Shown: positions 1-64,000 of the stretch, piece after piece
How the letters are laid out: every line of letters begins with the position of its first letter
Numbering within the stretch: position 1 is the stretch's first letter
From: Cloeon dipterum
Taxonomy: Eukaryota > Arthropoda > Insecta > Ephemeroptera > Baetidae
Direction: 5' to 3'
DNA: 64,000 nt
Assembly: GCF_949628265.1 (NCBI RefSeq)
Contig: NC_088788.1
Location: 8,432,001 to 8,496,000 of the forward strand
Translations under genes and position numbers: made by a program
The notes under the pieces: model-generated
What the model saw: only the letters and a program-made list of their open reading frames with translations
Databases searched by the model: none
What the model was told of the DNA's origin: nothing

Positions 1-3000
1 CACCGCCCTGACCAAGGAGCTGGCCCGCAGGGGACACCAGGTCACCAATAATTTCACATTTAATTCACTTAAAAGAAAATTAAATTTTTCATATATTAGG
101 TGACGGTTTTGAGTCCATTTCCGCAGAAGGCAGCGCCGCCAGGTTACATCGACTTCGATCTAATGCACGGGCCGGTCGCCGAGTTCAAAAATTCGCTGGC
201 AAACGAGGGGCCCGTGCTCTACTCGCCGGAGCCCAGGCACTTTTTCCACACGGCCCTGCACCTGTGGCGCGTCTCCGTCGGACTCACGCACGCCGTCATG
301 ACTTCTCCCCAGGTGTGTTTTAGAATATTTCTGTTAAATGTGGTATTTAAAGAGTTATTGAATTTGAAAATTATAAGCACCAGCTAATTGCAGATTTAAA
401 ACTGCTACCAAGTTTTTGCGAATGCGTAATTAAATATTTGAATAAAATAAAAAAATAAAATCGTGGAATCTAAAATAATCCAATTGAATATTTTTATTGA
501 ACAATTTTTTTTAAATTTGTTAAAAGTGATATATTTGAAATTAGGGTGATTTTTATTACTAATTCTTTGTCTATGGGTAGGACTTTAAATATACATTTAA
601 TATGTATTTAGAACAAAATTTAAAACAATATTTGAAGACATTTGTAATGACCTATTTTTTAACCAATAAACATCCCTATTCCATGAACATTTAAATATAT
701 TTTTATAGAAATAAAATTTTAGTATTTTTCATCCTACAATTTTTGCGTCAGGTGAAGGACGTGATGAAGAACAAGGGCGGCTACGACCTGGTGATCGCCG
801 AGCACTTTCTGCACGAGGCGCTGCACGGTCTGGCCTGGTACTTCGAGGTGCCGCTGGTGCTGTTCGCACCCTCCGACCTGGTGCCCCTTCCCTCGGGCGT
901 GGCACCTCTTTCCTACGTGCCGCACCCCCTACTCGCCCTCAACAAGCCCATGAGCTTCACCGACAGATTGGTCAACGTGCTGGCCAACGCTTTCTGGACC
1001 CTGGGATACAATTATTACTATCTGCCACAGCAGGACGCCATCAGCAAAGAGGTTAAAATTATGAAGAGCAGATTTTTTTCAATTTAAATTTGTATTTCAT
1101 ATTTAATTATTATTGAAGCAGTTAATGTCTAATGGACAGGGAAACAAAGGAAGCATTTAAATTAATTCAGTAATAGCATTATATTTTACTCTCTCTCTTT
1201 AAAAAAAAATTAGAATATATTAAAATGAAATATTATAAATTAAAATAGTTTCTTAAGAACAAGAATTCAAATTAAAATATAAATACAAATAAAAATAACC
1301 CAAATTTATATAATTTTCTATTTATGTTGTTTTACTAGGTTTTTGGTAACGAGGCGCCTAGCGTTTGGGAAACGGAGCCGTGGCTGGTTCTCCTAAATTC
1401 CGATCCAGCGTTAAACGGGCCGGTGCCCCGCATGCCCTGGGAGGTGGAGGTGGGCGGGCTGCACGTCCGGTCGACGCCGTGGCCGCTGCCGGACGAGCTG
1501 CAGGCCTTCCTGGATGGCGCCGACGCTGGCCTCATCTACTTCTCGTTCGGCAGCAGCCTCAGGTGCTCGCAGATGCCGCCGGCCCTGAGACAGGTTTTTG
1601 TTGACGCATTTAGAGCGTTGCCGCAGCGCGTCGTCTGGGTCTACGACGAAGACGAACTGCAGGGCAAGCCGGAAAACGTGTTCATCGCCAAGTGGGTCCA
1701 CCAGCAGGAGGTGCTAGGTTGGCAAAATGGTTTTCTTTTTTTAAATGGGACGTAGAACAGAGAAAACAGTTTTGGCTCATTCTAACTACATTACTGAAAA
1801 TCACACCGCCGTTTTTTTTAAACACAGTATTTTTTGATCTCGTAAAAAACGGTGTATATGCATCGAATTCCTCTCTATCAACTTGACACCAAATTAAAGG
1901 TTATTGGTCAAGTAAAAAGGTAATTCTGGGTATTTACTTGAAAATTTCAGTTGTTTTTTGTGCTCTTTAAAAAAACAGCATTATTTTTAATTAAATTAAA
2001 CCCTGCTTAAAAGCAGATCAAATAAGGCCTGTGTGAAATTTTTAAAGTGGTCCTTTGCTTTATATTTAAGAGATTCCACCATGGCACAGAAAAACACGAC
2101 TTTTCCGATTTTTCTAATGTTTATAATAATAAATATCGTCAGAACAAATAATCATCAGAATTGCAAAATCTTCTCACCGCTAGACTCTTCTCGACTTCGT
2201 GCTCTATTTGATCAGAATTATTTCAAAAAATTCAGGCTGATGTGATTAGAGCCATATTTTTATACTACAAATAAATGTAGGAAATTTAATAATAAGAAAG
2301 AGTAGAATAATTTTGTTCTCGTTTTATTTTTTCAGGGAGATAGAAAAAATTAAACCAGGACTTTTTAACATTAAAAAACAGACGTTCTTATGCATCCCGC
2401 CATTTTTATTAACAAATAAAAATTAGTTTCGTCGCCAAACAATTCACTTATTTAAATATTTAAAAAAAATAATATTTAAGAATTGACTGTATTTTAGCCC
2501 ATCCAAACACGGTGGCCATGATCACGCACGGCGGGCCGGTGAGCGGGCAGGAGGCGGCCCACTTCGGCGTGCCCGTGGTGGCCATTCCTGTCTTCGGCGA
2601 CCAACGCATCCGTGCCCAACGCACGCAGAGGGACAATCTGGGCGTGATGCTCGAGATGCGCAACGTGACGACACCCTCGCTGCTCTGGGCCCTGAAAGAG
2701 GTCACCACAAACCCCAGGTGAGCCCGTGAAATGCATTCTCTGACGCCAATCGCAGCCATTTTTGTTCCGATAAATCCAAAACACACGTGGCAAAAAATTC
2801 TTTAAAGGAAGCCTGACAGGGCTGGAAAATCCAGTAAAAGTAATGAAGTAATTTTAGAAGATAATAATTAAGTTACGTAAAATCATGATTGAAATGTTCA
2901 TAAATGAAAAACTCTTGAAACAAAATCGCTTTTTCTGGGTCACCGAGGGAAAAACGCCTAAAACCAGTTGCAGATATCTACATTTTCGCATTTTCACTTC

Positions 3001-3780
3001 GGAACATTTTAAAAAATTGCCCAGATACTATATTATTAAATTGAGAAAAAACAAAAATGGCGGGAAAATCAAATAGATATTCACATCATTTTTTTGGGTT
3101 TGAAAATGAAACTTAAAAGGCTTTTCTCTTCCGTAAAAGAGTCAGAAGATTCCAGTTCTGTGGTCAAATAGTTGCGTAGAGGCCTGAATGATCCAGAAAA
3201 ATGAATTTTCACTATTTCGTGTAACACTTAGAGGACTGAAATAGACGCCATATATTCTCTTCTAGGTATTTTTAAGATTTAATTCGAGTTTCAGCCATTT
3301 TTTTATCACATATTCCAACATGGCGGACGCTCCAGCATTTTTAAACATTTTAAAACTTTAAAACATAGACATCATCCAATGCATATGATAAAATCTGTGG
3401 TCTTAATATTTGTTTTGGGTTCGGAACATTTTGTCAAGCTAAAATGAAAGGTTGGCGTGAGCCCGGTGGATTTTTTTTTTGTACATTTTGACATTTCAAA
3501 GTATTTATTGTTGAAAATAAACAACTCTGTTTGATTGCGAAGGATAAAAGAAGCGAGTGTGCAGCGTCGAGTGGCGGGGGCGGAGACGGGGGCGGCGCTG
3601 GAGAAGGCCGTCTTCTGGGTGGAGTGGGTGTTGCGGCGCCGCGGCGACGGTCGGGGGGACGCGTGGTCGGCGCCGCGGCTCCGCTTCTGGCAGCGACACA
3701 GCCTGGACGTGGTCGGCGCCGCGCTGCTGGGGCCCGCCGCCGCCATTTTTCTACTCGTCGTTGTCGTGCTGCGGAAATAA
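1..3780 (+). CDS. UDP-glycosyltransferase (UGT), C-terminal six exons; N-terminus outside window
   Basis: UGTs transfer a sugar from a UDP-sugar to small lipophilic acceptors at the ER membrane. Exons read from splice signals: 1-40, 100-312, 752-1051, 1339-1717, 2498-2717, 3543-3780. All join in frame, with introns in phases 0,0,0,1,2 and GT-AG ends. The first exon gives ELARRGHQ and the second VTVLSPFP, the conserved N-terminal UGT strand-turn. Exons 4 and 5 join to WVHQQEVLAHPN followed by MITHGGPVSGQEAAHFGVPV and, shortly after, FGDQ. This is the UGT donor-binding signature, with its His-Gly-Gly, Glu and terminal Asp-Gln. The last exon ends in a hydrophobic membrane anchor (LDVVGAALLGPAAAIFLLVV) and a short basic tail (LRK). 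The last acceptor (3541-3542) has a modest pyrimidine tract but restores the expected spacing to AVFWVEWVL. Signal peptide and catalytic His lie left of the window. The specific UGT family cannot be assigned. Confidence 0.93.
313..751 (+). other. UGT intron, AT-rich
   Basis: Very AT-rich intron between two GC-rich UGT exons, with a GTGTGT donor and a GCGTCAG acceptor. I see no gene or repeat in it. Confidence 0.8.
1718..3542 (+). other. UGT introns 4 and 5, no other gene seen
   Basis: Two AT-rich introns (1718-2497 and 2718-3542) flank the donor-signature exon 2498-2717. Short open frames inside them are AT-rich and resemble no family. A TTTATT at 3504-3509 would read as AATAAA on the minus strand. 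It is the nearest canonical poly(A) signal I found downstream of the convergent ABCG gene. Confidence 0.7.
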
Positions 3781-3781
3781 A
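3776..3781 (+). terminator. Candidate poly(A) signal AATAAA overlapping the UGT stop codon
   Basis: AATAAA overlaps the TAA stop at 3778-3780. If used, the UGT 3'UTR would be only tens of bases. That fits the tight convergent spacing: the ABCG stop codon lies at 3945-3947 on the other strand. Confidence 0.45.
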
Positions 3782-3944
3782 AGCGAGAGGCGGCGCCGAC
3801 ATCGGCGCCGCCCGCCACCAGGTGGGAACAAACACGTTCGTTTCATTTCTTTTTTTTTAGCGATTTTCGGTCTCTCGTCTATGTATCGTATTTTTGTGTT
3901 TTAAAAGCACTTGGCACGTGTCAAGGCACTTGAGGAATGTTTGT

Positions 3945-6900
3945 TCACTTGGGCCGGCGGAAGTAGCGCAGCACCACGTAACCGAGCACGCGGAACACGA
4001 TCAGGAACAGCAGCAGCACCAGCGTGTTCGCCCACAGCGGCAAGTTGGCGCCCTGCGCCGTCAGGATCTCCTCCACCGGGATGCTCGTTTGATTTGCGCA
4101 TATCTCGAACTTGGACTGCGGTGCACACCTGCCGACAAAAAATCGCGAAAATCAATTTGAATTTGGGCCTCTTAGTCCGAAAATTAAAAAAAAACGATCG
4201 TTTTTGCTAAAATGAGTAATTATAAAGCGTTACAATAAAATGAAAAAAAATATTTTTTGCTGTCATTATCATCTTAAATATCTCTGAATATTGCAGTATA
4301 TATGATTCCATTGACTATATTCATTTAAGTGATTGTTTTATTACACAGAAAAATATATATAAAGATGGAAATATGGATGATTAACTTAAAATGTATGAAG
4401 TTAGAAGTCTGATAAAAGCTCTTATTTAATATAACGCTGCATTATTGTTAAAATTAATTATATATTTTGTAAAAATTAAAGTATATTACAGAAAACTAAA
4501 CAGTTAATAATGTTAGGGTAATGAGAACACGACAAATGAAGCGACGAGTGAATTATTTTAAAAGAATTAGAGCGAAAGCAGAGCGGTGTTATCAGTTAAC
4601 GACGCAAAATACTGTATTTTGAAACTACATTACTCAGCTTTGTTATGAAACTATCATCAAAATAGGTAAACCTTTTTTAAAAAAACAAGTAATGCAGGCA
4701 GCCAATCTCGGCTTTGCAATAACTGGAATATTAGTTGATTTGATAATTTGTGATTTAAATCAAGGATTTTATATTCGAGCTGTATTTTCTTATTAATCTA
4801 AAGAGGGCCAGGTAACAAACAAAATCATAAATTGGTCAAATAATTTCTTTACAAATCCCTCAGCTTTCAAGGTCGATTTCGATTCTTCTCTTTGCAATCT
4901 GTCCTAAATTAGTGGCTTAATGTGTAATTCGCTACCATGTTTTATTGTTTCAAATGAAATATGACAATTTGTAAGATGAATAAGTTCCAGTTTTTTATGG
5001 AACGTCGCTAGACCGACACCTCCGTAACTTCAAAACTCTTAAAAATTGTCGGATTTAAATGAATTAAATACTTTTGGAACCTGCTCAGCAAGATAAATCG
5101 AATCATACGTGCCACTTTTCTTTTACTTTCGCATAAGGTAATGATTTTTCCAAAATATTCCGACAGAAAAGTGTCCTGGGAATATCGCGTGTAAAAATGT
5201 AAAGACTTGAAGTGTTTTAATTTCTTCAAAGATAGTTTCCATAAATTCAAGCTCAATATACTTTGCATTTTTTTAACTTTTTGTGAGTTGCATAACTTTT
5301 GATTTTAAATATTTAAATCATCTTTACCGGTAAATTAGTGAAAGAAACATTTTTCCAGAAATGGAAAAATTGCAAATTTAATCAGCTGTTCAAATTGGCC
5401 ACCAGATGATTTTTTTCCTCTAGTATTCATAGCCACGGAATTATAAAGCTAAATCTATTTTCCAACACGAGCAAGAAAACCTCGAAGCTAATCCCGTTTT
5501 TACAAAAAATTATCTCCACCGCACATTTTTCTATTTTTAAGAATAGATAATGCTTAATCATAATCAAATATTTGAGATTCGTCTTTTATATAACATTGTC
5601 CACGAGTTCGCGTGAAAGTTTTAGGAATTTAAATATTGACTGTCCTCCTTTCTAAAAAGCGTCGAGCGAGGCGCCGGAGAAAGAGATAAGCGCGAGAGGA
5701 ATTCGATTGAAAATGCGGCAATTCGCGGTGGCAGGTGGCAACCAACGAAAAATTTCTCAATAATTTCTGTTGACATAACCGCAATAAAAACAAGTCACTG
5801 GTTAATTGTTTACGTTAACGACATTTATTGTTTGTGTTTCGATAAAGAGAAATTAGTGGAACACAATTCCGTAATATCACGGAAAGGAATTTAAAGGCGG
5901 CCGTGAAAACAACAAAAGGGTTCGTTTCGATAATTTAATTAGGCCTTTTATTATTTGTTGTTGTACACAACCAAAATTAGACCGTGAAAATCGTCTCCCA
6001 AAGAGATAAATGCTTGTGTGCTCATAAATTTACTTCAGCACGTGTAAAGCTTTTTTAGAATTAGTTTGATACGTATAGCTAATGGAATTTTAGGCTTAAA
6101 ATTAAATAAAATGGATTTTGGAGCTTACATGATGGGCGAGCCTTCGCCAAACTCGACGATCTGCATATTCTGGTAGGCGTAGTGCACCATGCTGAGGTAC
6201 TGCAGCCACTTGAGCCACGGCGAGATGTTGGTGGCCAGGTAGCCGCCGAAGAGTTGTGTGGCCAGCGTGTAGAGGGCGCTGATGGTGATGGAGACCTGCA
6301 TGTCCATGCACGAGGCTCCCACGAAGAAGCCCACACTCTGCAAAGCCAAAAATCCTCAATTCCAACTCCAGAAAATCATTTCAAGGGGATTAAAATAAAT
6401 TCTAAGGTTTTTGGAGCGAAAAATCGTTAATTGGTGTTCGGAGCTGCTTACAGATGGCGCCACGGTTCATTTAGAAACATTCGAAAACTGCGATTTCTCA
6501 TGTTATCCTGCTACAGTGGAGTCTTGGTGTAAAAACATTTGATTTGAAGTGTTCAACACCAAGATCAGTTCAGTCAAGCGCGATTGAAATCTAAATAAAT
6601 TGTAAATGAGCAGTGGCGCCATCAGTTGGTGGCCTCGAAAACTAAACAGACTTTCCCCGTTGGTGAATTGTGGCGGTGGATTTCAAAAATCTCAATTGAA
6701 TACTATGCCAACAACCATTAAAAATAAGGAAATGAATTCGCGAATTTTGGCGGGAAAAAGTGGAACGAAGAGGAACGTACCTGGGCCACAATTGTGTTGA
6801 GCAGCAAAAAGGCCAGAAGTGTCACGAACACGGGGAAGCTGTGGAAGCCGAGCATGGGGTAGGATATTATGTGGTAGACGAAGGGCAAGGCCACGGTCAG

Positions 6901-9900
6901 AGGTAACTCGCCCACCATCTTGGCCAGGTAATAAGCGGAAAGACGGTACGCGCCCGACAGACGCTCCTTGTTTATCACCTCTCGCTCGGGCGGAACTGCG
7001 CAACAAACACACAATTTATTTTTAACCCTCGCCTCGTTCGGCATGCACACACACACACACAGACAGACGGAAAATATAAAGGTTTCAAGGTTTTGCTATC
7101 GGCGTTTAGAAATTCCCTCGGTTTGGCCCAATAAAAAACGGGATTTCCGTTCTCGGCGTAATTTGGATAAACGACACGTTTTTTGATAATCGGCGAGACA
7201 CAACAAGTCACGGATCGATGAATGGGATCGAAACGTACTGCTTTTATTATATTTAAAAAAAATAAAGAGAAGTAGCCGCGTGTTGCAACGAGAGCGTGGT
7301 CATGCACAAAAGCAATAAAAGAGTCGTTTTGGGGAAGCGAGCGAGCTAGAGATTGTGACACACTTGCATGTGTTATGAAACGACGGCGAACGCAAGCGCG
7401 GCGCAGAGGCGAACGAACTTTGCGTTGTGTCAAATATTTATACTGGGTGTACTCGTCGCCGCGAGCTGATAGATAGATAACGCCTCGCAACGACGACGCC
7501 CAAGGTTGCCTTCGCGAAAAATTCAAATCAGAAAAAGAAAACGAAAGTTAAGTGCACTCGGATGACTTTTATCGCAGAGCCAACGGAAAATAATTAAATT
7601 GGGGAAAGGTCCTTAAAAAATTAAATTTAAAAATTGCCGCATGAATGAGGGAGGAACCGGACATAAAGAATTGGATCAAAAATTCGGTAGCTAAAAATCT
7701 CAAGAATTTTGGCAGCGCTTTTAATGTTAGAATTTATCTAATTAATTTGCATAATTTGTTTAACAAAAACCGGGTCCCGTTGACGGCCGTGAAACTTTGT
7801 TCCGATGAGCACCAACGGAAAAAATAAACATTCTGGTCACGTTTTCTCTTTGTCTCGTTGGGAAATCCGAAAGGCACGAGATAATGAATAATATGCTCGC
7901 TCGCAGGAAGCACTCGCAGAGATAATTTCGATTTAAGTGCTAAAATTACTTTGTATATTTGCAAACGTTCTCCGCTTAATTTCTAAATGTTCCTTTTATT
8001 TTCAAACCAAAAAATGAATATTTTTAGGTCGAGTCTTAGATGAATGAAGCCAAAATATTTCAAATAGGGCCATGAGCAACAGTTAAAATTTAATATATGC
8101 CAATTTTCTCAAAAATTTAAAGGCTTTGTCAATGTTTTTCAACTTTGTGAGCAAATTCTAATCAATATTGTAATTGTGAAATAAATCGTGATATTTTAAT
8201 ATGGAGAGAGTGATTGAATAAATCGCAGATTTTCTCGCAAAATCACTCGACAGCAACCTGGGAAACTTTCACCTCTTTCCTAATTTTTAGAGAGTATTTA
8301 AAGCCCAGTTAAAAATTATTTTTAACAACTTCCCACTTCAAAATTTAGATTTTTCGAACACTCTTGCGGCTTTCACTCGAATTTTTATAATCAAACCAAA
8401 TAAAAAACGGTAACTCACAGGAGGAGAGCGCTCCGAAGTGAGCAAACAACATCCAGTAGGTGGTGGAGAAGAACATCCAGCCCTGGATGTCGTGCAGGGC
8501 TTCCTCTTTTCTTTCCAGTTGGAACCAGAGGAGGCCGGCCAGCACGCCGAGGCCGAATGTCTGGATCCAGTTGAGCTTGGACAACATACGAGGCCTCGCC
8601 TCGTGGAAGTTGCGCTGCGTCAACACACTAAACTGAGTCCAAAAACTGGTCGGCCAACTGAGTTCATCGTCGCCACTGCTGCTCGTCGACCCGTGGCTCT
8701 GGTTGTCTGTCCACAGCGACCGGCCCTCGTCTTCCCGTACTGTCCAGGAAGGAGAATTTGAAATTAGATTCGAGTTGGTGGAGTTTTGGTGCGGTTTACT
8801 AAGTAAGGGAAAATTCGCTCATGGAAAATTTGGCTTATAATGCACATAATTGTTTTTATACAAAAATTCTGATCAAATAATACTAAATTTTTCGTTTTAA
8901 ACGGTTAAAAAAGAGCAAAAATTATTATTTGACGCCACCATTTGGTAGCTTCGGGGACTACGACATGGCAACGGAGTCAAGAGCGAATTTCCCCGTCTTG
9001 GGATTTTGGGGTGTGTGGCTTACTTCGACAGTTGCAGTCTGTCCGGCAGCGTTAGAAAGGAGGAAAAGGGTTGGATTAATAAATGAGTCACGGTGCGTAT
9101 ATGTGTGTATTTCCAGATAAATCATGACCCAAAGAAAGAGAGTGTGACGCTCGCGCCGCGATTTCAATTGACAGCAAACAAGAACGCAAATAGCATCCAG
9201 CAAACTATTAACCTTCGTTTCGAAATGGAAAAATTTAAGGTCATTTTCACTCGCGTCTGCCGCCGAGTCTCTTTGTGCTGCAGCCTGTGTGTTGCAACAA
9301 CTCATTTATTATCTAACTGCAGCGGCGGTGGCAGCTCCGAGATGGAGCGAATATTGTGCGTGACACACGATGGCGCAGCGCTAATCAACAAACACTAGCT
9401 GCGGCTGGCTGCCTTTTTACGCAACACGCGGTAATGGCAAAGACGAGATAATATTCATATACAACTCTGATTGAATCGATTCACGTTTTCATAACAGCCG
9501 TCCGTGACGAGAAAAAACGCGTTAGGCCGTGAACAAGTTCATTAGAAAAATAACTTCCTAGATAAGAATAATCTCTCTTTGAACAATCATTAAAAAATTG
9601 TTTAAAATTATCAACAAACCAAATTAATAGAAATGGAATTATGATTTAACCGGACATGTTTATCTACAAATAAAATTACAAACAAATATTACGGCTTCTT
9701 CAAAATTTCTAACCTCACCAATTACTTTGGTCATTTTTTAATAATTATAAAACAATTAAAACAAAGTGTTTTCGAGGCTCACCTACTGCGGTGTAGACGC
9801 CCTGTTTTTCGGTGACTGAGGAGACGCAGAGCGAGGGTCGCTGGGGGTTGCCGGCGTGTGCGTGGGCGTGGGCGCAGTTGATGTGCACCGGGGGGCACGA

Positions 9901-12900
9901 GGGGCACGAGGGGCAGCGGCTGCTGCTGATGTGGCCGTTTGACTGGAGTCGGCTCTCCTGGTACATGTATTTGTTATCACAGATTGAGTTGGGAACGAAG
10001 TCGGGCAGAAGCTCCTGCGGGTAGTCGGGCTGGTTGCGCGCCTGCCGCGACGCGCTGATGATCCGCTCCCGCAGCTCGTCCGACCCTTTCACCTGCTCCA
10101 CTACGACGCAAAAGACAAATGCGCATTTTAGACAAAGGGAAATCAATGTCTGAATGTAAGCTAAAAAAATGTCCAAGCTGTGATATGAAGGTTTTATTTC
10201 ACTTCCGGGTTGCTTGAAAATCTATATTTTTGCTCTTTAAAAAAATTAACCCTTGGAAATCGGTTTGACCGTTAAAATAATATTTTTCACCCCATAATTT
10301 GGGCTGTGCGTGTAATTTCATGTTGTGACAAAATCAAGTATTTTGGCCTTTTTACAGAAATAGTCAAGAACAATATTTTTCAAGACTTAAATTTAAACAA
10401 AATTCATAAAACTGACGGCGAAAATAATTTTTTTCGCATGCGAGTTAAAAAAATGTCTAAAACTATTTAAATTATTTTGTTCGAAGCTATTATTAGATAA
10501 TTCCGGTGTTTAAATTTTTTAAAAAGCAATAATTAAACAAAAAATTGTTACGGTCATAAATAATAATTTTAACCTTCAAAAAGAAAACGAAAACAAGAAG
10601 TCGTATCTCGTTAGAAGAACATTATGTAATTAAAGTGTCGACATAAATTAAATTGAACTACGTGCTCTTGGTTTTGGACTTGACATTCGTTTTCGGGGGG
10701 CTTAAATAAAAGTGCGAAGGTGCGAAGAGCAACGACCGTTAAGAGCAAGCGCACTTTCGACACTTGGCAAATATATGCGCAAAAAAAGTTCATTCACACT
10801 GATTAATCTCGGAATGGTGATTTTCTCGAGTCAAATATTTAATTAACGACAGCGCAGGTTTGTTTGCGTGACCCACTTTGTCACGTCAAGCCAGGAAAAA
10901 CTTACGAATGAAATCGGCTGGGTTGTAATGGGGCATCACCGATAAGCCGATCCCGTTGAAGAAGTCGACCACCTTGTTTACAGCCCCGAAATACGCCGTC
11001 TGCAATTAGAGAAGCACACACACACACACACGTGAATAGGCGGCACTCGTTTGCGCACCGTTAGCACGCACCAATGAACTCACAATTTGTCTATTCGAGA
11101 ATTTCTAAATTTAGCACTATACAACAAGGAATATAAACGAGTGCATTCAAATTTAATTTTCAATTGTCCTCTTGAAATATTTATTTTGAATAAATAGAGA
11201 GTGTGAAGTGAAGGGAGGCCACTGACCTGTCCGTTGCAGAGAAGCAGCAGTTTGTCGAACATGTGGAAGATTTGCGAGGAGGGCTGGTGCACGGTGACCA
11301 CCACCGTTTTGCCCGACTTTTCGGCGTAGCGCTTGAGATTGGACATGAGGCTGTAGGCTGCGTGCGAGTCCAAGCCCGACGTCGGCTCCTGTACCGTTCA
11401 AATTATTCAGTAAATTCAAGAGAAAAAATTAATGGCTGAAATTTTAGGAAATCAAAAAGGAGGAAAGATCTTTGCTATTTAAAAAATTGTATCTTTGAAA
11501 AGAAAATGTAGGAGAGTTCTTAATCCATTTAAAAACATGCAAAACAATTAGTGAATTTTGTTTATTTTATTATTTTTAAATTTGCAGAATTTTTGGGTTT
11601 GGTAGGGTTGGGAATTTAAGATGATTTCTGTCTCTGTGCGACACTAAATGAAAGCACGACTCACTAAATTAAACTAAAATTGCAAAAACAAATCCGCCAA
11701 AAGCCAAAATCCGCCTAAATGTTTCATGGTATTCAAGAATTTTCTAACAAAAATAATTTTTAGGTTGTTTCCAATGCGAAAAATTTGCTCAAACTCAACA
11801 TTTTCTTTAAATAAAGCTTCTTTTAATATTTTTTTTATTGGAAACAAAGGGTTAATCTGGAATTTGAGTTGATTTTAAAGGAAATTTTTTATAGCTATTG
11901 TTCTCGATCCTTTTAAATAATGAAATCGAATGCTAACTTATGCATTAAAAGTCATGGATGTTGAAATAAAATACAATTTGATTTATCAAGCTAAAAATTC
12001 TGGAGATCTGATGGAGATTTAATTTTTAGAATCATTGCTATGACCACCGATGGTTGGTTTTCCTTCCCGATCGTTTGGTTTAACAAATCAAGGAAACACA
12101 AATCAATTTGAAACAAGCGGCCCAATAATCACTTTAAAAATAATTGACGCCAGCCTGAACAGTGGTGACGTGACTGGCCGCTCTCTTGTCCAGAGCTTGT
12201 TTGCTAACGCAGAGGCCAGTTTAAAAATTCCAACGCAACTCTGATTTTTAGAATTTTTAGCTTTCAATTTTTTCAAACAATATCTACACCAAATGTGTTT
12301 GGAAAGAAAAATAAATGACAAAAAACAACCTAAATGGCTTGATGAAAAATATTTGTCTGAAATTCCTCACTCTTAAGGAATACAAATACCATAAAACCAA
12401 GCCAGTGCACGAAAAACGAACGTAAAAAATTTCCTTCGCATTCTTCCTCGAGTTTAATTTGGTAAGTGAAGGAATTTTTTTGTGTGACTTACGTCGAGCA
12501 GCATGAGGGAGGGGTTGGTGAGCAGCTCGCACGCGATGTTGGCCCGCTTCTTCTCGCCCCCCGAGAGGCCCCGCTCCAAATAATCTCCGATAACTGCGGC
12601 AAAGGGAAAGACACACACACACGCAGGTTGTTACTCGATCGGTTGTGTATTTTGCATGCAGATTCGCCGTCTATTGACTCAATTAGTTGAGAGAGCGCTC
12701 GGCTATTATTTATTTATTTATGGCCTGCGCCTATCGCCGCGCGGCCGGGCACAATTGCGTCGTTGCATGCAAATATCGCGCGGAGAGTGCAACGCCGAGC
12801 CAGCCCAAGATGGAGAAAGTCAGTCAGTCAGTCGATCGCGCGGCACTGGCAGAGTTGGCCAAAAATTGAACCAAATTGCGGACCTGGCGCGCAATTACCA

Positions 12901-15900
12901 ACCAACTCTGCCACTGACTGAGAGACAATTTTGCTTGTCTAGTCGTAAAACCGGTTCTTCGCATTGTTGCAGCTTTCGCGAATCCAGGTTAATAATGAGC
13001 GCGGCAAGCCCGAAAAGGGAAACTTTGGCGAGAGATTGAAACTTAGGCGCGTCTCAAGTTCAACGCAAACGGCCCTTATCACGATATTGCCGAAAAAATT
13101 CAAGGTCAAGCTGTAAACAAGATTGTTAATCTCGCTCAATCTGCGAACGGGGCCTTCGTCATTTCGGCGACGGACAACGCACGATTTTTATCTCTCAAGT
13201 TCAAAGTTGCATGCGACCGAATATCAAAAATTATTAATACATATACTCACTTGTGTCCTGGCACGATTCGAGGTCCAGCACGTCAATAATGTGGTCCACG
13301 TGCAGCATTTTCTGAGTGTACGACATTGAATCCGGTAACCGCAGTCTGGCTGCATACTGTGGACAACAGAAGGGGTGTCAGTCACCAGAGCGAAATGCAA
13401 ACATAATAATTGTGCAGCGCCCGAGAGCAAGATTTGAATTTACAAGCGCACACGAATGTCACGAATGTATTCTCGGCCGACGAATAGCAATTCGACCGCA
13501 CAAAGACGTTTCAAAGATAAAAAAAAATCTCGCGGGGTCCATACGAGGCAAATGTTACGTAACTAAATTTTCTCTTTTGTGTTGGTTGGGAAACGAAAAT
13601 TTCTAATCCTTGATGATGAAAAACACTGGGAAATTTCAAAAGAATTCGGTTGGAAACTGACGCGAGAGTGAGCGGTCGAATGATAATTTCTCCGCGTCAA
13701 CAGGCGTCGATCCAGCGACGAGAGAATGAACTCGGACGAACCCGGCCGGCATCTAATTTGAATTTCAATTCGAGAGAGTGATGTCACGCGGCGGCGCTAA
13801 TTGGAAAGATGATGCATTTTAATTGTGCCGCAATTTTGTTGCCCGCGCGCGCGATTCGATCAAGGCGAAAAACGTTGAGAGATCTGCGCGTCGGTATGGC
13901 CTCGTTCCGTTTCTTATTGTCCCGCGCGCGCGCGAGACGAGTGGCAAACGAGCGGAACTGCACATACAATTGCCGCCTTTTTGCCCTTTGTCTTGCCGTT
14001 TTTCGCATTCACAGGCCGACGACCGCCAGCCAATATTGGACTCGCGCGCAAAAACAACTCGCCCCGCTGCGGCCGCAACCGTTGCGCCAACTTTTTTGCA
14101 CACAAACACACTCAATAGCTTGATAAATGAGATCAATTAACTTTTTTCAAACGATCCAAATTGCTTTTCAATTGGTTCTAACTAGGATCAATGCCATAAA
14201 ATTCTATTCCCTATAGATGTGATTAATTTTCATCACAAGTAGAGAAGCGAGAAAAAAATGACACATGGAAACTCTTGCGTTTTGGATGGAATTGAATTTC
14301 ATTTCATTCGGGTAGCCACAAATCGGTTTGCTGAGAGTTGACAAATTGCCATCGATTTCAATGCTACTTTTTGCTCGATTTAAGGTATTTTGGAGTTGTA
14401 GATTACTTCGAAAATCTTAGAAAAATTGGGTGTGATTCTTTCATTTTTTAAAATTTAACTCACGAAAATTCAGCAAAAATCCATGTCCTAAAAACTGGTA
14501 ATAAAATATCCTATTATACCTTCTTTGATAACAATTTCTTGCATTTGTTTCGTTCAAAAATTGAAATATTTGAAAACTAGGATGTTTTTTTAAATTCTCT
14601 CTACTATCCAAAACGTCCATAACAAGCTCAAAATAAAAAAATCAGGGATTTCATTCAGAAATTTAAAAAATGACGGCTGATCAAGTAATATTTATACTTT
14701 TTAAAATTCATTTTGAAAACGATTTTCATGTTTAATCCTTTAAGGATTCTTCCCCAGAATAAAACGTAGCATTCTAAGAGTGTAAAAAAGCGGATTTATA
14801 CAATTTCATGATTTCGTGAATGAGCGTAACATTAAAAATCCTTTCAAAATTTCGGTTTCAAAATTTTACTAATTCCCTTTTAATTGGATGAAGGTATTTC
14901 GTGGCATAGTTGCTAAAAGTGCAACCAAACAAATTGAAAAGAGCCCAAGTTTTTGGCCTGCAATCATCGTCGGTGGGCTGGTGCATGCCAAGTGCGGTGT
15001 CGTTACTCAAGACAAACAAGCTGCCAGAGCTAACATTGTTCGCGCAGGCAACAAAACCGACACTTTAAAAATGTAGCAATCGCCGCACACACACTCACAC
15101 TCACAAATATGAATATGCCGTGCCGCGTAAATACCAATGAGTTAATTGCAAGTTTTCGCGTCGGAAAAGGAAGAGGGCAATCGATTTATTTGCCGCGCTG
15201 CCACTTTCCTTATGCACCGACTGCCACTTTTTATGCATGCCAGGCGCATCCCATGAGAGGCGAGCAAGTTTTCTCGCGTGTGTGAGTGCACCAAGAGCGA
15301 GCGAGTGAGCGAGAGGCAGGCGGAATGCATCATAAAACGATGCGAGAGAGCCTCTCCTTGTATAATTTACGGCCGCGCGCGAACATCTCTCTCGCTGCGG
15401 CGGCGGCGGCAGCGGCAGCGGCGGCTTGGGTTACGCGCGCGCGAGGAGGAGGAATAAACATGCAAGGGTCACTCACCTCTAGTGTTTGTCTTAAGGTGAG
15501 GTCAGTGAAGAAGATGTCCTGCTGCAGGACGTAGCAGATCCGCCGCTTCCACTTTTTGTTGAGACACTCGCGGTTGAGTCGAATACTGCCCGAGTCCAGT
15601 CTGCATCGTCCCGAGAGCGCGTTCAGCAGCGTCGTCTTGCCGCAACCTGTCGGGCACAACCGCAGGTCAGCAAAGGCAGGAAGAAAGCAGCAGCAGCAGC
15701 AGCAGCAGCGCCTTGCTTGCGTGACCAGCGAAACCTTTCCTAGCTAACCGGCCCACATCTCAACGCCACTTTTGCCACGTTTCAGCGCTGATGCAATCCG
15801 AGCCTGTGCGGGTCCTAATTTCACCCCGTGACACACCCCATAACGTCTAGGACGTTCTAGACTATACAGATGGGTCTTGGGGGTGGCTTTTAATAAAAAG

Positions 15901-18900
15901 GGGTGGCCAAGATTGACTTTTCTGGGGTTTTACGGGGACAGGGTTAAAGCCCTGATTTGCTATGTTAAAATTTCTGGAGCTGCTGGGAATAGAGGGACTT
16001 CAAAATATTTTGAAACTGATTTAGGGGCAGGAGGAGGAGGACCCACAACTCTGCCCTCTGATATTAACCCCCTGACTAGCCCTGCAAAAATCCGAAAAAA
16101 CGGCCAGAAAAGTGGCTCCTATTCAAGACAAATTTGGGTAGAAAATCATTTAATCCTAAAATGGTTTCATTTTAAGTTTAGGGGTGCATTCAGGGTGTAA
16201 GGTTTATACATTTTTCTACCAGAATTCTTCTCGTTTGGTGGGATTGAGTCGTAGGAAAGAGCAGATACTCACCACTAGGCCCCATGACGGCGAGGAGCTC
16301 GCCGGGGCGGACGACGCCGCTGACATCGCGGAGGATGCGTCGACGGTTGACCGTGACCGAGACGCCGCTGAAGACGAGCTCGACCGGCCTGAGCGGGCCC
16401 AAGTGCTGGCGCTGCTCGGCAGGGAAGTGAACACTCGTGCTGTCCGCCCTGCAAGCACACATATGGACACGCGGGTCAGCACACACTCACTCAACATGTA
16501 TATACGCAGCGAGAGTTGAGCAACGAGGCCCGTTATAGAATAAGCGAGCCAGTTTGTCCCGTTGGCGGCGGTGGCAGGGTGGGCCGGGCAGGGTGGCGTG
16601 GAGTGGCGTGGCGAGCGCCGTTACCTGAGCAGCAGCAGCTGGCGCGACTTGTTCCTCGCGTCGCCGTGCAGGGCTGGGTTCGTCCTGGGAGGCACCATGG
16701 CCACAGAGAGCCTGCCAGCAACTCGCGCGGCACACACACTCGGTTACGCCAGCCGCAGCCGCCGAGCGCCGCCGAGGGAGGGGGGGAGCGGCCTGCCGAC
16801 ACACCGACCGGCCCGTCGAGCGGCCGGAGAGGAGAGGAATTCGCCAACAAAGGGTGGCTGGGGTTTGTTGTGGGTCGACGACCCGAATTAGAGTCAGCCG
16901 CCCGCCAACTAGGCAGCGCAAGCGTACGAGTATCCAGGCCGCTGCCGCTGCTGGCTTTGGTGGCCGCCTGACCCAGTGCTGCCTGCACTCGTGGGCGGCC
17001 TGGGTTCGACGACCCGGACCTACGGATCTCCTGAATCCAGGCCGCCCCGCTTACGAAACGGCAACGGCTCCTTCCCGACCACTCGCGCGCGCGATCTGCT
17101 GCGCGCGGTTACGAGCAGAGATGTAATTGAACGAGGTTGATGCCTTTGTTGCCCCCGAGACACTTTCACCTCGCAATAATTTTTAATTAACCCCCCTAAT
17201 AGAAAGCGATTGGCCGCGACTGCCTGGTTCAACGGCCTCTCCCTGCCGGCCGGTCGGCCGCGCGGTCGTCCGCCCGGTCGGTCGCTCGGACCCTGAAAAT
17301 TCTCAATTTGATTTTCCAACCAACACTTTCACTCGCGTTCGACACGGCCAGGCAGCCGCAGCAGCAGCAAGCGAGCGGCTCGCGTGGATCGAGGTGCACT
17401 GCTCTCGTGTGTGCTGTTGTTGCCGCGGCGCGCGTGAAAGTGGGCCGTGCGGTCGTCAACCTCCACCGCCGCCTCGCCAGCAGCGCAGATCCAGGCCGCT
17501 TCCTATTCCGCGCGCGTCCTTGACCCACCCCCCGTGTGAGCAGCGGGTCGACGACCCCGGGCACGGAGCGAGCGACACCCCCCGGGGTCGTCGACCGACC
17601 GACCGACCGATCGCCAGCCGCCCGGAGCGACGCGCGGCGAGAAGAGAGATGCGAAGAAGCTGCTGCGGCTTGTTTATCTGATTGCGCAAAAGAGAGGAGA
17701 GTGCCGGCGGCCGCTGCAGGTGGCGGTGCATGCGCCAATGCAGCGGCAGGGTGTGGCGGGCGGACGCACGGACCGGCCGCAGGGTTCGTCGACCTTTGCC
17801 TACCTCAACCCGCGGCGCCGTGCACCCAGGCAGCCCCCTGATTGCCGAACAATTGCGCGCTTAACCAGGGGTTTCCTGTCGTTAAACTGACCTCCCACAA
17901 CACGCACGCACACGTCGCTAATTAAACCACGCCGCCCGCGATTTATTCGCCATTATGACGTCTGCGGGACGCTGCTCAAGGTGACCCTAGCTCTCCTCTA
18001 CCGCTGCTGATGCTGCTGCTTCTCGCCAGCGGATCAATTATTGTTATTTTTACCTGCGCTGGCCGGTGCATGCACGCCGAGAGCGGTTCAAGGCCGTTTT
18101 CGTAACCACACTGCATTTCTCTTTCCAAACCGTTTGACGAAACCTGCCACCTTGCAACACGCGCGCGCTGCAACGACCGGACCGCCGCGCGGATGAAAGT
18201 GAACGCCGTCGAGCTCCGGGTTTATTTCGGCTGCGAGCGGCGGCAAGTTCACGGCCGCGTGCGTGCGGTGCGTATACGCGCGCCGAGCCGAAATAGCCTT
18301 GAACCAGCCCACGCCACCCCTGAGCCGCCGCGGCCAGACGCAACGCGGCCTTGGCCGAAAACCAACATGGCGGCCCGCGAGCGGCCCTCGAGGCCCCCCT
18401 CCCCCTGAGCGGAGGGACGTGCGGCGGCCTTGGCCGTTTCGCGGGGAGTGAACTTGGCCTTGAACCGCGCCGAGGCTTTTATCATGTGTGTGAGTACGGT
18501 TTTATCGTGGGCCGGCCGCTCGCTCGTTCGTTCGCCCGCCTGCCTGTGTGCGATCGATGTGCCAGAGTGTTTGGTTTGTGCAATATCGCAGGCGGACGGG
18601 CGGGCGGGCGGAGGCACGCGGGTGAACGACCCGCATCGATCCGCTCGCGCTTTTCGAGCACCGTGACTGGGTCAATAGAGCTGCCGCGGGGTCGGCCGGC
18701 CGGCAACAATGCACCCGCCCGTCTCGATGGCAACGCGGAATTTCCTTTTTTCTCTGCGATTTTATTAGGTGCGCGCGGCAACGGCGGCGGCGAGACACCA
18801 GCAGCACCAGCACCAGGGGTTTGCGTGCGCATGCAAGAGAGCGAGAGAGAGAGAGAGAGAGGGGCAGGGAAAGCTGCCAGCACAGTTCAGCGGCCCGACG

Positions 18901-19211
18901 GCCATATTGGTACCAGGGGTCAATAACCGGCGGGAGGGGAACTGCCCGACCGCCCGCCCTTCCGCACCCCCGGCAAGTGGGTCAGCGGGGCAGCCGCGGC
19001 CGGCGGCCGGGGTCCCAGGCTGACGGGGCCGCTAGCCGGCCTTAACCCAAATCTGCGCGCAAAAATATTTTATTGTACATAAATATATATACGTAAATCC
19101 CAACCTGCTTTTGGCGGCCGACTTGTGGCCCATGGCGCGGCTCTTGTCGTCCTTGGGCAGGCGCAGGTAGTCTTGGTCGCCCAGCAGGAAGAGGTCCTTG
19201 GATATTATCAT
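3945..19211 (-). CDS. ABC transporter, ABCG (White-type) half-transporter, 720 residues, 12 coding exons
   Basis: ATP-driven membrane exporter half, expected to dimerise; substrate unknown. Exons in order: 19105-19211, 16273-16448, 15477-15646, 13251-13356, 12493-12593, 11227-11388, 10906-10999, 9783-10100, 8419-8739, 6781-6995, 6129-6337, 3945-4128. They sum to 2163 nt with consistent phases. The nucleotide-binding domain comes first, as in ABCG proteins. It has Walker A GPSGCGKT (about 92-99), Q-loop LQQD (135-138), signature LSGGEKKR (196-203), Walker B LMLLD plus EPTSGLDS (216-228) and H-loop His254. The membrane domain follows, with ABCG motifs [20 protein letters not shown] and [12 protein letters not shown] and about six hydrophobic segments. 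The protein ends LRYFRRPK. The start is the only ATG after an in-frame TGA, but a CACAG just upstream could be an acceptor for a further 5' exon. The linker carries an odd Cys/His cluster (see findings). The exact ortholog is not assigned. Confidence 0.95.
4129..6128 (-). other. ABCG last intron, AT-rich, no gene seen
   Basis: About 2 kb between the last two ABCG exons. It has a GTAAG donor at 6128 and a GGCAG acceptor at 4129. Only short AT-rich open frames are present. I recognise no repeat or RNA gene in it. Confidence 0.75.
6432..6648. mobile_element. Foldback MITE, family 1, degraded short copy in an ABCG intron
   Basis: The left end reads GGTGTTCGGAGCTGCTTACA then GATGGCGCCACGG. The right end is its approximate inverse, TGGCGCCATCAGTTGG then GGCCTCGAAAACTA. 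Both ends resemble the well-preserved copy at 23261-23663. The element lies in the intron between exons 6129-6337 and 6781-6995 and does not disturb the exons. Confidence 0.6.
6996..8418 (-). other. ABCG intron with (CA)n tract
   Basis: Intron of about 1.4 kb containing a (CA)n microsatellite near 7046-7061. A long minus-strand open frame (6975-7526) runs from the intron into the exon in the wrong frame and is not a gene. Nothing else is recognised. Confidence 0.7.
8740..9782 (-). other. ABCG intron, no other feature seen
   Basis: Intron of about 1 kb separating the exon encoding the Cys/His-rich linker (9783-10100) from the exon starting the membrane domain (8419-8739). It holds mixed AT-rich sequence and I recognise no repeat in it. 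Confidence 0.7.
10101..10905 (-). other. ABCG intron, no other feature seen
   Basis: AT-rich intron with a GTAAG donor at 10905 and a GTCGTAG acceptor at 10101. The acceptor choice is fixed by frame: it restores NPADFILEQVK across the junction. Nothing else is recognised. Confidence 0.7.
11015..11031. repeat. (CA)n microsatellite
   Basis: About eight CA repeats in the short ABCG intron 11000-11226. Confidence 0.85.
11389..12492 (-). other. ABCG intron interrupting the Walker B region
   Basis: AT-rich intron that splits LMLLD from EPTSGLDS exactly after the Walker B aspartate. Only short meaningless open frames were seen. Confidence 0.75.
12594..13250 (-). other. ABCG intron, no other feature seen
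   Basis: Intron of 657 bases with mixed composition and a (CA)n stretch near 12611. No gene or transposon is recognised. Confidence 0.7.
13357..15476 (-). other. ABCG intron with GC-rich patches and trinucleotide repeats
   Basis: Intron of about 2.1 kb, AT-rich in the middle and with CpG-rich patches near 13840-14100 and 15230-15460. A (GCG/GCA)n tract at about 15395-15425 lies just before the exon 15477-15646. Several overlapping open frames on both strands around 13.8-14.1 kb come from high GC and are not supported as genes. Confidence 0.65.
15395..15425. repeat. GC-rich trinucleotide repeat (GCG/GCA)
   Basis: Tract of GCG and GCA units inside an ABCG intron. It generates an artificial poly-Ala open frame and is not part of a recognised exon. 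Confidence 0.8.
15688..15709. repeat. (CAG)n trinucleotide repeat
   Basis: About seven CAG units in the ABCG intron 15647-16272, about 40 bases beyond the exon holding Walker A. Not in coding sequence. Confidence 0.85.
16449..19104 (-). other. ABCG first intron: GC-rich, CpG-dense block
   Basis: A 2.66 kb intron, strikingly GC- and CpG-rich over about 16.5-19.0 kb, between the first coding exon and the rest of the gene. Its composition resembles a CpG-island-like promoter rather than the AT-rich introns elsewhere in the gene. Long open frames occur in every phase, as expected from few stop codons at high GC. None resembles a protein family. A (GA)n tract lies at about 18842-18861. Confidence 0.6.
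18842..18861. repeat. (GA)n microsatellite
   Basis: About ten GA units inside the GC-rich first ABCG intron. Confidence 0.85.
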
Positions 19212-20798
19212 CGCCAGCGAGCACCGAGAGTCCTGTGGCGCGGTTCACACACTTTGATTTCACTTTGGTGCGGTGCAGCCGCCGCCGCCGCTGCTCATGA
19301 CGATCGCTCGCACTCGGCACTTACTACTGGCCCAGTTAGCGCGCGGCGGAAACCTGCTTTGAAATGCGCTGCTAAACCAGACAAGCGAACCGAGGGCGCC
19401 ACGTGATGACGACTTTTTTACCACCGCGCGCGGCAGCAGCTGCCATTGCCATCTAGCAGCCCGGCCGCTCGCTCGCTTGCTTTTTATCAGCGCCGCCGCC
19501 GCCGCCGCAGCAGCCGCGCGAGCCTCGCAAAGTCGCCGCTCGGTCGCTCCACTCCGGTCGCCGCGCACCGCACACCCTGAACCACGGACAAACGCAGACT
19601 GCTGGCCACTCGCGATGCTCGCTCGGACGCACCGCCGCGGCCTTCTCCGCGTTCTCCGCCGCCTGCCCGCCAGCCCGACCGGCCTGGGGAGAGAAGAGAG
19701 AGAGTAAACAAACTCCTCGCTCTCTCGCGCGCGCGTCTCGCCACCGCCAGATGAAAATACACTCGCCGCTAAATGCGTAGGAATTAAAGCAAGCATATGG
19801 CCGCGTGTTTACAAGAACAATTGGCCACACATTTGTCCCGGCATCCGGCGCGAAAATCGTCCGGACCGCAGGAATTCTCCAAGTGTCTTGCCCAATATTT
19901 CTTTCAATAAAAATATAAATAAACAAAATATGCTTCAAAACGCCCTACCCATCAATTAAAGAGCAGATAAAAATTCGTGTTTGATAGGAAACGCAAACAG
20001 CGAGACAGAGGCTTACTAAACACATACTTAAAAAGTTACAATGTAACACAAAGTGATTAAGCAATCAGTCGCGCGCGTTATCAAAGCCTTGCTCGCTCCT
20101 CTCGGCTGCTTTGATTCATGAGGAATAAACAATCGGCGTCGTCGTCTGTCTCTCCCGGCTTTAATGAATAATGACCCGGCGCGCCTTGAACTTTTCGAAT
20201 TTGCAGCGTAACGTTTGACGCGCGCATAAAGGGCTTTTGTGTGATGCAATTTACGATCATGAAATATGCGCCGCGTCGGGAGTAATTATCGTGTCTGCTT
20301 AGCCCAAGAGCAAACCTTCAATTAAAATAATTTTGGCAACGCATGTGTGCGACGGATGAAAAAAAAACATTGGCATGCGAGAGCTAGCGAGCGAGCGCGA
20401 GCAAGCGGGGAAACCATTTTTATATCCACAACGGCCTCGAAACCTGTTCTGCATTGGCAAAAAATAAATGCGAGCGCAAGAGGAATATCGCCAGGCAGCT
20501 AGCCGAGATCAAAGGTCGCAGAAACTAGTTTTCGCCATCTAGCCGCCGTCTATACACGGACGAGCAAGGGCAATAAAAATATCTACTCGAATTTGCATGC
20601 GAAAAAGGCTGGTGCTAAGTGGAAAAGTGGCATGGCACCACTTCAATGAAGGGCAAAAGGAGCAAAGTCGCCGCTTTACGCAACCGACCGCCTCCGATAG
20701 GCAGACAGGGGTCACGTGGCCCGGGGGGCGTGCTCCTCTCTCTCTCTCAGCTGCTGCGATCCGCAGGGACACAGACGGACGGACACGCAGCAACAACC
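19212..20798. promoter_or_regulatory. Divergent intergenic region, probable promoters of ABCG (-) and SDR (+)
   Basis: The 1.59 kb between the two outward-facing start codons must hold both 5'UTRs and promoters, or one shared promoter. It is CpG-rich at about 19.3-19.75 kb, with a (CCG)n tract near 19490-19512, and mixed in composition further right. I see no clear TATA box. The SDR start has a good context (ACAACCATGG). Confidence 0.5.
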
Positions 20799-22831
20799 AT
20801 GGCAGCAGCGTTCGCGGGCAAGGTGGTGCTCATCACCGGTGAGAGCAGTCGACCATTTTGCCGGCCAAAGGCGAAATTAATCATGTTATTCGTCGATTAA
20901 TTGACAGGGGCCAGCTCGGGCATCGGCGCCGCCACGGCCGTGCACCTGGCGAAGCTGGGGGCGTCGCTCTCGCTCACGGGGCGCAACCTCGATAACCTCA
21001 ACAGGGTGGGCCAGCAGTGCGAGCAGACCGGCAGCCTGAAGCCGCTCCTCCTCAAAGGTACCCCTGGGACCTGCTGCCCATTATGCTCACTCGCCGCCAG
21101 CGCCGTCTTTCGTCTTTATCTCGACGCGACACGACGAGGATAAAGCAAGGGGCAAAGTGCTCTTTGATGCAGCCCGGATGAATGCACTGCAACGACAGCC
21201 TCCTTTTAAATTATTATTCCCCTCGGCGCTTTAGTAAAAAACCGTCCTAACGAGCTGCAATTTTCACAGCAGCTGCCAATGGGACATGGCAATTTTCTTC
21301 AGGCATTTCTGTACAAATTCTAAACCTCGCTGACAGGTGGTGCCACTGTTATATTTCGTGTTGGCTCTGATTTATGGTTTAATTGATATCGAAAATGAGT
21401 TAAATAAAACTCTTACAGATAAATATTATTTTAAAGCTAAAAATATTTTTAAAAATTAGGAAACGTGTTTGTTGGGGGTTTTCTAAGCATTTTTTAATGA
21501 ATATTTTCATTTAAATTTTGTGTCAGGTGACATGACAAATGAATCAGACACAAAACAGATCGTGGAAAGCACGGTGGCGCATTTTGGCCGGCTGGACGTA
21601 CTGGTGAACAACGCTGGCATTCTTGAGATGGGCACCATTGAGACGACCAATCTGGAGCAGTACGACCGCGTCTTCAACACCAACGTGCGTTCCATCTACC
21701 AGTTGACACAGTTGGCAGTGCCGCACCTCGTTAAGACCCAGGGCAACATCGTCAATATCTCCAGCGTCAATGGCATCAGATCGGTTCGTTATATCCTTGT
21801 TTTGATTGTATTGGTCGATTGAAAATATTAATCTTTAGTGTTTGGAGCCACCAGAAGACACCACAGTTCATTTACAATTTATTGGTACATATTATAATTT
21901 AATCCTGAATCTTTACATTCTTGGCGTAGAGAGATTTCATATATTGACGTGCTGAAAACTTAAAATCGGCTCAGCCAATTGTGTTAGAAACCAGAATATT
22001 AATTTTTAAACACCAATAATCTTTGCTGTGGCTTTTTCTGCGATCGGCTGAACCATTCTTGTTGTACAGCGCCAAAAAATGTAAAAGAAGGAGAGAATCA
22101 CAGGGAAAATACCAGAAAATAATTGAGGCGCCATCTACTGGCGGCTTGATAATTCTATTGAAAATTTCTGGCCGTTTCATAACTTAAATCATCATTAAGA
22201 AGTTTATTATTTTTTATTTTCGTCATGTAGTGCTGTGTTTATTAAGTTAGTTAATAAAACGACGAGCGAGTGTTTCCTAGTAAAAAATTGACAAATGTGT
22301 TTCAGTTCCCGGGAGTGCTGGCGTACAACATGTCAAAGTCGGCGGTGGACCAGTTCACCCGGTGCGTGGCGCTCGGTACGACCTGCTTCTCCTTGCTCTC
22401 GTCAATTTAATTTGAATAATTTGCCCGTCTTTCGCAGAACTGGCGCCCAAGAAGGTCCGCGTCAACAGTGTCAAGTGAGTTCCACATTTTTCGTGCGACG
22501 CTCGTAAAATTAAAATAAATTTGTCCTCCACATACAGCCCCGGGGTCACCCTGACTGAGCTGCAGAAGCGTGGCGGACTCGACGAGGAAAGTTACAAAAA
22601 GGTGCGAATTTTTAAATCTAGGAAAAATGTAAAAATTACTTGCTCTGGTTTGTCACGATTTGGTTTTTTCAGTTCCTGGAGCGGGCAAAGGAGACACATG
22701 CCCTTGGACGCCCCGGTGACCCAAACGAGGTGGCCAGCGCCATTGCCTTCCTTGCCTCCGACGCCGCGAGCTACATCACAGGCGCCAACCTGCCCGTGGA
22801 CGGCGGCAGACACGCAATGTGCCCCCGTTGA
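20799..22831 (+). CDS. Classical short-chain dehydrogenase/reductase, FabG-like, 258 residues, 7 exons
   Basis: An NAD(P)H-dependent oxidoreductase. In insects this family is usually labelled 3-oxoacyl-[ACP] reductase FabG-like, but the substrate is unknown. Exons: 20799-20838, 20908-21057, 21527-21783, 22306-22375, 22438-22474, 22538-22601, 22673-22831. They total 777 nt in frame. Visible motifs are the cofactor loop TGASSGIG (13-20), NNAG (91-94), catalytic Ser143 in NISSVNG, the Tyr156-x3-Lys160 dyad in AYNMSK, and NPGV after the sixth strand. The end, [13 protein letters not shown], is characteristic of this arthropod SDR group, and the length is normal. There is no signal peptide, so it is probably cytosolic. 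It is transcribed divergently from ABCG. All catalytic residues are present, so it should be active. Confidence 0.95.
21837..22155. mobile_element. Foldback MITE, family 1, degraded copy in an SDR intron
   Basis: The left end reads AGTGTTTGGAGCCACCAGAA. The right end contains GGCGCCATCTACTGGCGGCT, roughly its inverse. Both match the ends of the better copy at 23261-23663. The element lies inside the SDR intron 21784-22305. Confidence 0.65.
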
Positions 22832-22917
22832 TCCGCTGAGAGCCTCCTCCCAAGTTTTTGATGTGTACAATGGCATGGCCAACTCAAAACCATCACTGTA
22901 GCAGTGTGACTGACAGA

Positions 22918-22923
22918 ATTAAA
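22918..22923 (+). terminator. Candidate SDR poly(A) signal ATTAAA
   Basis: ATTAAA lies 87 bases after the SDR stop codon. A canonical AATAAA at 23089-23094 is an alternative. Confidence 0.4.
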
Positions 22924-23260
22924 AATATATTTACTCTATGTTCAATTATCATCAATCAGTGACACTAATTTCCCTCATTAATCTGGGGATATAATTGTTT
23001 TTGGCATGGGAACGAAAATTTGGGCCAAATTCTTTTCAGATTTTCTTCAGAAATGACCCAGAACAGAGTTCTGGAAATGTAAATATTAAATAAAAAAGGC
23101 TGGTATGATTGTTGAAAGATTTCAAGATGAGAACTGAAAATGTTTTGATAATATATAATTATTATTACTAATCATATTTTTCACGTTTAGTTATTTTCAA
23201 TTGGAATTTAAAGAGTAGTTAAGTTAATTTTTATTTCTTTAACCAATTCACAAGTTTTAT

Positions 23261-23663
23261 AAACCCTTAGTGTTCGAAGCCGCCAACAGATGGCGCCACC
23301 GTATACTTTCGTATTAAATTTATTTTAAGCCACTTCTGCTGCGATTTCAAACTCAATTCAGCTACTCTGCATTCCTAATTTAATATACTTTTTTTGACGT
23401 GCAGGAAACCAAAATCAGTCCGGCCATTCGCCGTAGAAACGTTGGAAAAGATTTCATATTTTAAAAATAGTTTTTCCAAATTCTACGGCGATTGGCTGGA
23501 GTGATTTTGGTTTCCAGCACGTCAAAAGAAAACAAAATTATTAAGTGAACAATACACAGTGGCAGGATTGAGTCTGAAATCGCAGCGGAAGTGCATTAAA
23601 ATAAATTTATTAGGAAAGTATACGGTGGCGCTATCTGTTGGCGGCTTCGAACACTAAGGGTTT
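23261..23663. mobile_element. Foldback MITE, family 1, well-preserved copy (about 403 bp)
   Basis: A near-complete palindrome. The left end, AAACCCTTAGTGTTCGAAGC then CGCCAACAGATGGCGCCACC, is mirrored by the right end, GTGGCGCTATCTGTTGGCGG then CTTCGAACACTAAGGGTTT. The inner parts are also mirrored, for example GACGTGCAGGAAACCAAAAT against ATTTTGGTTTCCAGCACGTC. No open frame, so it is non-autonomous. I could not define a clear target-site duplication. Confidence 0.88.
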
Positions 23664-24028
23664 TTACAAATATGGTAAATTTATCTTTGTTTTTAACTCT
23701 CCATTTTCAGTTGATTTTAAGTGATGTGCATGATTGCTCCATTTAAATAGTTGAAGAGGTATTTTCTTAGCGATGGTTAAAATTAAGTTCCACATGCGTT
23801 TGTTTAAAAATTTAAAACCATCCAAAATCATAATTTTGAATTTATTTTGTTCGTATATTTATTGGATTTTAAATTAGATCATATATTCATTGTAAAAATA
23901 AAAATCAAGACATCAAGAGAGAAATAGAGACCGCTCAACAGTTTTGAAAGGAATTCGAGGTATGCAACCGGGCGGGTGCTGGCGTCACGCTGGTTGCACG
24001 CCGATCGTTACCGCAGGCGCTGTGTCCG

Positions 24029-24048
24029 CTCTCTCTCTCTCTCTCTCT
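24029..24048. repeat. (CT)n microsatellite
   Basis: About ten CT units in the SDR-CUB spacer, within a GC-rich patch at about 23.95-24.25 kb that has no supported gene. Confidence 0.85.
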
Positions 24049-24775
24049 GCTCTCGGCCGCAGCTCGAGTTGGGGTAGGCAGGCGGCAACAGGTGCGCAGC
24101 GCCGCCGGTGCGGTGCGGGGCCCGCGGGCGACGCAGGCCCCACCCCGATCCATAGCCATGCATTATGAATCGCCCGCCCGCCCGCCAGGCAGCCCGCCTC
24201 GCGGAATTCCGAATTTGACTGCTGCTGCTGCTGGAGCGACGCCGCGCCGTCTTTTTTGTTGACTCTGCCTAATGAGACGCCCGTTTTATTTGCCCTCTGC
24301 ACCCGCCGACACACGATCGACTCCCCAATGCGGATACCAATCTTGTCAGTCAACCAGCCAATCCTTGCTTTTTTTGTTCTCATTGTCTGCCTGTCAGGGA
24401 TCAAGGGAAATCGGGAGGATGGCTTAGTTCCATTGCTCCTAGAAGACAGTTTGAATAGCTTGAATTATTCACAATTAAAAATTATATTTATAATATTTTG
24501 TTTTATTTATACTTATATTTTTTAAAAAAATAAATGTTTTGAAAATGAAATTTTTTTATTTAAATCGTCACGCCAGCCTAGTCAATTTCAGTGAGATCAA
24601 AAAAGAATTAGTTATCTCCCAGAGTTTATCAGTTTATAGATATGAAAATTCATGAAATCCAATCAGTGGCGAAAAAGTTTTAAGTCGAGGTTGAAATCAA
24701 ATTATTAAGCGCCTATATTTAAAAAGGCAAAAAGTGCATTGATATCAAAATAAATTCGTGTTAAGTCCTAAACGA

Positions 24776-25245
24776 AAATTGCCTTTTAGCAACGGTTTTT
24801 ACGTTTCCACCGATTTTTAGCACGTTGAGTCGAATTAGACTGTGTGAGTCGGCTGCCAACAGGGTTGCAAAAAACCCGCATTTAAAAAAATGTGCAGTGG
24901 TAAAAACTGGTTATTTTATTTATCAAATTTTAACCAGTTTCTTGCAGGCAACGTTTGCACCTCAATTTTCGGTGATTTTCTAATTAATTGCTCCTGACCT
25001 CGACTTCAAAAACTATCGGAGATACATTTTTGGAGAAACTGAGGCAGCAAATGGCAATTTAAAAGAAAAAAATTAGCACAGTAAAGGAAATTTTGAGAAT
25101 ATTTTAGATTTTCACAGGGAAATACGGAATAAATTCATTTCTTGCATTTCTGGCGCAAGAAATTAGTAGAAATTGAGTGGTAAAACCGTTAAAAACCAGT
25201 GGTGCAAATGCAACCCTGGCTGCCAAACCTGTTTCGACCCTCAGG
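24776..25245. mobile_element. Family 2 repeat fragment split by a hAT-like insertion
   Basis: The outer segment, GTTTTTACGTTTCCACCGAT then (after 25226) CGACCCTCAGGAAT, matches the right ends of the family 2 copies at 37131-37515 and 41975-42490. It is interrupted at 24860-25218 by an element with an 8-bp duplication, so the family 2 copy is the older insertion. Confidence 0.6.
24860..25218. mobile_element. Non-autonomous hAT-like MITE, 359 bp, with 8-bp target-site duplication
   Basis: The ends are CAGGGTTGCA and TGCAACCCTG, exact inverted repeats of ten bases. GCTGCCAA occurs directly on both sides (24852-24859 and 25219-25226). An 8-bp duplication with CAGGG-type ends is diagnostic of the hAT superfamily. 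No transposase open frame is present. A decayed relative lies at 35765-36120. Confidence 0.88.
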
Positions 25246-25689
25246 AATTTGTTAAAAATGAAATTCCTGGGCAGCTTTAAATTTTGTAAAAAAAAAATAC
25301 AATTTCCTACAGCGTTCTATTTCTACTGATTCAATTACATAATTTGCGATGAAGGTGATGAAAACTCCTAAATTGTCTTGTAAAATGAAATTTTATTTTG
25401 ACAAAATGATGACTGAATTTGCTTCCTAAAATCTTTATTATTTTTCATTTTCAGTAAATGTGAAATTTGTCAGTATATAAATGTCACTATGAATATGTAG
25501 TTGAATTTTTTGTAAAACAAAAATATATTGAAATAAAAAATATCTTATATATAAATTTGTTAATTCAGTTTAAAATACATAAGTTAATCTACAAAAAAAT
25601 TTCCAACAATTCTTGCAAAAGAGTTTCCAGTTAATCAGAGTAAATAATGCTGACAAACCCTGAAGTTTGGACAAACATACCGACCACAT

Positions 25690-26007
25690 TCCGCACAATT
25701 CCAGGCGTTAGAAATAGGTGTGAGGGGTTGCCCTGGCGCAGGGCAGGCAGGGTGCGATCGGGCCGGTGTCTCATTACTTGGAGGGCTTAATTGCGGCGCG
25801 CGGGGCTGAATTATTAAGGCCGGCGTGCGATCCCCGTGGTGATTTAATTAACAGCGAGACTCGGTCGGAGCCGGGAAGAGCGCGCGCCAAGGGCGAATCG
25901 ATGCGCGCGTCAGGGCGGGGGCGCTTGCGCACCCCGCCACCCGACAGCACGCCTGTCGCCCGACTCAGGCACAGCCACGGCCACGCAGAGTCAGTCATGG
26001 ACCAGTG
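25690..26007 (+). promoter_or_regulatory. GC-rich upstream/5'UTR region of the CUB gene with a three-codon uORF
   Basis: Composition changes from AT-rich to CpG-rich just before the CUB start codon, consistent with a promoter and 5'UTR. A minimal uORF (Met-Asp-Gln-stop, 25997-26008) precedes the coding start. Its TGA shares one base with the CUB ATG. Confidence 0.5.
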
Positions 26008-29000
26008 ATGGAGGCCCTCGCGCTCCTGCTGCTGCTCCTCGGCGCCGCCAGCAGCCGCGACGTCAAAGGTAACACCCGATTTTTTTTTTATTTACTTCAA
26101 AGGCAGATCTGATATCGCCGCGCAGTGTCCCTTTATTTTCAACCCCTTTTTGCCGCCTTTTTCCAGGGGGTGAAAGGGACTAATTTGTTCCGTGCGTAAT
26201 TAATTTTCTCTCGGCGTGAAGAGAGAGAGAGAGCGAGGTATTCAACGCGCGGCCGGCGTCTTCCTTCTCCCCGACATGAATAAACATCGGCCGCAACGCG
26301 CGCCTTCAAACTTGCCTTTGCAAATTTTCCGCTTCGCGGAATTCAGAGTGAGATTATATATTTAACGGTTGGCAAGTTCAGACTATCTTTTTCATGACTT
26401 CAAATTTCTCCTTAAAAATTACGTTGTACCGAAACCATAATAATTTTAGCCTTAAAACACGGTGAGTTAACATTTTAGAGCAGAAATTTCAAGTAAACAT
26501 AGGCATAAAAATACAGAATTCACCGATTTTATTCTAGATTTTCCTCAGTTTTTATCGAGAATCTTGTAAAAACGTAAGGTTTTAAAGGTAGGGTGGATAA
26601 AATTATTATTCTACTTATTTTGGCGACCGTTAAATCCCGATTTTCGTGTTTGCCTCTTTCAAACGCTTGAAGTTTAACGGAAATTTTTAATTTGAGCTTT
26701 GTCTTGCTTCAAATTTATTTTTTTAACTGTCTTTTCTAAATATCTGTTCGTTTACTATGCATAAAAATGCACACAAAATTGTTTCCGTGTTCAACAAAAT
26801 AATTATCACTGTCGCTTTCAAACTCTCTGAAAGTATCTGATGCCAAAATTCTTCACACCTAAAAATCTCAAACGCAGCAGAAGCTTTGCTGATCAAAATT
26901 GCTTCAAGTATTCATTTATTCGCTTATTTACTCCTAACAGCGTAATTCTGTATGCTACTGTGGATTTGTGGAGGGTTTTAGGTCTATTAAAGGTAAAAAT
27001 CAAATTTTTGCCAATTTACCGTCCAAAATTTTAACCGCTCATCCCGTTTTTGTTTCTTTTCATTCTCATTGCAATCTGTCCAAAAAATATGCAGATTTCA
27101 ATGGCAATTTCTGTCTCAAGTGAGTTTTTGCTTGCAGATAATGCTTTCTCTGTTCAAAATCATTATTGAATGTCTAGGTAATTTTTAAAATAATGTGCAA
27201 GTTACTGTTAGCAAAAATCTTATTTAAAATCATTTTAATAATTAGCATAAATTTAACCATACAATTTTAATGTTATTGAAGTAGTGGCTGCATTTGAATT
27301 TTTCTAACATTTAATAACAATTAAACCACATGAAATTTTCAAAGTCCAAAAACTTAAAATTTTAAATAAATATTTGGCGAAGCAACAATTGATTTCGGAA
27401 ACCTCTGAAATGAAAATTAGCATGGCATTTTGAACTACATTAAAAATTGAAATACATGAATCAAATTCTCAAATTCTAGTCAATTTTTCACGATGACCTA
27501 AAGAGATTTTTAGTTTGACCCAATATTTCGAGTAAAATTTAAAATCAATAAGCTTCATCAAGTCATTTGAAATCAAATAACTATTGCCAATGCATAAAGC
27601 TAATCCTCTGAAGCCCCAGTTAAAGCCATATAATTGACCTAGATAGCAGAGTAAAGTTTTGGGGAAAAAGTTGCTAGCTGCAAAGTTCAAATGGTGAGAT
27701 TTGTCCCACCTTATTTAAAAGCTCATTTTATTTCACAGCAAAGAGATAAGAGATTCCCCAAAAAGTGCCACGATGTACCGTTGGATAGATCTTGATGAGA
27801 GAGGAATCGAAATCAACCAAGAAAATATAGTAAAGCGCTTTAAATTTTGGAGTAAATTGGCAAATTTTGAATTTAAATTGATCTTCTTTTGATCATTTCA
27901 CATTGCTGAAAACTACCGATCAACTTTTTAACAGTCAACAATTCTTAATCGTTTAGAATTTTCAATTTTTGCCGCGTTTATAAACCGGCCTGCCAAGAAA
28001 TAACACAAATTTTCTCCCCAAAAAATCAAGCATTTTATTTAGATCCTTTTCCTCTCGGTTTGAACAAAATGTCAATTGCGCGGTGAAAGTGAGACGCGCG
28101 CGAGGCGGGCAGCTGAGTGAGATTTGCATGCTTTTTGCATTTTTGGGGCGCAAATCTCCCCAGGGCCGCGCGCCTTAATGGATCCGACACAAAAAATCAA
28201 TTTACCTTTGGCCGCGCGGCGAGAGAGAGAGAGATGGAAAAAGTCGCGATTTTCGGTGCAGGCAGGTGCAGAGAACAGGAGAGCAGAGAGAGGATGCTGC
28301 GGCTCCTTTATGGCGCTGTGTCAGGCGAGCAACGCACGCAACCCCATTTATCACCTCGGCCGTGGCGTTGGCGGTGGCGGCGGCGCAATTTTTCCCGCGC
28401 AAAAAAGTGCGGGGCCGAGGGAAAAAAGTGTCCCCGGGGCCGCGTGCCGAGGAGATAATTGTCATCGTCGGACGCGGCGGCATGCATCGATTGGACGCGC
28501 GCCAACTGACCTAGCGACCGGCTGCGCGCCTCCCCTGAGACTTCGCCACCCGCCCCCGGTGCAGCGCATTGCACCACTCGCACGCCCGGACACTCACTGA
28601 TCGCCACCTCCGCGATCGTCCAAAACACAAAAAATAAAAATCGAGCCTCCGAATAATTGCATTTTTAGGCCATGGCACAATTTAATTAAAGTTCAGATGG
28701 ACTGAAAACAATTTAAATATTTCATGGAATGTGCAAGAAGAGTTCTTCTCCTATTTTTAACAATTTAGAAAAATAAATTTAGTATCAGAAATGAAGAAAT
28801 ATTATTTTTTTTACATTGTTTTCGTGGTATTATGTCGGTTTTTCTGTAAAAAAAATTTGCAGCCAGGAGATTTGTGTGGTTTTTATAGGATTAAATTTTG
28901 GTCTGGTGGTGTTTGTTTCAGCGGGCAACTGTGACGTGGTGATCACAAGCGACGCGGGCAAGAACGGGAGCGTGTCGTCGCCAGGCTTCCCGCAGCCGTA

Positions 29001-32000
29001 CCCACCGCGCTCCGTCTGCCGCTACGAGTTCCAGGGCCGCGGAAAGGAGCGCGTCCAGCTCGTTTTCACAGAGTTCAACCTTTTCACAGCAAACGACGAC
29101 GACCATGAGTGAGTACGAATCCACCCAAAACGAAAATCTTTGATTTCGACAGAACTATGATTATTGTTCTCAGTTCATATTCTTGTCTCATTTACAAAAA
29201 TAAATAAAAATAAAATATACATAATAAGATGTACATAGAGAGTCCATAAATCTTCGGTAAAACTGAGAAAAGTTTCACGCTAGAAACCAAAAAGTGAATG
29301 AAACATGAAAAAAGAATGTTTTAAAAATTTAACACTCACGACTGCGACTGGTCTGGTTCGTGAAGAGTTTCGCCTCCATTGTTATTTTTCCGACATCGCA
29401 CGTTCCGAAAAATTGGACTGTGCTGGACAGCACGATCATGACGTTCACACATTTTTGTCCACTTCTTATCACTGCTCATTTTAAAACTTATCTGGCACTA
29501 CGCCACTGCACTCACTAAAAAATATCTGAAATACAACTGCAAAAATGCAAACGACGTGAACACTTTCCGTGCGAATTCTATGCATTACCAGCTGATAGTG
29601 AGACGTGCGAGATGCGAGAATATGTTGAAAAGACCGACCCGCTACTCGCCATCTGATTAGTGAGAAGTGAGAGTAAACGTCTTGCTAATTGAATTGGCTA
29701 ACTTTTTCATGGCCAAACACGTTACTCTTAAAAACGGAAAATCATTTGGGATTCCCGATCATTTGGGAATTTATAAGAATAAGCGGTGTGCTCCTGGTTC
29801 TTCAACTTACTTATCCTCGTAATAATCAGATAAATCAGTACAGCGCACGTGATTTGTCAAGAATTTCCAAGTCGGCCTATCATGTGTGATTGTTTTTACT
29901 CACGCCGCGAAATGTGTTCAAGTTCAAGCCGCTGGATTTTTCAGGTGTTTTCAGTGAGTGCAGTGCTGGAAAAGTCAAATGAGTGGACTAATTAATTATC
30001 CAGTTTTCGTCTGTGGGAACATGGTTTTGGAGCAGACATTCCACAAAAGCCAGACTATAAGAATGGTAACACTTCATTTTGAAGAAAATTAGACTTTTTG
30101 AGAATCAATTTGGTGACAGGGCTTGATACAAAATTGATCCAACTTGATTTATTTGAACGCAAATTCAAAGTTTTTGCGTCTTAAGAGCATCCAGATATTC
30201 CTGGGAGTTCATGATCAATATTTCAGTTCCTTTTTATTTCGTATTTTGCACGAAGAGAAAACATTGTATGATATACACAGTAGGTTATATATATTTTTAG
30301 TGTCACATTTAATATAAAATGTAATACAGTCAGTGTTAATATTGCTGTGCAGAAAAACCTCTCATCATGCCCTTGCTTTTGGCGAGGCCTGGCACGCCCC
30401 AATTTGCCCTTTTCCGCCCCTTGTCTCTAGCGACCCCAAACTCTCGATTTTTTTTCCTTCTGGCGAGGCGTGTATCTGCAGGCCCTTCCTTTCTTTCGAC
30501 ACGCATTTGCTCCATTCCGAGTGCCCCTTCCAGAAAAAAACCCTGCGATAAAAAAAAATCAAATTAATTACGGCAAAGCATCGCTCTTTGCCTGGCATCA
30601 AATTGAACCAGTCGGCAATTCGTAAATTATTTACCTTCAATTAAAACGCATGCTTTTTTTAAACTCGGCACTCGTGTGAGGATTGGTACTTAGGCTTTTA
30701 GAGGGGAGTAAAATTTGTGCGTGTAAAATCGAGATGGATGGCGAAAGTAGGGCTTTTGGAAATGCTGACAAAAGAGGGCATTTTTCACGCGTCCCCGTAA
30801 GTGGTTTTTTGTCCGCGCGCCCGTTTTTGCAGCGCTTCTCCTTTAAGCTGAAATATTCCATTTTTCACCACCGCGCTTGGCCGGCAGCGCGCGTGAAACA
30901 AAAAGATTGTTTTGCCCTCTTTCTCATATCTCTCGAAATTTCCCAGCGATGCGAACGAAAAAAAATTGGCTGTTTTATTCTTTGCCCGTCTTTCGGCGAA
31001 ATGAACTAATAATTGACGCGTGTTTAATCAAAAAAGGGAAATATGACGCGACGAGAACCAGGAGGCGAACTGAGGCGCAAGTTTGCTCATCCAATTTGCA
31101 CAATCCGCGCGTGGAATGATTAAAACTTTCTGATCACCATCACCATGCTCCTCGTTCGTTTACTCGCTGCTGACGCAATATCCACTCTCTGTAATTCATT
31201 ATTTCCACTTCTCTTTTGCTCCTTTTTGTCATAAAATTTGCCGGGATTAATAAACTGAGGAGCAAAAAGTTTACTATCCTCTGTTTAAATGAAAAATGCA
31301 GGTATTAAAAGTGTGCTATAACTGTATATCAGTGAAATGAGGTTGTAACACGACAAATAGATGATACAGGATTATTATTATCTTTTTACTGTTAGATTGA
31401 GTTTAAAGTAGTACAGGAAATACATTTATGGCACTGCAAACCAACTTCTGAGGGTTGAATCAGGATATTGACAGCAGATTAAATCGGTCAACGCACTTGC
31501 CGAAAATAGATGGAAACTTGAAAGCTGATACGTTGGCGGTTTTTGATCTTATATCTATCAAAAAGTGTCACAAAAACGCACGCTTATAATCAGAGGAAGC
31601 GGTTCTCTGATGGAATGCAACGCTGGCCTAATATCGAGACAGCAGCGCCACAACGACAACCAGCGCAATTGAGCGGCAAGGCTGGTTGTCACTGTGGCGC
31701 TGCAGTCTCGATCTTAATCCTATATTATCCTACGTAAAAAATCCAGGTTGCCTGCGTCCTTGTAGAATTATTTATACCAGGTTTCAGACCAAAAACCGCC
31801 AAATTAACGGTTATTACTTATTCGCCGATTTTCAACATGATATGTCGAATCATCGACCTAGTAATTAACTTATTATTCCCTCAGGAATCGACTGGCTTTG
31901 TCGAAAATGAAATGCCCGTACTACTTTTAATAAAAATTGCTGGGAATTGAAACGAGAGCTAATAGGGCTATAAAAAGTCACCCTATTTGGAGTTTGATTG

Positions 32001-35000
32001 GATTTTATGTGACTTTAACTATGTAAGAAAGTCTTTTTTTTATGTTTTTAGTGACCCGATATTATTTTCAATCTGTCCTATACCAACTTTTGGAACTTCT
32101 AAGTTGTTTAATAAGACGCGATATTAAGCAATTGTAAAATTGTGCTGCGTTGATTCACTTTCCGACTTCTTGTTTATTTTATTAAAGCGGTTTCCCAAAA
32201 ATTTCTCTCCAAGCAGTTTTGAACATTTCGCGCCAAATCTCCAGAGGCCGCCGCTATCTCGGCAGTTGAACAGCACATAAAACGCAAGAAAAGCAGTTCA
32301 TCTGAGTGCTTTCCGCGAAATTTGCTCGGCGATATTGGTTTTCATCAGTTTGAACTGTCAGGGTTCGCAGCGGGAGATGCAAATGAGAGGGAATGAAAGC
32401 TGTGTCGCCGAATTTGATATCGATATGGCAGCGCGCAGGAAGCCATGCGAGCAGACGAAAAGTTGGAGGCGCATTTGTTATAATACAATGTTTGCTTTGC
32501 GACAAAGTTTGCAGGAAAATCGCATCTCTCGACCCCATGAGCAACTTTTGCCGAATTTAGCCCCGCTTTTGTCTTGGGCTCGTCAAATGGCTCGTTTGCT
32601 CTAACGACTCACGCTTGAAAAATGATCCTCGCGCTTGCTTGCTTCTTGCTTGTTTGTTGCCCCCGAGACGACTCGTCGTCGTTTTCCCCGACGACAAAAG
32701 TGTCTTTCTCGCTCCTATTAGAAAAACACACACGCATTCAGCTAGCATGATTGTTTTATTTTCCGCCAGAAACTTGATAACTCTCAAGTTTTCCTTCTTA
32801 TGAGGAAAACTGAACGCGTTCATTTGCCTCAATTACGAAACAAAACACAACAGTCTTCCTTAAACAGTAAAATGTATTGTGTTACTTTTAGGAGAAAATT
32901 TGATTATTTATCGACATCTTTAGGAAATAATTACCATTAAATTTGACTTGCAGACCTAGGGTTGCAGTTTATATAACGGTCCAAAATCCTTTAAATTGTG
33001 AATATTTTCAAGTTTCCCTGTGATGTACAAATTTCAATCTCCAGATAGGATTCAACCTTTTGGAAAAGTTTATTTTGAAATTATAATGGAGAAATCCGAG
33101 AAATCGTATATTTTTGTGTCCCGCATCTTCAATAAAATATTATTATAATAGTATTTTAATTGCAAGTTTTTGCATGGTTAGCCATTTTCTCATTTCATTA
33201 TAAATAACAAATTTTAATCACATTTTCCATGACAATATAATAACATGTTAATTCTAGATGAAATTAATTTTCTGGGAACAATTGACATTTTAATTTAAAT
33301 TTGCAAAAATATTTAATATTTTGATTGTTAAAAAAATTAAAAAAATTAAATCTTAATAAAGCCTTTTTGTATTTACTACTCCAAGCTATAATTGAATAAA
33401 ACATTTTCAGAATGATTAAAACTTCTGTAAAAAGTCTGAATTTTAAAAGATACTCCAAACTGACCAATTTTTTGTATCACAAAACTTGCCACTTGAAATT
33501 GAGGTCACAACTGATTGTAAAATGAAGCATTTTCCCATTTAGAGCAACCGCCGATTATGTATTTAAAAAAAAACTCAGCTTGAATCTCTCTCAGCGAGTG
33601 GCAAATCGTATAGCAGAACAATTTTTAAACCCATTCCATCGGAGAAAGAGCAGATGTGAAAGCTTGCAATCGACAAAAAGAAAATAACAAAACACGCCGC
33701 TCGTCGCGGCTGGGGGGAAAAGTGCCAAGTTGCAATTCACTGCAAATCCGCAGGAAAAACATCGAATGTTGCATTAGTTCAATTCCGCGCTTGAGAAAAG
33801 AACTGGGCATAGGATTAGCGTCTCATTTTTCGGATCAAACCGCTCGCTGCTGGGTCTGCAGGAATTAGCATTCGCATTGCCGGCGCTTAATTGCGCAAGA
33901 GTGCATTCGCTTCGTTCGCTCGCTTGCACTTTTGCACCGAATGCAAATTGCCACTCCGCGCAATTTGGCATCGCGCCACCGACTAATTCTTACAAATACG
34001 ACGCTCACTCACCAGCAAAACGAAATGGGAAAAAGGATGTTCATGGAATGCTTTGATTCGATTTAGAAACAGAACAAGTAATGTTCTTCAAATATATACG
34101 AAAATTTTAAAAGTTGATTAGTAGGCAGGAATTTTATTCGTTAATACAAATTGGAATGTGGTTTTTTAAGTCTATTCCAATGAAAAATTCCAGTTGGAAA
34201 TTCAGGGTGACTACTAAAGAATTTTTTGTGGGTGCTCATTCATCAGTTAATCAAATCTGCGCAGATCATGAATTTCTAATTAACTGAACTCGATAAAAAT
34301 CGAAAAAAATAAACTGAAAATTTGCTAACCGTAATTTCGATAGACACTTAATAAATTAATGCTTCTTTAAACGATTTTAAACAATCTCCTTCCTATATTT
34401 TTTTTAAATTGTTATTTTTTTTACCAAATTCTAGATCTTGATTGTAACTGCCATTCTAGTATTATTTAATGATGCTCTTCCTGATAAATCCTTTCGAGTA
34501 GATCAAAATTTCAGGCACGAAACGCGGCTAAGGGGCTAATTTTTCCTCGTCTTCTGCGAATTAGCGGGGGAAAAAGCGGCCTTAGGGGGATGAGAGACGA
34601 TTTTTTCTCTTTCTGCGTGCTGCAGGCGTGGTGATGAATTCTTTCACTTTCATCGCCGCGCACACGCCATAATTTTCGCCTCGCCGCCCGCAGAGAACAG
34701 CAAACTACTAGCTGGGAGACGAATGCAAAGCAAAGCAGCGTTGTGGCGGCCGCAACATAATAATTTTCGCTTCAATTAGCCGCGACAATTAATTAGACTG
34801 GCGTGACCGCGAGGCCGGGGCTGGGGCACGAGGCAGGCAGGCAGTAGGTGTTTGCTGATTTCCAACTTCGCATTGTGCCCGCGTACAATGGCTTTGCAAA
34901 ATCCACACACTGCACGCCGTAATGGCACGGCTACAGCGCAGCAAAAGCCCTCGCCTCTCATGTATGTATACGTGATGTTTCCATAGCTGCCACAACGCCA

Positions 35001-38000
35001 GCCACGCAGCCCTCGTCCACCCCGAAAATCTATTTCTCCGCGGTGGATGGACTAAAAGATCAAAGGACTGCCCTACCATCAAAATTACTTTTACAATTTT
35101 ATTAAAGAAAATTAAAAAATGATTTTTTTTGCATTTTTTGAATAAAAATAAATTTTTTAAATGCACCTTTAAGGACATGGATGTTGAAAAAGAGTAATTT
35201 GATATTTTCTGGTGAAAAATCTGAAAATCAGTAGCCTTCGAATTTTTTGAATCGGCCGCCTCGTTAGCCGTCAAGCGCTGGACAAAGAGACCGGCCATTT
35301 TTTGAGGTTATATATGTATTGTGTCAATGGCCGCTGATATTCAGGACACGCCCTGATTTTTTTTGTCTAAAATTCTAAGGAAACTGAGGAAACTAAAATT
35401 TACGCATCTTCGCCACCATGAGAAGTGATGACTTCTCTCTTTGACCAGCTCTTGTTTGCGATTCCGAAACTTTCAATAAATCTATTTAATTATTAGAATA
35501 ATTTTGTTGCCAAAGTAATTTTTCAATGACACATGCACTTTTGTATTGACCAGTTTGTTAAATAGATATTTGATCAAATTTTCAATATTTATTTTATTTA
35601 AATTATTATTATTTTTGTCTTAAATGTCAAAACAACCGCCTTATTAAATGCACATATATTTTTAACATGGAAATAAATAAATACAACAGTATTCTTTCCC
35701 GTATCCAACTAATTTATTGCTCACACATAATAATTTAAGAAACAATATTACTCTACAGTTTGATCAGGTTGTAAAAAAACCCGCACTTTTTAAACAAAAA
35801 TGCAGTGGTATAGTAAGCGTTTTTTAAAATTTAAACTAGTTTCTTGCAGGCAATGTTTTCACCTCAGTTTTCAATAATTTTCTTATTATTATCTTATGAC
35901 CTCGTTAAGAAAAATTGTTAGAGACAACATTTTTAGTAAAATTGAGGCAGAAAAGGGATATTTAAAAGAAAAAATAAGCAAACTAGAGGAAATTTTGACC
36001 ACTCCGACCGCAAATTTTAAATTTTCACAAGGTAAAAATAAAATAAATTCATGTTTTGCGTTTCTTTGCAGGAAATTGGTAAAAATTGAGTGGTAAAAAC
36101 CGTTAAAACCTAGTTTTGAAAAAACCGGATGGTATAAGCTCTGAGTTTGATAGACAATTTTTCGAGAGGAAACGGGGCGACCCTTTGGCGGTGTGTGCGG
36201 TGTGTATTCCTCCCTATAGACACACGCTGGCTGGTTGGCTCGCTTTTCAAGCACACGCTGCTGCTTTTTGTTCAATTTCCTCGCGCAAATACCAGCTTCT
36301 TTTTGCGCTGCTTTGGAAAAAGCATAGTTTTCAGGTGGAAAAGCATATTCAAAAACGCCGGAGCTTCTTTTTTATTACTCTCCTCTGTGTGGTGTGTACT
36401 TTCTCCCCCGGCCACGCAGCTCGTAACGATTTGCACACATACACACACGCGCGCGTTCCCATTCCGTGTTCTCTCTCTCTCTCTCTCTTTGTTCGTCTCC
36501 TCTTCCCGAATTCCCTTTCTCTACGAAACGGATCATCGTTCGCAAACGAAAATTACACTTTTTTCTATCAAAGAGAGCAAAAATGAACTAAAACGTGTAC
36601 GCGGGTATTAAAATTAAATTCGATTCGACCTTGCTGCCCGAGGAAAAGGGCCAATGGTTGCGTAAATATTGAAAAATAAACAAACGTATGCGGTATTTCA
36701 TTTCAAACTCTGTGCATCAAAGAGCGGGCACTATTTGCTGTTGAAATTTTCATCCTGCACGTTCCTATTGAGCACACTGTGCTCACTGTTCATTTTATTT
36801 GAGAGCTAAAATTTTACGTTTTTGTATTATTTTGTCAGCTCCGATTGTTATTTCTAGCATTATTTTCTTTGTTTTAACTCCAACAATAAACAAGTCAATA
36901 TAATAATATCGATCTTGTCTAAACCGCAAATAAATACAAACAACATTTTGACGGTGAGCATTCGAGTTCACGCAATTTGAACCGATCACGATTTTATTTT
37001 TGGGTTAGTCTAAATAAAATACGCTATATACGAATTTTAATGTTTTCTCTGGATGTACAAAGCGTATTTATATAACCAACAGAATTCAAAAAGCTTTTAA
37101 ATTTAATGAAAAACCACATGAAAATTTATTTTTGCAGAAAATCGGCGGAAGCCTTAAAACCATTACTTTAGAAAGAAGTTCCACAATAACGCAGGCATCC
37201 AATCAAAAAAGGGAGCGATTCTCTAATTGGCTTTTGACTAAGATCGAGACAGCAGCGCCACAGCGACCGCCAGCCCAATCAAGTGACAAAGGTGACTGCT
37301 GGCTAACTTTTGCTCTGTCGTCTCGATTTTAATTCAGCATTACGTCCAAGCATAGGGCACTATTCCCTTCTCTGATTGGTCTCTGGCGTTTTTGTGGCAT
37401 TTTTTGCTAGGTTCAGACGATAAACCACCATCAAAGTAACAGTTTTTACGTTTCCCCCGATTTTCAACACCGTCATGTTGATTTGCTGACGGAGGGATTC
37501 GACTGCCAACTGTAAGTCGATCCCCAGAAATCAATATGCTCTGTCAACATAGAAATTTCGTCGCTTTCTTCAAAAATAAAAATTACTGTTTTTAGCATTT
37601 CAATAATATGTCTATCTTTTTGTACCTAACATATTTAAATCAATTTTTATTTCATTAACTGTTGCACGGGAAGCAATCGTGTTCTGGATCCAATATTCCT
37701 GGGTTTTCTCGGTCTTCGATTTTGCGCTGCTGATCCCGAGAGAGTCATGCACGCGGCGGTGGTCCCGGCCTTTTGCAACTTTTCGCAGGGAGCGAGTGAG
37801 CGAGCGAGCGAACAACATTTGTTGCCGAGTGAATTGCCGAGTACGAAGTAAAGAAGCGTGTGCGTGTGTGGGTAAGGGAAGCAAGCAAGCAAGGCTTGAT
37901 AAACTTTGGACTAATTGAATTAGGCCGCGCGCATCATCTCTCGGCTTTCCTTTCGCTGGGCGACGAATCCTAAACTTGCCGCTTAATTGCAAATCAATTT

Positions 38001-41000
38001 TCCTGGCTCACCGGCGTTTTATTGCCCAAGTTCGGGTATGTACTTGCGCTGCAGTCAGTCAGATAGCGAGTCTATATTATACATTTTTAAAAGGCAGCAG
38101 CAACAGCTCCTCCGGCACGTGTATTATGCAGTGACGCAGCAAACGAGAGCACCTTTAGCGCAGGAAGTTACGGGGTCTTTTGAAATAATTTCAACCACGG
38201 CTACGCTTTTTTAATTTTTCCCTAAAACTTGTGTCTTCAAACTATTTAAAACCACTTCAATATCCTCCTAAACGCTCCAAAATAAAATATTTGACTTTTG
38301 TTTGATGAAATTTTCTCATTTCTCGATTTTTTAAAAGTACAGGCAGCTCTTTTATTTGCATTGTATCGACTACAAAATAGTTTTTGCTCGACAATCTGTC
38401 CCGACAATTAATTTTATTTGTCAGTGGGCCATTAAAGGCAACAGAAAACTCGTTTTGATCTGAATTTTAAAATATGGTGTCCAAATCAGAATTTATCAGG
38501 GATTTAATGAGGAAAGACTAAAGACAATAGAGTCAAGAGTGTCATTTTCAAAGGCGTTTGTCCGAATTTTTTAGAATTGAATGTGAAGGGCTGTGCGTGC
38601 GTGAGATGCGTTCTTGGCCTGGAGCGGGAGAGAAAGGGACAAGAAAGAAAGACGGACGAGCGCGCGTTTCAAGCGACTCATTTGGCTGTTTGCTTTTGTG
38701 CAGTGCAGTGTGTGACAAAACGACGACGCAGCGCATATTTTAATGAATATTCACAAAAGACGGCGGCGGCAACGGCGGCGGCGGCGAGGCTTAAAGTGAG
38801 ATTTAAAGAGCGCCGCGCCGAAGAAAGCAGCGAAAGAAGCCCCGCGCTCTCTCGCGTGTGTTTGCGCAGAAACGGCATGCAGCAACGACGGCAGCGGCCG
38901 GGCCGAATATGTGAGAGTAGCGAGTAGAGAGAGACTGATGTTGCTGCATTTATTATATATGAGAAACAAGGGTGGAGCTGCTACCGCGCCGGGGACGTGC
39001 GGAAAACAGTCAGCCGCTCCAGCCCGCCCGCCCGCCGCCCTCGCCACCTCTCGCAATTCGCGTTCAGCGCATTCCTTTGAATTCGTAAATTTGACGCAAC
39101 AACGACAACAAACACTCGAATTTTTGTTTATTGGTCCTCGAAAATCTAGGGAGAAAATTTAAGAGCGAAAAATGTATATCATATTATTGCTCCAAAGATT
39201 AAATGGCAGGGCAGTCAAACTTTTTCCAAATTAAAATTCAGGAAACATTTTGTACGATAATTTTCCCGTTTAACCACCGTTGCACATAATATTATAATTA
39301 AATTGGATGCGTTGACTCAAGGAATATTCATTAAATTCTGAATTTTGAGTAATTTCCCCGAAATTTAGGCTTTTAACAACAAAATTGGCAATTTCGCGGA
39401 ATGTTTTAAAGATATATGAAGCTGAATTGAACTCAACTTTAATCAACCTACTTTGCTAAACAATCAACGTGTAGGAAATATTTTACTAGGTCAAAGGATA
39501 AGGTCACTAATATGCCATTTTGAAATTTAAATTGAATTTCAAAAAGGATTCACATTTTTTTGAGTGAATGCAAATAATTTTCTCTCGTCATTACTAAATA
39601 TCTGGTCATCCATTCATTTTAATGTAAATTTTGAGTTTTGTATAATTTTTACAAAATTTAAGTTTTAAATGTGAAAAGCTCTTTACATTTTGTCCGGAAG
39701 CATGGATAAACTCTTTTGATATTGTTCACTTTGGCATATATTTAACAAATTTCACTTTAAATATTTTATTTTGTAAAATTTTTTGTAACAGAATTATTAC
39801 AAAATAATCCAAACAAAATAAAACTATTATCACTCTAATTTAGAAATCGATATATTTCTAACAATCAACTAATTGTTTCATTTTATTTATCGGAATAAAT
39901 AATGGTTATTGGATATTTTTCTTTAAAAGTTAATTTAACCGGAAATATTCAGAAAAATTCCAACTTTTATTCCCTTTGTACATATTTCAGCTCTTTGTCA
40001 AGTCTTAATAATTTCTTATTTCTAAATTCTTGTGTTCTTCGGAATTTATCAACTATTACCTATAAAATAGCATAAATCATATTCGCGTGTATTGCATTTC
40101 GCGGCTGTTTGTCACGTCCCCGTTGTTGTGTGTCGTTCCGCTTTTGCTGCATAGTCGCTTGCTCTCTCGTTCGTTCGCTCGCTCGCTCGCTCTCAGGCTC
40201 GGCTGCTTTTTATTTACTTTTACAATCGACTTGCCTTCCGATGAGGCGGCGGCCGCGAGTGCAATTTGCATAAAACACATCCGTGCAATTGTGTCTAATG
40301 CCGCGTTCGCTCGCTCAGGCAGAGAGGTGTTCAAACAGACAGACTCGGGCAAACAATAAACACGAACCAAACGAACGAACAAACACGGAACAAACAAACG
40401 ATGTATGTATACCGACCAATCGAATGTGATCAAATCAGAAAACTGCATGCACACTGCGGTTGAAGAACGACGCAACGCTGTTTTGCCAATCAAGACTTAG
40501 AAATACACGTGTTAAAGGTTCCAAGACATTTTTCTAAAAAAACATATTTATTTTAAAAGCACTTACAGTTTTTTTAAACGTCAGGTGTAGGAAAATAAAA
40601 TCAATTATTAAAAGGCCTCTGAATTCAGCAATTATTTAACGCCGTTTTTTATTATAAAAATAATTGTTTGGATTGATTGTCAGAAAACCAAAATATTCAT
40701 TTCAAAAATACATTTTTTATGATTTGCAACAATTCAATCAATTGTTAAAACAAAATGGCGTTAATCGTTCAATTCATTTTAAGAAAAAAAGCACCAACTG
40801 GATGAAATATTGTTTGCGTCTTTTTTAAAATTCTTTTTTCTCGTCCTTCCATCCGCATGAACGGCATAAATTCTCATCTTGCTTAACAAACCAAATGCAA
40901 ATTTAATGAAGGAGTGCTGAGTTGATTTACAAAACAAATTCGACATCAGCAATTTAGCGAGTCGTTTGGCTCGAGAATAAAAAGAAAAAGTAAAAAAGAA

Positions 41001-44000
41001 TTAAGCCGTGCGCTCATTTCGGCCTGGATTTATTAGCGAGCAACTTTTTGAATAATTGTTTCTCCTCTTCGTCGTCGTCGTTGGCAGCGGCGGTGAATGC
41101 AAATTTTCGGGCGCAAACTTTGGCTAAGTGAGAGTGTAACACGCGCCAGTAAACACACGCGCGCTTTGAAAAAACAGCCCCCGGGAGGAGGCGGGGGCGG
41201 CTCCTTTCACCACCAAGATGACGACGCGGCGGCGGCCTCAAAAGCAGCAGAGATAAAAAGAAGAGAGAGAGAGAGAGAGAGCTTTGCATGAGAAAAGAAT
41301 TAGCCGAATTTCTTTTCGGCGGCAGCGCCGTCGGCTTATCTCTTTCAGAGTGAGCCAAATTCGGCGCGAGCGGCAACAATCAATCCGCAGACTCCACTTT
41401 TTTCCCTACCTCGCTCTTTATCGCATCGTCAGCGCCGCAAAAAAAAAAAAGAAACCAGCCGACAGATTTCGATTCTTCTCTTTTCTTTGAACCGTGTTTG
41501 CCAATTCGGATCAGACTCGTCGGTGCTTTTCGCGTTTTGTCTGCAGATTTGCACGTGGTGGATAACAAAAAGAAAGAAAGAAAGAAAGAAAGAAAGAGGA
41601 CATACTTTCACGGTTCCATTGTGCCAGTTAAGAAGGGTCTTGATCCGATTTTATATATTTTGTTATGTGAATTTATAAAATGTGTTATTATAAGTGTATA
41701 TAACAGTTTGAAAATTCAAAGAAAGCCGTCTAATATTTTTCTGTGCATCTGATAATATTTTCAGCTCCAAAAGTAGAACGAATCATTTAGTTTTACGACC
41801 AAATACGGCCTAAAAGCAAGAAAAATTGTCTAAAACTGCCGAAAACTGCTTGTAAAAGCCTATTATAACCATTCCAAACACGAAAAATGGTCAAACCTGG
41901 TTGTTCTTTTTTGGTATAATTCAAGTTGTCCTGGAATTTCATTTTTAACAAACGCTCATCCACTCCTGAGGGTTGAAATAGCCGATCAAATCGGTCGAAA
42001 ATTCGACAGAATGTGCCAAAAATCGGCGGAAACGCATAACCGTTAACTATGGTGGCTTTTTAAACAAACCTATATCAAAAAGTTCCACAAGAACGCCAAC
42101 GACCAATCAGAGAGAGGAGGAAGCAGCTCTCTGATTGGCTTTTTGACGTATTGCTGGACAAACAATAAGATCGAGACAGCAGCGCCACAGCGACGGCCAG
42201 CGGAGGTAGCCAGCAGCCAGTCTTGTCGCTTAATTGTGCTGGATGTCGCTGTGGCACTGCTGTCTCGAACTTAGTCCAGCACTCTGAGTCAAGAGTAAAA
42301 TAAAAACGATAAAAACATTTAGAGAATCGCTCCTTTCTCTGATTGACTGCCGGTTGCATGTTCCTGTGACACTTTTTGTTTGGTTTTGGATCGTTGGAAA
42401 CCCCCAAAATCTAACGGTTTTTACGTTACCACCAATTTTTGTCACGACTTGTCAAAGTTCCAACCATCCTGCACTAATTTGTCCCTCAGGAATCGATAGG
42501 CACTGTCAAAAAGCTTAATTCCAGTGTGATTTTTAAAGATATATTTGGCTGTAATACTTGATATGTTGCCTAAAACGAAAAAGACCGATATTTTGTTGCT
42601 AAAAACGATATTCCAATAATTGAGAGATGACTAATGTATCGAAAATGTATCTGACTTTGAGTAAATAATAAATTTATTCGAATTTATGGTAAGAGGTTCC
42701 ACAAAATATACAGCTATAAATTATTTAACATCTAAAAGGTCTTGCTACTTATTGGTGTAGTCAGTTAAAATTTGAATTTAAGCATCATTGAAACTCCGCT
42801 AAATCTTAAATTATCTTTAAAACCCTAAAATTTAAACCATAAAATATTATTTCGCCTAAAATTAATATTCATAAGTTTACTTTCTTGCTTAAAACTTGAA
42901 CATGTACACACAGTATAGGTATTGTGTGCACTCGGAGTACATCGCAGAGGGCACATATTAAACACACACACACTCGACTGTGTGCGAGGCGCACGTATAG
43001 CTATTACATATGTTATGTTTATTCCCCAAAGAACGAGAGATAGCGGGGGCATGCATGTCGAAATTTCACCCTGCACAACTATGTAGCGCACACAGAGAGC
43101 AAACTTTGCTGGCAAAGTTGGGCGAGTGTGTGTGTTTGGCCGTAATTTCGCCGATAAAGGCCGCTGATCAAAGAGCTCCATTATGCCAAATTAAAATCAG
43201 CCACTACTCGAGGACACGACTCGCAAACACCATTTCTCCCAATGCAAACAAAATTATTTTCCTGGACAATTTAAAGAAAAGCAGAAGGAACTAAATGAAA
43301 TGTTTACCGTAGGAAAGGAGCTAGAGAAGAGATTGTCTTTGGGCCTTTTTGTTATTTTGTTTGGCGAGAGAGTTGACGTGGTAGTAGAGGATTGTGCGAA
43401 TCAGCCAAAGAATCTCGGCGACGCGTAAACAAGTGCAGGGAATGTGTCAAAAACGGGCGATCGATAAGTTTGACACTGTCTTTGCCTCGCTGCGTTCTCA
43501 TCTGGCGCAAAAACAGCAAAAAGGAAAGAGAGAGAGGAAAAACTTTTATCTGGTCATTTTTTACGTCGGCCATTTCTCACTGCCGCGTGCCGAAATAAGT
43601 TTGCCTGCTCTTCCGTCGTCCCTCTCCCTCAGCTCCACCCTGTTGCCTTGCAATTAATTAATTCTTGCGGCGTCTGACGATTATTTTTTGCGAGGAAAGC
43701 GGATAATGGGTGATTTTTAGCTGTTTCGACCACTAAAACATTAAAAAACCTTTCTGCTGCTTTGCAATTTAAAAAAAAAACGCCTATGGATGAAAAATGT
43801 GTACCGCATTAAAATAATTTAGTTTTTATCATGCGTACCAATTTAGAAAAATTAAATATGTCACAAAAATACTTCTCACAATCAGACGTAAGACCGTTAG
43901 TACGTTTAGCAATGAATTAATTTATTTTTTCGTGTGTTTGCAGTTGCGAGTCTGCCGACTCGATCGTGGCGTACGTGCACATGGAGGGCCGTTCCGAGAA

Positions 44001-47000
44001 GATAGACACGTTCTGTGGAGGCCAGGTGCCGCTGCCGCTCATGTCCAGCGGCGCCCGCCTCTCGCTTGAGTTCCGCGGCCTCCACTCCTCCAGATACGTC
44101 AGGGGCTTCAAGGCCCTCTACACCTTTACAGAGAGTGAGTACCGCACACCCTGGAAACAGTTCCTAAATGCTGTTCTAAAATTTTAGTTTTGAGATAGGT
44201 ACAAATTCTCTTTGCTCTCGTTTCTACCGCGATTGGGTGAACCTATTTCGGTTTCCAGCACGTCAAACGCAATCCTTTTTCCCGCCAAGAAAGCACAAAA
44301 ACAGGTTTTTCACTGATATTGCAGTGCCAGGAATTGGAAATAAACGGTGGTGCCATCTGTTTGCTGTTCTAGACACTAACAAATATACCAAAATATCAAA
44401 TTTAAAGAATTAATTAAATGCAATGTTTTATATCTTTCAATATAAATTAATGACAAATTATTTTAGAAATTTTAGCGATTTCGCTTAGCAATTTTTTTAA
44501 CTTTAAAAAAATATAATATTTTCCTTGCGAGATTTTAAGGAAACTTCCTTCCCTTCAGGCTAATCAGTATTGAGGAAATTTCTTGATCAAGTTACATAGC
44601 ATCCGTGTTGAAAAAGATCAAAGAATCTGAGGCGTGTTGTTATCCTCATTATCCGGCGCATAGTTTGTTTGCACTTCTTGCGAAAAATTGCGAATGTTTG
44701 CTGCATCGATTTTGCCCTGGCAGAGGCTGGAGCAGCAAAGGTGTGCCCTTTAAGAATTGAGAGCCGGAGCGGCCTTATTTAATCGGGTTTAGTTCTCGCG
44801 GGAGGACGAAAAAAGAAGGCAAGCTGCGTGAACTTTATTGCTTCTTTTCAATTATTCGTCGGCTGCCGTCGGTGCTGATTGTCGGCGAAAGAAATCAGCT
44901 TAGGCCCGATTCGAAATGAATATTTTATGTGCTCACCGCCGACGACGGGAACAAAAAGCCTGTTGTTCAACTTGTTAACTCGAGTTGCAGGTGAACAAAG
45001 GAGACGCGAAGCTCTCTTTGCATGGAACGCGAACAGTCAGTTTTTCGCCGTAATTTTCCTTTTCGAACTCATTAACAATTAAGCGGCGAGCAGCGTATTT
45101 GCCGACTACTTTAAAAAGCAGCCGCATTGAATAATTAATACGGTCTGAGCTCCGTTTGCACCGCCCGGCGAAAAATATCTTCGATGGGCCCGAGCGAAAT
45201 TTGACGCTGAGAGAAGGAGGAGCCGAATAATTTTTCTTCGTGAACTTTCTTTTGCTCCTCCAGAGTTAAATAGAATGGAAAATCCTCTTACAAGGGAAAG
45301 TTTTTAAAAATTGGATATTATGAAGACAAACTCGATCTGCTTGAATGCCAAAAATTACATTTAAAAGTTTTTTTATCACGATTAAATGTTAACCAAAAAA
45401 ATTACAAACCTCGTTAATCTCAGCATTTTTCGGCTTTCCATTTTAAAACCATAAATACAAATTTGGGGGTGTGCGGGAACTGCGGAGCTTGTTTTGGTCG
45501 GCGTCGAAATTATTCCATCGGCCGCGCGCGAGACAATTTGACAATTATTCGGAACGGCGTGCGTGCGGCTGTCTCGTTAATTTTCATTCATGTATTCGTC
45601 CGAAACAGCGCAGACAAATGTGCTGTACAAGCAGCGCGTCCTTCTCTGCTCTGCGTGTGCCGACCGAAACTCGTAGCAAAGCCTGCGTCACTTGCACACT
45701 TTTGCAAAGACCGTGCGAAAATAAAAACGAATTTAAAATCGACGAATTCTATTTGAGATATTTGGGGGAAAATAAATATTACTGAATTGTTTGGAAAATT
45801 ATAACTTTCTTATCTCGAAGACTGGCAAATAAATGCGCGTAAAATGAATTAGAAATGGTGGCTTTCAGGGATTCTCGTCATTTTCACACATAAACGTCAC
45901 CTTTTAAAGATTTTGACCAAAAATATTTGGTACGAAAAAACTCAAAAAGCTGCAAGAAATCCAAAATTCGGTTCGGCAAACAGCGGTAAAGACCTTAAAA
46001 GAACATTTTTCAAGAAAATGGATCAAATGAAATATTTTTACGCCAAGAATGAACAGTAACAGGATTTCACAGTTTTACAGAAGTACCCAAAGATTGTAAA
46101 TAGACGGTGGTGTCATCTATTGCCGGCTTCAAACACTTAAAAAAGATTGATTTTGCAAAACCCTGGAAAATCCTTGTATCCTAAGTATAAAGTATTCCCT
46201 AAAGTTTAATAGATAAAACCAAAATTGACCCAATGAGTTTTAGAGAAAAGTGTCTGCAAAAAGTTAGCATTATTTTCAAATAGTGAGGCCTGTCTCCCCC
46301 TGCTTGAAATCCAATTTTATTTCCCAACAAAAGAGTTTTCCCGAATTTTCCTGTTACAATAGGTCATCTTTTGATTATTGGAATTGAAAAAATAGTGTAG
46401 AACAAATTATTGAAACAACCGCTTATTAAAGCTAACAATTCTAATAATTTCCAATTGTTACCCTGTATCAATCCACTTTAACAATAAGATTTTCTCCATT
46501 TGCCAATCCAGAAGATTAAATTTCTGCTTGACGACAATCACCTGCCGTAAAATAATTTTAAATTTTGATCTTTATGCTGTGCTCAGCAGTTTTATCTTTG
46601 GCTCAGCCAAAGTGTGTCGGTCAGGCACATCTTTCTTGCCGTGTGCCTGCGTCGTTTAGGTGTTTTAGTGCTTTCGCATCAGCAGCGAGATGTGGCAGAG
46701 GTCTCTGGCGTCTGGCAACCACCGCAATCAGGGGCAATAAAATTTTTACTGCCCGGCCACCGCAATGGCTACTCGCTTTGACTTTCTTTGCCTCCTGCTT
46801 ATCGCGCCTTGCATTTGCACACCGCAAGAAGCGCGCGCGACATGCAGAGAGAGCAAAAGCGACGTGATTATCTCCTCTCGCAGCTAAAGTATAGCGCCGG
46901 ACGCGGGCCGTGAAACTTTACTTTTATTCTCTTGGCCCGATTCTGCACTCGTACACCACAAGTGGCGCAACTTTTCCGCCTCTACCATGCATGCTCTCTC

Positions 47001-50000
47001 TCTCTCTCTCTCTGGCAGTAAAATTATTGCGCATATTTCCTGCTCTCTTTGTTTTCCAACTACTTCAGCTTGCAGATGATTTTTTATCGATTGATTTCAA
47101 GCCTCTTTGAGAAGGCGAATTGGCCTCGTCAAATTTCCATACAACGGTAGTTCATTTTTGTTTATTGGTTATTTCTCCTAGACAAATAATTAATATTAAA
47201 TAAATAGGTGAAGAAATACAGCTGAAATAAATATTTGTAAACTTCTAAATTGAAATCTTAAATGCCTCCTTAATTGCACAATTAATTGTTGTAAGAATTG
47301 ATTAAATTGTTAAAAATCAGTAACCATTTTTCTTTCAACAAAAATTTTGGTCTTCTGAAGAATGAAGCAAAACGATTCTTTAAAGTGGAATGATACTGGG
47401 CAACAATTGAAAATTATTTAAATTGTTGGATGCCTTAAACAATTGACCGATTAACAATTTGTCCAACAATTTGCAATAATAAAAAATGACCTTCCTAAAA
47501 TAAAAATTCAAATTTTGCCAATTTTCTCCAAAATTGACAGTGCTTGAATGTATTTTCTTGGAATATTCCGATTCCTCTCGTCGAGATCTGTCCAACGGTG
47601 TATACCACTTATTGGGAAACTCTTGGTTTTGAAATTAAATCGGATTTCACGTAAGGAGACAGCCATTGTCATTTAAAAAGCACGGTAACTTTCCAGCCAA
47701 TTTTCTCAAAAAAATTACAGTGCTACTTAGGTCAATTTAGGCTTTAATTAACTGAATCCTAAGGGATGAGTTTATGCATTGGCAACAAGCATTTTCCAGG
47801 CTTTTCCAGTATCATTCCTCTTTAATAAAAACATTAAAATGGCGCGTTAATCGTTCAATTCAGATGGCCTTTACTGAAAAAATATCAGAGTGTTACAAAT
47901 TGTAAGATAACCTTTGGTATATAGATAATTTTTTTTTTATCATTTTGTGCTTTTTTGTGGCAGATTTTGGGGTGAGCGGCGGTCGTCAGTTGATGGAGTA
48001 CACGTGCGGCTTCTCGTTCAACAGCTCCGAGGCTGCGAACGGCAGCTTTTCGTCGCCCAACTACCCCGGCTACTACCCCAGGGACACCGAGTGCAGCTAC
48101 CTCTTCAAGGGACGACCTGGCGAGCGGATACACCTCCACTTCACCTACTTTGATGTCGAAGGCGTCTTGCCGTAAGTCTCGCTAGATTAATTATTTTAAA
48201 TTGTCTCTCCTGAATTAAACAATCGCGAAACCATTGGGCACCAAATTCTATTTATGCTTCATAATTCAACATTATTTATTTAAATGTCTGAAATGTGATG
48301 AAAGATTTCCACCGCCATTTCAATTTCTAGAAGCAACAACTAGCCATTTCTCCAATCCTGCTGTAAAAATTATTTAAAAATTTTAATTCCGGAAGTAAAT
48401 ACTCTTTTTTAAGCCTATGATTTATTTCTTGTGCTTAAAAAACGTTTTGTAGTCGTTTAGTCTGAAAATATTCAAAGCGCGGCAGCAGTGACGGTTTTGA
48501 ACAGGGAAAGTTGAATAAGTTGCTGACCGTGGGAAAAGTTTTGAATTTGCAAAACACGCTCTCGAGGGCGATTATTCGCCAGCTTTTCATCCGGCTCTTC
48601 TCTGCTTTTGCACCCCTGCCGTGAAATTTACATTTTGCCAACTTTCTTTCGCCTCTTTTGATGTCATTCTCGAGCACTTTATTCAGGCGGCGCCTCTCTG
48701 ATGATTAGAAGAGCCTCGTCGGCGCGCAAAATTCGACGGCCGGGCGGCCAACTTTATGGAAATGCCATTAAAAAGCCTCTCTCAGGTGTCTTTTGATGAG
48801 TGTAAATGTATTCTGAAAGTTAACGAGACACCGGCCGTGCCTTTCCCCATCCTGCACTCACTCTTCTGTACACCGAAAGAAAAACTGTTAACGATGATTT
48901 AATTGCCGCCAATTCCGCCTCTTCTGCGCTCAAATTGAAAGCACATTGACTGGAAAACTCAAAAGATAAATGAATTAACCCCGCTTGGATGGTATTTTTT
49001 TTTCAAGAGCCTTTCAAATGAATAATTCCGCATACAACAATTGGACCGAAGCCGACCGGGGTTAAATATTAAGCCGAGCTCATTAGGCGAGAGTTTGTTT
49101 CTGCGAGTTGCGACCGCAACAGTTGCGAGAGAGCCGAGTACTGCCACCGCAAGCACGCGGCATGAATAAAACAACCAGACGAGCCAATTAAACGGCCGCA
49201 CTGCTCGCAAAATTTCCTGCGCCCCCACAGCCTGCCAAAGCGAAACAAACTCAATCCCAGCCTGCAACCCTTGTACCCAGCAATGATGTAACAAATCAAA
49301 TTTTTTCTCGATGGTAATTTTTTACCGTAATTCAAAACTCTTTTGTCAATAAGTTCCTCAAACAGTGGTTAAAAACCGCATTTGACGCAGTTTCTGAGCA
49401 CACCAATCGATTCTTGAGAGTGGAATTAGGTATAATGGTTATTTTTCTGACCAAAAAGTTCAGAGCGTGACGTGCGTAGCACAAGTAGGACTTTTTCCCG
49501 CCAAAACAATATGAATGAATAGAAATGCGCATGCGTCAGAGCTGGCACACGCCAACCACCGGCTGCTGGCGGCTGACGTGACGCCTCTCCTCGGCTACAC
49601 CAGCTCCAACGCATGCGCACTTCTCGCAAATAGTTCATTTTGTTTTAGCGCGAAAAAAAATTCGCACGTCGCGCTGGACTTTTTGGTGGGGAAAAAATAT
49701 CCCATTTACGGAATTCGAGCCTCAAAAATTGATTAGTGTGCTCAGAAACTTCGTCAAAGACAGTCTTTAAATAAATCGATAGCTTTTTGGCTCTTTCTAC
49801 GCAGAAAATTATTCCAAAATGGCCGCTGTCAGACCCTGACTGCAACCCCGAGATTTTTTGGCGCTAAATATTTAAAGAACTGCAAGACAAGAAAATAAAA
49901 TCTTTGCTGTCTCGTTACTACCGCGATTGGCCGAATATGTTCACGTCAAGAATGCACAGTAACTGGATTTTAAATCTGAAATCGCGCCCGAAAATTACCC

Positions 50001-53000
50001 GAAAATCGTTAATGAACAGAGGTGCCATCTGCTGGTGACTGTTCAAGTGGTGAACTGCTGGTTTAAATATCCCACCATTTTTACTTTCACTCATTTCAGC
50101 TGAAAAAGTTTATCTTTTCAAAGAAGATTCGTATCTTTGATTTCATTCATAAGGGAATTTTTTATTTCAAACCTTTTTGATTTTGCGGCTCTAGAAAATT
50201 TACCATTTTTTGTTTGTGTAATTTTTTCAGGTGCGAGGCGACGTCGGCGTCTGACTATGTGGAGTTCTCGAACTTCATGACGCAGGACCGTAAGTTCTCT
50301 CGCTACTGCGGCCAGCTGCGCGAGTTTGAAGTGGAGTCGGACCGGCACTTCTTCCGCGTAACCTTCCGCTCGAACGACCGGCTCGACGGCACCGGCTTCC
50401 ACGCCACCTACCACTTCCTCGAGCACGAGGACACCAACACGGTGCGGCCGGTGCGCACCAGCGCCGCACCAAACGCCGCCACTTCAATCACAGGTGACCG
50501 GAAATTTCCTAATTAATATGCGGGGATAAAAAATGTCAATCATAAATTATTAAAAAGTACGGAAAAAAAGTTCTAAGTTGCTGAGAGTTAGGAATTTTTA
50601 ATTTAAATATTTTTTCGAGTCAATCAATACTGCGATAGAACCTGCTTCTTTTTTGCTACCTTTTTCTTGAGAATTTTGGCCCCCAAGAGAATTAAATCAG
50701 CTGAGAAAACGAGATGCATCATCTGCACTCTTCGATCGATTAAAAGTTGATCAATCTCTCTTCCCATCCCCTTTCCAGTTTGATTTGAGCACCGCAAAAG
50801 ATGAGACGGGTTTTTTGCCTTGAAAAGTTTTGTTCTAGCAAAAAGTTCACGTGTGTGTCGGTGGCATGGCATTGGTGGAAAAAGCAATCTGGATAATGCA
50901 GCGCAGCAGACAAAGAAAAGCCAGGCTTGTTTGCTTGCTGGCTGCATTAAAACATATTTTCGCCATCTAACTGCCGCCGCCTGCCCAGTTTAGTTTTGTT
51001 TCTGCTGGCGAAAGCGCAGCAGACCGCATTGCCTAGCTTTCTGCTTTTGATTAATGAGAAAACGAGCAGAGCCAAGTATCAATTTCGCTGATTGCCAGAT
51101 TAATTCCTCTCCGAATGCTCGACTCGATCACCGGCATTAAATTTAATTAGCGCGCCACTCGTGTTAATTACACCCACCCCGTCCCGTCCGCCAGTCTGCT
51201 CCATTTTTAATTAAGCAGCTCGTTTTGTCCCTGAGGAAAGCCTCTCAATCTTACTGCAGCAGATGGACGGACAGTTTTGCTTCAGTGCAATTTGTTTGAA
51301 TTTCATTCCACCAAGAAAATTCCGCAGTGCAACTCAATATTTGCTGACTACAATTCCCTTGAGGATTTGCTGGACTGATTAACACCAAATGGGCACGAAT
51401 CTTGAATAATTAAACGTTGCGGAACAGCGTAAAAATCGATTTTTTCATTCTAAATCAAATTCTTGCAGATTAATGTACGCAAATCAATTATTTGGTAATT
51501 GTTTAATTTAAAAATCATAAAAATAATCGATATTTCAACTGTTAAATGTATCTAGCACGCCCATTCTTTAATTTTCCTGGAGCCACGCCCCCTTTTTCAA
51601 AATTCCCGCGCTGGAAATCGGTGGACACGGAAAAACCCCTAAATTTTTATTCTGAATTAAAGTGCCTCAAGAACGCCGGTGATCAATGCGAGAGAAGGCG
51701 GTTCTCTAATTGGACGTCGTGACGCTGGCCTGAGATCGAAACGGCAGCACCACAGCGGCAGCCAACGCAATTAAGTGACAAGGCTAGCCTCTGGCTGTCG
51801 CTGTGGCGCTGACTTCTTGATCCTTTAGATTCTAGAAACGTCAAAAAGCCAATCAGAGAGCCGCTTCCTTCCTCTGGGTAGCTGCTGGCGTTCTAATGTC
51901 AATTTTGAGACCAAAAAATTCCATTCCTGAACAACTTCCTCTCTAATCCACCCTCCGGAGGCGCTTCAGTGGCAGCTCCAGTGGCCAAAAGGGGGTCAAT
52001 GTGTGGCAAACGCAATCCCATTGAAATTCAAGCAGCTGCGAAGCTGCTTCTCCAGTTCTTGGTTGTTCTTGGAAGACATTGAGTTCTAATTGGATACGCC
52101 GCTAATAGGGGGCATTAGGCAGATGTGAATAATTAATGGCGTCGTCAGGCGCGCCAAGAAAAATGGCGGCGCGCGAGCCCTTGACCCTCGGATCGCGGCA
52201 CACGTCCCGAGGGTGCACTTGGCCCGAGAACGACGCCACTAACTAGCAATTTGCCGATGCAGCCGCCCTCTGCTCGCCCGCCCATCTACCGTCCCTTGTT
52301 TCCGTTTATTACCAATTCCGGCCGGCACCTGCGACGCCCGCCCGTCCGCCCGCCCGCCTGCGAAGAAACAAACTTTCACGCTCAGCCACCCGCTCCCACA
52401 CCCTACAAACCCATATAGAGCGGCGAATTTGGCAAACATTCACACAAACAGGCGTCAAAATGGGAATTGGAAAAGAGACAAAGTTTAAATAAGACACGGA
52501 ATATTTAGTAATTTTAAATAAAATAGTGGTATTGTTTGAATCTCTGGTTTTTGGATTTGAAAAAATTATGTTCGGGCATTTTAATGAGTTTTGTCGGTTT
52601 TTTTTATTACAAAATAAAAACAAATTGCAGATTTTCTTGAAAATTCCTACGGGTTGTTTATAATTTTGCGCCTTATTTGTGTCATTCTCGTTGCAATCCG
52701 TCCGTTTTTTACGTATATTTTTTTAAATAACGATTTTATCACCAAACAAAAAAACTGTAGAGCCGATTTTCGTGGAAATCATGATAAAAAAATGTTCGTT
52801 TCAAAACTAAGTGCAACGGATTATTCTGAAATTTTCTCTTAATAAATTTCGATCGGCTGGAATCCTCTCACTTGCATCAGGCGCGTCGAGACACGCAAAT
52901 AGCGCGTGTGTAAATTTCGGCTGCTCGGTTCGTTTAATATTTCACGTCGGCGGGTCGTGTATTTATCCGCAAAACGGCTGTTTCGCAGAGAGATTTCCAA

Positions 53001-53602
53001 TATTTGCTCGCGCGTGCCGTGCGCTGCGAACGAAAGGCTTTGCTCGCTCTCTCTCTCTCTGCTCTGCAACTCGATAATTTGCTTTGTTGCTTTCTGCTCG
53101 TCTTTTTCCGCGCCCTCCGCTGGCTTTTCTTCGTCTTTGTTGCCCCGCTCAGCATGATATTATTGGAAAAAGCAAAGACGCTTTTCCGTAAATGCTGTGG
53201 GCTTTCCCTTTTTTTAAAAAACCCGCGTTAAGCCACTTGACTACTGGATTAAAAATATCTATAGGATATTCGTTTCTTTTTACTATTACGACAGTAATTT
53301 CTGACATGCAAACTGACCCTTGCCAATTATTGTTTGATTTTGCTGCTCTCAAAGTTGCGTTTGCCTTTTCGCGGTGCTGAAGAGGGGCCCCGAATTTGAT
53401 TGCGATGAATAATTAGTTGGCGGGAAAGGGCTGGGTTTAATCTCGCAGATGTCGGCTTTTGAAAGTGTGCGGGAAAGGGGCAAAAGGTCAGCTCGGCCGG
53501 CCGTCCGGAACAAAGCACTGACGCCAATGTTTGATTTCAGACGAGGTGCCCGGGTGTTTGCTGCTCGCCGCCCTTTTGCTCAACGCCCCCTTCTACTACT
53601 AA
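26008..53602 (+). CDS. Secreted two-CUB-domain protein, possibly membrane-tethered (suppressor-of-lurcher/SOL-1-like)
   Basis: Exons 26008-26068, 28922-29108, 43944-44134, 47964-48171, 50231-50493 and 53541-53602 total 972 nt (323 residues) in continuous frame. Residues 1-16 are a signal peptide (MEALALLLLLLGAASS). CUB1 (about 24-145) and CUB2 (about 161-280) each have the four CUB cysteines and the NGSVSSPGFP / NGSFSSPNYP strand with the YP turn. CUB proteins are extracellular binding modules. This pair resembles insect proteins annotated as suppressor of lurcher 1, which in worms modulates glutamate receptors; I give that from memory and moderately. A Ser/Thr/Ala-rich linker leads to a hydrophobic tail (GCLLLAALLLNAPFYY) that could be a GPI-attachment signal. 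An alternative last exon may exist at 55100-55242. Introns reach 14.8 kb. Confidence 0.88.
26069..28921 (+). other. CUB gene intron 1
   Basis: Intron of 2.85 kb. It is mostly AT-rich, with a CpG-rich patch at about 28.07-28.62 kb that could be regulatory. Open frames on both strands there are composition artefacts. No transposon is recognised. Confidence 0.65.
29336..29479 (-). CDS. Weak candidate: small minus-strand ORF or first exon nested in the CUB intron
   Basis: ATG at 29479-29477 opens a 47-residue frame starting MSSDKKWTKMCERHDRAVQH and ending with TGA at 29336. The end overlaps a consensus donor (TC then GTGAGT), so it could be a 5' exon. Lys/Arg/Asn content is high and I recognise no family. 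No downstream exon was found before the CUB exon at 29108. It could be chance. Confidence 0.2.
   Translation of the reverse strand: MSSDKKWTKMCERHDRAVQHSPIFRNVRCRKNNNGGETLHEPDQSQS
31448..31887. mobile_element. Foldback repeat family 2, copy A
   Basis: Bounded by CTGAGGGTTGAATC on the left and CCCTCAGGAATCGA on the right, which are rough inverses. The core is palindromic: GAGACAGCAGCGCCACAACG against GTCACTGTGGCGCTGCAGTC. No coding capacity. Confidence 0.75.
35765..36120. mobile_element. Decayed hAT-like MITE, relative of 24860-25218
   Basis: It aligns along its length with the intact element. Both start CAGG(G)TTG followed by A-rich sequence and ACCCGCA, both carry TTTCTTGCAGGCAA in the left half, and both carry ATTGAGTGGTAAAA near the right end. 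The right inverted end is lost. A 66-residue open frame inside (35896-36096) belongs to the repeat and is not preserved in the other copy. Confidence 0.7.
36470..36488. repeat. (CT)n microsatellite
   Basis: About nine CT units in CUB intron 2. Confidence 0.85.
37131..37515. mobile_element. Foldback repeat family 2, copy B
   Basis: Shares the core GATCGAGACAGCAGCGCCAC and the right-hand arm GTTTTTACGTTTCCCCCGAT with the other copies. The outermost CTGAGGG end is lost on the left and altered on the right. Confidence 0.72.
41262..41281. repeat. (GA)n microsatellite
   Basis: About ten GA units in CUB intron 2. Confidence 0.85.
41567..41597. repeat. (AAAG)n microsatellite
   Basis: About seven AAAG units in CUB intron 2. 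Confidence 0.85.
41975..42490. mobile_element. Foldback repeat family 2, copy C (most complete, about 515 bp)
   Basis: The left end CCTGAGGGTTGAAATAGCCG is mirrored at the right end by CCCTCAGGAATCGATAGG. The inner arms are mirrored too: AAGTTCCACAAGAACGCCAA against the region near 42358, and GAGACAGCAGCGCCACAGCG against CGCTGTGGCACTGCTGTCTC. Non-coding foldback element. Confidence 0.82.
44205..44380. mobile_element. MITE family 1, right-half remnant
   Basis: Matches the right half of 23261-23663. It contains CGCGATTGGGTGAACC, GGTTTCCAGCACGTCAA, then ACGGTGGTGCCATCTGTTTG, and ends GACACTAAC. The left half is missing. Confidence 0.6.
46045..46140. mobile_element. MITE family 1, right-end remnant
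   Basis: Ends with GACGGTGGTGTCATCTATTG then CCGGCTTCAAACACTTAA, matching the right inverted arm of the full copy at 23261-23663. The left boundary is uncertain. Confidence 0.5.
46994..47013. repeat. (CT)n microsatellite
   Basis: About ten CT units in CUB intron 3. Confidence 0.85.
49381..49758. mobile_element. Foldback element, family 3 (about 378 bp)
   Basis: The left arm, TTTGACGCAGTTTCTGAGCA then CACCAATCGATTCTTGAG, is mirrored by the right arm, CTCAAAAATTGATTAGTGTG then CTCAGAAACTTCGTCAAA. A second palindrome sits inside it: ATGCGCATGCGTCAGAGCTG against CAGCTCCAACGCATGCGCA. No coding capacity. Seen only once in the window. Confidence 0.78.
49901..50055. mobile_element. MITE family 1, right-half remnant
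   Basis: Contains TACCGCGATTGGCCGAATA, AATCTGAAATCGCGCCCGAA and AACAGAGGTGCCATCTGCTG, matching the right half of 23261-23663 and the remnant at 44205-44380. Confidence 0.6.
50494..53540 (+). other. CUB gene intron 5 with a family 2 repeat
   Basis: Intron of 3.05 kb before the first candidate terminal exon. It contains the family 2 copy at about 51657-51915, a GC-rich patch near 52.15-52.4 kb and a (CT)n tract at about 53046-53060. No nested gene is recognised. Confidence 0.65.
51657..51915. mobile_element. Foldback repeat family 2, copy D, shortened
   Basis: Shares GATCGAAACGGCAGCACCAC and CTGGCTGTCGCTGTGGCGCT with the cores of the other family 2 copies. The mirrored flanks CAAGAACGCCGGTGATCAAT and CTGGCGTTCTAATGTC are also present. 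The outer CTGAGGG ends are missing. Confidence 0.7.
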
Positions 53603-53615
53603 GCATCTAAGGCAT

Positions 53616-53664
53616 CACACAATCACTCACTCACTCACAAACACACACTCACACAAACACACAC
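53616..53664. repeat. (ACTC)n/(CA)n simple repeat
   Basis: CA- and ACTC-rich low-complexity tract directly downstream of the stop codon at 53600-53602, presumably in the 3'UTR. Confidence 0.8.
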
Positions 53665-53775
53665 GTTCGTTCTCTCTTCAATTATGTATGAAAAACGACA
53701 ACAAGCACTCTCACTCATTGCTAACCGGCCGCCGTGGGGAAATCTGTAAAATCTCGACTCCGCCGGAATTTTAGG

Positions 53776-53781
53776 AATAAA
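53776..53781 (+). terminator. Candidate CUB-gene poly(A) signal AATAAA
   Basis: AATAAA lies 174 bases after the stop codon of the 53541-53602 exon. Another AATAAA is at 53961-53966. Confidence 0.4.
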
Positions 53782-55099
53782 AATTAATTAATTAAAAGAA
53801 TTTCCCGGCGGCAGACGCACTTACTATGATTGTAGCTCAGATCAGTGAATTAATTACCAATTATAACGCTCAAGTACTTTGTAAATATGGTATTTTAAAA
53901 ATCATGTGATAAAACGCGACGACTCTGTACAGCTAAAGGCCAAGCAAGCGACACTCGAAAAATAAAAATAAATAGCTCGTTAGTATTTTTCTCAACGCCT
54001 GACGCCTTTCACTCTATGCAACCTGCTCGACGCGCCTCAACCAGCGCTTCCACAGCTCAAGCGGCCGGCAGTTCAAACTCCTATCTAGACAGAAAATAAT
54101 ACGACTAGAAGATCATCCAAAGATTGTCTTGAAACCAATTTTTAAATAGTTTAAATATAAAAATAAAGCAATTTATACGATTTCTTTAATTTTTTTACGT
54201 TATAGGAATTAATTTAAAATATTTTATTTCAATTAAGTGGACATAATATGTAAATAATAAAAAAACAGAAAGGTCTCAGCAATATTTTCAAACTAATTTG
54301 CCAGAATATGTATGTTCCGTTATATCTTAACACCATCCTTTTGATTTTTTTTCATATTTAAGGTTCCAAAAATTATTCAGAAAATTTAAAACCAAAATTT
54401 TATCGCATTTCAATTTTGAAATTATTTATTAATTTTTAAATATTTTTATTTTCATTTATTTGTTTTCTAATAAATAAAAATTGAGACGTATTTCAAACTT
54501 TATGAAAGACTTTGAAGATAATTCAGGTTGATAAAAATGACACCGTTTGAAGTTAACTATTTATACCCAACAACTTTTGGAAGAAAAATATATAACTAAG
54601 TTGAAGATCAAGGTCACCATTATTCAAAAATTAACTTTCATAAAATAGGTACATGCTTTGTTATTCCTGATTGCAATATTATTACATTATTAGTCTATAC
54701 CCTGAATTTTAATGACGGTGATATTTGATTCTTTTAAAAATATTTCAGTTAAAATTATTAATTTCACGCGTTACTTTGGCCTCACTGGTCAGAAACGCAA
54801 AAACAGCATACTATTTTACTCATCTTGATGCCCCTGACGAGCTGGAGAGGATCTAGGGTGGCTACCCCACCCATTTTCATTCCACCCTTGTCTTCAAGTA
54901 AATTAAATTGTTTTTCCAGCGCTTATTTTTGCACATTTCCTGGCCCTAAAAGTTTGAAATCACTTTAAACACCCTCACACCAAACTCACCCCTTCAAAAT
55001 TAAATTGTAATTTTTAGCAGTTTTTGTTTTAATTTCATGATATTTTTATTTCACTGTCAGTAGTATTCCCGTTGTGCCTTTTGGCGCCGAATTTCGCAG

Positions 55100-55242
55100 C
55101 TGAACCGGTTATAAACAGGATGGAAAACCGGTTGGCGTCTCTTGGGAGGAAAGTCGCGCGGTGTTGTGGGCGGATGGAGGTGCTCTTGAGGACTGCGTGC
55201 GACGCTCTCTTCGTGCTGCTGTTCCTGTGGCTGGCCGGGTGA
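55100..55242 (+). CDS. Candidate alternative terminal exon of the CUB gene (hydrophobic tail)
   Basis: An acceptor (TTTCGCAG) at 55099 is followed by an open frame in the phase left by CUB exon 50231-50493. The join gives 46 residues and a TGA at 55240-55242, for a 350-residue protein. The tail has a charged stretch (EPVINRMENRLASLGRKVAR), then CCGRMEVLLRTACDALF, then VLLFLWLAG and the stop. The last 15-20 residues are hydrophobic, like a GPI-attachment signal or tail anchor. GC content is high, as in this gene's other exons, within AT-rich surroundings. Alternatively it is the first exon of another gene, because GTGAGT directly at the stop is also a consensus donor. Which terminal exon is used cannot be told from sequence. 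Confidence 0.5.
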
Positions 55243-57163
55243 GTGGGCCCGCACGTCGACGGGCCCAACGCGGGCCGCACATCGACCGGCGGAAGGGGCG
55301 GCAGGGGGTTTACGGCCCTCCGAGGACTCGTAAAAGCGAAATATAATAATTTCGCAATCGAGTAGCAGTCGTCATAGAGTAATGGCTGCAAACAAACAAA
55401 CAAAACTTTTCACTCGACGCACGGTGCTCGGAGCCCAGAGAGTAATTTGAAGCGGCGGCGGCGGCGGCGGCTAATCAGCGTCGGCTCCGCCATTCTTATC
55501 AAATTTATCGATCTCGATCTGACACACAGCAGCTGCCGTTAATGCACCGCCGGCAAAACTTGTCCGCGTGCGCCAAACTGTCTCTTCTGCCGGCTCCGCA
55601 CGCGCCAAACTTTTTATACCATCGAAATTCCGGGACACTTTTTAATATCGTCCCCAATATATTTAGGATATTTTGGGGCTTAAGTTTCCTCCGTGCATGA
55701 TTTATTAGGCCCTAGAAAATGGCTCTTTATATAAGAGGCCAAAAAAACTTTCCGTGCTGTGCTTGCTAATTTTTGAAGCGACGGACAAAAGAGCATCAAT
55801 TTAAAAGGGTACATGAAATTTTGTTTGCTAAAAATTAGCAAATAAAAAATTAAACTAGCAATAATATAATTAAACCAGATAAATAATTAATTTAACTGTT
55901 TTTTACACATTTATTCATATTATATAAACTGAGCGAGACCAATAAAATTATATGTCAAAGAGAGCATCTTCAATTAGAAAAAACTTCTTTTGCGTACTTC
56001 TAATAGTAATTTAAAACTCTAAATAGCACAAATTATCAAATATGAAGATGCATCTTACAATTTTAAAATCGTTTCAGGAGTATTCTTCATAAACACATTG
56101 AAAATCCGGAAATGAAAAATAACGGGGAACAATTAAGGACGATATTTCTACAAAAATTTTGTTCAGGAAATCTCTCAATTAGGCTTTTATAAAAAATTAC
56201 TCTTTAAAGTCTGCACAGGTTCTCAATTTATTTTAATATTTATTTTGTAATAACATTTAATAAATATTTGTTAAATTATTAACTTCATAATTTTACATGC
56301 TGTTTTTGGAGAGTTTCTGGAAAACCACGAGATTATTTTCCTCATTTTCTGCCTCTCCGTCAGAATCTTTCCACGGCCCGAGGCGTTTTGATAGTGGAAG
56401 CGTTGTAAATTAGCGCTGCCGGTGTGTTGTTTAATTATTATGGTACACGCGCCGTCGAGCGAATATTGGCCGAATTAATTGCGTCGGCCGCGCGCGTGCT
56501 CGTGTTTGCCTGCTCGGACACAATGTATCGTTGGCCTTTTTGCGCGGGGGCGAGTTTAATTAACTTTCAATCAGCGAAAGCAAAGCCGCGCCTAATTCAT
56601 AATTTCCAACGCGTGCACGTGTCGCTGAATTGCGACGGTATATATGCCCAGCGGAATTTCTGGAATTCCACGCTCGCCCGATAATTCAAATGTCAGAAAG
56701 CAGAAGAAATTAAAATAAGTTCTGACCTACTTTAAAACGCTATTTATTTACTTTCTGAATCGTTTGCAATCTGTTTTTCATGTAGTATATTGCAATGAAT
56801 TTTGTTTATATTGATTCAATCGCAGTAACTATAATCATACACCTGGCTTAAAATTATTCAAATAAAAATCAAGAGAACATAATATTGACCTAGTTAATAT
56901 TGCATTTTTCGCTACGCAGTAATCAGATCTCTACTAATAGAAATGGATCGAAACAAATAAGGAATATTTATTTGTTAAATATTATTTTAAAAAGAGTTTA
57001 AAACTAAATGCTAATTCCTCAGTGATTTTTTTTAATTTGATTGGTGCCACTTCTCGCTTTTATTCTTATTCAAGTCAGAGTACATTGGTCAAAAATTATG
57101 AAAATTATGAAAAAAATGGATAAGGAAATCACTCATTTATTTACAGATTTACAACTTAGACTC
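55243..57163. other. Intergenic region between the CUB gene and the caspase/NTPase gene
   Basis: A GC-rich patch with a (GGC)n tract (55452-55471) gives way to long AT-rich sequence, with a smaller GC-rich patch at about 56.4-56.68 kb. An 86-residue plus-strand open frame there has no recognisable features. I see no gene. Confidence 0.6.
57136..57141 (-). terminator. Candidate poly(A) signal for the caspase-NTPase gene
   Basis: TTTATT on the plus strand reads AATAAA on the minus strand, just over 20 bases past the stop codon at 57166-57164. A second copy is at 57058-57063. Confidence 0.45.
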
Positions 57164-60100
57164 TTATTTTGGTCCAAATAACTTCTTCTTTAGCATAATT
57201 TCCCGATGTTGCTTCATGGTCTTGAGTAATTTTTTCTCTTTACTCTTTGGTAGTTCGCTTATCTCTCCATCTGAGATTTTGTCCCTGACGAGAAGGAAGG
57301 CCGCCAACGTTATGCTGATAGTGACTCCTCCGTACTTTGTAAAGCGAAAAATACCAAAGTCGTCGAGCGTCTCGTCTTTCTTTCGCTGATCTCGGTGTCC
57401 GAAAAAGAAATCGTGCGCATACTCGGTGAGCAATTGGACCTTTTCCCGTTCATCGCGGTGGGCTGAGTGGCCTTCAAGAAATCCGGATTTGACGAGGACT
57501 GAAGTGACGGTTGATTCGAAGACATGCTCGCTCAGCTCGTAAATGTTGATGTCGGGCCCGCTCCTCAGTGGCTGAAAGGTGGCCACCTTTTCCAAGGTGC
57601 CGATCCTTTCAATCAAGTCGCCGGCCCCAGCATTCACAATATTTGACACAATTTCTTTTATCACTTTTAATTTAACGGTCATGCCAAGTTTCTCATGCAG
57701 GAAAACGATTTGATTAGTTTTAGAAATTTCGTTGATTTTGGCCACGATGAGTACTGGACGAACCCCTTTGAGACATTCAATCAGGGCAATGTCACTCCCG
57801 GGCCTGGTCAGTATCAACAAAGGGATTTTGTCCCTGGCCAAGGACCTAATCATGCCGAGCATACCATCCTTGTATTCCTCTTGCACTTGTTCGAAGCCGT
57901 CTAGAATGATGAATTCGCTCGCTCCAAAGGTCCGCGGCTCTCCTTTCATCTTTGCGAATTTCTCGACGAAGCACCGATATCCCATTTTCCAGTCGAACTC
58001 TTCAAGGAACTGGTTTTCCTCTTTGATGTCCACAAAGGTGACCAGTTTTTGCTTCATCGTCAGGGCTCTCCCGGCGAGGGTTTCGGCCAGTTTGGACTTT
58101 CCGGAGCCGGACTCGGCTGTGATAATCGGTACGCAGTACGTTGCTTTTGATTTGCCTTTAGCATCTTCGTCAGCCAAACCGAGTATCTGCTCGAGCTCGC
58201 TGAATGATATTTCCCTTTTTGTCGGCGTGATCAAAGTGAAACTGTCGATGAAAAGGTCAACCGGGAACTTCATGCTCAGTGTCTTTTCTAGCGTGCTAAT
58301 CACAAGCGGGCTAACTCTGTTTTCCTCTTTGGCTCTCCGCAGCAAAGTGAAAAAGAACTTCTGGAACGTGTTCTCCTCTATCGAACCGGGCTTTGCAAAT
58401 TCCTCCAGCGTTTCGGTGAACAGTTGCACCGAGTCTGCAAAGAAATTTACATTAATTCAACTCTTACAGTAGCACTCTGAAATTTTAATTTTTGACCAGC
58501 GGGGGCCAGATGTGCTATAAAATTGGTTCCCACTGCGCAGATCCAAGATGGCGTCTGAATGTGTGAAATAAAAAGCTTTCTTTGGATTCCCGTACGAGTG
58601 CCAAGAGTTTGTTTTTACGATACAAAAGACACAATTTGTACGAGTAATGCAATTATGTCACAATATTGACCAAAACTTGGTTAATCTTTTCGCGCATTTT
58701 CACGTGACTGATTTTTAACGCCATACTCCACCGGACGCCATTGCACGAATCTGGACCCCGTTTTTTTTACATTGCCAATCGATTCCCAAAGGTTCGAGTT
58801 AGGTTTCGCAGCTGAAGAGACGGAAAATGTAAAAATTTTGTTCTGGATCCAATTTTACTCCGTCAAAAAAGAAATTTCATTGCTTTTTTTTAATTGGTTC
58901 TCGGTCTAACCTGATTGAGGAAGAATCACAGTCAGCAGGCCAGAATGCAAGGTGCCAGTTCTTGTAAATTCTGTTTTTTGGAGGTCCTAAAAAATTACAC
59001 ATTTTAATTTCTTATCAAAATTATGCAATGGCATTAAATACCAGATAGCCTTGAGTTTTTAAATCACTTTCTCTGTCGTCTGCATGGAGAAAAACGAAGA
59101 TTTTCGGTTTTCCAATCCACTTCTTAGTGCTCGGGTAAACCGCAGAGTAAATGACTCTCTTGATTGGAGTTCGTTCTCCATAAATGCTGGTGAATAATTC
59201 GTTACTCTGCTTTGAATAGTAGATTGGAGCTACGATACAAACTAGAAGACAGCCCTCGAGTTCTTCTTCATCATCTGAGACTGCATTGAAAAGATTATTA
59301 TAGGATCATATTAAAATTTAATAAAATTACCATACCTAATTTTTTAATCTCGTCAAACCTGGGAGGGCTGTGTACCTCAAACCCGAAAATTCCCTTCAAG
59401 TTATTTTGCAATTTTTGGATATGTTTCGAATCCCTGTGTCGGGGAGTGGTGTAAACGTAGGCCTTGCGCGTTAAAAGCGGAATTTCCACGTCTGATTTCC
59501 AATCGTAACTAAATTTAAGTAAACTGGACTTCTTACGAAATTGCACTTTGGCTCTGCAAAAGAATATAATATATATAATTCATATCGTCTGATTTGAAAA
59601 AATAAATCATTTACTGACCTGCGAGAAAAAGTGAATTGTCTGTGCGAGAAAACTTTTATTTCTGGGGTCGATCCGCACCCTCTCTGTAAATTTTGTTCGA
59701 AATGCTGATAGCACATGCATCTTGTGAGGAACTCCTCGAGGCTAACATCCTTCTCCAAATTATTTAATGTTTTGCAGAACGCTTGGATTAGATGCGTTCC
59801 TTCACTATTCCGTAACGCCAATGTAGCTGTAGACAAGAAGTGAAAATTATTTCATCCTGACACAAAACAATTTATTCCTACTTTCGACGGAAGCGAACAT
59901 AGTGACGAAATTTAATGGTTTCTTTTCTTTAGCCTGGCGAACATCTTCTTGGATCACTCGCACAGCATTTATGTTACGTTGGGTGTCCTTGGTAATATCT
60001 TTGCCCCTGAGGACATTTTGACGCATCATCATCTTTTTACCACATTTGCAGTATTTTTCTCCAAGCAACATTTCGTCGTGGATTTTTCCTCGACAGGCCT

Positions 60101-61632
60101 GATTGGCAAATAAAATTTTTTGAATTTTTACAACCAAACAACTCTTACCGCAATGAAAATAAGCTTGAGCGTCTTGGATAGTAACGGATTGTTATTTAAT
60201 TGGTAGTAAACGTCAGAAATTTCCACAGACTCTTTGTGATGCGTATGAACTATTCCGTTTTTGCCCCCATGCGTAGAAATAAAGACGAAGAACAACTCCG
60301 GAGATTGGTCTTCTGCAGAACGAAATTATAAATTAATGTTCCTTTAATCCGTGTGAAAGATCTTGAAAACTTACCAAGCAGCCGGAATTTCTGCCTAATT
60401 TTATCTTTTTTGGATAAATAAGCCAATATGTCTTGCAAAGGCTCTGACGTTACGTAAAGTCCTACTTTTAAGCCGCTAAATGCACCCATTATCTGCTTTT
60501 TGTCTGCCTCAACCGCAGCTGTTCGCTCTTTATCGGGAACATTCGAATACGAATAGTTGATCAACAGCACACACGCCGTCCTGTAAAAGATTTTATTATT
60601 AAAAAATAATTCTGAATTATATTAAAAGAGGGGCAACAATATTCAATTGAATCATGTACGATCTAAAGCATAAAACATTTTTCTAGGAGTTAAAATGATC
60701 ACTCGTTACAATTAATAATTGTAATTGACGCAATGGCCGTATTGGCTAAAACACGTAAATTGTGTAAAATCACGTTCGTAAACGATGACGTAATGAATTG
60801 CGCAATAAAAGCATTGTTTTTCTTTGGCTTCTAAATTTTACAATTAAAATTTAAAATATTTTTAGCATATTTAGAACTCTCTGCTCGCGTCGTATTTTTT
60901 TCGATTGAGTCAGTTACACTTCCTAATTAAAAAAACTATGCAACTCCATAATTTCACCTTTAGCTTAAGACGCAAAAAAATGTTTTAGATTAATGCCAAA
61001 AAACTCATGAGTTTGGATATAGAATAAAATAAAAATATGAAAAATATAAAGAATATTATTATGATGACAACGTTTTTTTTTTCCAATATAATACCGATGT
61101 TTCTATGACAAAAATGGTAATAAATAGCTCTCTTTTTTTTGAATTTTCTAAAATCCTCATTAAAAATGAAAAACCTAGGTTTGAAAGTAAAAAAATGCTT
61201 TTAAAGACTGAAGGACTCTATTTCGCTACATTTGATGTCCAACTTAACTGTCTCGATGTACTCACAAACCATGTAAATAAAATAAAACAAAAATAAAGTA
61301 TTTTGTTCATAAAGTCGGACTGGACACTGGACACAGTCAAGAATTTGGCCCGAAAACCATTATCTGAAATTTATAGCCCTTCATTTTTTTAAATAAAATA
61401 TATATAACGGATTTTAACCTAACTTTAATCAATGGTTTGCAAATCTTAAGATACAATGGGGAGTTTTTTATCTTTAAAAATCGTAAAAAAACAAAAGGTA
61501 TTTAAAAAGGTAAGTTTTAACAGCTTACCGCACAACTTTAGACTCGTCTCCGTCCCAGTAGCCAATGGATCTCACTTTCTTATTATTCGGAGGAATCAGT
61601 ACAGTTCCAGCTTCATTCAGTTTAGTCTGCAT
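57164..61632 (-). CDS. Caspase / pseudocaspase / NACHT-like NTPase fusion protein, 900 residues, 9 exons
   Basis: Exons in order: 61529-61632, 60375-60580, 60149-60312, 59882-60098, 59619-59826, 59336-59553, 59042-59280, 58911-58986, 57164-58434. They total 2703 nt in continuous frame with GT-AG introns. Domain 1 (about 36-300) is a full caspase unit. It has the start strand ACVLLINYSY with Arg54, His118 in FISTHGG, Cys160 in IAACRG, and a small-subunit region with LRNSEGTHLIQAFC. Domain 2 (about 330-530) repeats this fold, but the His site reads CIVAPIYY and the Cys site FVFLHADDRE, so it should be inactive. Domain 3 has Walker A AESGSGKS (584-591), Walker B FIILDGFE (652-659) and a sensor-like LLILTRPG (683-690), as in NACHT/STAND NTPases. 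No CARD, DED or C-terminal sensor repeats are visible. The ATG at 61632 is the first after an in-frame TGA. Probably an immune or cell-death protein (inference). Confidence 0.85.
58435..58910 (-). other. Intron of the caspase-NTPase gene
   Basis: A 476-bp intron between exon 58911-58986 and the long last exon. It is one of only two long introns in this gene. A loosely mirrored pair (near 58540 and 58735, around GATGGCGTC and GACGCCATT) hints at an old foldback insertion, but the match is weak. Confidence 0.55.
60581..61528 (-). other. First intron of the caspase-NTPase gene
   Basis: A 948-bp AT-rich intron after the 34-codon first exon. Open frames on the plus strand within it are AT-rich and have no recognisable features. 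Confidence 0.7.
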
Positions 61633-62731
61633 TTTTTGTATTAGGTCTTGTCTGAAGTGGCGCACAAACAAGAATGGGAGAGCCTTCGGCCGTCACGGTT
61701 GCTGTCTAGCTTAACACATAATTTAATATAGGACACGATGACATAATTACGTATATTTAAAGGTGTTCAAATTTCGAAAATTCGGTTGCATGGTTGAAAT
61801 AAAGGCCACGATTAATCGGATATAAAGAAATAATGCAGTTAAATAATTTCCTGTTGCGTATAACATTTTTAATAATAGAAATTTATTGTAATGAGTTTGC
61901 TTTAGTGGGAAACACATTGTTACAAATTCTTCCATTGCTACACATGTTTATTGTTCATAATTCAGATACATGTAAACATTTCAATTTCATTATTTTTGTA
62001 TCACAAGAAAAGTTTTACAGTTGCTTATATTCATTTAATCGTTAGTTCACTTAAAACAAAATTAGCATGGTCAATTATGAGATTCTATTGTTCTGTTAGA
62101 ATATTTTGGTTTACGATGTGGGGCCAAGTTGTCCTGCTGGCCCATAGCAAAAAACAAGAATCTTAAAAACAGAATTAACCGCGTCTAAATCTCTGATCTG
62201 ATTTGGTTGGTTGAAATGCTATTTTGATTAAAATTCATAGAGAGCCTCCCCACAACGCTAACGGGAACTCAAAAACGAATTAAAACCAGTGCTGCAAATA
62301 TAAGCTGCAATAACTTGAAATAAGGGCCAAAAGTCAATTTTCATTTTAGAAGCGTCATAAAATTGTATTTTTATTATTTACAAAATTTTCAATAGTAATT
62401 ATGGATCCAAAATAAGATGTGGTTTTCGTGATATAACTCAAAAGACTATCAATTGGGTGTTTTAACTTATTTTATTTTACAGGAGTTTTCCACGCATAAA
62501 ACGTGCGTGGAACCATAAAATATTGAAAATATATAAATATATCGAGCTCTTTAAATAATATCTGGATCGTTTGCATTCAAAATTTTAGCTTTCTTTTTCA
62601 TCAATCCCAATAGAAGAGGAAATGAGTGAAATCGGATTATTAGAATGCCACGTTCTAATAGAGTTCAATTAATATCAACCGGATTAAAGCGGACACAGCC
62701 TTGTCTTCACTACACACTTTTTCCCATTTTT
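61633..62731 (-). promoter_or_regulatory. Spacer between the MYND-like gene and the caspase-NTPase gene
   Basis: This 1.1 kb holds the 3' end of the upstream MYND-like gene and the promoter and 5'UTR of the caspase-NTPase gene, both on the minus strand. It is mostly AT-rich. A TGA in frame with the caspase ATG lies about 60 bases upstream, supporting that start. No clear promoter motif is seen. Confidence 0.45.
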
Positions 62732-64000
62732 CTAATGTGATGCATCAAACTCGTCATGTTCTTGAGCGTGGTAAGAGTTCATCGCATTATTTCTGCATTC
62801 ATCCGAGCAGAATAAATTTATGTCCACATAAAACTTCTCGTCGCTTGTGCACTTGGAGCACGGATTTTGATGTAAATCTTTATTTAAAGCGCCGCAATGC
62901 CTGCAGTACTCGAAAGGGAAGTACCAATAAGTGTCCCGCTTGGTGTTGTCGATCACCAATTTGTCGAAGCTTCTGTTGCATTCGTTGAATGCGACGTAGT
63001 ACAGAACCGGAGCCTTTTCTCCTGCGAATTTACACGACACCCTCCACTCGTCGTCCAGCATCGGGAGACTTAAAAAATTTCTCAAATACCACATTCTCCC
63101 ACCCTTCAAGTAGTGACTTAAGGCCAAGTCTAACGTGCAAGCAGTTTCCAATTTAGTCGACAGCCTCGGCAATTTTTCCCTGGGAATCAGCCTCATGGTC
63201 AAGTAGAAAGCGAGACTTTGAATTTGGGATTCATTCAGATTTTTAATTTCCTCTTTAGCAATCTCTAAGAGACTCTTGGGGCTCAAGTCGGAAATTTTGA
63301 ACTTTTTCAAACGGTGGGTGTGCGTGAGATCATCCTTAGGCTCTCGATGCAAGCAGTGTTTCACGAGAGCAAGCAGGATATTTGAAGAGGTCGGCAGTTC
63401 TGGGTGAGCGACGTCAATGATTTGGTCAGGGTAGAAGGAAAGGTGGAACAGAACTTTGATCAGGTCGTTCATATCAGCGACTTTGAGAGAGTGAACCGAT
63501 CGCCGGGAGTATTGCAGTTTGAAATACGAGTTTCTAAGAGCTTTCTCGAATTTGAGGAAGAAGTCGAATGTCAACAAGTCAAAGTGGTGGTTGGTCTGCG
63601 ACGAGATTACTGCACTCGGAAAGCACTCGTTACTGCTATTCGTCAGCGTGTTTAAAAGCGAAGATAGTTGAAGACATTTTTCAAAATGCCTCTTGAATGA
63701 TTCGTCTTCGCTGACCGCACAATAAAAGTCATAGATCGTTGACCTGAAGAAGGCCTGGAGCAAAATCGGCGAGGAATAATACCTTTTCACGTACAGATCG
63801 ATATATTGGACATCCAGGACCATTAATAATTCGCTGCGGCGTTCATAAGCAGAAATGAGCTCATGAACGAAGTTTACGTACCATTCCTTCACATTTTGGC
63901 TGATCATCGGTTCATCATCATTTGTATGATTAAATAATTCGAGCAGGGAGGCCACGAAACAGGGCAAAAGGTACTGCGCGAACTGCCAATCGTTGATATC
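62732..64000 (-). CDS. Protein with C-terminal MYND-like zinc finger; N-terminus outside window
   Basis: One uninterrupted frame from the right edge (first residues DINDWQFAQYLLPCF) to TAG at 62732-62734, 422 residues visible. Most of it is helical-looking and unlike any family I recognise. The last 60 residues hold Cys-x2-Cys (YCRHCG), Cys-x2-Cys (PCSKC), FCSDEC (Cys-x3-Cys) and His-x3-His (HAQEH). This is the MYND zinc-finger pattern with the last cysteine replaced by histidine, and the frame ends in DEFDASH shortly after. MYND fingers bind proline-rich partner peptides. No SET domain is visible in this part, although one could lie further upstream. It lies in tandem with the caspase-NTPase gene, but a functional link is not shown. 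Confidence 0.72.
   Translation of the reverse strand, partial: DINDWQFAQYLLPCFVASLLELFNHTNDDEPMISQNVKEWYVNFVHELISAYERRSELLMVLDVQYIDLYVKRYYSSPILLQAFFRSTIYDFYCAVSEDESFKRHFEKCLQLSSLLNTLTNSSNECFPSAVISSQTNHHFDLLTFDFFLKFEKALRNSYFKLQYSRRSVHSLKVADMNDLIKVLFHLSFYPDQIIDVAHPELPTSSNILLALVKHCLHREPKDDLTHTHRLKKFKISDLSPKSLLEIAKEEIKNLNESQIQSLAFYLTMRLIPREKLPRLSTKLETACTLDLALSHYLKGGRMWYLRNFLSLPMLDDEWRVSCKFAGEKAPVLYYVAFNECNRSFDKLVIDNTKRDTYWYFPFEYCRHCGALNKDLHQNPCSKCTSDEKFYVDINLFCSDECRNNAMNSYHAQEHDEFDASH

Follow-up and report, generated by a model that had tools for sequence, protein, structure and literature searches.

The question raised by this locus, on the minus strand of a 64,000-nucleotide stretch of the Cloeon dipterum genome (contig NC_088788.1; the whole stretch is called the window hereafter), is whether a caspase, a degenerate caspase and a NACHT-like ATPase are encoded by one gene or by two neighbours, and what a protein of this composition might do.

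One gene for two caspase domains and an ATPase

Splice reading of the genomic sequence yielded nine minus-strand exons (57164..61632), which encode 900 residues and a stop, and in which every intron is of the GT-AG type. The features are as follows, P0001 being an independent protein prediction from Cloeon dipterum.

61529..61632, minus: exon 1, start ATG, residues 1-35; P0001 opens with identical residues
60375..60580, minus: exon 2, opening strand and helices of the caspase large subunit
60149..60312, minus: exon 3, caspase part; His118 of the catalytic dyad lies in THGG (60271-60269)
59882..60098, minus: exon 4, caspase part with the inter-subunit loop; Cys160 of the catalytic dyad lies in ACRG (60095-60093)
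59619..59826, minus: exon 5, caspase small-subunit part
59336..59553, minus: exon 6, start of the pseudocaspase (domain 2, residues ~315-485)
59042..59280, minus: exon 7, pseudocaspase core, with GKPKIFVFLHA replacing the strand that ends in QACRG
58911..58986, minus: exon 8, end of the pseudocaspase (HSGLLTVILPQ)
57164..58434, minus: exon 9, from linker helices through the NACHT-derived P-loop NTPase and the C-terminal helical/winged-helix part to the stop
58094..58117, minus: Walker A, AESGSGKS, residues 584-591
57887..57910, minus: Walker B, IILDGFEQ, residues 653-660, with the NACHT-type last acidic residue replaced

The unbroken frame of the original prediction was borne out by the exon joins, by P0001 (915 aa, 87% identical to the window protein, with the first ATG in common) and by the conservation of the junctions. 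P0001 retains in frame a short intron that contains a stop in the window gene. A chance reading frame was ruled out by predicted proteins 87% and 34-41% identical to the window protein. The splice phases of the window gene (2,1,0,1,2,1,0,1) are the same as those of L018, a relative of the ankyrin-bearing type, which argues for a single ancestral fused gene. Sixteen ankyrin-type gene models were aligned to L018 and are biased towards it; phases 1,0,1,2,1,0,1 were found in 12 of these, and six carry one more, probably false, intron. The models of L021, L023, L025 and L036 are partial or deviating, L025 blending two caspase copies. At L025 two sets of caspase domain 1 (575-1022 and 2279-3168) lie ahead of one NACHT exon.

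The fusion might be an artefact if two adjacent genes, a double caspase with its end near 58911-58680 and an ATPase gene of its own, had been joined in error. Intron 8 (58911-58434) does offer an alternative acceptor at 58811 followed by a 43-codon tail, and some family proteins (9/82) are predicted with the two caspase domains only. However, the stretch from the upstream stop to the conserved beginning of the ATPase exon has no in-frame ATG, both paralogs and independent predictions preserve the exon 8/9 junction, and the identical join recurs in ankyrin-type genes and in 10 of the 12 proteins from Neocloeon. After every intron 8 acceptor had been read and the paralog junctions compared, the artefact was rejected, and we consider two genes very improbable. 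It is thus confirmed that the caspase, the pseudocaspase and the NACHT-derived ATPase are fused in one predicted chain encoded by a single gene, as had been proposed.

The acceptor and the 43-codon open tail (58680-58811, minus strand) are possibly an alternative last exon that frees the caspase pair from the ATPase, and in view of the nine shorter predictions the gene may in some cases yield less than the full fusion. Elsewhere in the window, the minus strand is open over 422 codons at 62735-64000; this is the end of another gene, its tail is Cys-rich, and no Pfam match above cut-off was found for it.

The caspase, the pseudocaspase and the altered ATPase

An intact N-terminal caspase had been predicted and is present. 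The Peptidase C14 domain of the window protein scores 56.5 bits against a Pfam cut-off of 21.4, the catalytic His and Cys both occur (THGG, ACRG), and the dyad is retained in all seven window-type rows of the alignment. The modelled domain adopts a caspase fold; when the whole-protein model was compared with known structures, 49 of the 50 rows listed were caspases on domain 1 and one was an ATPase. The fold matches include 3h11, the caspase-8/c-FLIP-L complex. Judged by its sequence, domain 1 is an animal-type caspase with an intact dyad and would be proteolytic.

The second, degenerate caspase domain also held up. A profile of domain 2 alone, run against solved structures, showed homology to the caspase large subunit (E 5.4e-10), and the catalytic dyad is absent from an alignment of 24 sequences at both motifs, the pairing to caspases being taken from the structure-profile search. 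Pfam C14 matched domain 2 in two of nine members (best E 1e-4), and profile-profile comparison of domain 2 with domain 1 by hhalign gave no match in two attempts. Among the fold matches listed none covers domain 2, the query being the whole model and the rows lying on domain 1 or the ATPase only.

The C-terminal NTPase was predicted correctly as to its Walker A and its NACHT-derived ATPase fold, modelled as NBD-HD1-WHD-HD2-like, but a regular NACHT signature is missing: in the Pfam scan the window protein did not reach PF05729 (NACHT), the cut-off of which is reached by paralogs P0003 and P0004, and its Walker B reads DGFEQ against the NACHT-type DGFDE, so that the acidic pair (DGxDE) is missing. 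DGFDE or DGYDE is present at 16 of 17 aligned ankyrin-type loci, the exception being L025, and the seven window-type rows carry DGFEQ, DGYES, DGFDS or DAIDA. All seven keep Walker A, and six the TRP sensor, which is TSP in P0007. The motif HQTFAEFLAAQ is present in ankyrin-type members; HQTFAEFLAA is absent from the window protein and from P0001, P0003 and P0005-P0007. With this motif and the last acidic residue of Walker B lost, and with no repeat sensor, NLR-like switching may be lost in the window branch as well, the ATPase of which is NACHT-derived yet may not switch like that of an NLR. Neither C-terminal sensor repeats nor a death-fold adaptor domain (CARD/DED) was found by the Pfam scan in the window gene product.

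A mayfly family, mostly with ankyrin repeats

The 190-Mb C. dipterum genome contains 105 Pfam NACHT matches, 101 of them above cut-off; many sit in open frames of 900-2700 residues, and dense clusters occur on C2 (0.8-4.7 Mb) and C4 (29-36 Mb). NB-ARC gave two matches, both at NACHT places, and CARD a single one at the sensitivity used. Twenty genomic stretches with 22 NACHT genes were examined, nine of the stretches having been picked for an adjoining caspase match. In the remaining 11, picked on other grounds, 12 of 13 NACHT genes have exons of domain 1 and/or domain 2 upstream on the same strand, and L034 has none. Taking all 22 genes together, domain 1, domain 2 and NACHT were found in 18, domain 2 and NACHT in three, where the stretch is too short to show domain 1, and neither caspase domain in one. 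Ankyrin repeats end the large frames scanned. L034 (G000:C1:9153000-9159000), the gene without caspase exons, gives the strongest Pfam NACHT match genome-wide (E 4.4e-12) and is adjoined by a weak NOD2 winged-helix match below its cut-off.

The last protein search, whose query was an eight-row alignment that included both types, returned 73 proteins (by name 61 from C. dipterum and 12 from Neocloeon triangulifer), 57 of which are listed with ankyrin domains. None matched beyond the two mayflies in protein searches that used shared 5-residue words and at most 8000 candidates and may miss distant relatives. The domain order had been thought unknown in arthropods. This did not hold, since 12 of the 73 relatives come from a second mayfly genus and ten of these also have the ATPase. 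Likewise, the covalent joining of caspase and ATPase stands, but not as a singleton: from the sequences compared, the window gene belongs to a branch without ankyrins within a large family, the usual form of which in Cloeon and Neocloeon is caspase-pseudocaspase-NACHT-ankyrin.

Architectures were counted in 82 proteins (80 matches, the window protein and L018) with HMMs built partly from the counted sequences and with copies within a protein merged. The order caspase-pseudocaspase-NACHT was seen in 67, the caspase and pseudocaspase only in nine, and the pseudocaspase and NACHT only in three; three further predictions, with domains repeated, are likely fused neighbours. Domain 1 is present in 79 proteins, with both catalytic places covered in 69 and one or both missing in 10. 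His and Cys occupy them in 67 of the 69, His and Ser in P0022, and Tyr and Phe in P0076.

Several members deserve separate mention. P0076 (LOC135942178) combines its degenerate Tyr/Phe caspase, domain 2, NACHT and ankyrins with two BIR domains and a weak RING match, and is either a family member fused to an IAP or two neighbours merged by annotation. In P0011 and P0014-P0022 domain 1 begins at residue 111-326 instead of ~50-60; the extra N-terminal part of P0014 had no Pfam match at E 0.01. P0068, P0071, P0073, P0074, P0078 and P0080 end in or shortly past the pseudocaspase and may be short isoforms or truncated predictions; at L030, which P0068 matches, a NACHT exon comes next. Two window-type paralogs, one matching LOC135940529 (P0007), lie ~100 kb from the window gene (L028, G000:C3:8384000-8392500), and the ankyrin-less branch is therefore partly a local cluster.

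A tree was calculated from 57 of the 82 rows, the others, P0004 included, being left out because domains were absent or short. The six rows of the window type group together in one clade (support 100/100), the other 42 Cloeon rows in a second (99/95), and eight of nine Neocloeon rows in a third (99/98); P0063 falls next to the Cloeon clade. The root is a midpoint only, and long branches meet inside the window type. The separate Cloeon and Neocloeon clades indicate separate expansions. Eight paralog pairs were compared over the caspase-to-NACHT part. One was saturated in dS; the other seven, among them one close to saturation (dS 1.97), gave omega values of 0.18-0.50. In the six pairs formed by four recent paralogs, omega was 0.10-0.32 ahead of NACHT and 0.22-0.51 within it; the HD/WHD part had 0.42-0.73, the helical part 0.68-0.91 and the ankyrins 0.55-0.99. 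In these pairs dN was higher in the ankyrins than in NACHT in five of six, and dS lower in four of six; in three pairs ankyrin dS was 0.10-0.16 versus 0.29-0.43 in their NACHT, which makes the contrast between ankyrins and NACHT weaker than omega alone suggests. The lower dS could stem from gene conversion, and an omega near 1 can also reflect relaxed constraint.

Proposed function and comparison with known systems

We favour, at a probability of about two in three, the reading that the window gene encodes an all-in-one NLR-like caspase, i.e. a caspase with a pseudocaspase in cis and a NACHT-derived ATPase, and is an ankyrin-less member of the mayfly family acting as a helper or executor. From the observed fusion, folds, catalytic dyad and conservation we infer proteolysis, oligomerisation, a role of the pseudocaspase, an immune or death function and the helper role. 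In ankyrin-type members the repeats would sense a ligand, upon which the NACHT ATPase would open and oligomerise; clustering would raise the local caspase concentration and render the caspase domains active without CARD/DED adaptors. Since the genome gave a single CARD match, ~100 genes could hardly rely on coupling through the usual adaptors. c-FLIP-L is the dimer partner of caspase-8, and the pseudocaspase might correspondingly be a built-in dimer partner or gate. Lacking ankyrins and having changed residues in its NACHT switch, the window branch would then most probably act downstream of or beside the ankyrin-bearing sensors. The self-contained activation platform of the original prediction is plausible, caspase and ATPase being in one chain, and the fusion, together with its mostly ankyrin-bearing family, points to an immune or cell-death sensor that is complete in itself. 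More tentatively, and with slightly less than even odds, the Cloeon-Neocloeon line may possess ~100 genes, mostly ankyrin-sensing NACHT proteins with their own caspase and pseudocaspase activator and with the window clade as ankyrin-less helpers or executors, as a radiated receptor system and a first adaptor-free inflammasome-like system of insects, in which sensing, oligomerisation and proteolysis would be united in a single polypeptide.

The main rival to the helper/executor reading sees in the window gene a former receptor that is in decay or has been neofunctionalised, and that would now serve either as a plain two-domain caspase whose ATP-binding tail is inert or as a decoy or regulator of ankyrin-type members. 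The long branch of the ankyrin-less clade (length 2.06, 100/100; midpoint root only), the Walker B variants of the seven window-type rows and the missing HQTFAEFLAA in the six proteins named above would fit such decay; against it, the same rows keep Walker A (7/7), the TRP sensor (6/7) and the caspase dyad (7/7), and the clade contains several old paralogs with whole frames, so that we hold it to be unlikely. Less likely still is a family serving developmental cell death in the nymph-subimago-imago moults, with the ankyrins reading internal signals rather than taking part in defence. Mayflies remodel massively at emergence and the caspases are intact across the family; nevertheless ~100 clustered NACHT copies, separate Cloeon and Neocloeon expansions and the higher ankyrin omega fit parasite conflict better, though not decisively.

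In the literature searched, mostly open-access, we found no report of an insect caspase-NACHT fusion; the excerpts consulted of PMC2246300 and PMC11797021 contain no animal one, and a word search for caspase, NACHT and ankyrin found none of them in the main text of PMC7250882, which describes the C. dipterum genome. According to excerpts of a 2024 survey (PMC11508797), arthropod NLRs are without an N-terminal effector domain, and inflammasomes are possible in phyla with NLRs and caspase-1, Arthropoda excepted. A large insect family with a caspase fused to NACHT would change this picture for mayflies and, all parts being in one protein, the idea is directly testable. The coral NACHT/NB-ARC expansion (PMC4083563, excerpts) resembles the mayfly family in its ~500 loci, some with ankyrins, and its novel domain sets, but the effectors named there are CARD, DED, Death and glycosyl transferase instead of a caspase domain.

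Compared with inflammasome receptors of the NLRC4/NAIP type, the N-terminal effector of the mayfly proteins is the caspase itself, not CARD, PYD or BIR, the repeats are ankyrins or none, and the window gene is without DGFDE. Unlike in the caspase-8/c-FLIP-L heterodimer, caspase and pseudocaspase sit in one mayfly chain, without DEDs and fused to a NACHT ATPase. Fungal NACHT-ankyrin forms exist, and we know of no pseudocaspase partner for fungal NLRs. The latter share the switch domain with a fused enzymatic effector, although the effector list in the excerpts of PMC4986451 is without caspase. The same layout of protease and STAND switch is found in prokaryotic STAND proteins with an N-terminal metacaspase or caspase; the mayfly domain differs in that it matches animal caspases and is doubled, and the genes have ankyrin repeats and introns. 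TIR and caspase effectors occur on bacterial STAND proteins (PMC8195603, excerpts), and the excerpts of PMC4986451 describe enzymatic effectors such as metacaspases fused to STAND as common in complex bacteria, particularly cyanobacteria, and switch-fused effectors as less frequent in plants and animals. The all-in-one layout, which that source suggests may be ancestral to adaptor-based NLRs, would be shown in animals by the mayfly family.
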